33,170 bases of DNA from a virus, in the IMG/VR virus record IMGVR_UViG_3300044641_006339, positions 1 through 33,170 of that record. One strand, written 5' to 3'. Shown here in pieces: positions 1-33,170 of this stretch; within the stretch, counting starts at the first letter, position 1, and every line of letters starts with the position of its first letter. Under the pieces are notes generated by a model that saw only the letters and a program-made list of their open reading frames with translations, was not told the DNA's origin and did not search any database. Both the position numbers and the translations under genes were made by a program.

Positions 1-129
1 CGGTTTGGAAAAATCCCAGGAAAAACCGCCGTCCGGGGCCGGCCGTAGGCCTGGGCAGGCCATAGCGCCCACCAATCAACGCAAGAAAAGCCGTTCCGGC
101 CCCAAAAAGACGCCCCCATTTATGGCGCG
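1..129. other. Non-coding leader upstream of the terminase; possible packaging (cos/pac) region
   Basis: No convincing gene lies here; the long reverse-strand reading frame over it is a shadow of the terminase genes. Two short A-runs follow each other (ggaaaaatcc and ggaaaaacc near 7-28), then a GC-rich stretch. Packaging sites often lie just upstream of the small terminase gene, so this region together with the last 70 bases of the window is the likeliest place for cos or pac. I see no terminal repeat shared by the two window ends. Confidence 0.3.
105..124 (+). promoter_or_regulatory. Late-gene repeat element, copy 1 (upstream of terminase small subunit)
   Basis: This is the most diverged of three copies of a shared element. 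It reads AAAAGACGCCCCCATTTATG, against AAAACGCGCCCCCATTTAGG in the other two. Its CATTTA block ends 7 nt before the terS ATG, and no Shine-Dalgarno lies in between. That spacing fits a -10-like element for a near-leaderless transcript. The promoter role is inference; the repeat itself is seen. Confidence 0.6.
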
Positions 130-579
130 ATGCCAAAGGGCGGCAAAACCAAGCTGACAGCCGAGACGCAGGAGAAGATCTGCCAGTACCTGCGCGCAGG
201 TTGTTTCCGGCGGACGGCCGCGGCGCTGGTGCGTATCGACGAGGCCACGTTCTCGCGCTGGTATCAGACCGGCGCGCGAGAGCCTCGCGGACGGCTCCGC
301 ACGTTCTTCGAGGAGGTCAACCTGGCCGAGGCTCAGTTCGAGGCCGCCGGCCTGGCTCAGATGCGTATCGCGGCGCAGGCACACCCCAAGGCTTGGATGC
401 TGCTGCTGTCCCGCCGGTTCCCGTCCAGGTGGGGGCGGCGCGACAACGTGATGGAGGCCGACACGGCTCCCGGTCAGGCCAACGTCGAGGAGCTGCGCGA
501 GCTGCTGCTCTCTCGCCTCGAGCGCCTGGCGCAGCCGGCGCCCAAGGCCGACGCGGAGGCCGCGGCCGATGCGGAGTGA
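130..579 (+). CDS. terS: Terminase small subunit
   Basis: This 149-residue protein is the usual size for a small terminase, the DNA-recognition part of the packaging motor. Residues about 10-50 form a helix-turn-helix: 'TQEKICQYLRAG' is followed by 'TFSRWYQTG', typical of small terminases that bind the pac/cos site. The middle is helical, suited to oligomerisation, and the tail is acidic and Ala-rich. The gene begins 7 nt after the repeated late element and has no recognisable ribosome-binding site. Its end overlaps the large terminase start by 11 nt, so the two are probably translationally coupled. The function rests on the HTH and on synteny. Confidence 0.85.
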   Translation: MPKGGKTKLTAETQEKICQYLRAGCFRRTAAALVRIDEATFSRWYQTGAREPRGRLRTFFEEVNLAEAQFEAAGLAQMRIAAQAHPKAWMLLLSRRFPSRWGRRDNVMEADTAPGQANVEELRELLLSRLERLAQPAPKADAEAAADAE

Positions 580-1933
580 GTGGCGGGCCGTCATCGACCA
601 GCTCGGGCCAGAGGAGTCCGTCGCCTCTCACATGTGCCGCACGGCTGGGACGCCGGCCAAGGTGCGCCGGCTGTTCGAGGGGCTGACGGATGACGAGGTG
701 ACGGCGCTCACCTACGACCTCGATTTCTGGGCGAGGCGACAGCAGATGCCGCCGGTCGGGGCGTGGAACTACTGCGTTGTGATGGCCGGCCGCGGCTTTG
801 GCAAGACGTGGTGCGGCGCGCGGTGGGTCATCCAGAAGGCGCGCGAGGCCAAGGGCGCGGGGGCGCTTATCGGGCCGACCGCGGCCGACGTGCGGGACGT
901 GATGATTAAGGGGCCGAGCGGCATCCTCGCCTTGAGCCCGCCGGACTTCCGCCCCGTCTACGAGCCAAGCAAGCGGCGGCTGACCTGGCCTAACGGCGTC
1001 TTCGCTATGGCCTACAGCGCGGACAAGCCGGACCGTCTGCGCGGGACTAACACTTATTTTACCTGGGGCGACGAGCCCCAAATCTGGCGCTACGACATGG
1101 CGGCGCTGGACCAAGTGCCGCTATTCAACCGCATTGGGACGGCTGAGTTTCCGCCCCAGGTGCTGCTCACCGGCACGCCTCGGCCGGTGCCCAAGCTGGC
1201 CGAGCTGGTGGCGCGGCCCGGGGTTGTCGTCATCACCGGCAGCAGCCTCGCCAACTCGGCCAACCTGGCGCCGTCCACGGTGGCCACGATGCAGGCAATG
1301 GCGGGCACGCGCTGGGGGCAGCAAGAGGTGCTTGGTCAGTTGCTGATGGACACGCCCGGCAGCCTGTTCGGCTCCGCGCGTTGGGGCCGCGTCGATGCGG
1401 AGCCGCTCGAGTACTCAAAGGGGCTAGACCGCCGCATCGTCTCCGTTGACCCGGCGCCGACGTCGGACCTCGGCGCGGACGAGACAGGCATCATCGTCCA
1501 AGGTGTGCGCCGCGGTGAGGACGGCCTCAAGCGGGTGTCCGTGCTGAAGGATGCAAGCTGCAAGGCCACGCCCAGAGAGTGGGCCACGGCCGCCGTCCAC
1601 GAATACCTGGCGTGGAACTGTGACGCGCTGGTCGTGGAGATGAATACCGGCGGCGAGATGGTGACGACGCTGGTGGAGACAGTCGCCCAGGAGATGGGCG
1701 TCAGCGTCTACATCAAGCCTGTCCGCGCCAAAGAGCAGAAAAGCAAGCGGGCCGAGCCCGTGTCCGCACTCGCCGAGACGGGCCGCATCGAGTTCGTCGG
1801 TGAGCATCCGACGCTTGAAAAGCAACTGACGACATTCACGGGGCGCCCTGACAGGCGCGACGACCGCGTGGACGCCATGAACTGGGGCGTCCATGAGTTG
1901 GTATTCGCTGACCAGTTCTTCGCGGTGTTCTGA
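569..1933 (+). CDS. terL: Terminase large subunit (ATPase/nuclease)
   Basis: This 454-residue motor protein translocates DNA into proheads and cuts the concatemer. The ATPase Walker A is AGRGFGKT (residues 73-80). A Walker-B-like strand ends in TWGDE (about 165-169), and the coupling motif TGTP is at 201-204. The RNase H-like nuclease domain has its acidic residues in VSVDPA (291-296), VVEMN (355-359) and DDRVDA (431-436). All expected motifs are present and the length is normal, so it looks intact. The ATG lies inside the end of terS. Portal follows after an 11-nt gap with a good GAGGAGA ribosome-binding site. Confidence 0.95.
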   Translation: MRSEWRAVIDQLGPEESVASHMCRTAGTPAKVRRLFEGLTDDEVTALTYDLDFWARRQQMPPVGAWNYCVVMAGRGFGKTWCGARWVIQKAREAKGAGALIGPTAADVRDVMIKGPSGILALSPPDFRPVYEPSKRRLTWPNGVFAMAYSADKPDRLRGTNTYFTWGDEPQIWRYDMAALDQVPLFNRIGTAEFPPQVLLTGTPRPVPKLAELVARPGVVVITGSSLANSANLAPSTVATMQAMAGTRWGQQEVLGQLLMDTPGSLFGSARWGRVDAEPLEYSKGLDRRIVSVDPAPTSDLGADETGIIVQGVRRGEDGLKRVSVLKDASCKATPREWATAAVHEYLAWNCDALVVEMNTGGEMVTTLVETVAQEMGVSVYIKPVRAKEQKSKRAEPVSALAETGRIEFVGEHPTLEKQLTTFTGRPDRRDDRVDAMNWGVHELVFADQFFAVF

Positions 1934-1944
1934 GGAGAGACGAC

Positions 1945-3294
1945 ATGGGCTGGTGGAACAACGTCAAGGATGCATTCGGTGGGAAGCAGCGGCCAGGCAC
2001 GGGCCTCGAGGTGTCCCGCTGGGTGAGTGCGCCGCCGCGCCGCGGGGCGTCGGAGTTGCTCCGCGCCTACAAGGAAATGCCGTGGTTGCGGACGGTCGTG
2101 GACGTGGTGGCCGACAACGTGGCGAATGCACAGTGGCGCGTCTACCGCCGCGTCAATGCTGACGGCCGCCGGGACTTCACGCTACGGACTGCCAGCAAGG
2201 CCGCCCGCGCTGCGCGCATCCGCGCTCTGACGCAGTCCGGCGAGATGGTCGAGGTGCCAGACCATCCGTTGCTATCGCTACTGACTGACCCCAGCGACCA
2301 CCTGTCGGGCAGGGCCGTCCTCAAGCTGTCTCAGGTGCATCTGGATTTGGTGGGCGAGGCCTTCTGGGTGCTCGACCGCGTGGCCGGCGTCATCGTCGGC
2401 GCGTGGCCGGTGCCGCCCAACGCCGTCATCGCACTGCCGGACCTCTCCGCGCCGAGGGAGGAGCGCGTCTATCAGGTGAACATCGGCGGCAAGGCGCGGA
2501 GGATTCCGGCCGCTGACGTGGTGGCGCTGCGGATGCTGGACCCTGACGACCCCCTGGGACGCGGCATCGGGCCGGCCTTTGCGCTCGGCGACGAGCTGGA
2601 CGCGGACGAGTACGCGGCGCGCTACACGAAGAATTATTTCTTTAACAGCACTCTCCCGGCCGCCGTCGTGTCCATCGACGGGCTGAACGATGCCAACGCG
2701 GCGCCCGTGCGCGCGTTCAAGGAGAGCCTCGAGCGGGAACACAAGGGACCGGACCGCGCCGGAAAGCTGCTCGTTACGGGCGGCAAGACGACGTTCGCCC
2801 GGCTGGACACGTCTTTAAAGGACATGCAGTTCGTCGAGCTGCGGCGCTTCCTGATGGAGTTCGTGCGGATGACGTACCGCGTGCCGCCCGAGATTGTGGG
2901 CGACATCAGCAACAGCAACCGCGCTACGGCGTTCGCGGCGCGCGAACTGCTCGCCGAGCAGGCCGTGTTGCCGCGGCTCGAGTTCCTGCGGACGGAGCTC
3001 CAGGCGCGGCTGGCCCCCCAGTTCGGGCCGGACGTGGTGCTGGACTACGACTCGCCCGTCCCGGCAGACCGCGAGCATCAGCTCAAGGTGATGGTCTCTA
3101 TGCCCGAGGCCTTCTCCTATGACGAATGGCGCGAGCTCGCGGGCCTGCGGCCTGACGCTGACCGGCAGGGATACCCGTTGCCGCTGCCTGGGCAGGTAGA
3201 GACGCAGCCGGCAGGCGAGACGCCAGCGCAGGAGCCCGAGGCTGCCAGCGGCGAGCCGTGGCAGCGCGAATCGGACCCAGGAGCGGCCGCGTGA
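1945..3294 (+). CDS. Portal protein, HK97 family
   Basis: The protein has 449 residues, within the range of HK97-type portals. Portals form the dodecameric ring at one capsid vertex through which DNA enters and leaves. Family-like features are 'YTKNYFFNSTLPAAV' (about residues 226-240), the segment 'TYRVPPEIVGDIS' (about 309-321) followed by 'NRATAFAARELL', and a disordered Pro/Glu/Ala-rich tail. The order terL, portal, protease, capsid is the standard HK97 arrangement. The start is set by GAGGAGA 8-9 nt upstream of the ATG. The stop overlaps a GTG that opens a possible small downstream gene. Confidence 0.93.
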   Translation: MGWWNNVKDAFGGKQRPGTGLEVSRWVSAPPRRGASELLRAYKEMPWLRTVVDVVADNVANAQWRVYRRVNADGRRDFTLRTASKAARAARIRALTQSGEMVEVPDHPLLSLLTDPSDHLSGRAVLKLSQVHLDLVGEAFWVLDRVAGVIVGAWPVPPNAVIALPDLSAPREERVYQVNIGGKARRIPAADVVALRMLDPDDPLGRGIGPAFALGDELDADEYAARYTKNYFFNSTLPAAVVSIDGLNDANAAPVRAFKESLEREHKGPDRAGKLLVTGGKTTFARLDTSLKDMQFVELRRFLMEFVRMTYRVPPEIVGDISNSNRATAFAARELLAEQAVLPRLEFLRTELQARLAPQFGPDVVLDYDSPVPADREHQLKVMVSMPEAFSYDEWRELAGLRPDADRQGYPLPLPGQVETQPAGETPAQEPEAASGEPWQRESDPGAAA

Positions 3295-3548
3295 CTCTCA
3301 AGCCGTGTACCATCACAGCGGCGGCCGCTCATGTCTCCCGCGTGCATAGACACCATCGCCCCCCCCTGGCGGAGCGAGAGCGGCGTCAGCCTGCGCGCCA
3401 GTGGATGGACGCGCGAAACCGTGACGCCTGGTGGGAGTTGGGCGCGCCCGAGCAGGGCACGCACGGACAATCACCCTACATGCCCCAAGGTGCGCTGGAG
3501 TGCCGTAATCTAGCGACTGAGCCACAACCAAAACGCGCCCCCATTTAG
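3291..3548 (+). CDS. Possible small protein between portal and protease (GTG start)
   Basis: A reading frame of about 85 residues starts at a GTG that overlaps the portal stop (GTGA). This is the same 4-nt coupling used throughout the genome. Its middle, around 'DARNRDAWWELGAPEQ', has G/C-rich third codon positions and looks coding. It ends with CCC ATT TAG, so its stop codon lies inside the late repeat element. I do not recognise the family, and the first third (Ala/His-rich) is less convincing. If it is not a gene, the portal-protease gap is an unusual 262 nt of non-coding DNA. Nothing else, including a tRNA, fits there well. Confidence 0.4.
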   Translation: MTLKPCTITAAAAHVSRVHRHHRPPLAERERRQPARQWMDARNRDAWWELGAPEQGTHGQSPYMPQGALECRNLATEPQPKRAPI

Positions 3549-3549
3549 G
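3530..3549 (+). promoter_or_regulatory. Late-gene repeat element, copy 2 (upstream of prohead protease)
   Basis: The sequence AAAACGCGCCCCCATTTAGG is identical over 20 nt to copy 3 at 10017-10036, and 16 of its first 18 bases match copy 1. CATTTA ends 9 nt before the protease ATG. An AGG directly before the ATG is too close to be a good ribosome-binding site. Exact identity across unrelated genes argues for a bound site, probably a promoter for capsid genes. Confidence 0.7.
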
Positions 3550-3556
3550 GCGCAGG

Positions 3557-4423
3557 ATGCAGCGCCTAAAGACGTTCAACCTCGCCACCAAGGCAGCGAC
3601 CGACTCCAAGTCCGGCACGCTGTATACGTTCCGTGCGAACGACGGCGAGGTGGACCGCTACCAGGACCGCGTGAGCGTCTCCGGCTGGAAGCTGGACGCC
3701 TACAACGCAAACCCCGTTGTGCTGTATCAGCACGACGAGGGCGCGGGCCTCGAGTCAGGCGCTCCCATCCTGCCTATCGGTAAGGGCCTCGCCTACGTGG
3801 ACGGGGACGCGCTCATGGTCGACATCCAGTTCGACCAGGACGACGAGTTCGCGCGCAAGGTAGAGGCGAAGGTGGCGGGCGGATTCCTCAACGCGGTGTC
3901 CGTCCGCTACGTGATGCAGGACTTCAAGCAAAACGAACTGGGCGGGTATGACTCGCTCGCTCAGGAGTTGCTTGAAATCTCCGTCGTTGTGGTGCCTGGG
4001 AACCAGCGCGCCCTCCGCGTCAAAGGGCTCGAGGCCGACGCGGCCGCCGAGCGCATGGCCGACCTGGTGACGGCGCGGGTTTTGGCGGCGCTTGCGGCAA
4101 AGGATGCGAGCAAGGCTGCGGCAGACGTTCCGTCTGATGGTCTTCCATTGGATGTGGCGCCGGTAGACGCGGAGAAGGCAGCCGGCGCCGTCATTAAGTG
4201 CGGTTCGTGCGAGTGGCAGATGTCCGTGCCTGCATGCCCTGAGTGCGGCGGCGAGGTGACTGCGTGGGAGGCCGAGCCTTCCGAGCAACCTGCCCAGGAG
4301 ACTTCGGCGGCCGAGGCGGCGGCGCCGGAAACATCGAAGCCCGCTGCAGAAACCCCCAACCTCGAGGAGCTGGCGCGAGAGCTGGCCGCCCTCACGCTGT
4401 CCCACTTGAAGGAGCAGGCATGA
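3557..4423 (+). CDS. Prohead protease (HK97/U35-S78 type) with C-terminal zinc ribbon
   Basis: The protein has 288 residues. The N-terminal ~155 are a capsid-maturation serine protease: His59 in VVLYQHD, Ser115 in LNAVSVRY, and the following strand LLEISVVVVPGN (139-149), the usual order of the HK97 protease family. It should cleave the scaffold part of the capsid subunit and itself. The C-terminal half is Ala/Glu-rich and helical, like an internal scaffold. Unusually, it contains a four-cysteine zinc ribbon (C215, C218, C227, C230; CGSC and CPEC). The stop overlaps the capsid start (ATGA). A late repeat element lies directly upstream. Confidence 0.9.
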   Translation: MQRLKTFNLATKAATDSKSGTLYTFRANDGEVDRYQDRVSVSGWKLDAYNANPVVLYQHDEGAGLESGAPILPIGKGLAYVDGDALMVDIQFDQDDEFARKVEAKVAGGFLNAVSVRYVMQDFKQNELGGYDSLAQELLEISVVVVPGNQRALRVKGLEADAAAERMADLVTARVLAALAAKDASKAAADVPSDGLPLDVAPVDAEKAAGAVIKCGSCEWQMSVPACPECGGEVTAWEAEPSEQPAQETSAAEAAAPETSKPAAETPNLEELARELAALTLSHLKEQA

Positions 4424-5493
4424 ACCCGGAGCAGATGCAGGACGTGGCGAAGATGGTCGCGGCTGAGATTGTGGAGAAGTCCCGCGGCGAGCGACAGGCG
4501 CTGGTAACGAAGACGGAGGAGCCGGCGAAGTTCTCGGCCTTCAAGTCGGCGGCCACCTTCGGTGCGTACCTCAAGGCCGTGGGCAACAACCGCGGCGGCG
4601 GCCGGGACGAGCTGGCGAAGAACGCGGCCCGCTTCGGCGGCGTGGACATGGCGAAGGCGGTGCAGGAGTCGGTGTTCGACTCGGCCGGCGCCCTGGTGCC
4701 CATCCAGTACGCCTCCGACGTCATCGAGTTTTTGCGCCCGGTGTCGATTCTCGACAAGCTTGGCGTCCAGATGGTGCCGTTCAAGTACCAGCTCGAGATT
4801 CCCAAGCAGCTGACCGGCGCCTCGCTGACGTGGATTGGTGAGGGCGACACGACTGCCGAGACTAAGCCCACCTTCGGTAAGGTCATTCTGCGCGCCAAGA
4901 AGGGCATGGCGCTCATCAACCTGTCGAACGACCTCATCCGTAACCCCGCCGTCGGTGACGCATTCATCGGCGAGGAGGCGCGGACGGCCATGGCGCACGG
5001 CGTGGACGCGGCGGCCATCAACGGCACGGGCCTCAACAACCAGCCGACCGGCCTGCTGGCCCAGGTCAACGCCTCGAACATTTTCGTTCGCTCGGGCACC
5101 AGCGTTGCCAACTACATCGACGACATCGACCAGGCTGTGGAGCTGGTTCTGGCGTCTGATGTGTCCATCACCTCGCCGTCGTGGCTGATGTCCCCGGACA
5201 AGGCCTCGAAGCTGATGGGCCTGCGTGACGCGGCCGGGTGGGTGTTCCGCGACGAGATGCTCGGCGCGAAGACGCTCCGCGGCATGCCCTTCGTGGTTTC
5301 CACGCGCATCCCCAACAGCAAGCTGGTGTTCGGCGATTTCCGGCACTTCCTGTATGGCGTGGACGAGGACGTGAACGTCAGCCTGCACCCGGACGCTCGG
5401 GCCGCGTATGACGAGACTGTCATCCGCGCCATCGTCCGCGTGGACTTCAAGCTGCGGCACGACAAGGCCTTCTCCGTCATCTCCGACTCTTAA
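4420..5493 (+). CDS. Major capsid protein, HK97 fold
   Basis: The protein has 357 residues. The N-terminal ~85 residues are helical and charged, matching the delta/scaffold domain removed by the prohead protease. The rest carries HK97 gp5-like segments: 'GGALVP'-type entry (here AGALVPIQYASDVIEFLRP), 'TWIGEGDTTAETKPTFGKV', the 'LINLSNDLIRNP' helix, 'INGTGLNNQPTGLL', and the C-terminal 'KLVFGDFRHF' plus 'AAYDETVIRAIVRVDF'. The start is the ATG overlapping the protease stop, with GAAGGAG about 6 nt upstream. A longer in-frame start at 4243 lies inside the protease gene and is rejected. A strong terminator follows. Confidence 0.94.
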   Translation: MNPEQMQDVAKMVAAEIVEKSRGERQALVTKTEEPAKFSAFKSAATFGAYLKAVGNNRGGGRDELAKNAARFGGVDMAKAVQESVFDSAGALVPIQYASDVIEFLRPVSILDKLGVQMVPFKYQLEIPKQLTGASLTWIGEGDTTAETKPTFGKVILRAKKGMALINLSNDLIRNPAVGDAFIGEEARTAMAHGVDAAAINGTGLNNQPTGLLAQVNASNIFVRSGTSVANYIDDIDQAVELVLASDVSITSPSWLMSPDKASKLMGLRDAAGWVFRDEMLGAKTLRGMPFVVSTRIPNSKLVFGDFRHFLYGVDEDVNVSLHPDARAAYDETVIRAIVRVDFKLRHDKAFSVISDS

Positions 5494-5514
5494 TCTCCGT
5501 CTCCCCCACGGAGT

Positions 5515-5554
5515 CGCTGCCGGTGTCCGGTCGACCGGCGCCGGCAGCGTTTTT
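5515..5554 (+). terminator. Rho-independent terminator after the capsid gene
   Basis: The arms CGCTGCCGG (5515-5523) and CCGGCAGCG (5541-5549) pair perfectly and are followed by TTTTT, then GTTGTT. A terminator here would keep capsid expression high relative to downstream connector genes, as is common in phages. No late repeat element follows, so the connector genes probably depend on partial read-through. Confidence 0.85.
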
Positions 5555-5571
5555 GTTGTTGGAGGTAGTGC

Positions 5572-6222
5572 ATGCCCGCGAGCGTCATTGACCTCTGCCT
5601 GTCTTCCACCGTCGCGGGCGACCTCGGCGTGTCGGATGATGCCCAGGTGCAGCGCGCCGTGACGGCGGCGTCCCGAGCCATTGCGCGCTACTGCGGGAGG
5701 CCGTTTGAGCGCGCCACGGTGACGGAGTACCCGGCCGGCTACGGGCGCCCGCTGCTGCTGTTGGACCGCGCCCCCATCATCAGCATTGCCAGCGTGACAG
5801 AGGGCGGCGCGGCGGTGGACGCTGCTGGGCTTGAGTCGCTGGGTGCAATGGCGGAGGCCGGCCTGGTGCTTCGGCGCGGCGGCGTGTGGCTGGATACGGG
5901 CGCTTACACGGGCCGAATCACCTACGGCCCTGCTGAGAACGTCGGGCGCTCGGACGGCATCGTCGTCACCTATACGGCCGGCTATGTGACGCCGGGGCAG
6001 AAGGCGCTCAACGCTGCGCTTGCGGTGACGCTGCCCGAGGACGTGCAAGAGGCGGCGTTGCTGGTCGCCGCTGGCATGCTTCGGCGCCGCGCCATTGACC
6101 CAAACGTGGCGAGCGAGGGGCTCGGAGACTGGTCTATCTCTTACCGGGCCGCCCTGCCCTCGCTGGTGATGCCAGAGGTTGAGTCCGTCCTGGCCCCCTA
6201 TCGCTCTTTGCGGGTGTCCTGA
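5572..6222 (+). CDS. Head-tail connector/adaptor (HK97 gp6-like)
   Basis: The protein has 216 residues. Its N-terminus, 'DDAQVQRAVTAASRAIARYCGRPFE' in pattern, resembles the helical start of gp6-like connectors that sit beneath the portal. A helix near residues 140-170 (PEDVQEAALLVAAGML) is also typical of that family. The middle insert of beta strands (about 50-120) makes it longer than the usual ~100-150 residues. The start is an ATG 8-9 nt after GGAGG, downstream of the capsid terminator. Its stop overlaps the next ATG (TGATG). Function is inferred from pattern and position between capsid and tail genes. Confidence 0.75.
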   Translation: MPASVIDLCLSSTVAGDLGVSDDAQVQRAVTAASRAIARYCGRPFERATVTEYPAGYGRPLLLLDRAPIISIASVTEGGAAVDAAGLESLGAMAEAGLVLRRGGVWLDTGAYTGRITYGPAENVGRSDGIVVTYTAGYVTPGQKALNAALAVTLPEDVQEAALLVAAGMLRRRAIDPNVASEGLGDWSISYRAALPSLVMPEVESVLAPYRSLRVS

Positions 6223-6545
6223 TGAGCTCACCCGCGCACCTGTTCCGGCAGACCATCACGGTGGCCGAGCTGACCGGCCGGGACGCCTACGGAAAGCCGG
6301 TGATGGGGCCGGCCGTTGCGGCGCGGGCGCGCATCCAGCCACTGCAGAAGCTCATCCGTGACGCCAAGGGGCAGGAAGTGCAGGCCACGCATGTCGTCTA
6401 CACGGATGCAGCCTTGACGCTGAATTCCCGCGTCTGGTTTCCCGGCGAGCCCGCGGGAGACTTCAACCGCGCTCGGCGCCCGCTCTCTATCGGCTTCTAC
6501 GTGGACGGCGCGGGCCTGACGCAATACCGGAAGGTCTGGTTCTAA
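6222..6545 (+). CDS. Head-closure / stopper-like connector protein
   Basis: The protein has 107 residues and is predicted mostly beta. It opens with 'LFRQTITVAELTGRDAYGKPVMGP', the pattern of small head-tail joining proteins: an initial description of the element, then a conserved Tyr-Gly turn. 'VWFPGEPAGDFNRARRPLSIGFY' resembles the latter half of head-closure proteins that plug the connector after packaging. Its start overlaps the upstream stop by one base. Size, beta character and its place as the second connector gene support the call, but I cannot confirm the family. Confidence 0.6.
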   Translation: MSSPAHLFRQTITVAELTGRDAYGKPVMGPAVAARARIQPLQKLIRDAKGQEVQATHVVYTDAALTLNSRVWFPGEPAGDFNRARRPLSIGFYVDGAGLTQYRKVWF

Positions 6546-6547
6546 CC

Positions 6548-7417
6548 ATGGTGCGAGACGTGGCCGCGGATCTGGCGCTGGTGCTCGAGGCTGCAGACAT
6601 AGGCCTTGCGCGCCCGCCGACCGTGCCGCGTAACCTGTTCCTGGGCTCGCTGCCGGAGGATGACGACTTCACGGTCCCAGATGTGGCCGTGGCCATTCTT
6701 TCCACGGGCGGCAGCAACGCGGAGCCATACATCGGCTCGCGCAGCGTCTACATGCGCGCGACCTGCCAGGTGCTGGTGCGTGGCCCGCGCGAGGACCACG
6801 CAACGGGCCAGTCGCTGGCGTTCGGCGTTCACTCGGCCCTGACTCTGCCGGCCCTGTCGCCCTACGTTTTCGTGAAGGTGCGCGAGTCCGCGCCCTTCCG
6901 GCTCCCGACTGACGGCGCAGACCGTCCGCTGTGGAGCCTCAACGTCGAGGCGCAGTATTCGTCAGACACCTCCAGTGCGCCGTCCGTCGTGGCTGGTGGG
7001 CTTGCGGTCGGCGGTAGCGCGGCCTCGAGCGCCTTTGAGGCGCTGTGCTTGGCCACGGACGTCCCTGGTGCGCTGGTGACGGTTGGCGCTACGGACTCAA
7101 GCGGGACTCCAGTGGTGACGACGGCAAACCCGTCCAGTTCGGCCGGCGTGCCGGTGCTGGGGCTACTGGTCAGCAAGCCGGCGGACACCGTGGCCATGGT
7201 GCAGCGGTCGGGCATCTGCAACCTGTCCTCTCTGGGCCTTCCGCCGTTGGTGCCTGGGCGCCTTGTGTTTGTTGGACTCAACGGGCGCCCGACGACGACG
7301 GCGCCAACGGCAGCGGCCTCGCTATCCGGCGTGGCATTTGTCCAGGTGGTGGGCGTGGCCTTGGGGCCTGCACTGCTGGAGTTGACGCCCTCGCCCCATC
7401 TGGTGCGCCTTGGTTAG
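6548..7417 (+). CDS. Tail-terminator-like / minor capsid protein with a C-terminal beta domain
   Basis: The protein has 289 residues. The N-terminal ~140 read like a tail-terminator or phage minor capsid protein: an initial helix 'DVAADLALVLEAADIG', then 'VYMRATCQVLVRGP', a helix and 'LWSLNVEAQYSSD'. Such proteins cap the tail tube and join it to the connector. After a Ser/Ala linker, residues about 165-285 form a separate beta-rich domain. Its spacing of Gly, Val and Ala residues resembles the C-terminal domain of the fibre protein at 8103-9950. That C-terminal addition makes it about twice the usual family length. The start ATG is 2 nt after the previous stop, and the ribosome-binding site is weak. 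Confidence 0.6.
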   Translation: MVRDVAADLALVLEAADIGLARPPTVPRNLFLGSLPEDDDFTVPDVAVAILSTGGSNAEPYIGSRSVYMRATCQVLVRGPREDHATGQSLAFGVHSALTLPALSPYVFVKVRESAPFRLPTDGADRPLWSLNVEAQYSSDTSSAPSVVAGGLAVGGSAASSAFEALCLATDVPGALVTVGATDSSGTPVVTTANPSSSAGVPVLGLLVSKPADTVAMVQRSGICNLSSLGLPPLVPGRLVFVGLNGRPTTTAPTAAASLSGVAFVQVVGVALGPALLELTPSPHLVRLG

Positions 7418-7649
7418 CTTTCGGACGGAGAAGATTGGATTCGCGGCCTACCTCGTCCACAGCGGCGTGCTGCTGTCGGCCGTTCACGTCAAGACGCGCA
7501 ACCGCGCGGCTTTTGAGTTTGCGCTGGCGCCAGAGGAGGCGGACGCGCTCGAGCTGGAGTTCACGCGCTCGGAGTTTTTCCGGTACTTCGAGTCGTTTCG
7601 GCACCTACGCGACCGGACGCTAAGGGGACACAATGGCAAACAAGGCTAA
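7410..7649 (+). CDS. Small conserved phage protein (DUF5659-like)
   Basis: The protein has 79 residues. The pattern 'FRTEKIGFAAYLVHSGVLLSAVHV' followed by 'AAFEFALAPEEADALELEF' and 'FFRYFESFRHLRDR' resembles small proteins of the DUF5659 type found next to virion genes; their role is unknown. The start appears to be TTG at 7410, overlapping the end of the previous gene by 8 nt. It overlaps the next gene by 17 nt. The family match is from memory of the pattern only. Confidence 0.5.
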   Translation: MVSFRTEKIGFAAYLVHSGVLLSAVHVKTRNRAAFEFALAPEEADALELEFTRSEFFRYFESFRHLRDRTLRGHNGKQG

Positions 7650-8040
7650 GGCAAAGACGGCAGCGAAGACGGCGGACAAGGGCGCGGCGAAGCCGGGGGC
7701 GGTAAAGAGCAAGGGCAAGGCCAAGGCGCCCGAGCCGGTGCGCGTGCTGGCGCTGACGACAGAGGAGCGTCTACACCTGAGGCTCTACGAGTCCGAGACG
7801 GTGCGATGGGCTGCAGAGTCCCACGTCCGAGGCCAGCAGCGGGACGCCTATCTCCGCAAGGTTGACCCCGAGGGCAAGCTGGGTAAAATGACGAACGAGG
7901 CTCGTGCCGTCGCGCAGAAATCGGCCGATGCCCAAAAGCAGTATCAAGCCACCGTCAAGGCAGTTGAAGACCGCCTCGGAATCGTCCTCAAGGACTATTC
8001 CTTCGACGACGTGACGGGCGCACTCCACAAGCAGTCCTAA
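7633..8040 (+). CDS. Hypothetical protein with Lys/Ala-rich N-terminus
   Basis: The protein has 135 residues. The first ~35 are almost entirely Ala, Lys, Thr and Gly, like histone-like or nucleic-acid-binding tails. The remainder is predicted helical, with 'TTEERLHLRLYESETVRWAAESHVRGQQ' and a coiled-coil-prone stretch about residues 90-120. It is encoded between connector genes and the fibre gene and could be a minor virion or fibre-associated protein. I do not recognise a family. The start ATG lies within the previous gene and follows AAGGGGA, a usable ribosome-binding site. Confidence 0.6.
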   Translation: MANKAKAKTAAKTADKGAAKPGAVKSKGKAKAPEPVRVLALTTEERLHLRLYESETVRWAAESHVRGQQRDAYLRKVDPEGKLGKMTNEARAVAQKSADAQKQYQATVKAVEDRLGIVLKDYSFDDVTGALHKQS

Positions 8041-8056
8041 GACGACAAAGCGGCAA

Positions 8057-8079
8057 CCGCCCGGGGTTGGCTCGGGCGG
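8057..8079 (+). terminator. Hairpin between 7633 gene and fibre gene, possible weak terminator
   Basis: The arms CCGCCCG (8057-8063) and CGGGCGG (8073-8079) form a perfect 7-bp stem with a 9-nt loop. What follows is CCTCTTA rather than a T-run, so termination would be weak. It may instead modulate fibre expression, since the fibre ATG is only 23 nt downstream. Confidence 0.4.
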
Positions 8080-8102
8080 CCTCTTACCCATCGGGTGTTT
8101 CA

Positions 8103-9950
8103 ATGGCTATTCGCAAGTTTATTTTCTTTAACGGCACTGAGGGCTACAGCCAGGAGCAGGCCACGAACGACGAGCTTTCGCTTGGTAAGGTGACTCTCTC
8201 GGGCGTGTCGGGCGTCTCGCTGGATGTGGGCGGCGGGGACATCGCCAACCTTGGCGCGCCTACCGGCGCGAACAGCGCGGCCCGCAAGGCCTACGTGGAC
8301 AGCGGTCTCGCGACCGAGGCTGCGGCTCGTGCTGCGGACGTTGCGACTGTGACTGCGGCCATCACGGCCGAGGCCACCGCTCGCGCCAACGCGGACACTA
8401 CCCTGCAGGGCAACATCACCGCGGAGGCGAGCGCGCGCACTTCGGCGGACGCCGCGCTTCAGGCAGAGATTGACGCGGAGGAGATTGCTCGGGCCGGCGC
8501 CGTCACCACGCTGACCTCGAGCCTGAGTGCGGAGCAGGCGGCGCGCATTGCGGCGGATACGGCCCTGCAGTCCGGCCTGTCTGCGGAGGCCACGGCTCGC
8601 ACTAATGCGGACACTGCGCTCCAAGCGGAAATCGACGCGGAGGAGGTCGCTCGCGCCGCCGCGGTCACCACGCTGACAAATAACCTGAGCGCAGAGCAGG
8701 CGGCCCGTATCGCGGCTGACAACCTCCTTGCGACTAACTACGCGGCGGCGGACTCGGCTCTGTCCGCCTCGCTGACCTCTGCGTATCAGGCCGCGGACGC
8801 TCAGGTCGTGTCCCAGATGCAGGCCTATGCAGACAGCCTGCAGGCCGGGTTCTCCATCAAGGCTCCGGTGATGGCCATTGCGACCGGGAACATCACCCTG
8901 TCGGGGGCGCAGACCGTCGACGGCGTGTCCCTGGTTGCGGGAAACCGGGTGCTGGTGGCTGGCCAGACCAGCGGCGCTGACAACGGCATTTATGTCGTGG
9001 CCAGCGGCGCGTGGGCGCGGTCTGCCGATGCCGACAGTTCGTCCGAGGTGAAGGACGGAATGAGCGTGTTCGTGGAGCAGGGCACGACGTACGGCGATTC
9101 GACGTGGGTGCTCGTCACGAATAACGCCATCGCACTGGGCTCTACCGCCCTGACGTTCGTGCAGTTCTCTGGTCTCGGCCAGATTACGGCGGGCGCCGGT
9201 CTCTCCAAGACCGGGAACGAGCTCAGCGTGAACGTGGGCAATGGCCTGGCCATTGTCGCCGATAGCGTCAAGGTTTCGCTCTCCGAGGTCTCGGGCCTTG
9301 AGTTTCACGCGAATGGCGGACTCGAAATCAAGTCAAACCCAACCAAGGGCATTTTCGTCGACAACGACGGAATCTATCTTGGCGTCAAGCAGCCTTTCGA
9401 GTTCAATGACAACCAGCTGGACCTGCGGCTGGCCTCGGCTGACCGACTGGCCGTGGCCAACGGCAACCTCGATGTGACGGGCCTGCCGCTGCAATTTAAA
9501 ATCAACGGCGCGGCAGCCAGCACGTCCGTTACTGCGTCCGCACTGACCGCGCTCACCGGAAACGGTGGTGGCGACAACTACCACTGGCACGCCAAGCTCC
9601 GCAGCTACCTCCTCGCCAGTGAGTCCATCGCTAACGTTGGCACGGCGGTCTACGTTTCCGGCTCTGGCACGGTCGGATCCGCGTCCTGCAGCACAGCGGC
9701 CACGGCGCGCGTCATCGGTCTGGCCATTGGATCGGCCACGACCGGCGGCGCCGTGACCTACGTGATGCACGGCGTGCACCAGTTCTCGGGCAGGACGTTC
9801 GCGCCTGGGACGGCGTACTACCTCGGAGCCAACGGGCTGCCGGTGGAATACAGCGCGCTCGGCTCGGGCGACCGCGTGGTCCGCGTCGGTTACGGCGTCA
9901 CGGGCGACACGATGCAGGTCGCGATTCAGGACATCGGCCAGAAGGCCTAG
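8103..9950 (+). CDS. Trimeric fibre protein (coiled-coil repeats plus fibre domains)
   Basis: The protein has 615 residues. The N-terminus (about 1-65) ends in the usual 'A..KAYVDSGLATE' attachment linker of tail fibres. Residues about 70-210 are alanine-rich heptad-like repeats of the type AEATARANADTTLQ, predicted to form a trimeric coiled coil. Residues about 250-350 match the widespread phage fibre module containing 'NITLSGAQTVDGVSLVAGNRVLV' and 'NGIYVVASGAWARSADAD'. A Gly-rich 'ITAGAGLSKTGNELSV' motif follows. The last ~100 residues form a beta domain resembling the C-terminus of the 6548 protein. It lies in the head-connector module, so a head fibre is as possible as a tail fibre. The ATG at 8103 is chosen because upstream starts fall in the hairpin. 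Confidence 0.85.
   Translation: MAIRKFIFFNGTEGYSQEQATNDELSLGKVTLSGVSGVSLDVGGGDIANLGAPTGANSAARKAYVDSGLATEAAARAADVATVTAAITAEATARANADTTLQGNITAEASARTSADAALQAEIDAEEIARAGAVTTLTSSLSAEQAARIAADTALQSGLSAEATARTNADTALQAEIDAEEVARAAAVTTLTNNLSAEQAARIAADNLLATNYAAADSALSASLTSAYQAADAQVVSQMQAYADSLQAGFSIKAPVMAIATGNITLSGAQTVDGVSLVAGNRVLVAGQTSGADNGIYVVASGAWARSADADSSSEVKDGMSVFVEQGTTYGDSTWVLVTNNAIALGSTALTFVQFSGLGQITAGAGLSKTGNELSVNVGNGLAIVADSVKVSLSEVSGLEFHANGGLEIKSNPTKGIFVDNDGIYLGVKQPFEFNDNQLDLRLASADRLAVANGNLDVTGLPLQFKINGAAASTSVTASALTALTGNGGGDNYHWHAKLRSYLLASESIANVGTAVYVSGSGTVGSASCSTAATARVIGLAIGSATTGGAVTYVMHGVHQFSGRTFAPGTAYYLGANGLPVEYSALGSGDRVVRVGYGVTGDTMQVAIQDIGQKA
8454..8726 (+). repeat. Internal 162-nt tandem repeat in the fibre gene
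   Basis: Codons 118-171 (8454-8615) are repeated by codons 172 onward (8616 to about 8726, partial). The protein unit begins ALQAEIDAEE(I/V)ARA and includes 'SAEQAARIAAD'. The amino acids are nearly identical, but many third codon positions differ, for example TCAGGCAGAGATT against CCAAGCGGAAATC. The duplication is therefore old, or its DNA has been kept dissimilar. Confidence 0.85.
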
Positions 9951-9970
9951 CCTGCCAAATGCCGTGACTC

Positions 9971-10004
9971 GGGGCGCCCTGGCAACGGGGCGCCCCTTGC
10001 TTTT
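9971..10004 (+). terminator. Strong rho-independent terminator after the fibre gene
   Basis: The arms GGGGCGCC (9971-9978) and GGCGCCCC (9989-9996) pair perfectly with a 10-nt loop and are followed by TTGCTTTT. It lies 20 nt after the fibre stop. The third late repeat element starts only 13 nt downstream, so transcription seems to stop here and restart for the tail genes. Confidence 0.9.
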
Positions 10005-10016
10005 CGCGCCATGCCT

Positions 10017-10036
10017 AAAACGCGCCCCCATTTAGG
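10017..10036 (+). promoter_or_regulatory. Late-gene repeat element, copy 3 (upstream of the gp10-like gene)
   Basis: The 20 bases are identical to copy 2 at 3530-3549. CATTTA ends 7 nt before the ATG at 10042, the same spacing as copy 1. Sitting between a strong terminator and the first tail-module gene, it has the setting expected of a promoter. Confidence 0.75.
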
Positions 10037-10041
10037 TTGGG

Positions 10042-10464
10042 ATGACCGAGGGCAGTGTCCAGATTGAAGGGCTAGAGCATCTGCGAAAGCGGCTTGTTGA
10101 GCTGTCGCCGCAGGTGCTGTCTGCCTGTGGTCCGACGCTGCGGGCCGAGGCATCAGAAATACTCTCCTCGTCCTCGGCTGGTGTCCCTACGGCATCAGGA
10201 GAGTTGTCCGGAAGCGGATTTGTCAGCAATGCGGAGCTGTCTAGCGACGGCCGCAGTGTGACTGTCACTGTCGGCTACGACGCCGAGCACGCGGCTTTCG
10301 CGCATGAGGGATTCTTCGGATTCCCTGGCGTCGAGGGCAAGTTCGGGCGAACTGGCGAACCGCCCAAGTTTCTCGAGCGAGCGACAGACGGGCGAGGCAA
10401 CGCACTCGCAAAGAAGGTTGGCGCCGCAATGATTAAGGCGCTGCGGCGTCTTGGACAGAGGTAA
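10042..10464 (+). CDS. HK97 gp10-like neck/tail completion protein
   Basis: The protein has 140 residues. It opens with 'IEGLEHLRKRLVELS', the usual start of the HK97 gp10/minor structural family. It contains 'VTVGYDAEHAAFAHEGF', the conserved 'Y....A...HeG' segment, and ends with 'PKFLERA' followed by a helix. These proteins act at the head-tail interface or in tail completion. It is the first gene after the fibre terminator and has the late repeat element directly upstream. AGGTTGGG before the ATG could act as a poor ribosome-binding site. Confidence 0.8.
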   Translation: MTEGSVQIEGLEHLRKRLVELSPQVLSACGPTLRAEASEILSSSSAGVPTASGELSGSGFVSNAELSSDGRSVTVTVGYDAEHAAFAHEGFFGFPGVEGKFGRTGEPPKFLERATDGRGNALAKKVGAAMIKALRRLGQR

Positions 10465-10478
10465 CAGGAGCGACAGAC

Positions 10479-10901
10479 ATGGCCATTGCAGCGCATCTCT
10501 CGAAAATCTACGTTAAGTCCACCTCGGCTACGGCTCTTAGCTCGGACGAGGTGAAGGGGCTTAACGACTTTTCAGCGTCCTCTTCCAAGACGATTCTGGA
10601 CGTGACTGATTTCAAGGACTCGGCCGGCGTCAAGTTGAAGCTGGCGGGCCTCGAGGATGGCTCCTTCAGCCTGTCCGGTGACCTGGAGAGCGCGGACGCG
10701 CCCCAGGCGCTTATCCGCTCAAGCTTTGACACGGGCGCAACCATCTACCTGACTGTGCAGTGGGACCCGTCCGCCTCCGCCGGAAGCAAGGGCTATAGCT
10801 ATCCCTGTATCGTGGAGAGCTACGAGGTGAAGGGCGGCGTCGACGGCAAGGCCGAGTTCTCCGCGTCGCTGCAGCTGAACGGCGCCAAGTCGGCGGTCTA
10901 G
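10479..10901 (+). CDS. Major tail tube protein
   Basis: The protein has 140 residues and is beta-rich, typical of siphovirus tail tube subunits. It runs 'KTILDVTDFKDSAGVKLKLAGLEDGSFSLSGDLE', then 'TIYLTVQWDPS', and ends 'YEVKGGVDGKAEFSASLQLNG', the common C-terminal strand pattern of the TP901-1/HK97 tube family. It polymerises around the tape measure to form the tail. The start has a strong GGAG ribosome-binding site. The adjacent gene also begins MAIAA and may be a second tube-like subunit. Confidence 0.8.
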   Translation: MAIAAHLSKIYVKSTSATALSSDEVKGLNDFSASSSKTILDVTDFKDSAGVKLKLAGLEDGSFSLSGDLESADAPQALIRSSFDTGATIYLTVQWDPSASAGSKGYSYPCIVESYEVKGGVDGKAEFSASLQLNGAKSAV

Positions 10902-10903
10902 CC

Positions 10904-11560
10904 ATGGCCATTGCCGCCTATGCAGCCTCGGTGAAGGTGGCCGGGACGGCCGTGGCCATGTTTGGCGAGGCCCTGTCTCTGGTGTCGGGCCAGACGTACC
11001 GCGTCACCAGTTCGGCGCGGCGCGTGCTCGACCCATCCTCGGCCGTCACGGTTTTTGATAGCGGCGTCCCGGTCCCATCCCTCGACAGGGCGGTGGATCA
11101 TCTATTTGGCCTTGTGACGTTTGCTGCCGGCTACACGGTGACGGGGCCTGTGACCCTCTCGGGCTCTTACCTCCCATTCATGCCCGTGGCAGAGGTGCGC
11201 GAGTTCAGCGTTTCCGTCCAGGGCACGCTGGCCGACTCCACCACGCTGGGCGCGGCCGGCGTGGCGCTTAAGACGCAGACGCTCAAGGACTACACGGCCA
11301 GCATCACTGCGCTTCAGTCCGCGCTCGCGGACAACGACAGCGGCGGCGGGACTGTCACCATAGCCGGCCTCCATGCCGCTGGGTTGCCGGTGCTGTTGGA
11401 GGTGGGGCTCGGTGGGTACCTGTTCCGCGGTTGGGCTCTGGTGGAGTCCTTTGAGGAAAAGGGCTCTGGCGAGGGCCTCGTCGAGTTGTCTGTTTCTCTT
11501 ACCGGCACGGCGCGAACCTCTACGTTTGGTGAGCCCGTGTCCTTCGGATGGGGCGCATAA
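10904..11560 (+). CDS. Second tail-tube-like or tail-associated protein
   Basis: The protein has 218 residues and begins 'MAIAAYAASVKVAGTAVAMFGEAL'. It is beta-rich and ends with 'GYLFRGWALVESFEEKGSGEGLVELSVSLTGTA'. That resembles the last strands of tail tube proteins, where a 'vesfe.kg..e.lve.svsl.GtG' pattern is typical. It may be a minor tube protein, a tube subunit with an extra immunoglobulin-like part, or the true tube with the smaller gene as a paralogue. It starts 2 nt after the upstream stop and its stop overlaps the next start (TAATG). Confidence 0.6.
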   Translation: MAIAAYAASVKVAGTAVAMFGEALSLVSGQTYRVTSSARRVLDPSSAVTVFDSGVPVPSLDRAVDHLFGLVTFAAGYTVTGPVTLSGSYLPFMPVAEVREFSVSVQGTLADSTTLGAAGVALKTQTLKDYTASITALQSALADNDSGGGTVTIAGLHAAGLPVLLEVGLGGYLFRGWALVESFEEKGSGEGLVELSVSLTGTARTSTFGEPVSFGWGA

Positions 11561-11937
11561 TGTCGAAGAAGAATGCGCGCGGCGTGCTCCTGGGCACGAC
11601 CGCGTTCCGAAAACAGGCGTTGAAGCTGGAGACCTCCGACGGGCCGCTCGACGTGGAACTCCGTCAGCCCTCCGTGGCAGGCCGCTCCTCGGTGCTGAAG
11701 GCCGCGGGCGTGAGCGGTGACGGGAAGGGAGCCATCGACCTGGGGCGGCTGCAGGTGGCCGCGGTGCTCGCCTGCGCGTACGACGCGGAGACGGGAAACA
11801 AGCTGTTCGAGCCTGCCGACGAGGCCGCGCTCCTCGAGCTCCCGGCGGGCGGCTGGTTCGACTCGCTGGCGGAGGCAGCCCTCGCTCTCATCAACGTAGA
11901 CCAGGAGGACGCCCGCAAAAGCAGCCGCGGCACCTGA
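11560..11937 (+). CDS. Tail assembly chaperone, G-like
   Basis: This 125-residue acidic/helical protein is in the position of lambda gpG, between tube and tape measure. Such chaperones coat the tape measure during tail assembly. It ends with ...DARKSSRGT and a TGA. The +1 reading frame then continues through a typical T-like segment, so a minority product G-T is probably made by frameshifting at CGC AAA AGC (11914-11922). The start ATG at 11560 overlaps the previous stop (TAATG). A slightly longer in-frame ATG at 11548 is less likely. Confidence 0.8.
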   Translation: MSKKNARGVLLGTTAFRKQALKLETSDGPLDVELRQPSVAGRSSVLKAAGVSGDGKGAIDLGRLQVAAVLACAYDAETGNKLFEPADEAALLELPAGGWFDSLAEAALALINVDQEDARKSSRGT

Positions 11938-12115
11938 GACGGACCTCCTCTTCTACCTCGCGCACACGCTCGGGGGGATGACGGCGGGCGAGCTCGCGGC
12001 CCGGATGAGTGTGGACGAGTTCCACGTGTGGGCCGCGTGGCTCGAGCAGAAAGCAACGCGCGAGCGGAAAGAGATGGAGAAGGCCCGCGCGCAGTCGAAG
12101 ACGAAACGGAGGTGA
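11900..12115 (+). CDS. T-like extension reached by +1 ribosomal frameshift
   Basis: The +1 frame relative to the G-like gene is open from 11900 to the TGA at 12113-12115. After the overlap it encodes 'ETDLLFYLAHTLGGMTAGELAARM', then 'SVDEFHVWAAWLEQKA' and a basic, coiled-coil-like tail. This is the pattern of gpT/DUF4035-like chaperone tails ('lAl.LGrT..EL...mS..Ef..W.a'). No credible start codon or ribosome-binding site precedes the conserved part; an ATG at 11978 would cut it in half. Slipping a Lys-tRNA from AAA (11917-11919) to AAA (11918-11920) gives ...DARK-AAAAPETDLLFYL, a smooth fusion. A single-base sequencing error in the A-run is the main alternative. Confidence 0.75.
   Translation, partial: TRRTPAKAAAAPETDLLFYLAHTLGGMTAGELAARMSVDEFHVWAAWLEQKATRERKEMEKARAQSKTKRR
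11914..11922 (+). promoter_or_regulatory. Candidate +1 frameshift site (CGC AAA AGC)
   Basis: Four A residues (11917-11920) let a Lys-tRNA re-pair after moving forward one base. The +1 frame is open only from 11900 and the zero frame ends at 11937, so the shift must occur in this 35-nt window. No sequence here fits the usual -1 heptanucleotide of lambda-type G/T genes, and the geometry rules out a simple -1 shift. A -2 shift would be needed otherwise. Confidence 0.55.
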
Positions 12116-12121
12116 CGGCAC

Positions 12122-14719
12122 ATGGCGCTGAAAGTCGGAGACCTGTACGTCAGCCTCACCGCGAACACGCAGAAACTTCAGGCGCAGCTCAACGGCGCGG
12201 CGAAGAAGATTGAGGCGTTCGGTCGCAGCCTGAAGGGGCTCGGCAAGGATGCCGGCGACATGGCGAACATGGTCGTCGCGGCAATGGGCGCAGCCGTCGC
12301 CGCGGCCTCCTCGAAGGACGCCGCCGTCAAGAAGCACGTCGACGACCTGAAGAACGCATCGCTCGCGCTCGCGGTGGAGATTGGACGCATCGCGCTCCCC
12401 ATCCTGCAAAGCATGGCGGACTTCGTGGCGCGCGTGGTGGCCGTGTTTCGGCAGATGACACCGGAGCAGCGAGCGATGGCGACCAACTTCCTCCAGGGAG
12501 CCGCGGCCGTGTCCGCCGTCGCGATGGCGGCAGTGAAGCTCGAGCCCGCCTTCAAGCTCGCGGCGGCGGCGGTGCGTCTCCTCGGAGCGTCCTTCGGTGG
12601 GCTTACCGTGGGTCTCCTCCCGGCGCTCGTAGCCGTGGCCGCGCTCATTGGGCTCGCCGGCCTAATGCGGTCCGCCTGGGAGGACAACCTCGGCGGCATC
12701 CAGGAGAAGGCGGCGGAGGTCTGGGGGTGGCTGACCACGAACGGACCGAAGACCGGGAATGTCCTCGTCGACGCAGTGAAGGGAATCAGCAGCGCTTACC
12801 GAAAGGCCTTTGAGTGGATTCTCAAGGGCTGGGCGACGGTGATGCGCGCTCAGATTGACGTTGCCACCAAGGTCGCAAAGTTCTTCAAGCTCGACAACGT
12901 CTTCGACGTTGACGGTGCCGCTGAGTTCGCGAAAACGGCAGTCGCCTGGGTCGAGCAACTTCCAACGGACTCCGGGATTGAGTCGCTAAAGCAAGACGCG
13001 CTCGACCAGCTCGGGCAGATGAATCGCGGCGTCAAGCTCCTCGGAGGCGATTTTCAGAAGCAACTCGAGAAGATTTTCGGGGGCCTGCCTGGCGCCGCGA
13101 AAATCGGTCAGATGAAAGACCTGACCGACAAAGCGGAGAAGGTTCAGGCCGACTTTGGCCGGCTACGCGCGGACAAGCTCGACGCCTCGTTCGTCGCGCT
13201 CCGGGGGCGGGGCGGAAATCTCCGCGACTCTCTCGAGATGGCCGGCGCGCTCAACGTGCCCAAGGAGCTCGAGCAGTTCAACGGCGAGGCGCTCTCATCG
13301 TTGAAGGGCATCGAGGACGTCCGCGACTTCCTCCACAAGTTGGGCGCGAAGTCGGGCGAGACGGAGAAGTACCTCGCCGCGTGGGAGAGATGGAACGAGG
13401 AGCAGAAGAAGAACGCCGCGCACGTTGACCGACTGCGCGAGGACCGAGTGCCTCAGGCCGCGGAGCAGTTCCTCGGGGGCGGGACTCTCGGGCAGGCGGC
13501 GCGGCTGGCGGGTATCACGACCGGTATCCCGCCCGAGTTCGAGCAGTTCTCCGGCGGTATGCTCCGGACGGCGTCGGATTTCGAGGATCTCCGAGACCGT
13601 CTCGCGCAAGTGCGGGAGAAGAATCCGCTCATCGACCAGTTCATCGACAAGCTCCAGGCGGTGCAGGAGGCCGCCGGAAAGCAGGCGAAGGAGCTCGAGG
13701 AGGCTCGAAAGCAGGCCGTCTCGGGGTTCCAGGACCAGATCATCAGCTCGCTGGGCAAGGTTGGCGGCATTGTCCAAGCGGCAACCGGCCCGCTCGCGCA
13801 GGCGCTCGGCCCCATCGGCGCTGTGGTGGCGGTTGCGTTCGAGCTCCTGCAGGGCTCGGAGGGTTTCAAGCGCCTCATGGCTGCCGTCGACGGCATCATC
13901 CAAGGGCTCGCGGACGCGCTCGGGCAACTGCTCGACCCGGTGTCGATGGTCGTCAATGCGATTCGTCCCATCGTGTCCTCCCTCAACGGGCTCGTGGGCG
14001 CGGTGCTCCCGGTGCTGAATGCGGTCCTCGAGCCGCTGCTCCCGGTGTTCGTGTTCCTCGGGGCGCTGCTCAAGTCGCTGACGCCAGTAATTGAGTTCGT
14101 CGCGTTTGTGCTCAACGTGGCGCTCGCGCCCGTCATGTGGATTCTCAGCGCCGCGCTGAAGGGCCTCGCTGCGGTGTTCCAGGTCGTCGCCGTCGTGGTG
14201 CTCAACATCGTCATCGCCGTTGGCGACGTGTGGAACGGCATCATCTCCGCGGTGCAAGGCATCCTTGGCTTCCTCGGGAACATTGAAATCGCCGGATTGA
14301 AGCCCTTCGCATTCTTGAACGACTGGTCCGCGGGCCTTGAGGGCGCGAAGGCGGCGACGGATACCTACCGCGCGCAGCTCGCCGAGGTCTCCTCAATGAC
14401 CTGGGATTCGTCGATGGAGACCGCGAAGTCTTTCAACAACGCGGGCGCGGCCGCGGACACGCTCGCCGCCGGGATGACGAACGCCGCGAGCGGATTCAAG
14501 GTGGACCTCGCCCGCTTCAACGCGACGAACGTGGGCGCCGGTCCGGGCTCGCCGGCTGACCTGGGCGTGGGCTCGAACGCGCTCGTGGGCGACACGTACG
14601 TCACCATCGTGAGCAACGACCCGGAGCGAATCTGGGAGGACATGGAGAACGTGCGCCGGCGGAAAAACTTCCAGAGAGGACGCGGGCCGCTCGGCGGGCT
14701 ACCCGCGTTCGGGAGCTAA
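12122..14719 (+). CDS. Tail tape measure protein
   Basis: This 865-residue protein sets tail length and is probably delivered with DNA. It starts 'MALKVGDLYVSLTANTQKLQAQLNGA', the classic tape-measure N-terminus. Long amphipathic helices alternate with hydrophobic segments (about 155-185 and 600-700) that may cross the host membrane. Residues about 362-421 and 451-514 are an internal repeat: each has 'GG.L......AG....P.E.EQF.G..L....d.eDlRd.L'. Leu is encoded mainly by CTC here, unlike the head genes. The ATG is 6 nt after the T-like stop, with GGAGG just upstream overlapping that stop. Confidence 0.93.
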   Translation: MALKVGDLYVSLTANTQKLQAQLNGAAKKIEAFGRSLKGLGKDAGDMANMVVAAMGAAVAAASSKDAAVKKHVDDLKNASLALAVEIGRIALPILQSMADFVARVVAVFRQMTPEQRAMATNFLQGAAAVSAVAMAAVKLEPAFKLAAAAVRLLGASFGGLTVGLLPALVAVAALIGLAGLMRSAWEDNLGGIQEKAAEVWGWLTTNGPKTGNVLVDAVKGISSAYRKAFEWILKGWATVMRAQIDVATKVAKFFKLDNVFDVDGAAEFAKTAVAWVEQLPTDSGIESLKQDALDQLGQMNRGVKLLGGDFQKQLEKIFGGLPGAAKIGQMKDLTDKAEKVQADFGRLRADKLDASFVALRGRGGNLRDSLEMAGALNVPKELEQFNGEALSSLKGIEDVRDFLHKLGAKSGETEKYLAAWERWNEEQKKNAAHVDRLREDRVPQAAEQFLGGGTLGQAARLAGITTGIPPEFEQFSGGMLRTASDFEDLRDRLAQVREKNPLIDQFIDKLQAVQEAAGKQAKELEEARKQAVSGFQDQIISSLGKVGGIVQAATGPLAQALGPIGAVVAVAFELLQGSEGFKRLMAAVDGIIQGLADALGQLLDPVSMVVNAIRPIVSSLNGLVGAVLPVLNAVLEPLLPVFVFLGALLKSLTPVIEFVAFVLNVALAPVMWILSAALKGLAAVFQVVAVVVLNIVIAVGDVWNGIISAVQGILGFLGNIEIAGLKPFAFLNDWSAGLEGAKAATDTYRAQLAEVSSMTWDSSMETAKSFNNAGAAADTLAAGMTNAASGFKVDLARFNATNVGAGPGSPADLGVGSNALVGDTYVTIVSNDPERIWEDMENVRRRKNFQRGRGPLGGLPAFGS

Positions 14720-14722
14720 GGC

Positions 14723-15502
14723 ATGCCCGCGCTCGTCATCAACGGGATTACCGTCCCGGTCGGGGCAGAGTCCCTGACTCGCAGCGTCGAGGAGGTGGGC
14801 GAGCGGACGCGCGCGTTCGACGGGACCGCCGTCCTAAATCGTCGGTGGCAAAAGCGCGTGCTCGAGTTGGAAATCCCCGTGGCGTCCCAGGTTGACCAGC
14901 TCGCGTGGATGGCGCTCCTCCGCGGCGAGGGGCACGTGTGGAGTTTCAATTCCAACCTCTACAGCGCCAAGGGGCTGCCGGTCAGCAACGCGAGCGCATC
15001 CGTGGGAAACACGTCCCCGGTTTCAAGGTTCGGCGGCGGGCGTCTCGCGGGCGGCGGTATCTCCACCGGGCTCGCGACAAAAATGGGGCCGGCCTGGACA
15101 GTGACGCTGTGGCTGTGGAGCGGCTCGGCGTGGAATCACTACGCCGTAAACTCGCTCGGCCAGAAGTGGCTGAACGGCTCGCGCAACGACGCGACGGCGA
15201 CCGGATTCCTTTCCGTCTCCGCGACGGGCGACGTGACGCTGACGACGAACTTCTACGACGACGTCCTCGCGCTCCCCGCGGTTATGCCCATGGCGTGGCC
15301 TCCGCTGCTCTATGCGACGAATCGCGCGTTCCCCCCTCTGCCGCGTCTCGAGGGCTACGGGGACGTGTTTCCGGGCAGCTCCGCGAGCGCGCCGGTACTG
15401 CTCCGGGGCGAGGTGTCGTCGATGTCCTACGCGCCCGCGTGGATTAACGGCACCTGGACGCCGATGGCGGGCTCCCTGTCGGTGACTCTTAGGGAGGAGT
15501 AG
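14723..15502 (+). CDS. Distal tail protein-like
   Basis: The protein has 259 residues. The N-terminal strand region 'VGAESLTRSVEEVGERTRAFDGTAVLNRRWQKRVLELEI' and 'ASQVDQLAWMALLRGEGHVWSFNSNLY' resemble distal tail proteins, which cap the tube and recruit tip proteins. The middle (about 95-190) is a beta-rich, Ser/Gly/Trp-containing insert that looks like a lectin or jelly-roll domain. It ends with strands that close the tube-binding domain. It lies between the tape measure and the tip gene, as expected. It starts 4 nt after the tape-measure stop and ends directly before the next ATG. Confidence 0.7.
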   Translation: MPALVINGITVPVGAESLTRSVEEVGERTRAFDGTAVLNRRWQKRVLELEIPVASQVDQLAWMALLRGEGHVWSFNSNLYSAKGLPVSNASASVGNTSPVSRFGGGRLAGGGISTGLATKMGPAWTVTLWLWSGSAWNHYAVNSLGQKWLNGSRNDATATGFLSVSATGDVTLTTNFYDDVLALPAVMPMAWPPLLYATNRAFPPLPRLEGYGDVFPGSSASAPVLLRGEVSSMSYAPAWINGTWTPMAGSLSVTLREE

Positions 15503-18500
15503 ATGCGAACGCTTTCGGCGGCGGAGTCGGTGAGGGTGGCGAGCGGCGGGCATGCGCCCGTCGTCCGCGTCTCGCTCGAGGACGTCGGCGGAGTGTTTCG
15601 CGACGTCGACTCCTACTACGGCGACCAGCGTTTCCTTGTGGGCGTGTCGATTTCGGAGGGCGTGGACGACCAGGGGCCGACCGCGACCATCACGCTCCGG
15701 CGTCAGATTTTCGAGCACTCCCTCTCGCCGCTGATGCTGTCGTCGGGCACGGCCCGCGGCTACGTCCCGAGCGCGACGCCCTCTCCCCCTGTGGCGCTTT
15801 ACCGGCGCGTGCGTGTCGAGTGGTACATCGCCGCGGCGGACGAGCTCACGTCCTCTCCAATGTTCACCGAGTGGTTCGTCGGGCGCATCGACACGATTTC
15901 GCTCTCGGGCGAAAACGTAGAACTGTCCTGCCGGGACGCGAACGTGGCCGTCCTCTCGGATTCATTCTTCGAGCGCGAGCGGCTGTACGGGCTGACGCCG
16001 GGCGGGTACGTCGTGCAGAGGGGCTGCGTCATTTGGGCGCCCGGCGAGACGCAGGCCGTCAACGACCTCTGCGTCCCGTCCACGTTGAACGGCTTCCTGT
16101 ACCGCGCCACGTCCATCTCGACGGGCGTCACCGGGACGAGCGAGCCCAACTGGCCGACGACGGTGGGCGCGACCGTCGTTGACGGCGGCGTGACGTGGAC
16201 GTGCGGCGTGGTGACGGCGACGGATGGCGTCAGCCTTGAGAACGTGCTCCAGCAGATGATCAACGACTCGCCGGTCTCGTTGACGCTCTACGCCCCGGAC
16301 GCGAGCGGGTTTCTGCTGAATCCCTGGAAGCAAGAGCGCGAGCCAATCCTCGAGGCAATGCGGAGCCTCTCCCAGCTCATCGGATGGGACGTTCGACCGC
16401 GCTACGACTCCGGGGACACGTACCGATTTCAGCTTTACAAGCCCGACCGGGTCGCGACGGTGCCGGTGCGAACGTTCTCCCCGAGCTCATACGTGGACGT
16501 GGGCTCGCTCTCGCTCAACATCGAGGACATTCGGAACGTCGTCCGCGTCGTGTACTCCGACTCGGCGGACCTCGGGAGCGACGGCAAGACGCCCAGGCGG
16601 AAGACTTCGACGGCGACGGACGCGGCGAGCGTCACGGCGTACGGGCGCCGCTACATGGAAATTGCCGAGGAGGCGACCTCGCCTATCGACACGGCGGCGG
16701 AGGCGTCCGCGCTCGTGGCTGCGGCGCTCGCGGACCTCTCGACTCCCTACGCGGACCTCGAGGTGGAGGCGTTCTTCTTCCCCTGGGCTCAGGTGGGAGA
16801 CCTCTACAGGTTCGCCGCGAACGACGTCCACTTCGACTCGGACCAGGATCTCGCCGTGGTCAGCGTGAGCCACGAGGCGCAGCTCGGCGGCGACGGAGAG
16901 CAGACGTTCCGCACGTCGCTCCAGTGCCGCGGCAAGCCCTCCGGCGGGCGGGACAGGTGGCTCCAGTGGGACAGCCGTCCAGGCGTCGCGCCGTCGCACT
17001 CGCTCCAGGACACGATGGGCGGCGGGACGCTCACCGTCGCGGGCGCGCTCGACGTAGTGGGCGGGGCGCGGCTAAAGCTGACGGAGAAGCTCGCGCGAAA
17101 CCCGAAGTTTGACGGATACGAGATTCACCTCTCGAAGACGAGCGGATTCACTCCGAGCGCGGCGACGCTCGCTACGGTGTCGAAGGCAGACACCATCGAG
17201 GTCGGAAACCTCGAGCCGGGGACGACGTACTACGCACGCGCCATTCCTCGGCAACTGAACGCCGGACGCATTGTGCAGGGGCAACCGACGGCACAGGTGT
17301 CCTTCGTGCCCGGCTATGCGTCGCCGCGGACGCTCCAGCCCGGCGTGGACTACGGCGCGCTGCCGGCGAACGGGGGCTTTGAGGCGTGGACGGCCGGAAC
17401 GAGCGTGCCCCCTGACGCCTGGACGGTGCGGGCGGGGACGTGGGGCACCAACGCGAGCCGCTACACGAACCCGACGTCGGGCTTCGGCGCGGGAGGCGCG
17501 GGCACGTATTCCGTGCAGTTCGGCACGACGGCTTGCACGCTTGAGAGTCAGACGTTCGCCACGAGTCCCGGTGACAGGTTCCGCCTCGCCGTGCGGTCGA
17601 TGTTCTACTGGGTGAGTCCCACGCCGTCCGCGAGCAGCGTTCGCGCTTCGGTTGAGTGGCTGAATGCGACGGGGACTCTGCTGTCGACGTCGGCTTTCAA
17701 CCTGGGAGCGACGCAGGGACAGGAGTTCGTGACCAACTCGACCGAGCTCACGCCTCCCACGGGGGCCGCGTTCGGGCGCGTGGTGTGTGGGCGCTTTGCG
17801 ACGACGGCGGCGAGCGAGCTTTTTGTCCTGTCAGATGTGAAAATAGAGAGGCTCATTGACCCCGGCACGGGGCGAGTCGGCACGGGGGCTATCGCAGACG
17901 GCGCGGTCACGTCCGCCAAGCTCGACACGAGCGTCGGCACGACGGGCAACCTGGGGGCGGGCATACAGGCGCCGACCGCGCGCCTCCACGTGTCCACGAC
18001 CACGGCGAACGACGGTGTCTTTCTCGCCGGCGCGTCTTCGTTGTGGTCTCGCTTTATCGCGAACATGGGGGCAGGGGCTTACAACAACATCATCGCCGCA
18101 TCCGACCGAGCAATCGTATACGGCGGATCCGCTTCCGGTTCTCCCGGTGGCGGGTTTTCAATCGCTCCGTGGGCGACGGGGCCTAGCGGCCTGCGCCTCG
18201 ACTCCGCGGGCAACGTGGGCGTGGGGACGTCTTCGCCGCTGAGTGCCGTGGGCTTCTCCGCGCTGACGGTGCAGAACACTGCGGCGGGCGGCGGTGGCAT
18301 CGTCGAGGCTAAGGACAGTGCGACGTCGCTCCGGATGCAGACGTCCGGCGGCGGGTTCGGCGACGTTGGCACCTACACGAACCACTCGCTCAGGTTCATT
18401 GCGAACAGTGCCGAGCGGGCTCGCGTCACCACGACATCACTCCTGCCCGGTGCTGATAACACGTACACGCTCGGCGCGACCGGCGTGCGGTGGTCACAGG

Positions 18501-18922
18501 TATGGGCGGCGAACGCGACGATTCAGACCTCCGACGAGCGCCAGAAGGCAGACGTGGCCGACAGTGACCTTGGGCTCGCTTTCGTCGAGGCGCTCCGCCC
18601 CGTGCGGTATCGCTGGAAGGTTGGACAGAACGTCATCGAGCGTCGCCCCGACGGCGAGGACGAGAAAGGGAACCCGCGGTTTCGTGAGATGCTCGTTCCC
18701 CAGGCCGGGCGGCGCCCGCACTACGGGTTTCTCGCGCAACAGGTCGAGCAGGCCATGGGCGAGCGCGACTTCGCGGGATTCATTTTCGACCCGACCGAGG
18801 ACGTCTACGGCCTCCGTTACGAAGAGTTCATCGCGCCCTTGGTAAAAGCCGTTCAGGAGCTTTCGGCGCGCGTGCGCGAGCTCGAGCAGCAACTGGCCGG
18901 AACCAAGGACGTGACCGAATAG
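15503..18922 (+). CDS. Tail tip/spike protein: hub, FnIII, carbohydrate-binding-like region and S74 chaperone
   Basis: The protein has 1139 residues. Residues about 1-480 look like a tail hub/baseplate protein (early strands 'VVRVSLEDVGG', 'WFVGRIDTISLSGENVELSCRD'). About 535-604 is FnIII-like ('FDGYEIHLSKTSGFTPS', 'VGNLEPGTTYYARAIP'). About 615-790 is a jelly-roll-like, possibly carbohydrate-binding domain. Fibre linkers of the type 'VGVGTSSP' follow. The last ~134 residues are a Peptidase_S74 intramolecular chaperone: TSDERQK gives the Ser1010/Lys1015 pair spaced as in endo-NF, then 'LRPVRYRWK', 'YGFLAQQVEQAM' and 'YEEFIAPLVKAVQEL'. The chaperone should cut itself off at Ser1010 after trimer folding. 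Hub and spike fused in one chain is notable. Confidence 0.85.
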   Translation: MRTLSAAESVRVASGGHAPVVRVSLEDVGGVFRDVDSYYGDQRFLVGVSISEGVDDQGPTATITLRRQIFEHSLSPLMLSSGTARGYVPSATPSPPVALYRRVRVEWYIAAADELTSSPMFTEWFVGRIDTISLSGENVELSCRDANVAVLSDSFFERERLYGLTPGGYVVQRGCVIWAPGETQAVNDLCVPSTLNGFLYRATSISTGVTGTSEPNWPTTVGATVVDGGVTWTCGVVTATDGVSLENVLQQMINDSPVSLTLYAPDASGFLLNPWKQEREPILEAMRSLSQLIGWDVRPRYDSGDTYRFQLYKPDRVATVPVRTFSPSSYVDVGSLSLNIEDIRNVVRVVYSDSADLGSDGKTPRRKTSTATDAASVTAYGRRYMEIAEEATSPIDTAAEASALVAAALADLSTPYADLEVEAFFFPWAQVGDLYRFAANDVHFDSDQDLAVVSVSHEAQLGGDGEQTFRTSLQCRGKPSGGRDRWLQWDSRPGVAPSHSLQDTMGGGTLTVAGALDVVGGARLKLTEKLARNPKFDGYEIHLSKTSGFTPSAATLATVSKADTIEVGNLEPGTTYYARAIPRQLNAGRIVQGQPTAQVSFVPGYASPRTLQPGVDYGALPANGGFEAWTAGTSVPPDAWTVRAGTWGTNASRYTNPTSGFGAGGAGTYSVQFGTTACTLESQTFATSPGDRFRLAVRSMFYWVSPTPSASSVRASVEWLNATGTLLSTSAFNLGATQGQEFVTNSTELTPPTGAAFGRVVCGRFATTAASELFVLSDVKIERLIDPGTGRVGTGAIADGAVTSAKLDTSVGTTGNLGAGIQAPTARLHVSTTTANDGVFLAGASSLWSRFIANMGAGAYNNIIAASDRAIVYGGSASGSPGGGFSIAPWATGPSGLRLDSAGNVGVGTSSPLSAVGFSALTVQNTAAGGGGIVEAKDSATSLRMQTSGGGFGDVGTYTNHSLRFIANSAERARVTTTSLLPGADNTYTLGATGVRWSQVWAANATIQTSDERQKADVADSDLGLAFVEALRPVRYRWKVGQNVIERRPDGEDEKGNPRFREMLVPQAGRRPHYGFLAQQVEQAMGERDFAGFIFDPTEDVYGLRYEEFIAPLVKAVQELSARVRELEQQLAGTKDVTE

Positions 18923-18942
18923 GCCACGGCGGAGTCAGTGCC

Positions 18943-18952
18943 CCCAATTGGG
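18943..18952. promoter_or_regulatory. Palindrome upstream of the lysis cassette
   Basis: CCCAATTGGG is a perfect 10-bp palindrome within GCCCCCAATTGGGAGG, 30 nt before the first lysis start. It partly resembles the late repeat core (GCCCCCATTTAGG) and could be a diverged copy or an operator. It is too weak to assign. Confidence 0.3.
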
Positions 18953-18982
18953 AGGCAGAACACCCAAGCAAGGACGCTCCCT

Positions 18983-19252
18983 GTGAAGCCCCCGCCTCTC
19001 GACTCGTTTGTCACCTACCGCGCCGCCGTCGCCTGGCTGTCCGGCGCCATTGCGGCGTTGGTGTTTGGTGCCATCAGCGTCGGGAACAGCATTGTGTCGC
19101 GCGCGGAGAGTGCGGCGGCGGCGCAGGTGTCAGCGGCTACGGCGACGGCTAACACGGCCCTGCGTATTGCAGAGGAGACGGCGGCGCGGGTGGACGGCCG
19201 GCTGGACCGCATCGAATCCAAGGTCGACCAGCTTTTGCTCCGGGGGCGCTAG
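18983..19252 (+). CDS. Small membrane protein with coiled coil, first gene of lysis cassette
   Basis: The protein has 89 residues. One strong membrane segment lies at about residues 14-38 (AVAWLSGAIAALVFGAISVG). An Ala-rich helix and the coiled-coil tail 'AARVDGRLDRIESKVDQLLLRG' follow. This build is common in phage lysis cassettes (holin-associated, XhlA-like or inner-membrane spanin-like), but I cannot choose between those. The GTG at 18983 is preferred because AAGGA lies 8 nt upstream; an in-frame GTG at 18938 would add a poor leader. The stop overlaps the endolysin GTG. Confidence 0.6.
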   Translation: MKPPPLDSFVTYRAAVAWLSGAIAALVFGAISVGNSIVSRAESAAAAQVSAATATANTALRIAEETAARVDGRLDRIESKVDQLLLRGR

Positions 19253-19761
19253 TGGAGCTCCTGCAGCGCATCAGCACGTCCCTGCTCTATCCGCCGCTGG
19301 TAGAGCGGTTGGCTGCTGTTCTCGCGGACTGCAGTCGCGAGGGCGCTGACTATTGGGCCACCTGTGGCGTGCGCACGGCCCGTGAGCAGTTGTCCCTGTA
19401 CGAGCAGGGCCGCACGCGCGCCGGACACATCGTTACCCACAGCAAGCCCTGGCAAAGCTCCCACCAGTATGGCCTGGCTGTGGATTTCGCCCGCGACGCT
19501 GACGCCTCGAGGACGGGCCTGCAGCCGTCATGGAAGGCCGCGGACTACGACATTCTCGGCCGCGTAGCAGTGCGCCACGGGCTGGTGTGGGGCGGGCACT
19601 TCCAGTTTCGGGACGCGCCCCACGTCCAGTGGCCCGGCTACGTCACTGGCAAAGAGCTCGAGCCACTCTGGTCCATAGCTATCTCCCAGCCGTACAGCAG
19701 TCCCGACCTCTATCTGCGGCGCGTTTGGGAGGCGGTCGCCGCGAAAGACGCCCTGAAATGA
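19252..19761 (+). CDS. Endolysin, M15 (VanY/L-Ala-D-Glu-type) peptidase
   Basis: This 169-residue cell-wall peptidase cuts peptide cross-links at the end of the lytic cycle. The M15 zinc ligands are visible as His71 and Asp78 in SSHQYGLAVDFA and His124 in DAPHVQW. The 'GVRTAREQLSLYEQG' start and 'LVWGGHF.FRDAPH' end are typical of the phage T5-like peptidase group. It has no signal peptide, so it should need a holin, and a holin candidate follows immediately. The GTG start overlaps the upstream stop by one base, and the TGA overlaps the next ATG (ATGA). Confidence 0.88.
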   Translation: MELLQRISTSLLYPPLVERLAAVLADCSREGADYWATCGVRTAREQLSLYEQGRTRAGHIVTHSKPWQSSHQYGLAVDFARDADASRTGLQPSWKAADYDILGRVAVRHGLVWGGHFQFRDAPHVQWPGYVTGKELEPLWSIAISQPYSSPDLYLRRVWEAVAAKDALK

Positions 19762-20282
19762 ACGCACTCACCGTTGCGGCAGTCGCCTCCGTGTCCTCTT
19801 TCCTCGCCGCTGCCACTGGCCATCTGCGGCTTTCTCTGGCGGCCTCACTGTCCATGCCCGTCCTGCTGCTGGGGCAGGCCCAGGCGCCTAACCCGGAGGA
19901 CGTCGGCGGGCTTGTGGCCTCGCTGGCCGAGGCCGTGGCCTCGAAAAACTGGGCGCTCGTCGCGGCTCTGGGTGTTGTGGCCGTCGTCCACCTCGTCCGG
20001 CGCTTCGGCGCGGGCCGCCTGCCATGGGTTGCGACGGACAGGGGCGGCGCGGCCCTCGTTCTGGTGACGTCGGTGGCCGGCGCAATTGCCACGGCCCTGG
20101 TGGGCGGCGCGCCGTTCGGCCTCGCGCTGGTGATGCAGGCGCTTTCCGTCGCCGTCAGCGCGGCGGGCGGGTTTTCTTTGGTGAAGAAGCTCGCGGCGGC
20201 ACCTAAGGCGCCCGCCCCTGCGCCTGACGCGCCCGTGGCCTCGCCGATGGACATCGTCAACGGTCCCGGCGCGGCGCCGTGA
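19758..20282 (+). CDS. Putative holin (three membrane segments)
   Basis: The protein has 174 residues. Hydrophobic segments lie at about 1-40 (possibly signal-like or TM1, ending near 'LLLGQAQA'), 64-82 (ALVAALGVVAVVHLV) and 95-145 (VLVTSVAGAIATALVGG and a second part). A Pro/Ala-rich tail follows. Its place directly after the endolysin, coupled by ATGA, and its membrane topology fit a holin that permeabilises the inner membrane. A charged Arg/Lys-containing loop sits between segments. No family was recognised, so the call rests on topology and position. Confidence 0.6.
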   Translation: MNALTVAAVASVSSFLAAATGHLRLSLAASLSMPVLLLGQAQAPNPEDVGGLVASLAEAVASKNWALVAALGVVAVVHLVRRFGAGRLPWVATDRGGAALVLVTSVAGAIATALVGGAPFGLALVMQALSVAVSAAGGFSLVKKLAAAPKAPAPAPDAPVASPMDIVNGPGAAP

Positions 20283-20587
20283 GGGCCGGCGCGGCCGTCC
20301 TGGCGGCCTTGGTGGCGGTTTCTGCGGCCGCAGAGGTGCCGCCGGCCGCGGATGCGCCTCGTATGTGGCGCGTCGAGGGCGGCTACATGATGAACGAGGC
20401 CGGGTACACGCGGCTCGCGGAGGAGGCGGCACGGCTGCAGCTCGCGGAACGGGCGCTCACGGCGCGCGTCGCCGAGCTGGAGGCCCAGCCGGTCGGCGTG
20501 GCCGCCCCGCTGGCTGTGGTGGCGGCGCTGTCCTTGGTGGCCGGGCTGGTGGCTGGCGTGTACGTCGGCGCCAGCCTGCCGCGCTAG
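20279..20587 (+). CDS. Spanin-like or lysis accessory protein
   Basis: The protein has 102 residues. An N-terminal signal-like segment 'AGAAVLAALVAVSAAAEVPPAA' is followed by a helical region about 40-70 (LAEEAARLQLAERALTARVAELEAQ) and a C-terminal membrane segment about 74-97. A secreted coiled coil anchored at the end is reminiscent of spanin components that act on the outer membrane. There is no lipobox Cys, so it is not a normal o-spanin. The GTG start overlaps the holin stop (GTGA). It is the last gene before the convergent minus-strand operon. Confidence 0.5.
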   Translation: MRAGAAVLAALVAVSAAAEVPPAADAPRMWRVEGGYMMNEAGYTRLAEEAARLQLAERALTARVAELEAQPVGVAAPLAVVAALSLVAGLVAGVYVGASLPR

Positions 20588-20645
20588 TTTGGGCCACTCA
20601 CCCGGAAAGCTGCTGCAGGCCTGCGCACTGTCGCCAGCAGCACAC
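20588..20645. other. Gap between convergent lysis and leftward operons
   Basis: These 58 nt lie between two gene ends pointing at each other. GCTGCTG (20609-20615) and CAGCAGC (20635-20641) could pair with a 19-nt loop, but no T-run follows on either strand. I see no certain terminator here, although one would be expected. Confidence 0.3.
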
Positions 20646-20867
20646 TTAGTTAAGCCGGCCAGCAGAGACGACGACGGGCGCCCCGCGCACATCTAGGCCG
20701 GCCCGCTGGAGGCGCTCCAGGTGCCCCATCAGGCGGGCCAGCTCGTCCGGGTCGTCGGCTATTGCCAGGAGGCGCATCCGCATTGTGGACGCCGTGGGGC
20801 GGCGAATGCACGCCGCTACCCTGTCGGCGGCCAGTAGCAGCGCGGAGAGATGTCCTAGCGTCGTCAT
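20646..20867 (-). CDS. Hypothetical small protein, last gene of leftward operon
   Basis: The protein has 73 residues and no recognised family. A short helical start precedes 'TASTMRMRLLAIADDPDELARLMGHLERLQRAGLDVRGAPVVV', which alternates helix and strand. It may be a small alpha/beta domain. The start ATG overlaps the stop of the upstream gene by 4 nt (ATGA), in keeping with the rest of this operon. Coding is supported by this coupling and by GC-rich third positions. Confidence 0.6.
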   Translation of the reverse strand: MTTLGHLSALLLAADRVAACIRRPTASTMRMRLLAIADDPDELARLMGHLERLQRAGLDVRGAPVVVSAGRLN

Positions 20868-21088
20868 GACTCGTCACCTGGAAGCGGAAGACTGCGGATC
20901 TCCTCGGCTACCACCTCGAGCACCTCGAGCAGCAACGCGGCGCCCGTAACCGCACCGAAAAGCGGGCGCGGATAAAAGCGCGTCTCGCACAGGCGGGCCG
21001 CGGCCTCGCGCATGGCTGCTGCGCCAGCCCTCACGGCCGACCGCTGCTCTTCTGGATGGTGACTCGGCTCGCTCACAGTGGCCGGCAC
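20864..21088 (-). CDS. Hypothetical small protein
   Basis: The protein has 74 residues and is mostly helical, with a slightly hydrophobic centre (FGAVTGAALLLEVLEVVAEEI). No family was recognised. The start may be the GTG at 21088 or a second in-frame GTG at 21076; neither has a clear ribosome-binding site. A 39-nt gap separates it from the murein hydrolase gene upstream, the largest gap in this operon. It is coupled to the downstream gene by ATGA. Confidence 0.5.
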   Translation of the reverse strand: MPATVSEPSHHPEEQRSAVRAGAAAMREAAARLCETRFYPRPLFGAVTGAALLLEVLEVVAEEIRSLPLPGDES

Positions 21089-21127
21089 TGTAGTGGAACT
21101 GCGCGCGGCGCGCTGATGCAGCGACGC

Positions 21128-21784
21128 CTAATCAATGACCCTCCACGCTCCGCAATGCCCCGCGAGCGCGTCTGCCTTCGTGCAGATTTTGTCCACGTAT
21201 CCGGGGTGAAACGTGACGACGTCGAGCGACTTTCCTGCCGTCACGGCCTTCGCTACGCGCCCCGCGCCCGCGTTGTAGGAGGCGACCATTGCTCGGTCGA
21301 GATCCGCGCCCGCGAGGCCGGGGCACTTCTGTTTCAGCGTGGCGCGGCCACTCAGGAGCAGCTTGCACGCTTGGTCAAAGATGCGAGCGGGCTCCTTCCA
21401 CGCGCCCGACTTGCAGAAGTCGAAGTGGGCCTCGTAGTCGAACTGGAGCAGTCCACAGCCCCATCCGGTGCTTGTGGGAACCCACGCATCCATGGGGCCT
21501 GCGATTTTTCGCGCCTTGATTCCGTCCGCAAGGCGGCGGCGCTCCACGCCGGGAAGCGGGAACGCCTTCATGCGGGCGTCACGCTCGGGCGTGCAGGGCC
21601 GCGCAATATAGTCCCCGGAGCCAGCAGGACCAGGCGGCTTGAGCGCAAGCCCGTAGTTGCTCTCCGCGAAGCAGATTCCAAGCAGCAGAAAGGGCGACAT
21701 CTTGTGCGGAGCGCACGCCTTTTCCGCAACGTCCACGAGGTACTCGGTTCCCTTCGGCAGCGGCGTCGCAAGAAACAGGCTCAT
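21128..21784 (-). CDS. Lytic transglycosylase/lysozyme-like protein
   Basis: The protein has 218 residues. Features of an SLT/goose-lysozyme-like fold are 'PFLLLGICFAESNYGL' (probable catalytic Glu at about residue 41), 'GWGCGLLQFDYEAHF' (about 107-121) and 'AMVASYNAGAGRVAKAV' (about 165-181). 'HPGYVDKI' near the end is also typical. Six to eight Cys are scattered through it. No signal peptide is evident. It should cleave peptidoglycan glycan strands, but it lies in the leftward recombination operon, far from the endolysin. It could act in cell entry, as an early wall-modifying enzyme, or in lysis. It is coupled upstream by ATGA. Confidence 0.75.
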   Translation of the reverse strand: MSLFLATPLPKGTEYLVDVAEKACAPHKMSPFLLLGICFAESNYGLALKPPGPAGSGDYIARPCTPERDARMKAFPLPGVERRRLADGIKARKIAGPMDAWVPTSTGWGCGLLQFDYEAHFDFCKSGAWKEPARIFDQACKLLLSGRATLKQKCPGLAGADLDRAMVASYNAGAGRVAKAVTAGKSLDVVTFHPGYVDKICTKADALAGHCGAWRVID

Positions 21785-21969
21785 GCCTGCGCCTCCCGGC
21801 GGACGGCCTGTTCCGCTAGCCCGAGACGGCGGGCGACAGAGCGCGGCGTAAATCCCTCGGCCAGCAGCACGCGGGCGCGTTTCAGTTTTGCGGCTCGCTC
21901 GGCTTCGCGCAGCGCGGCGGCCTCCTGTTGCGCGGCGCGGCGCTCGAGTTCGTCTGGCGTGGACCTCAC
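21781..21969 (-). CDS. Small helix-turn-helix protein
   Basis: The protein has 62 residues. An N-terminal charged helix (DELERRAAQQEAAALREAERAAK) precedes a resolvase-type HTH, 'ARVLLAEGFTPRSVARRLGLAEQAVRREAQ' in pattern (about 32-60). It resembles the DNA-binding tail of a recombinase or a small regulator. The start is GTG overlapping the nuclease stop (GTGA), and its stop overlaps the hydrolase ATG. Its position suggests either operon control or a role with the recombination genes. Confidence 0.65.
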   Translation of the reverse strand: MRSTPDELERRAAQQEAAALREAERAAKLKRARVLLAEGFTPRSVARRLGLAEQAVRREAQA

Positions 21970-23120
21970 GACTCCACCTCTCGGCGCTCGCGCACGTCCA
22001 CGCGCGTCCGTGTCGTCAGCCCGCCGGCCTGGCGCACGGCCTCGAGCGTCTGCGTGGACAGGGCCTTGAGCGTCACCTTCTCGCCGCGCGCCTTCGCGGC
22101 CTCGGCCACCATTCGGACGGCACGGTCCACGCTTTTCTTGCTCGCCTCAAGATCCACCGCAGCGTGCGCCACCTCCGGGCCGTACAGTTTCCCCAGGACG
22201 GCATGGACGACGGCGCCGTCCAGTTCGTCCCGGCTGGTTTCCGCCGGTGCCAGGACGAGCCCGTTACCCAGCGGGATAGGCGCCTCGAGCGCATAGGCGC
22301 GCAAACCCTCTTCCACCCTGTCGCACACCTCGCGCACGGCCTTGACGTGCAGCCATGCCGCGGCCGCCGTCTCCGGTGTCAGCGTGGCCGGGGCCTCCAC
22401 GCTGGCGCAGGCGAGGGCAGCCTTGGCGGGGCAGCTGCTGAACGCGGGGCAGTACCGGCACCACGGCCCCTCCACGATGGCGCCCGTCCCTGCCTCGGCG
22501 GTGCGGGCCAGCTCGCGCAGCTGCTCTCCCACCATGGCGAGCTCAAGCGCGTCCAGCGTGGCCCACTGCGTCCAGGTGGTGCCGTCCTCGCGGATGTGCA
22601 GATGGGCGACCTCGGCGCTTTCCGCGCCGTAGGCGAGGCAGGCGGCATAGGCCAAGAACCGCAGCTGGCCAGACTCAGCCGGCGGCGGCAGCCATCCGCG
22701 CCCCGTTTTGACGTCGGCCACGAAGACGGCCGAGCCGTCCGGTGACAGGGCCACCAGGTCGGCGGTCCCGTAGGCCTCGCCCTCCTGCATCGGGTAGCCA
22801 CGGGACAGGTTCCGCCCCACCTCCCGAGCGGCGCCGCTGGTGATGTTCCAGGCGAACGCCACCTCTGAGGCCCAGCTAGCGCCGTCACCCAGCGGCAAGG
22901 CCTCTAGGTCCAGGGCGGCGCAGATGCTGGCGGCGCGCTCGTCCGTGCAGGCCGAAAGCGCGGCGTCCCGACCCACGGCAGCCACCGTCTCGAGGAACGT
23001 GTGCACCTGCCGGCCCGTTTCCGCGTGAGGGCTGCTCTCGCGCTGCACTTGAGGCAGCGACATTGAGCCCGGACAACGAATTGCCCGCGTCAGCCCGCTC
23101 GCCGTAGGCAGTCGGCCCAT
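21966..23120 (-). CDS. Cas4/RecB-like PD-(D/E)XK nuclease with iron-sulfur cysteines
   Basis: The protein has 384 residues. 'RAIRCPGS' (Cys17) near the start and 'CRYCPAFSSC' (three Cys, about 235-244) match the four-cysteine Fe-S cluster of Cas4/AddB-type nucleases. Between them 'EGEAYGTADLVALSPDG' and 'VFVADVKTGRG' supply the D...DxK active site, followed by a 'QLRFLAYA' motif with the usual Gln and Tyr. The C-terminal ~120 residues are helical. Next to a RecT-type annealing protein, it is probably the 5'-3' exonuclease of a phage recombination pair, like lambda Exo or RecE. Its ATG overlaps the RecT stop (TAATG). Confidence 0.85.
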   Translation of the reverse strand: MGRLPTASGLTRAIRCPGSMSLPQVQRESSPHAETGRQVHTFLETVAAVGRDAALSACTDERAASICAALDLEALPLGDGASWASEVAFAWNITSGAAREVGRNLSRGYPMQEGEAYGTADLVALSPDGSAVFVADVKTGRGWLPPPAESGQLRFLAYAACLAYGAESAEVAHLHIREDGTTWTQWATLDALELAMVGEQLRELARTAEAGTGAIVEGPWCRYCPAFSSCPAKAALACASVEAPATLTPETAAAAWLHVKAVREVCDRVEEGLRAYALEAPIPLGNGLVLAPAETSRDELDGAVVHAVLGKLYGPEVAHAAVDLEASKKSVDRAVRMVAEAAKARGEKVTLKALSTQTLEAVRQAGGLTTRTRVDVRERREVES

Positions 23121-23986
23121 TACGCGGCCCTCCCAGCGAGTGCTCGCTTGCGAGCGGCGAAAGCAGCGCGGACCTCGGCGTCCCGGGCCACACCCAAAGC
23201 CGTCACGTGCGGCGCCAGGGCAACCAGCGCGGCGTCTGAGTCGGCCTCGCTGATGAGCACAAGGGCCTTTTCTTGAGGCGTCAGCGCTGGCGGCCCGTCA
23301 TGAGAGTCCGCCTTCTGAGGCTCCCATCCGAGGGACTGCGTCAGCCTCTCGCGCGCCTCGGCGGCGGGCGCCGGCACGACCTCGGCGTCTACGGTGCGCG
23401 GCGCTGGCGGCGCCTGCGTCTTAGGCGGCGGCGGGGCCACCGTCCGCGACTCCACCGCGGGCGGCGCTGCGACTGCCGACGCAGCCCCCACCTCGTCCGG
23501 CTCATAGACGCCTTGTAAAACGTCCGGGTAGACGGCCCGCGCAAGCGCGAGGCTGCAACGGGCGCGCAGCATGGCGGACGGGAATCGCTTCCAGTTGTCA
23601 GCCACCAGCCCGGCCTGCCGCGCCTGGTCGATGGTGAACGTCATCCGCGTGGGCTCGGGCTCTCCCTCGCGAAGCGTCTCGTAGGTGGCGGCCTTGTCGT
23701 CTGAGGACACCAGGCGGAAGTGCCGACAGGCGCTGTTGCGCTTCACCAGCCCCACGGCGAGGTCCGCGGACATAACAGCCCGCCCCTTGACCACGTGCAG
23801 GCCCCTGACGGACTGCATGGGGCTCAGGCCCAGCTCGTGCCCGGTGATGAGCGTAATCAGCACGTCCGCCGGCTTTCCCCTCAACCCGTCCGGCAGCAGC
23901 GCGGACTGCGCCAGCCGCGCCGCGAGCTGCTCGGCCTCGGCCATCGTCGTCGGCAGGTACGGGTCAACCTTCACAATGCCGTTCAT
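23120..23986 (-). CDS. recT: RecT-type single-strand annealing protein
   Basis: The protein has 288 residues. Residues about 1-165 match the widespread phage RecT-like family: 'KPADVLITLITGHELGLSPMQSVRGLHVVKGRAVMSADLAVGLV', 'MTFTIDQARQAGLV', then 'NWKRFPSAMLRARCSLALARAVYPDVLQGVYEPDEVG' in pattern. A Pro/Ala-rich linker and a helical C-terminal domain follow. It anneals complementary single strands made by the adjacent nuclease. The start at 23986 is chosen because GGGAGG lies 5 nt upstream and the ATG overlaps the previous stop (ATGA). The much longer frame from 24205 is a shadow of the upstream gene. Confidence 0.88.
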   Translation of the reverse strand: MNGIVKVDPYLPTTMAEAEQLAARLAQSALLPDGLRGKPADVLITLITGHELGLSPMQSVRGLHVVKGRAVMSADLAVGLVKRNSACRHFRLVSSDDKAATYETLREGEPEPTRMTFTIDQARQAGLVADNWKRFPSAMLRARCSLALARAVYPDVLQGVYEPDEVGAASAVAAPPAVESRTVAPPPPKTQAPPAPRTVDAEVVPAPAAEARERLTQSLGWEPQKADSHDGPPALTPQEKALVLISEADSDAALVALAPHVTALGVARDAEVRAAFAARKRALAGRAA

Positions 23987-24234
23987 GCGACCTCCCTGGT
24001 GCGGACTGCGGACTCCGGCACCAGCCGGTCGCCCACAACGAACACGCGCTGACCGACGAACGGCGCCACCTCGGCATCCACCAGCGCGTCCCATCGCTCC
24101 TGAGACACGCCCTCGGGCGCCTCGGGCCAGAACTGCCCAGGCGCGCGAGCACGGGGCGCGCCGCCCCACGACGCCACGCGCATTAGGTGGCGAACCGCGA
24201 ACCAATGTGCCGCCTCTGCTTCCCTAGTCCTCAT
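23983..24234 (-). CDS. Hypothetical first gene of leftward operon
   Basis: The protein has 83 residues and no recognised family. An N-terminal helix 'EAEAAHWFAVRHLMRVASW' is followed by a Pro-rich loop, 'SQERWDALVDAEVAPFVGQRVFVVGDRLVP' and a short basic tail. The ATG at 24234 is supported by GGGAG about 6 nt upstream and by the promoter placed just before it. As the first early leftward gene it could counter host recombination or regulate, like lambda Gam or N, but nothing in the sequence proves that. Confidence 0.6.
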   Translation of the reverse strand: MRTREAEAAHWFAVRHLMRVASWGGAPRARAPGQFWPEAPEGVSQERWDALVDAEVAPFVGQRVFVVGDRLVPESAVRTREVA

Positions 24235-24276
24235 GTCGTCTCCCTGTGAGCAGCCTGCCTGCCGGCTGCGTGCGTC

Positions 24277-24305
24277 ATGTTTTACGTTTCGTTGTACGCT
24301 GTCAA
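24277..24305 (-). promoter_or_regulatory. Leftward early promoter (PL)
   Basis: On the minus strand a perfect -35 TTGACA (24300-24305) is spaced exactly 17 bp from AAACAT (24277-24282), a weak -10. It points at the first gene of the leftward operon, whose ATG is about 43 nt further. The spacer contains CGTACAACG, a half-site also found twice just upstream, so repression at this promoter is likely. Confidence 0.65.
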
Positions 24306-24331
24306 GTTTCTCGCACAACGCGACGCACAAC
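24290..24331. promoter_or_regulatory. Candidate operator cluster (CGYACAAC sites)
   Basis: CGTTGTACG (24290-24298) is the inverted form of CGCACAACG (24312-24320). A second direct copy CGCACAAC lies at 24324-24331, 12 bp after the first. The inverted copy lies inside the PL spacer. Their arrangement between divergent genes is what a lysogeny repressor operator would look like. The binding protein is unknown; the nearest candidate is encoded at 24418-24735. Confidence 0.5.
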
Positions 24332-24364
24332 ACACATCGCACAGAGGGCTGACATTCTACGGAC

Positions 24365-24382
24365 ACTGACGTTCCGTTCAGT
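24365..24382. promoter_or_regulatory. Imperfect palindrome upstream of the putative regulator gene
   Basis: The arms ACTGACG and CGTTCAGT are inverted with one bulged base. The site lies 36 nt before the ATG at 24418, where autoregulation could occur. It is different in sequence from the CGYACAAC cluster. Confidence 0.35.
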
Positions 24383-24417
24383 GGTTCAGGACCGTTGCTG
24401 GGTGTATCGGTGGGCCT

Positions 24418-24735
24418 ATGCCCGAAGACAGCTACTGGAAGGCGCCGCCACGCAAACGGGTATTGCTCACCACACGGCAACCCGAGGACGTGCGAGCCGG
24501 TCTGGAGACGGTGAAGGAGCTGTGGCGGCTGCGCGCGGAGCTGGATGGCGACGACGTAGACGCCATCGACCTGACCTACGTGGTCGAGCGCCTGCTGCGC
24601 GTGGGCATTGATGGCGCGTGGGGCCAGGCGCTACATGCGGCCGGTCTCGAGCGCATACCTAGCACGCCCGAGGAGTGGCAACAGCTCCGCAAGGGACTGA
24701 GCGCTAAGGCCAAGCGTCGCCCCACGCACAAGTAA
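24418..24735 (+). CDS. Putative early regulator, unknown family
   Basis: The protein has 105 residues. The N-terminus is basic (WKAPPRKRVLL), the middle is helical, and 'DAIDLTYVVERLLRVGIDGAWG' (about 49-70) has the look of a ribbon-helix-helix or similar helical dimer. The C-terminus is Lys/Arg-rich. I do not recognise the family. It is encoded divergently from the leftward operon and flanked upstream by repeated operator-like sites, the usual place for a phage repressor or antirepressor. No CI-like protease domain or other classical repressor is encoded in this window. The ribosome-binding site is weak (GGTGGG). Confidence 0.55.
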   Translation: MPEDSYWKAPPRKRVLLTTRQPEDVRAGLETVKELWRLRAELDGDDVDAIDLTYVVERLLRVGIDGAWGQALHAAGLERIPSTPEEWQQLRKGLSAKAKRRPTHK

Positions 24736-24761
24736 AAGCACGGCCCAATGGACAGCCGTGC
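24733..24761 (-). terminator. Hairpin that terminates minus-strand transcripts
   Basis: GCACGGC (24738-24744) and GCCGTGC (24755-24761) pair perfectly around a 10-nt loop. On the minus strand the stem is followed by TTTTAC. It would stop integrase transcripts that run past the integrase end and across the excisionase-like gene, before they reach the regulator gene. On the plus strand it lacks a T-run. Confidence 0.6.
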
Positions 24762-24771
24762 GCGCCGCGCA

Positions 24772-24820
24772 CTGTCTGACAGGCGACTCCGCGCTAGCTC
24801 AGAGCTACCCCCCCCCCCCC
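24772..24820. promoter_or_regulatory. Palindromes and a 13-C run before the excisionase-like gene
   Basis: Two odd-centred palindromes, CTGTC-T-GACAG (24772-24782) and TAGCTC-A-GAGCTA (24795-24807), are followed at once by thirteen C residues (24808-24820). Nothing else occupies the 139-nt gap except a terminator hairpin at its left end and the ribosome-binding site at its right. The palindromes may be operators; the C-run is a likely slippage site. Confidence 0.5.
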
Positions 24821-24874
24821 GGCAAGACGTATGCCACGCATGCGCGTCAGGGGTGCGCGATAGAAGGAGCCTGC

Positions 24875-25231
24875 ATGGACGGCGTGACGGGGGCATTGCA
24901 GAGGCTGATGGAGGCGGTGGAGCGGCTCGAGCGCATGCACGCGCGGCCGGGACTGCCTGCAGTGCTGACGGTGTTAGCGGCGGCCGAGCAGTTGTCCGTG
25001 TCGGAGCGGACGATGCGGTCCCTCCTGGACTCCGGCGAGGTGGAGTCCGTCCGCATCGGCGGGCGGCGCATGGTGCCGCGCACCGAGATTGAACGCCTGG
25101 CGCAGCCGGTGTCGCTGGAGTCGGCGCGTAAAGAGCGTTCGGCGCGGCGCGTGCCCCGCGGGCGCGGGCTGGACGTCTCGAGCGAGCTGGAGGAGCTGGC
25201 CGCCGTCAAGCGCAGCCGAGCGCGCGGCTAA
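24875..25231 (+). CDS. Excisionase-like helix-turn-helix protein
   Basis: The protein has 118 residues. Residues about 28-75 match the excisionase/MerR-type HTH_17 domain: 'TVLAAAEQLSVSERTMRSLLDSGEVESVRIGGRRMVPRTEIERL' in pattern, with the typical 'G.rRmvp' wing. The tail is basic. The start ATG at 24875 has an ideal AAGGAG 6 nt upstream. A longer frame from 24758 would read through the C-run as prolines and is less likely. It ends head-to-head with the integrase gene, the two stop codons overlapping. It may be the directionality factor for the integrase or a regulator. Confidence 0.75.
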   Translation: MDGVTGALQRLMEAVERLERMHARPGLPAVLTVLAAAEQLSVSERTMRSLLDSGEVESVRIGGRRMVPRTEIERLAQPVSLESARKERSARRVPRGRGLDVSSELEELAAVKRSRARG

Positions 25232-26331
25232 GTCTTCTTGCCCTCCACCACGCGCAGCACGGGGACGGCCTTTTTCGGCAGCGCAATTTGCGCGTAGTGC
25301 CGGCGCGTAGTGTCCACGTTGAGGTGCCCCACGAAGACGCTGGCATGTTCGAGGTCCGCGCCGGCCTCGAGCGCGTTGGACACGACGGAGTGGCGTAGGT
25401 GCCAGTTTAAGAACCTCTCCACGCCGGCCAGCTCGCAGGCCTTAGTGGTGTGGCGGTTGAGCGTGAGCTGGTTCGGAATGCGCCCGCGCGCCTGGATGCG
25501 TTTGGCTGCCGCTAGGTGTTCCTCGTAGAGAATGGGCGTGTTCGTGTCGCCGCCGACCTTGTGCTTCACCCGAAGCACTGCGAGCAGCGGCACCCGCTCG
25601 GCGCCGCCTTCGGTCATCAGCAGGATGGTTTTTCCCGGCGTCTCGTAGATGCGGCCGGACTTGGCGAAACGCTCCACCTCGCTGCCGTGCCAGCCCGTGC
25701 CCAGGCGCAGGACCATGACGTCCCGGCTCTCCACTGGCAGGTGCGGGAGAATGGCGCGGATGCGCTCGGGTTCCACCGCTACCTGCTTCCAGTCCTTCGT
25801 GGCTCGACGGGGCGGAGCCTTGAGGTCGAGCGTAATGTCCTCGGACCGGGTGATGAGGTACTTCACCGTTCGCAGCCATGCAGCGAAGGAGCGCAGGGCC
25901 TGTATCCTCATCATCAGGTCCCGTTTACCGTCCAGGTGCGCGGCGACCTCGGACAACGGCACCTGCCGGATGTCCCGCCCGCGGTAGAAGACGAGCCACT
26001 CCCGCAGCCGCGTGAAGTGCTTGTCCGCATGCTCGGCCGAGGCAGGGTTGTAGGGCCGCTGAACCATCCAATCCGTGTAGTCGGTGACGAGCGCAGCGGT
26101 AATGGTGACGACGCTCCGCGGCTTGGTGGCCGCCGTCTTTCTCATGGGGCGGTAGTTGGCCGGGTCCGCCTCAAACAGCGCCAGGGCCTCGAGGGCCGCC
26201 CTCTCGGTCCGGCATTTAGTGCTGACGTGGTAGCGCACGCCGTCCAGGTGCCGCTCGATGACGTAGGTCGGCCCCTTCTTTCCCGTGCGGACGTATCCGC
26301 CAAGCCACTTTTTCGTCTTCAAAGTTGACAA
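25228..26331 (-). CDS. int: Tyrosine recombinase (phage integrase) with atypical active site
   Basis: The protein has up to 367 residues. An N-terminal arm-binding part (KKWLGGYVRTGKKGPTYVIERHLDGVRYHVST) is followed by a SAM-like core-binding domain (about 75-165) and a C-terminal catalytic domain. Preserved: Arg313 in HLRHS, His336 in VFVGHLNVDTT, and Tyr346 in RRHYA. Not preserved by eye: the first catalytic Arg (TGWHGSE, His215), the hairpin Lys (TEGGAERVPL) and the His three before Arg313 (Trp310). The first start is TTG at 26331, directly after GGGAGG. An in-frame TTG at 26322 has better spacing and may be the true start. attP is probably nearby but not identified. Confidence 0.88.
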   Translation of the reverse strand: MSTLKTKKWLGGYVRTGKKGPTYVIERHLDGVRYHVSTKCRTERAALEALALFEADPANYRPMRKTAATKPRSVVTITAALVTDYTDWMVQRPYNPASAEHADKHFTRLREWLVFYRGRDIRQVPLSEVAAHLDGKRDLMMRIQALRSFAAWLRTVKYLITRSEDITLDLKAPPRRATKDWKQVAVEPERIRAILPHLPVESRDVMVLRLGTGWHGSEVERFAKSGRIYETPGKTILLMTEGGAERVPLLAVLRVKHKVGGDTNTPILYEEHLAAAKRIQARGRIPNQLTLNRHTTKACELAGVERFLNWHLRHSVVSNALEAGADLEHASVFVGHLNVDTTRRHYAQIALPKKAVPVLRVVEGKKT

Positions 26332-26354
26332 CCTCCCGACAGTTACACGAAAAT
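26325..26354 (+). promoter_or_regulatory. Rightward early promoter (PR) overlapping the integrase start
   Basis: TTGACA (26325-26330) is spaced 18 bp from GAAAAT (26349-26354), matching 6/6 and 4/6 of the consensus boxes. The start of transcription would fall about 26361, a few bases before the ATG at 26367. The -35 lies within the palindrome GTTGACAAC, which also overlaps the integrase start codon, so the two divergent units may be controlled together. Confidence 0.55.
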
Positions 26355-26366
26355 GCGAGTCATCCT

Positions 26367-26936
26367 ATGGACCTTCACTCTACTGAAGGGCTTCGGGAAA
26401 GAGGCTGCAGTGAGTCCTCCTTCCGAGCCCTTAGCTGTGAGCTGCCGACTGACGGGCTGCAGATTCCTGCAGGTTCCGGCAACCTGCTCCCCCAACAACT
26501 CCACGAAACGAACGCCTCCCGAAATCGGGCGGAGGACCGTTCCGGCCTGAGCAGTGCCGCCCTTGTGGCCGTCGACCTGCCGACCAAGCGTCGGGAGGCC
26601 CTGCGCTGGGTGGTGCTGTATCCCGGCCGCAGCGCGCGGGAGCTCGAGCGCGCGTCCGGCCTGCGGAAAATCAACGCCCGCCTCAGTGAGCTCGAGGCCC
26701 AGGGCGTGGTTGAGGGCCGCGGCTACACCACTTGCAGCGTCACCGGACACACGGCGACGGCGTGGAGGCCCACGGGACTGCCGCCGCGCCCTCTGGTGCG
26801 AAGGCCCACCACGCTGCAGCGGCTGCGAGCCTCAGAGAATGAGGTGCAACAGCTACGTGGCGAGGTGGAGCGGTTGCGGGCTGCCCTGGCGTCCGCGCAG
26901 CGCGGTCAGCCTGGGCTTTTCGAGGTGGAGCGGTGA
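26367..26936 (+). CDS. Winged-helix protein with C-terminal coiled coil
   Basis: The protein has 189 residues. Residues about 1-65 are Ser/Asn-rich and poorly ordered. About 72-130 form a winged helix: 'KRREALRWVVLYPGRSARELERASGLRKINARLSELEAQGVVEGRGYT' in pattern, with a wing that ends 'TATAWRPTG'. The end is a leucine-zipper-like coiled coil (LRASENEVQQLRGEVERLRAALASA). It may be a Cro-like early regulator or a replication accessory. The ATG at 26367 is preferred over the TTG at 26325, which forms the promoter -35. It is the first gene of the long rightward operon. Confidence 0.65.
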   Translation: MDLHSTEGLRERGCSESSFRALSCELPTDGLQIPAGSGNLLPQQLHETNASRNRAEDRSGLSSAALVAVDLPTKRREALRWVVLYPGRSARELERASGLRKINARLSELEAQGVVEGRGYTTCSVTGHTATAWRPTGLPPRPLVRRPTTLQRLRASENEVQQLRGEVERLRAALASAQRGQPGLFEVER

Positions 26937-27166
26937 GCCCGCCAGTGGCCGAGGTTCAGGGCCTTAACTGGACCGGGCTGGCCGTGGTTGCGCTCGAGGT
27001 GGTCGCGATTCTGGTCACCCTGTGGCTAGACGCGCGCCGCCGCCGCATGCCTCCGCGCGTTTACTGGCACGGGCGGCATGGGCTGGCGGACTGCGTGGAG
27101 CACTCCGCGTCCCGCGTGACGCTGCTCGAGATGCCGGACGGTTCCACGCTGGAGGTCCGGCGGTGA
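26933..27166 (+). CDS. Small membrane protein
   Basis: The protein has 77 residues. One membrane segment lies at about residues 12-32 (WTGLAVVALEVVAILVTLWL), followed by a basic stop-transfer patch DARRRR and a small beta-rich soluble part ending 'SRVTLLEMPDGSTLEVRR'. That tail resembles short barrel-like domains. Function is unknown. The GTG start overlaps the previous stop (GTGA), and the next gene overlaps its own stop in the same way. Confidence 0.65.
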   Translation: MSPPVAEVQGLNWTGLAVVALEVVAILVTLWLDARRRRMPPRVYWHGRHGLADCVEHSASRVTLLEMPDGSTLEVRR

Positions 27167-27378
27167 CGGTCCTCGGCCCCTACTACGGCCAGCACGCGCG
27201 CCGGAGCGAGCTGGACTCCGATGCGGACATCGAGATGGACGCCTTGCAGGCCTGCGCGGACCGCCGGCTGCGGCTGCTGCGGGAGGTATTCGACTACCTC
27301 TCCCCGTGCAGTGCGCCTGAGTGCGACTGCGTCGGCCGGCGCGTGCTCGCGGAACTAGAGGCGTCTCATGGGCACTGA
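27163..27378 (+). CDS. Hypothetical protein with Cys cluster
   Basis: The protein has 71 residues. The first half is acidic and helical (SELDSDADIEMDALQACADRRLRLLREVFDYL). It then has 'SPCSAPECDCVGRRV', three closely spaced Cys that could bind a metal together with Cys36 or a His near the end. No family was recognised. The GTG at 27163 is chosen by 4-nt coupling to the upstream stop; a longer frame from 27022 overlaps the previous gene. It overlaps the next gene by 11 nt. Confidence 0.6.
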   Translation: MTVLGPYYGQHARRSELDSDADIEMDALQACADRRLRLLREVFDYLSPCSAPECDCVGRRVLAELEASHGH

Positions 27379-27583
27379 GACCGCAGCGGGCACGCTCGCC
27401 TCGCACCTGCCCGGCGACTACCAGGAGAACATTGCCGCTGTGGTGCGGCTTCGCGGCGAGCGAGTCCTGAAGCTGCGCGCGGCAGGCCTGAACGCCCGCG
27501 CCATCCACGAGGCTACCGGCTGGACGTACCGACAGCAGAGGTGGGCGGTGAAGGCCATCCAACTTGAGAAGGGAGGGCGGTAG
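27368..27583 (+). CDS. Small helix-turn-helix protein before the replication gene
   Basis: The protein has 71 residues. Residues about 30-66 look like a Sigma-70 region-4 or resolvase-like HTH ('ERVLKLRAAGLNARAIHEATGWTYRQQRWAVKAIQLEKG' in pattern). The N-terminus is a short extension. It may regulate the operon or act with the replication protein encoded directly downstream. It starts with ATG inside the previous gene and ends 2 nt before the next ATG; its last codons supply that gene's GGGAGG ribosome-binding site. Confidence 0.6.
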   Translation: MGTETAAGTLASHLPGDYQENIAAVVRLRGERVLKLRAAGLNARAIHEATGWTYRQQRWAVKAIQLEKGGR

Positions 27584-27585
27584 CC

Positions 27586-28491
27586 ATGCCCTACGTGCAG
27601 GTGGAGCTGGACGCGCTGAAGGTGTGTCCGGACGTGGCCCGCGTCACCGGCCTGTCTGACCTCGTGGTGACGGGCGGGCTGGTCCGCATGTGGGCCTACT
27701 GCTGGGAGGCCAAGACGGAAACGCTGCGCCCCCTGCAGCTCGCGGCCCTCTTCGGCTGCCGGGATGCCGCCATGCTGGCCGAATCGCTGGAGGCCTTCGG
27801 CTTCCTCGAGGCCATGGACGGCGGCTACCGGGTGAAGGGCGCCCAGCGCTACCTGCGCCTGGACGACGGACGGTCCAAGGGAGGCAAGGCAGCGGCAGGA
27901 AACCTCATCCCCGGCGCCCGCCAGAAGGCCAGGAAGCAGGCCGCGGAGTTCTCGGCTGCAGCCGAGAGCCAGCCGAGAGCCAGCCGAGAAGCAGCCGAGA
28001 GAAGTTCTCGGCTGTCCTCGGCTCTTACACCGAACACCGAGCACCAAACACCGAAACTACCTAAACCCCCTACCCCCAAAGCGCAGACTCCACACAGCAC
28101 GCCACTCGTGGAGCGCGTGGTGGAGGTTTTCGAGGCTGAGAGGGGGGCTAAGTACTCGCCAACCTTCGCCGACGAGCACGCAGGGCGCGCCCTCCTGGGC
28201 AAAGCGAGCGAAGACGAGGTGCTGCGCCGCTGGGCCATAGGGCTGCGGGCTCGGTACCCGGCCTGCAACGGCCTGCCGGACCTCCTGCGGAACTGGAACG
28301 CCTACGCCACGGAGGCCGCAAACGGCCCGCCAAGCGGCGCGAAGGCCGTGTCGCTGGTGCGGACCTTTGGTGCCGAGAAATGCGCTCAGGAGGGCTGCGA
28401 GAGGCCTTATGGGCGAGATTCCTACGGCGTCCCCATGTGCGAGGAGCACGCGGCGGAATCTGACCGGCACTGGCGGGGTGTGGCTCAGTGA
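27586..28491 (+). CDS. Replication initiator/organiser-like protein (lambda O/DnaD-like)
   Basis: The protein has 301 residues. The N-terminal ~90 residues form a winged-helix like phage replisome organisers ('VTGGLVRMWAYCWEAKTETLRPLQLAALFGCRDAAMLAESLEAFGFLEAMDGGY' in pattern). Residues about 95-170 are a low-complexity linker rich in Ala, Ser, Arg and then Pro/Thr. About 170-250 are a helical domain (VERVVEVFEAERG...LLRNWNAY). The end has a possible zinc site, 'CAQEGCERPYG' with 'PMCEEHA'. The linker DNA holds an iteron cluster like the lambda origin inside gene O. No helicase gene is seen, so it probably loads the host DnaB. GGGAGG precedes the ATG. Confidence 0.75.
   Translation: MPYVQVELDALKVCPDVARVTGLSDLVVTGGLVRMWAYCWEAKTETLRPLQLAALFGCRDAAMLAESLEAFGFLEAMDGGYRVKGAQRYLRLDDGRSKGGKAAAGNLIPGARQKARKQAAEFSAAAESQPRASREAAERSSRLSSALTPNTEHQTPKLPKPPTPKAQTPHSTPLVERVVEVFEAERGAKYSPTFADEHAGRALLGKASEDEVLRRWAIGLRARYPACNGLPDLLRNWNAYATEAANGPPSGAKAVSLVRTFGAEKCAQEGCERPYGRDSYGVPMCEEHAAESDRHWRGVAQ
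27950..28024. repeat. Iteron cluster, candidate replication origin
   Basis: CAGCCGAGA occurs four times, at 27959, 27970, 27981 and 27992, with an exact 11-bp period. Inverted copies TCTCGGCTG lie at 27950-27958 and 28006-28014, and a partial one at about 28016-28024. The first inverted and direct copies form an 18-bp perfect palindrome (27950-27967). The array lies within the linker-coding part of the replication gene and is followed by a less GC-rich A/C tract, as in lambda ori. Confidence 0.75.
28025..28095. other. A/C-rich tract next to the iterons, candidate unwinding region
   Basis: The strand composition changes to almost only A and C (ACACCGAACACC, CCAAACACCGAAACTACC and so on) with the highest A content in this gene. 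A strand-biased, easier-melting stretch directly beside iterons is the usual layout of phage origins. It encodes the Thr/Pro/Lys-rich linker. Melting ability is inferred, not measured. Confidence 0.45.
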
Positions 28492-28715
28492 GTGCGTGCA
28501 GGTCATGCCGGGTGGCGCTGCCGGCTGGTTCAGCCGCGGCCTACTGCCGTTCCTGCGCGTCAAAGGCCGGGTGGAGTTCGCTCAAAACGCCGCAGGTTGT
28601 CAGCTACTGCGAGCTGTGTGGACGCGCCCACGTCGGACACTGGGAGTGCATCCAACGCGCCGAGCGGTCCGCCGAGGATGTGCGGCTGTGGCTCTACGAG
28701 GGGACGGAGCCATGA
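28488..28715 (+). CDS. Small double zinc-finger protein
   Basis: The protein has 75 residues. Metal-binding pairs are CRSC (about 4-7) with CRSC (20-23), and CELC (41-44) with His48, His51 and Cys54 (GRAHVGHWEC). This suggests two small zinc sites. It might bind nucleic acid or a host protein. No family was recognised. The GTG start overlaps the replication gene stop (GTGA). Cysteine makes up nearly one tenth of the protein, far more than in the virion genes. Confidence 0.65.
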   Translation: MSACRSCRVALPAGSAAAYCRSCASKAGWSSLKTPQVVSYCELCGRAHVGHWECIQRAERSAEDVRLWLYEGTEP

Positions 28716-29146
28716 GCGACAAGCACGTGGTGGCGGCGCTTCAGCGCAGCGTGGCTGACCTAGAGTTGCGACTGCTCGAGATGGCCCGCGAGCGGGACGA
28801 AGCCTACGACGACCGGCGCCGGGCGCGTGCGGAGCGCGATCTGGTGCGTTCGGCCTGGGAGGGCGCGGAGGCTTCGCTGGTCGCCGAATGCGAGCACTCC
28901 GAGCGGCTGCGCCGCGAGGCAGCAGAGCGGCACGACGAGCTGCGAGCAGAAATCGAGGACCTCCGCTCCTGCCTGGCGGCGATGCGGGAAACCAGCCGCG
29001 CGACGATGCGGGTCATTGCAGAGGGCCAGCGGGAGGTGTGCGCGCTGCATCTCTGTCCCAAGGTGCCGCATTCGGCCTGCAGCGATTTTCACTGCGAGGC
29101 CGGGGTAGTGCGCGACACGCCGCTGGTGACGGAGGGCGAGTTATGA
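28712..29146 (+). CDS. Coiled-coil protein with Cys-rich end
   Basis: The protein has 144 residues. Residues 1-105 form a nearly continuous, highly charged coiled coil (LQRSVADLELRLLEMARERDEAYDDRRRARAERD...). The end has 'VCALHLCPKVPHSACSDFHCEAG', with Cys and His spaced as in a zinc site. No family was recognised; such proteins in early phage operons are often host-interacting. The ATG at 28712 overlaps the upstream stop (ATGA); the longer frame from 28367 crosses the replication gene. Confidence 0.65.
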   Translation: MSDKHVVAALQRSVADLELRLLEMARERDEAYDDRRRARAERDLVRSAWEGAEASLVAECEHSERLRREAAERHDELRAEIEDLRSCLAAMRETSRATMRVIAEGQREVCALHLCPKVPHSACSDFHCEAGVVRDTPLVTEGEL

Positions 29147-29382
29147 GGGCCAGCAGCGGACATTGCCGCCTGGTCCTCGAGGCCCGCGGCCTGTTAGTGG
29201 CGGTCTATGTCTCGGCCGCCTCTGAGTCGCGGCCCGGCTGGCATTGGTGGCTTTCGTTTGACGAGTCCGCGGCCGCCATCGACGGCGCGGCATACGGGAC
29301 CGAGGCCACTTGGGCACAGGCCTACCGCGCCGCGTGGCGGGCGGCCTGTCGGGTTAAGCGGCGGAAAGGGGCGCGGCCATGA
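29143..29382 (+). CDS. Hypothetical small protein
   Basis: The protein has 79 residues. A beta-rich start (HCRLVLEARGLLVAVYVSAAS) precedes 'GWHWWLSFDESAAAIDGAAYGTEATWAQAYRAAWRAACR', an aromatic-rich segment and helix that resembles single-domain small phage proteins with a strand-helix layout. It has a basic tail. No family was recognised. It is coupled on both sides by 4-nt overlaps. Confidence 0.6.
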   Translation: MRASSGHCRLVLEARGLLVAVYVSAASESRPGWHWWLSFDESAAAIDGAAYGTEATWAQAYRAAWRAACRVKRRKGARP

Positions 29383-29588
29383 CGCCCGTGGAACTCGACG
29401 CCTGGCGCGTGGCCGCCTCCCGTCTGCTGTGCCTGCGGCACGTCGCGGAGAACGTGCCGGACGCCACCGAGGACGAGGTAGAGGCCGTGGTGATGTTTCA
29501 GCGCTGCGACCTCTGCGAGTCGCTGGTGGTGGCTCGCTGGACGCCTAGCAGGCAGCGGGCGGCAGAAGCCCAGGAGGACCCGCCGTGA
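29379..29588 (+). CDS. Small CxxH/CxxC protein
   Basis: The protein has 69 residues. Cys18 and His21 (LLCLRH) with Cys43 and Cys46 (QRCDLC) make a plausible single zinc site around an acidic helix (PDATEDEVEAVVMF). No family was recognised. It starts ATGA over the previous stop and ends in a GTGA overlap with the next gene. It belongs to the run of metal-binding microproteins in this operon. Confidence 0.6.
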   Translation: MTPVELDAWRVAASRLLCLRHVAENVPDATEDEVEAVVMFQRCDLCESLVVARWTPSRQRAAEAQEDPP

Positions 29589-29803
29589 GCCGCGCCGTGC
29601 GTCCAACAACGACGCCGTGCCCGTCGTGCGGCGCCCTCGTCCGCACGCTCGAGCCGGTGCCCCGAGAGCATCCGCCCGCCGCGTGTGTCGTCTGCACTCG
29701 TCCCCTTCCCTACCAGGGCCGCGGGCGCCCTCGGCGCTGGTGTCCTGAGTGCCGCCGCATCCGCAGCCGTTTCCGCATCTCTGACTCGGAGTTCGACCTG
29801 TGA
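29585..29803 (+). CDS. Zinc microprotein with GRPR motif (paralogue 1)
   Basis: The protein has 72 residues. CPSC (12-15), CVVC (about 35-38) and CPEC (about 53-56) could hold one or two zinc ions. 'YQGRGRPRRWCPECRRIRSR' contains an AT-hook-like GRPR directly before the last Cys pair. The next gene has the same order: CxxC, CxxC, GRPR/K, xPEC, Arg-rich tail. They therefore look like diverged tandem copies. Nucleic-acid binding is a reasonable guess, not proven. It starts with GTG. Confidence 0.7.
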   Translation: MSRAVRPTTTPCPSCGALVRTLEPVPREHPPAACVVCTRPLPYQGRGRPRRWCPECRRIRSRFRISDSEFDL

Positions 29804-29997
29804 AGTCCAAGCCCTATTGCCCCACCTGTAACCGACGCCTTCACAAGCTGACGGCGAAGCCGGCGCGCTGCCTCGTCTGCAAGAAGCCCGTTGTCGGCCT
29901 CGGCTTCGGGCGGCCGCGCAAGCTGCACCCGGAGTGCCGCAACGTGCGCCGCAAGGTGTACCGCCGCAAGGCGCGGGGCGCGGAGGTGGCACCGTGA
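29800..29997 (+). CDS. Zinc microprotein with GRPRK motif (paralogue 2)
   Basis: The protein has 65 residues. CPTC (7-10), CLVC (24-27) and HPEC (43-46) align with the Cys pairs of the previous protein, with His replacing the first Cys of the last pair. 'FGRPRKLHPECRNVRRKVYRRKARG' keeps the GRPR/K core and the basic tail. It is more compact and more basic (Lys-rich) than paralogue 1. The GTG start overlaps the preceding stop, and its own end overlaps the next GTG. Confidence 0.7.
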   Translation: MKSKPYCPTCNRRLHKLTAKPARCLVCKKPVVGLGFGRPRKLHPECRNVRRKVYRRKARGAEVAP

Positions 29998-30257
29998 TTC
30001 TGACCGACGCGGACCATCTGCGTGAGGCGCTTGAGCTGGTGCGCCAAGAGCGAGACATAGCGCGGGCGGCGGTGCTGCCCGTCGTAGAGCAGGCCGACCG
30101 GCTTGAGCGCGAGCGCAACTACTGGCGGGCGCTGGCAACGACAGCGGCCGAGCGACAGCGCCAGGCCTGCGCGGACTACATGGCGGAGGAGCGCTGGTAC
30201 ACAACTCTCGCGTGCCTGTCGGCGCCGCTGGTTACGGACAGGAAGGGCGAGCCGTGA
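29994..30257 (+). CDS. Hypothetical coiled-coil protein
   Basis: The protein has 87 residues, nearly all helical: 'DADHLREALELVRQERDIARAAVLPVVEQADRLERERNYWRALATTAAERQRQA' in pattern. Such short coiled coils are common next to replication and Nin-like genes. No family was recognised. The GTG at 29994 is fixed by 4-nt coupling; a longer frame from 29934 overlaps the zinc microprotein. Confidence 0.6.
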   Translation: MILTDADHLREALELVRQERDIARAAVLPVVEQADRLERERNYWRALATTAAERQRQACADYMAEERWYTTLACLSAPLVTDRKGEP

Positions 30258-30505
30258 CGGAGGCGGTCCGAAAGAGGCTCGAGCGCGCTGCCCTGGCAGC
30301 GCACGCGGCCAAAGAGGAGCGCGTTACGGTTGCGACCGGGGCGCTGGTGGAGCTGCTCGCCGCGGTGCAGGACGTAGCCGTCATCCGTCGACTGTGCGGC
30401 CTTGCGGCCACGTGGGTCGGCGTCGAGCCGGTGTCCGACATTGGCGCGCGTTCGGTAGGTGTGCTGCGGCGGCAGCTGTGGGACGTCCGAAAGGGGCGGC
30501 TGTGA
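30254..30505 (+). CDS. Hypothetical small helical protein
   Basis: The protein has 83 residues. Helix 'EAVRKRLERAALAAHAAKEERVTVATGALVELLAAVQDVAVIRRLCGLAATWVGVEP' in pattern, with a short basic end. No motif is identifiable. It is coupled to both neighbours by GTGA overlaps and sits directly before the Holliday junction resolvase gene. Coding is supported mainly by the unbroken chain of overlapping starts and stops. Confidence 0.55.
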   Translation: MTEAVRKRLERAALAAHAAKEERVTVATGALVELLAAVQDVAVIRRLCGLAATWVGVEPVSDIGARSVGVLRRQLWDVRKGRL

Positions 30506-30882
30506 GGCTCTCCCTGCCCTACCCGCCGAGCGTGAATCGCATTTGGAGGGTCTTTCGGAATCGCATCATCAAGTCAGCCGAGGGGCGGGCCTACTCGGCG
30601 CGCGTCCAGACGACTGTGGCGCTGCTGGGTTTGCGTCCGCTGGACGGGCCGGTGTCCGTGACGGTGGCCGCCTACCGGCCAGCGCGCCGCGGCGACTTGG
30701 ACAACGTGCTGAAGGCTGGGCTGGACGCCCTCAACGGCGTTGCCTGGGGCGACGACTCCCAGGTGGTCGAGCTGCACGCGGTCCGGTTTGACGACAAGGC
30801 AAGCCCGCGCCTGGAGGTGACGGTGTGCGCGGCCGGCGAGGTTACGCGGTGCCCGGCGTGCGGCGGTGTGGCGCGGCCGTGA
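30502..30882 (+). CDS. rusA: RusA-family Holliday junction resolvase with Cys-pair tail
   Basis: The protein has 126 residues. It starts 'LSLPYPPSVNRIWRV', the usual RusA opening (lPyPPs.N..wR). It has the catalytic acidic cluster in 'RRGDLDNVLKAGLDALNGVAWGDDSQV': Asp65, Asp67, Asp75 and Asp84/85. The dimeric enzyme cuts four-way DNA junctions, helping to resolve replication or recombination intermediates before packaging. The C-terminal ~18 residues add 'CAAGEVTRCPACGG', three Cys not found in standard RusA as I know it. The GTG at 30502 overlaps the upstream stop. It is followed by the sigma-like gene. Confidence 0.88.
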   Translation: MRLSLPYPPSVNRIWRVFRNRIIKSAEGRAYSARVQTTVALLGLRPLDGPVSVTVAAYRPARRGDLDNVLKAGLDALNGVAWGDDSQVVELHAVRFDDKASPRLEVTVCAAGEVTRCPACGGVARP

Positions 30883-31565
30883 CCACTCGCTCCCTGGCCA
30901 GCCTATGCGCCGCCCGTATCCGCGAGCTGCGCGCGGCTGGCAGGGACGCACGCGCCGAGGAAGGGCGGCTGTTGCTGCTGCTCGAGCCGTGGCTACGGCG
31001 CGAGGCAGGCAAGTTCCGCAATGCAGCCGGGACGGTCCAGTGGGACGACCTCATCCAAGAAGCATCCTTGCGGGCGCTGCGGGTGTGCGACGGCTACCGG
31101 CTGGAGGCTGGCGACTTCAACGTGGTCGCCTTCCGCCCGGTGCGGCGGGCGCTGCGGGACTATGTGGGCGCGCACGGGCTGGACGTTCGGCCCAGCTACC
31201 ATGCCAGGCGTGGCAGGGGCCGACCCAAGGTGGGGCGGTGCGAGGTGGTGCAGGTAGATGGCGAGGCGTCGGGCGGCACTGAGTGGGCGCACCCGGAGGC
31301 TCTGCTCGCCGAGGGGCTGGAGCTGCGCCAGGTACGGCGGGCAGTGCGTGGGCTAACGCTTCATCATCGGCAGCTAATCGAGGCGGCGTTCGGGCTGGCC
31401 GGTGCGCGGCAGACGTCAGCTCGAGGGATGGCGCAAGAGATGGGAATCGGGCGGCGCCAAGTGGACGCGCAACTGCGCGAGGCGCTCGAGGCGCTGCGGC
31501 TGGTGCTGGTGCGGAAGGGGCGGCGGACGCCGTGGAAAACAAACAACGAAAGGTCACAAACATGA
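30879..31565 (+). CDS. Sigma-70-family factor, candidate late gene regulator
   Basis: The protein has 228 residues. Residues about 33-96 resemble sigma region 2: 'LLLLEPWLRREAGKFRN', then 'WDDLIQEASLRALRVCDGYRLEAGDFNVVAFRPVRRALRDYV', matching the DLIQEG...A...F....F..YA...IR.ai..Y pattern. A basic stretch (about 102-118) replaces region 3. Residues about 150-210 resemble region 4: 'LTLHHRQLIEAAFGLAG' and the HTH 'TSARGMAQEMGIGRRQVDAQLREALEALRLVL' in pattern. No region 1.1 is present. It lies after the resolvase gene, the place of the late regulator Q in lambda. It may recognise the repeated late element. The GTG at 30879 overlaps the RusA stop. Confidence 0.82.
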   Translation: MTTRSLASLCAARIRELRAAGRDARAEEGRLLLLLEPWLRREAGKFRNAAGTVQWDDLIQEASLRALRVCDGYRLEAGDFNVVAFRPVRRALRDYVGAHGLDVRPSYHARRGRGRPKVGRCEVVQVDGEASGGTEWAHPEALLAEGLELRQVRRAVRGLTLHHRQLIEAAFGLAGARQTSARGMAQEMGIGRRQVDAQLREALEALRLVLVRKGRRTPWKTNNERSQT

Positions 31566-32818
31566 GTGAGACACTTAGGCTGGAGCATCTCCTGCTGTCC
31601 GCGCTGACTCCGGCGCAGCGCAACCCAAAGAATCACGCCCTGCCCGCGCTGCGGGACTCCATCGGGCGCTTTGGCTACGTGGAGCCCATCGTGCTGGACG
31701 AACGCACCGGGCGCCTCGTCGCGGGCCACGGGCGGGCCAAGGCGCTGTCGCTGATGAAGGCCAAGGGCGGCAAGCCCCTGGCTGGCGTGGCCGAGAAGGA
31801 CGGCGAGTGGCTGGTTCCAGTGATGCGCGGGTGGGCCAGCCGCAGCGACCAGGAGGCCGAGGCTTACCTGCTGGCGTCCAACCAGTTGACGGTGGCGGGC
31901 GGGTGGGACGAGGGGCCGCTGGCTGAGTTGGTGAGGGAGTTGGCCGACGCGCAGGCGTTGGAGGGCACCGGCTTTGACGCCGAGGCGCTGGAGAAGCTGC
32001 TGGGCGAGGCGGCGGGCACCAATGGCAACACCGACCCGGACGAGGTGCCCGAAGAGCGTCCCACCGATATCAAGCTGGGGGACATGTTCCGCCTGGGCGA
32101 CCACCTGCTGATGTGTGGGGACTCCACCAAGGCCGAGGACGTGGACCGCCTTATGGGTGGGGCGCTGGCAGACATCTGCTGGACGGATCCGCCGTGGAAT
32201 GTGAACTACACCGGGAAGACGAAGGCCAAGCTGAAGATTGCCAATGACAACCTCGGCAGCGCCTTCCCGGCGTTTTGCACAGACTTCTCCGAGCAGATTG
32301 TCCGCGTGCTGAAGCCGGGAGGTCTTGTTTACCTCGCCATGAGCACGTCCGAGTGGGCCGTCATCGACACCACACTGAAGGCTTCCGGTCTCAAGTGGAG
32401 CACCACCATCATCTGGGCTAAGGACTCGCTTGTCCTGTCGCGCAAGGACTACCATCCACAATACGAGCCGCTCTGGTACGGATGGAAGGACGGTGCCGCG
32501 CGCCTCTGCCCGCTCGAGGACCGCACGCAGTCGGACCTCTGGAGCATCCCAAGGCCGAAGCGCAGCGAGGAGCACCCAACCATGAAGCCGGTGGAGCTGG
32601 TGGCACGCGCGCTCGCCAACAGCAGCAAGCCGGGGGCGCTGTGCTTCGAGCCTTTCTCGGGTAGCGGCACCACGTTGCTGGCGTGCGAGAAGATGGGCCG
32701 CGCCTGTCGTGCCATCGAGCTGGGGCCAAAGTACGTTCAGGTCGCTATCGACAGGTGGGAGGCCTTCACCGGCCGCAAGGCAGAGAAGGTCCAGGACAGT
32801 GCCACGCCTGCAAACTGA
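31562..32818 (+). CDS. ParB-domain DNA adenine methyltransferase
   Basis: The protein has 418 residues. The N-terminal ~110 are a ParB-like nuclease domain ('DSIGRFGYVEPIVLDERTGRLVAGHGRAKAL' in pattern, residues 32-62). Residues about 185-418 are a beta-class amino-methyltransferase: motif IV DPPW at 209-212 (DPPWNVNY) precedes motif I FEPFSGSGTT at 362-371. It should transfer methyl groups to adenine (or cytosine N4) in phage DNA, protecting it from restriction. The ATG at 31562 overlaps the sigma stop. The leader is A-rich with AAAGG 9 nt before the start. The phage DNA has many CTCGAG sites, a possible target. Confidence 0.9.
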   Translation: MSETLRLEHLLLSALTPAQRNPKNHALPALRDSIGRFGYVEPIVLDERTGRLVAGHGRAKALSLMKAKGGKPLAGVAEKDGEWLVPVMRGWASRSDQEAEAYLLASNQLTVAGGWDEGPLAELVRELADAQALEGTGFDAEALEKLLGEAAGTNGNTDPDEVPEERPTDIKLGDMFRLGDHLLMCGDSTKAEDVDRLMGGALADICWTDPPWNVNYTGKTKAKLKIANDNLGSAFPAFCTDFSEQIVRVLKPGGLVYLAMSTSEWAVIDTTLKASGLKWSTTIIWAKDSLVLSRKDYHPQYEPLWYGWKDGAARLCPLEDRTQSDLWSIPRPKRSEEHPTMKPVELVARALANSSKPGALCFEPFSGSGTTLLACEKMGRACRAIELGPKYVQVAIDRWEAFTGRKAEKVQDSATPAN

Positions 32819-33101
32819 CAGGCCCGGGGCGTGCGCGGCCTGCGGCGGGCCTATCGAGCGCGGCGAGGTCATCGAATATCAGCTAGCGGTGGGGGCGCGG
32901 CACCTGACGTGTGTGGACCGGCCCGCGGCCCTGCGGCGCAACCGATACCGGACGGCGTGCGGGCTGTGTGGCCTGGTGCTGCGCCCTGGCGAGGGGCTGT
33001 TGTCAGTGGCCGAAACGGCCGCCCAAAGCACCTACGAGCGCGAGTGGCGGGCCGTCTGCGCTGACGCAGGGGCCTGTGACGCGCGGATCCGGGGCGGGTA
33101 G
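32799..33101 (+). CDS. Small zinc-binding protein, last gene of early operon
   Basis: The protein has 100 residues. 'CAACGGPIERGEVIEYQLAVGARHLTCVDRP' gives a CxxC...HxxC site (about 11-42), and 'TACGLCGLVLRPGEGLLSV' with 'AVCADAGAC' gives a second. The fold looks like two treble-clef or LIM-like fingers ('aCggC...i..Ge......ga.H..C'). The function is unknown; HNH endonucleases often sit here in other phages, but no HNH catalytic motif is visible. The start is probably GTG at 32799, overlapping the methyltransferase end by 20 nt. A longer frame from 32709 is less likely. Confidence 0.6.
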   Translation: MPRLQTDRPGACAACGGPIERGEVIEYQLAVGARHLTCVDRPAALRRNRYRTACGLCGLVLRPGEGLLSVAETAAQSTYEREWRAVCADAGACDARIRGG

Positions 33102-33170
33102 GAGGGGCGCCGCGGCGGCAACAGGCCCCCCCCACCCAAGAGTTCCGCAGGGTTGGCCAAATTTGTACTG
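33102..33170. other. Non-coding right end
   Basis: These 69 nt hold a GC-rich inverted patch (GCGCCGCGGCGG), a run of eight C (33126-33133) and the palindrome TTGGCCAA (33153-33160). Nothing codes here. If the genome is circular in the cell, this joins the 129 nt upstream of the terminase to make a ~200-nt gap suited to a packaging site. Across that junction CCAAA (33157-33161) faces TTTGG (3-7 of the window). Confidence 0.35.

Follow-up and report, generated by a model that had tools for sequence, protein, structure and literature searches.

A phage-encoded sigma-70-family factor with its predicted promoters at lytic genes of a temperate siphovirus and its relatives

In PBSX of Bacillus subtilis, the xpf gene lies directly upstream of the terminase genes. 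Its product, a positive control factor of the phage, is sigma-like and comprises sigma2 and sigma4 (PMC10141391), the PBSX hydrolase genes are listed in the Xpf regulon (PMC10653849), and a phage with an Xpf-like sigma has been described (PMC3398947). T4 gp55 and SPO1 gp28/gp34, which are essential, are phage sigma factors through which the host RNA polymerase is turned to middle or late genes (PMC9429907), and SigN (ZpdN) of plasmid pBS32 is a mobile-element sigma factor with an own-promoter regulon and autoactivation (PMC6751061). Phage sigma switches are already known (gp55, SPO1 gp28/gp34 and PBSX Xpf; PMC9429907, PMC10141391); new here is a variant of such a switch with mRNAs predicted to be leaderless.

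The window, the whole 33,170-nt stretch of viral DNA analysed here, carries a 228-aa open reading frame on the plus strand (30879..31565, GTG start, TGA stop), present as the first-pass annotation had described it, that encodes the sigma-70-family factor P0001. Going by the descriptions, P0001 is like Xpf in having sigma2 and sigma4 at about the same size. An Xpf-type late sigma factor is encoded upstream of the terminase and controls virion and lysis genes; here the gene and the elements have the corresponding positions, and control by P0001 is a prediction. Unlike PBSX, the phages considered here have different hosts, and a single kind of predicted promoter recurs in them at numerous places, on either strand and at replication genes too. 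The sigma factors gp55, gp28 and gp34 belong to lytic phages and are very divergent, whereas in P0001 regions 2 and 4 can both be recognised and the predicted promoter has a −35 as well as a −10. The prophage region of pBS32 is mostly free of SigN promoters, whereas here the elements lie at virion genes. The location of the P0001 gene matches that of the RinA/Ltr late activators (PMC13123087), but these are basic proteins of about 130 aa without sigma similarity that use a host-type promoter, and P0001 is a 228-aa protein matching sigma profiles. Finally, lambda Q works by antitermination on a transcript that is already under way, whereas here new initiation past a terminator is indicated; the sigma factor plausibly takes the place of a Q-type antiterminator.

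The start of the sigma ORF shares 4 bases with the end of rusA (30882). Compared with a 93%-identical copy in the L002 contig, the gene carries 55 substitutions, distributed 12/8/35 over codon positions 1/2/3, a pattern that identifies it as a real protein-coding gene. Taken alone, P0001 scores slightly below curated cut-offs, both for TIGR02937 (residues 35-208, E 1.4e-10, 41.0 bits where the cut-off is 42.9) and for Pfam Sigma70_r2 (E 3.6e-4). It also matches PHROG 1740, "RNA polymerase sigma factor" (E 1.4e-6), and a second PHROG sigma-factor family (E 2.3e-5). The homologue in G005, a 37-kb relative, is 37-40% identical to P0001 (~38%) and stands above the cut-offs of TIGR02937 (E 3.2e-15) and Sigma70_r2 (27.5 vs 24), while its Pfam region 4 score is 19.8, below the 24.1 threshold. 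TIGR02937 matches 19/19 members of the family alignment (best E 8.3e-18). Region 2 and region 4 features had been claimed for the protein and a profile search against sigma-70 suggested as a check; the features are recognised by TIGR02937 (regions 2 to 4), by PHROG 1740 and by the profile of the 19-member alignment (A6) against the PDB, where the 60 matches listed are sigma factors only. The best of these is RpoS (E 7e-16), in a single alignment spanning region 2 to region 4, and region 4 is matched by RpoS region 4 and by full-length sigma factors. A comparison with 50,697 annotated phage records gave no near relative of the sigma factor.

In the domain layout, region 2 occupies approximately residues 36-96, a short region 3.0-like motif (DVRPS) residues 102-106, and region 4 approximately residues 139-215; a region 2.2-like motif, DDLIQE, is intact in the A6 alignment. 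AlphaFold models built from 2 and 3 sequences are of low confidence (pLDDT 55 and 58), and a Foldseek search with a low-confidence model returned sigma factors or sigma domains for all of the best 50 matches, none with E <0.001; the fold match serves as support for the sequence result. The family, PDB and model matches together place P0001 in the sigma-70 family, among the short factors built of sigma2 and sigma4, with DVRPS as what is left of region 3.0. Judged from its sequence, the phage very probably encodes its own RNA polymerase sigma subunit. ECF (group IV) factors consist of sigma2 and sigma4, lack complete regions 1.1 and 3, and have a closely linked anti-sigma. The 19 sequences have the two-domain build, their region 4 is nearest RpoS/SigA among the PDB matches listed, and no anti-sigma was identified for P0001, the neighbouring Zn-ribbon gene being a candidate.

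A RusA-like resolvase ORF (30103..30882, plus strand; PF05866, E 5.7e-18), the true start of which may be further in, directly precedes the sigma gene, in agreement with the claimed position after RusA in the last part of the early operon. The further claim, a place immediately ahead of the terminase once the map is closed to a circle, is essentially correct. Within the window, a methylase gene and a Zn-ribbon gene separate the sigma gene from the genome end, and the L002/L033 sequence, a single contig through the joined ends, has the order rusA, sigma, Zn-ribbon gene, terS, terL, portal. TTTGnACTG is the terminal sequence of the window as well as of G005, and these two and L034 have like starts (CGGTTT/CCGTTT) just upstream of terS, as expected of a common cos-like end. 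Positions 1-20 and 33150-33170 of the window are genome ends resembling such a site. The window also encodes a tyrosine integrase (PF00589, E 1.5e-6), an exonuclease, RecT and siphovirus tail genes, all of which fit the temperate siphovirus that had been proposed.

The ParB-like/N4-N6 DNA methylase gene (31562..32818, plus strand; PF01555, E 3.9e-25 for the enclosing ORF) is an insertion between the sigma and Zn-ribbon genes; L033 and G005 have no methylase there. The small Cys-rich, Zn-ribbon-like protein gene (~32799..33101, plus strand) is conserved between sigma and terS and adjoins sigma in most relatives. Its product has no significant Pfam family and is 65% identical in G005, compared with 38% for sigma; it is possibly a partner of the sigma factor, as a candidate co-activator or anti-sigma. 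Two adjacent small zinc-ribbon-like genes, similar to each other, lie at 29585-29997. Upstream of sigma in G005 (L058 1040-1220) is a TTGACG-17-TCAAAT sequence overlapped by TGGGAT repeats, together with a small divergent ORF (1208-1402) that looks ribbon-helix-helix-like by eye and gave no match in a Pfam search; region and ORF possibly form a repressor switch for sigma. Several intergenic CGACACGAC / GTTGTGTCG motifs upstream of the G005 replication operon (L058 1690-1880) are possibly operators of a lysogeny repressor.

A repeat is present in exactly three copies in the window (102-141, 3527-3566 and 10014-10053) and in none of 100 shuffles. The copies lie immediately before the start codons of the genes for terS, the prohead protease and a neck protein, and share the consensus nnGCCA-17 bp-CATTTA followed by 5-9 nt and the start codon, an arrangement that is constant in relatives. 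A weight-matrix scan of the window scored the three copies at 28-41 bits and the next-best site at 12, leaving the three virion-gene elements as the only sites. All are on the plus strand. Element 1 (94..132) has CATTTA at 117-122 and a degenerate −35 (TTCCGG) with no GCCA, and precedes the ATG at 130 of the terminase small subunit gene terS (130..579; PHROG 4102, E 1.2e-20). Element 2 (3519..3559) reads GAGCCA-17 bp-CATTTA (3542-3547) before the ATG at 3557 of the prohead protease gene (3557..4423; PF04586, E 5.5e-5). Element 3 (10006..10044) reads GCGCCA-17 bp-CATTTA (10029-10034) before the ATG at 10042 of a neck/tail-completion protein gene (10042..10464; PHROG 5, E 2.3e-6), the first gene of the neck/tail operon.

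Directly 5′ of element 3 is an intrinsic terminator (9971..10004, plus strand; 11 pairs, 10 of them G-C, z −4.2), the strongest of the window and kept in relatives. Element 3 is squeezed between this terminator and the next ATG, and because the stem ends about 10 bases upstream of the −35, a promoter is needed exactly there. At copy 2, conservation between the window and L033 restarts right around the −35 after a mismatch of approximately 250 bp; this stretch of the portal-protease gap (3270-3517) has no match to relatives. The portal stop codon (TAG) of L033 lies inside the promoter element, so that the −10 and the 3′ end of the gene overlap.

The position of the elements at start codons might suggest that they act as RNA, as a hairpin or a translational operator, and element 2 could form a GCGCCC/GGGCGC hairpin. 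We regard this as extremely unlikely, since the three copies fold differently and two fold no better than shuffles; RNA hairpins were rejected for lack of a fold common to the copies. A CCTAAA-N-TTTAGG dyad in element 3 was likewise rejected, as it is broken in relatives.

A scan of viral contigs with the G005 terminase (TerL) yielded about 30 further records, mostly prophages of isolate genomes by their record numbers; scans of genome contigs with MCP and TerL found no prophages. The same element occurs at the same genes in related phages and prophages. A sigma gene lies upstream of terS in 26/26 prophages with enough upstream sequence, as well as in G005 and L033, with 26-34% identity to P0001 among the aligned prophage members. 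These 26 prophages have the element before terS and, in nearly all cases, also before the protease gene. Among the proteins of the window, sigma is the only DNA-binding transcription factor in common with G005 (tblastn, E 1e-3). A scan of the collection with CGCCCCCATTTAKGG gave mostly chance matches, and the pattern did not fit copy 3; core matches in G006, G008, G009 and G010 were also set aside as chance, GCCA and most homologues being missing there.

We counted GCCA..CATTTA at all spacings between 10 and 25. In 15 clade-B prophages there are 75 cases with spacing 17, against 3 for the remaining fifteen spacings combined; the pair is found in G005 and L034 together 9 times at 17, 5 times at 10 and nowhere else, and in four window-type sequences 7 times at 17 and 3 times at 21; in shuffles the count of GCCA-N17-CATTTA is about 0. 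In clade C, a CATAAA −10 is found 16 times at spacing 17 and once elsewhere (CATTTA at 17, n = 0). An ORF start is no more than 10 nt away for 107/134 sites, compared with 417/2560 random positions (16%), although the genomes are related and the site counts are not independent events.

The stoperators of mycobacteriophage L5 are asymmetric, occupy short gaps between genes and point in the direction of transcription. The elements have these same properties and could be read as stoperator- or operator-like repressor sites that silence lytic genes in the lysogen. Yet an exact 17-bp gap between two short boxes is the signature of a sigma −35/−10, the sites stop 5-9 nt short of start codons, and element 3 fills the sole gap left for a promoter after the terminator. 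With no repressor common to the window and G005 found by tblastn with the window proteins, we consider silencing sites very improbable and read the elements as promoters.

The spacer of these promoters is conserved beyond the needs of a plain −35/−10 promoter, so another protein may read part of it. Between different loci of the same clade 1.3 of 12 spacer bases differ, and at the same locus of different clades 5.3, while the −35 and −10 stay alike between the clades whose spacers differ. The −35 (GCCA) is constant though the predicted region 4 recognition helix varies. The −10 varies with the sigma clade. Sigma clades C/D have CATAAA/CATTGA and zero CATTTA at spacing 17, and clade B2 shows the reverse; within one sigma clade, CATAAA/CATTGA is found at several sites simultaneously. 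On the sigma tree, the −10 type tracks the clades with the minimum possible number of changes, the deep switch amounting to about one change. The C/D sigma factors carry tryptophans (W..W) in region 2.3/2.4 that are not present in clades A and B, and these residues may read the changed −10. L095 has CATCTA upstream of both terS and protease and L099 has CTTTTA at both; these −10 variants are candidates for a further paired promoter change.

The RpoH −35 is of the CTTGAA type, and the window's CCCCATTTA resembles the −10 read by RpoH. It is conceivable that the elements are read mainly by such a host alternative sigma factor, or by a phage activator such as the Zn-ribbon protein, with P0001 as a helper. 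The clade-wise change of an otherwise conserved spacer, which suggests recognition beyond −35 and −10, and the better conservation of the Zn-ribbon gene beside sigma are consistent with this. However, the CTTGAA-type −35 is absent from the elements, the CCCC before CATTTA is not retained in clade B, and a host sigma factor would leave the divergence of the elements between the individual phage clades unaccounted for. As the sigma gene is present in every relative with enough sequence, we consider reading by another factor unlikely. The pairing of sigma and repeat, which the first-pass annotation had marked as its own inference, is well supported by co-occurrence, exact −35/−10 spacing and clade-wise covariation in about 30 relatives.

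The same annotation had proposed a dedicated late switch, which is not supported in that form: in relatives, the same promoters also stand ahead of genes for replication and recombination and at times of the sigma operon itself. G005 has three more sites on the opposite strand. The first lies before a small gene with a VapE-type primase-helicase gene next in line, the second before an operon that extends to a family A DNA polymerase gene, and the third before a 56-aa ORF. Prophages L087 and L084 have sites before the genes for VapE primase, a PD-(D/E)XK exonuclease and a DNA methylase. The presence of the element before primase, exonuclease and methylase genes in relatives points to a lytic-programme sigma factor that is not strictly late. 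In clades C/D, as in part of clade B, the sigma operon itself has a site in front of it, suggesting positive feedback.

We consider it highly probable that P0001, together with the host core enzyme, directs initiation at the phage's own nnGCCA-17 bp-CATTTA promoters of lytic genes. The case is built from the protein's place in the sigma family, the conserved position of its gene, the promoter-like layout of the elements, and the co-occurrence and covariation of the two; binding to the core, recognition of the promoters, the timing and order of events and leaderless starts are predicted parts of the model. The early operon, with the P0001 gene as its last gene, would be read by a host sigma factor. 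The two-domain, ECF-like P0001 (sigma2 and sigma4) would then bind the host RNA polymerase core and, by sigma replacement, direct it to its promoters. As P0001 accumulates, terS/terL/portal, protease/capsid and neck/tail/lysis would be turned on in the window phage. The homologues in relatives would also activate operons for primase, exonuclease and methylase and, in a number of these phages, their own operon in a positive feedback. The mRNAs would start at or very near the start codon, given that the −10 lies 5-9 nt upstream of it. We somewhat favour the broader proposal that one stand-alone promoter type with leaderless mRNAs runs most lytic genes (replication, packaging, head, tail and in some cases sigma), and that sigma and its ~3-8 promoters per genome have been re-specified together, from a −10 of CATTTA to CATAAA/CATTGA or the reverse.

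These phages, a group described here with prophages in isolate genomes, form a compact natural set in which promoter specificity has apparently changed in concert; it comprises approximately 130 promoter-like sites and over 25 orthologous sigma factors. Expression of virion genes from leaderless mRNAs is predicted, and the set lends itself to direct tests of how sigma factors and promoters co-evolve and how an entire regulon is rewired.
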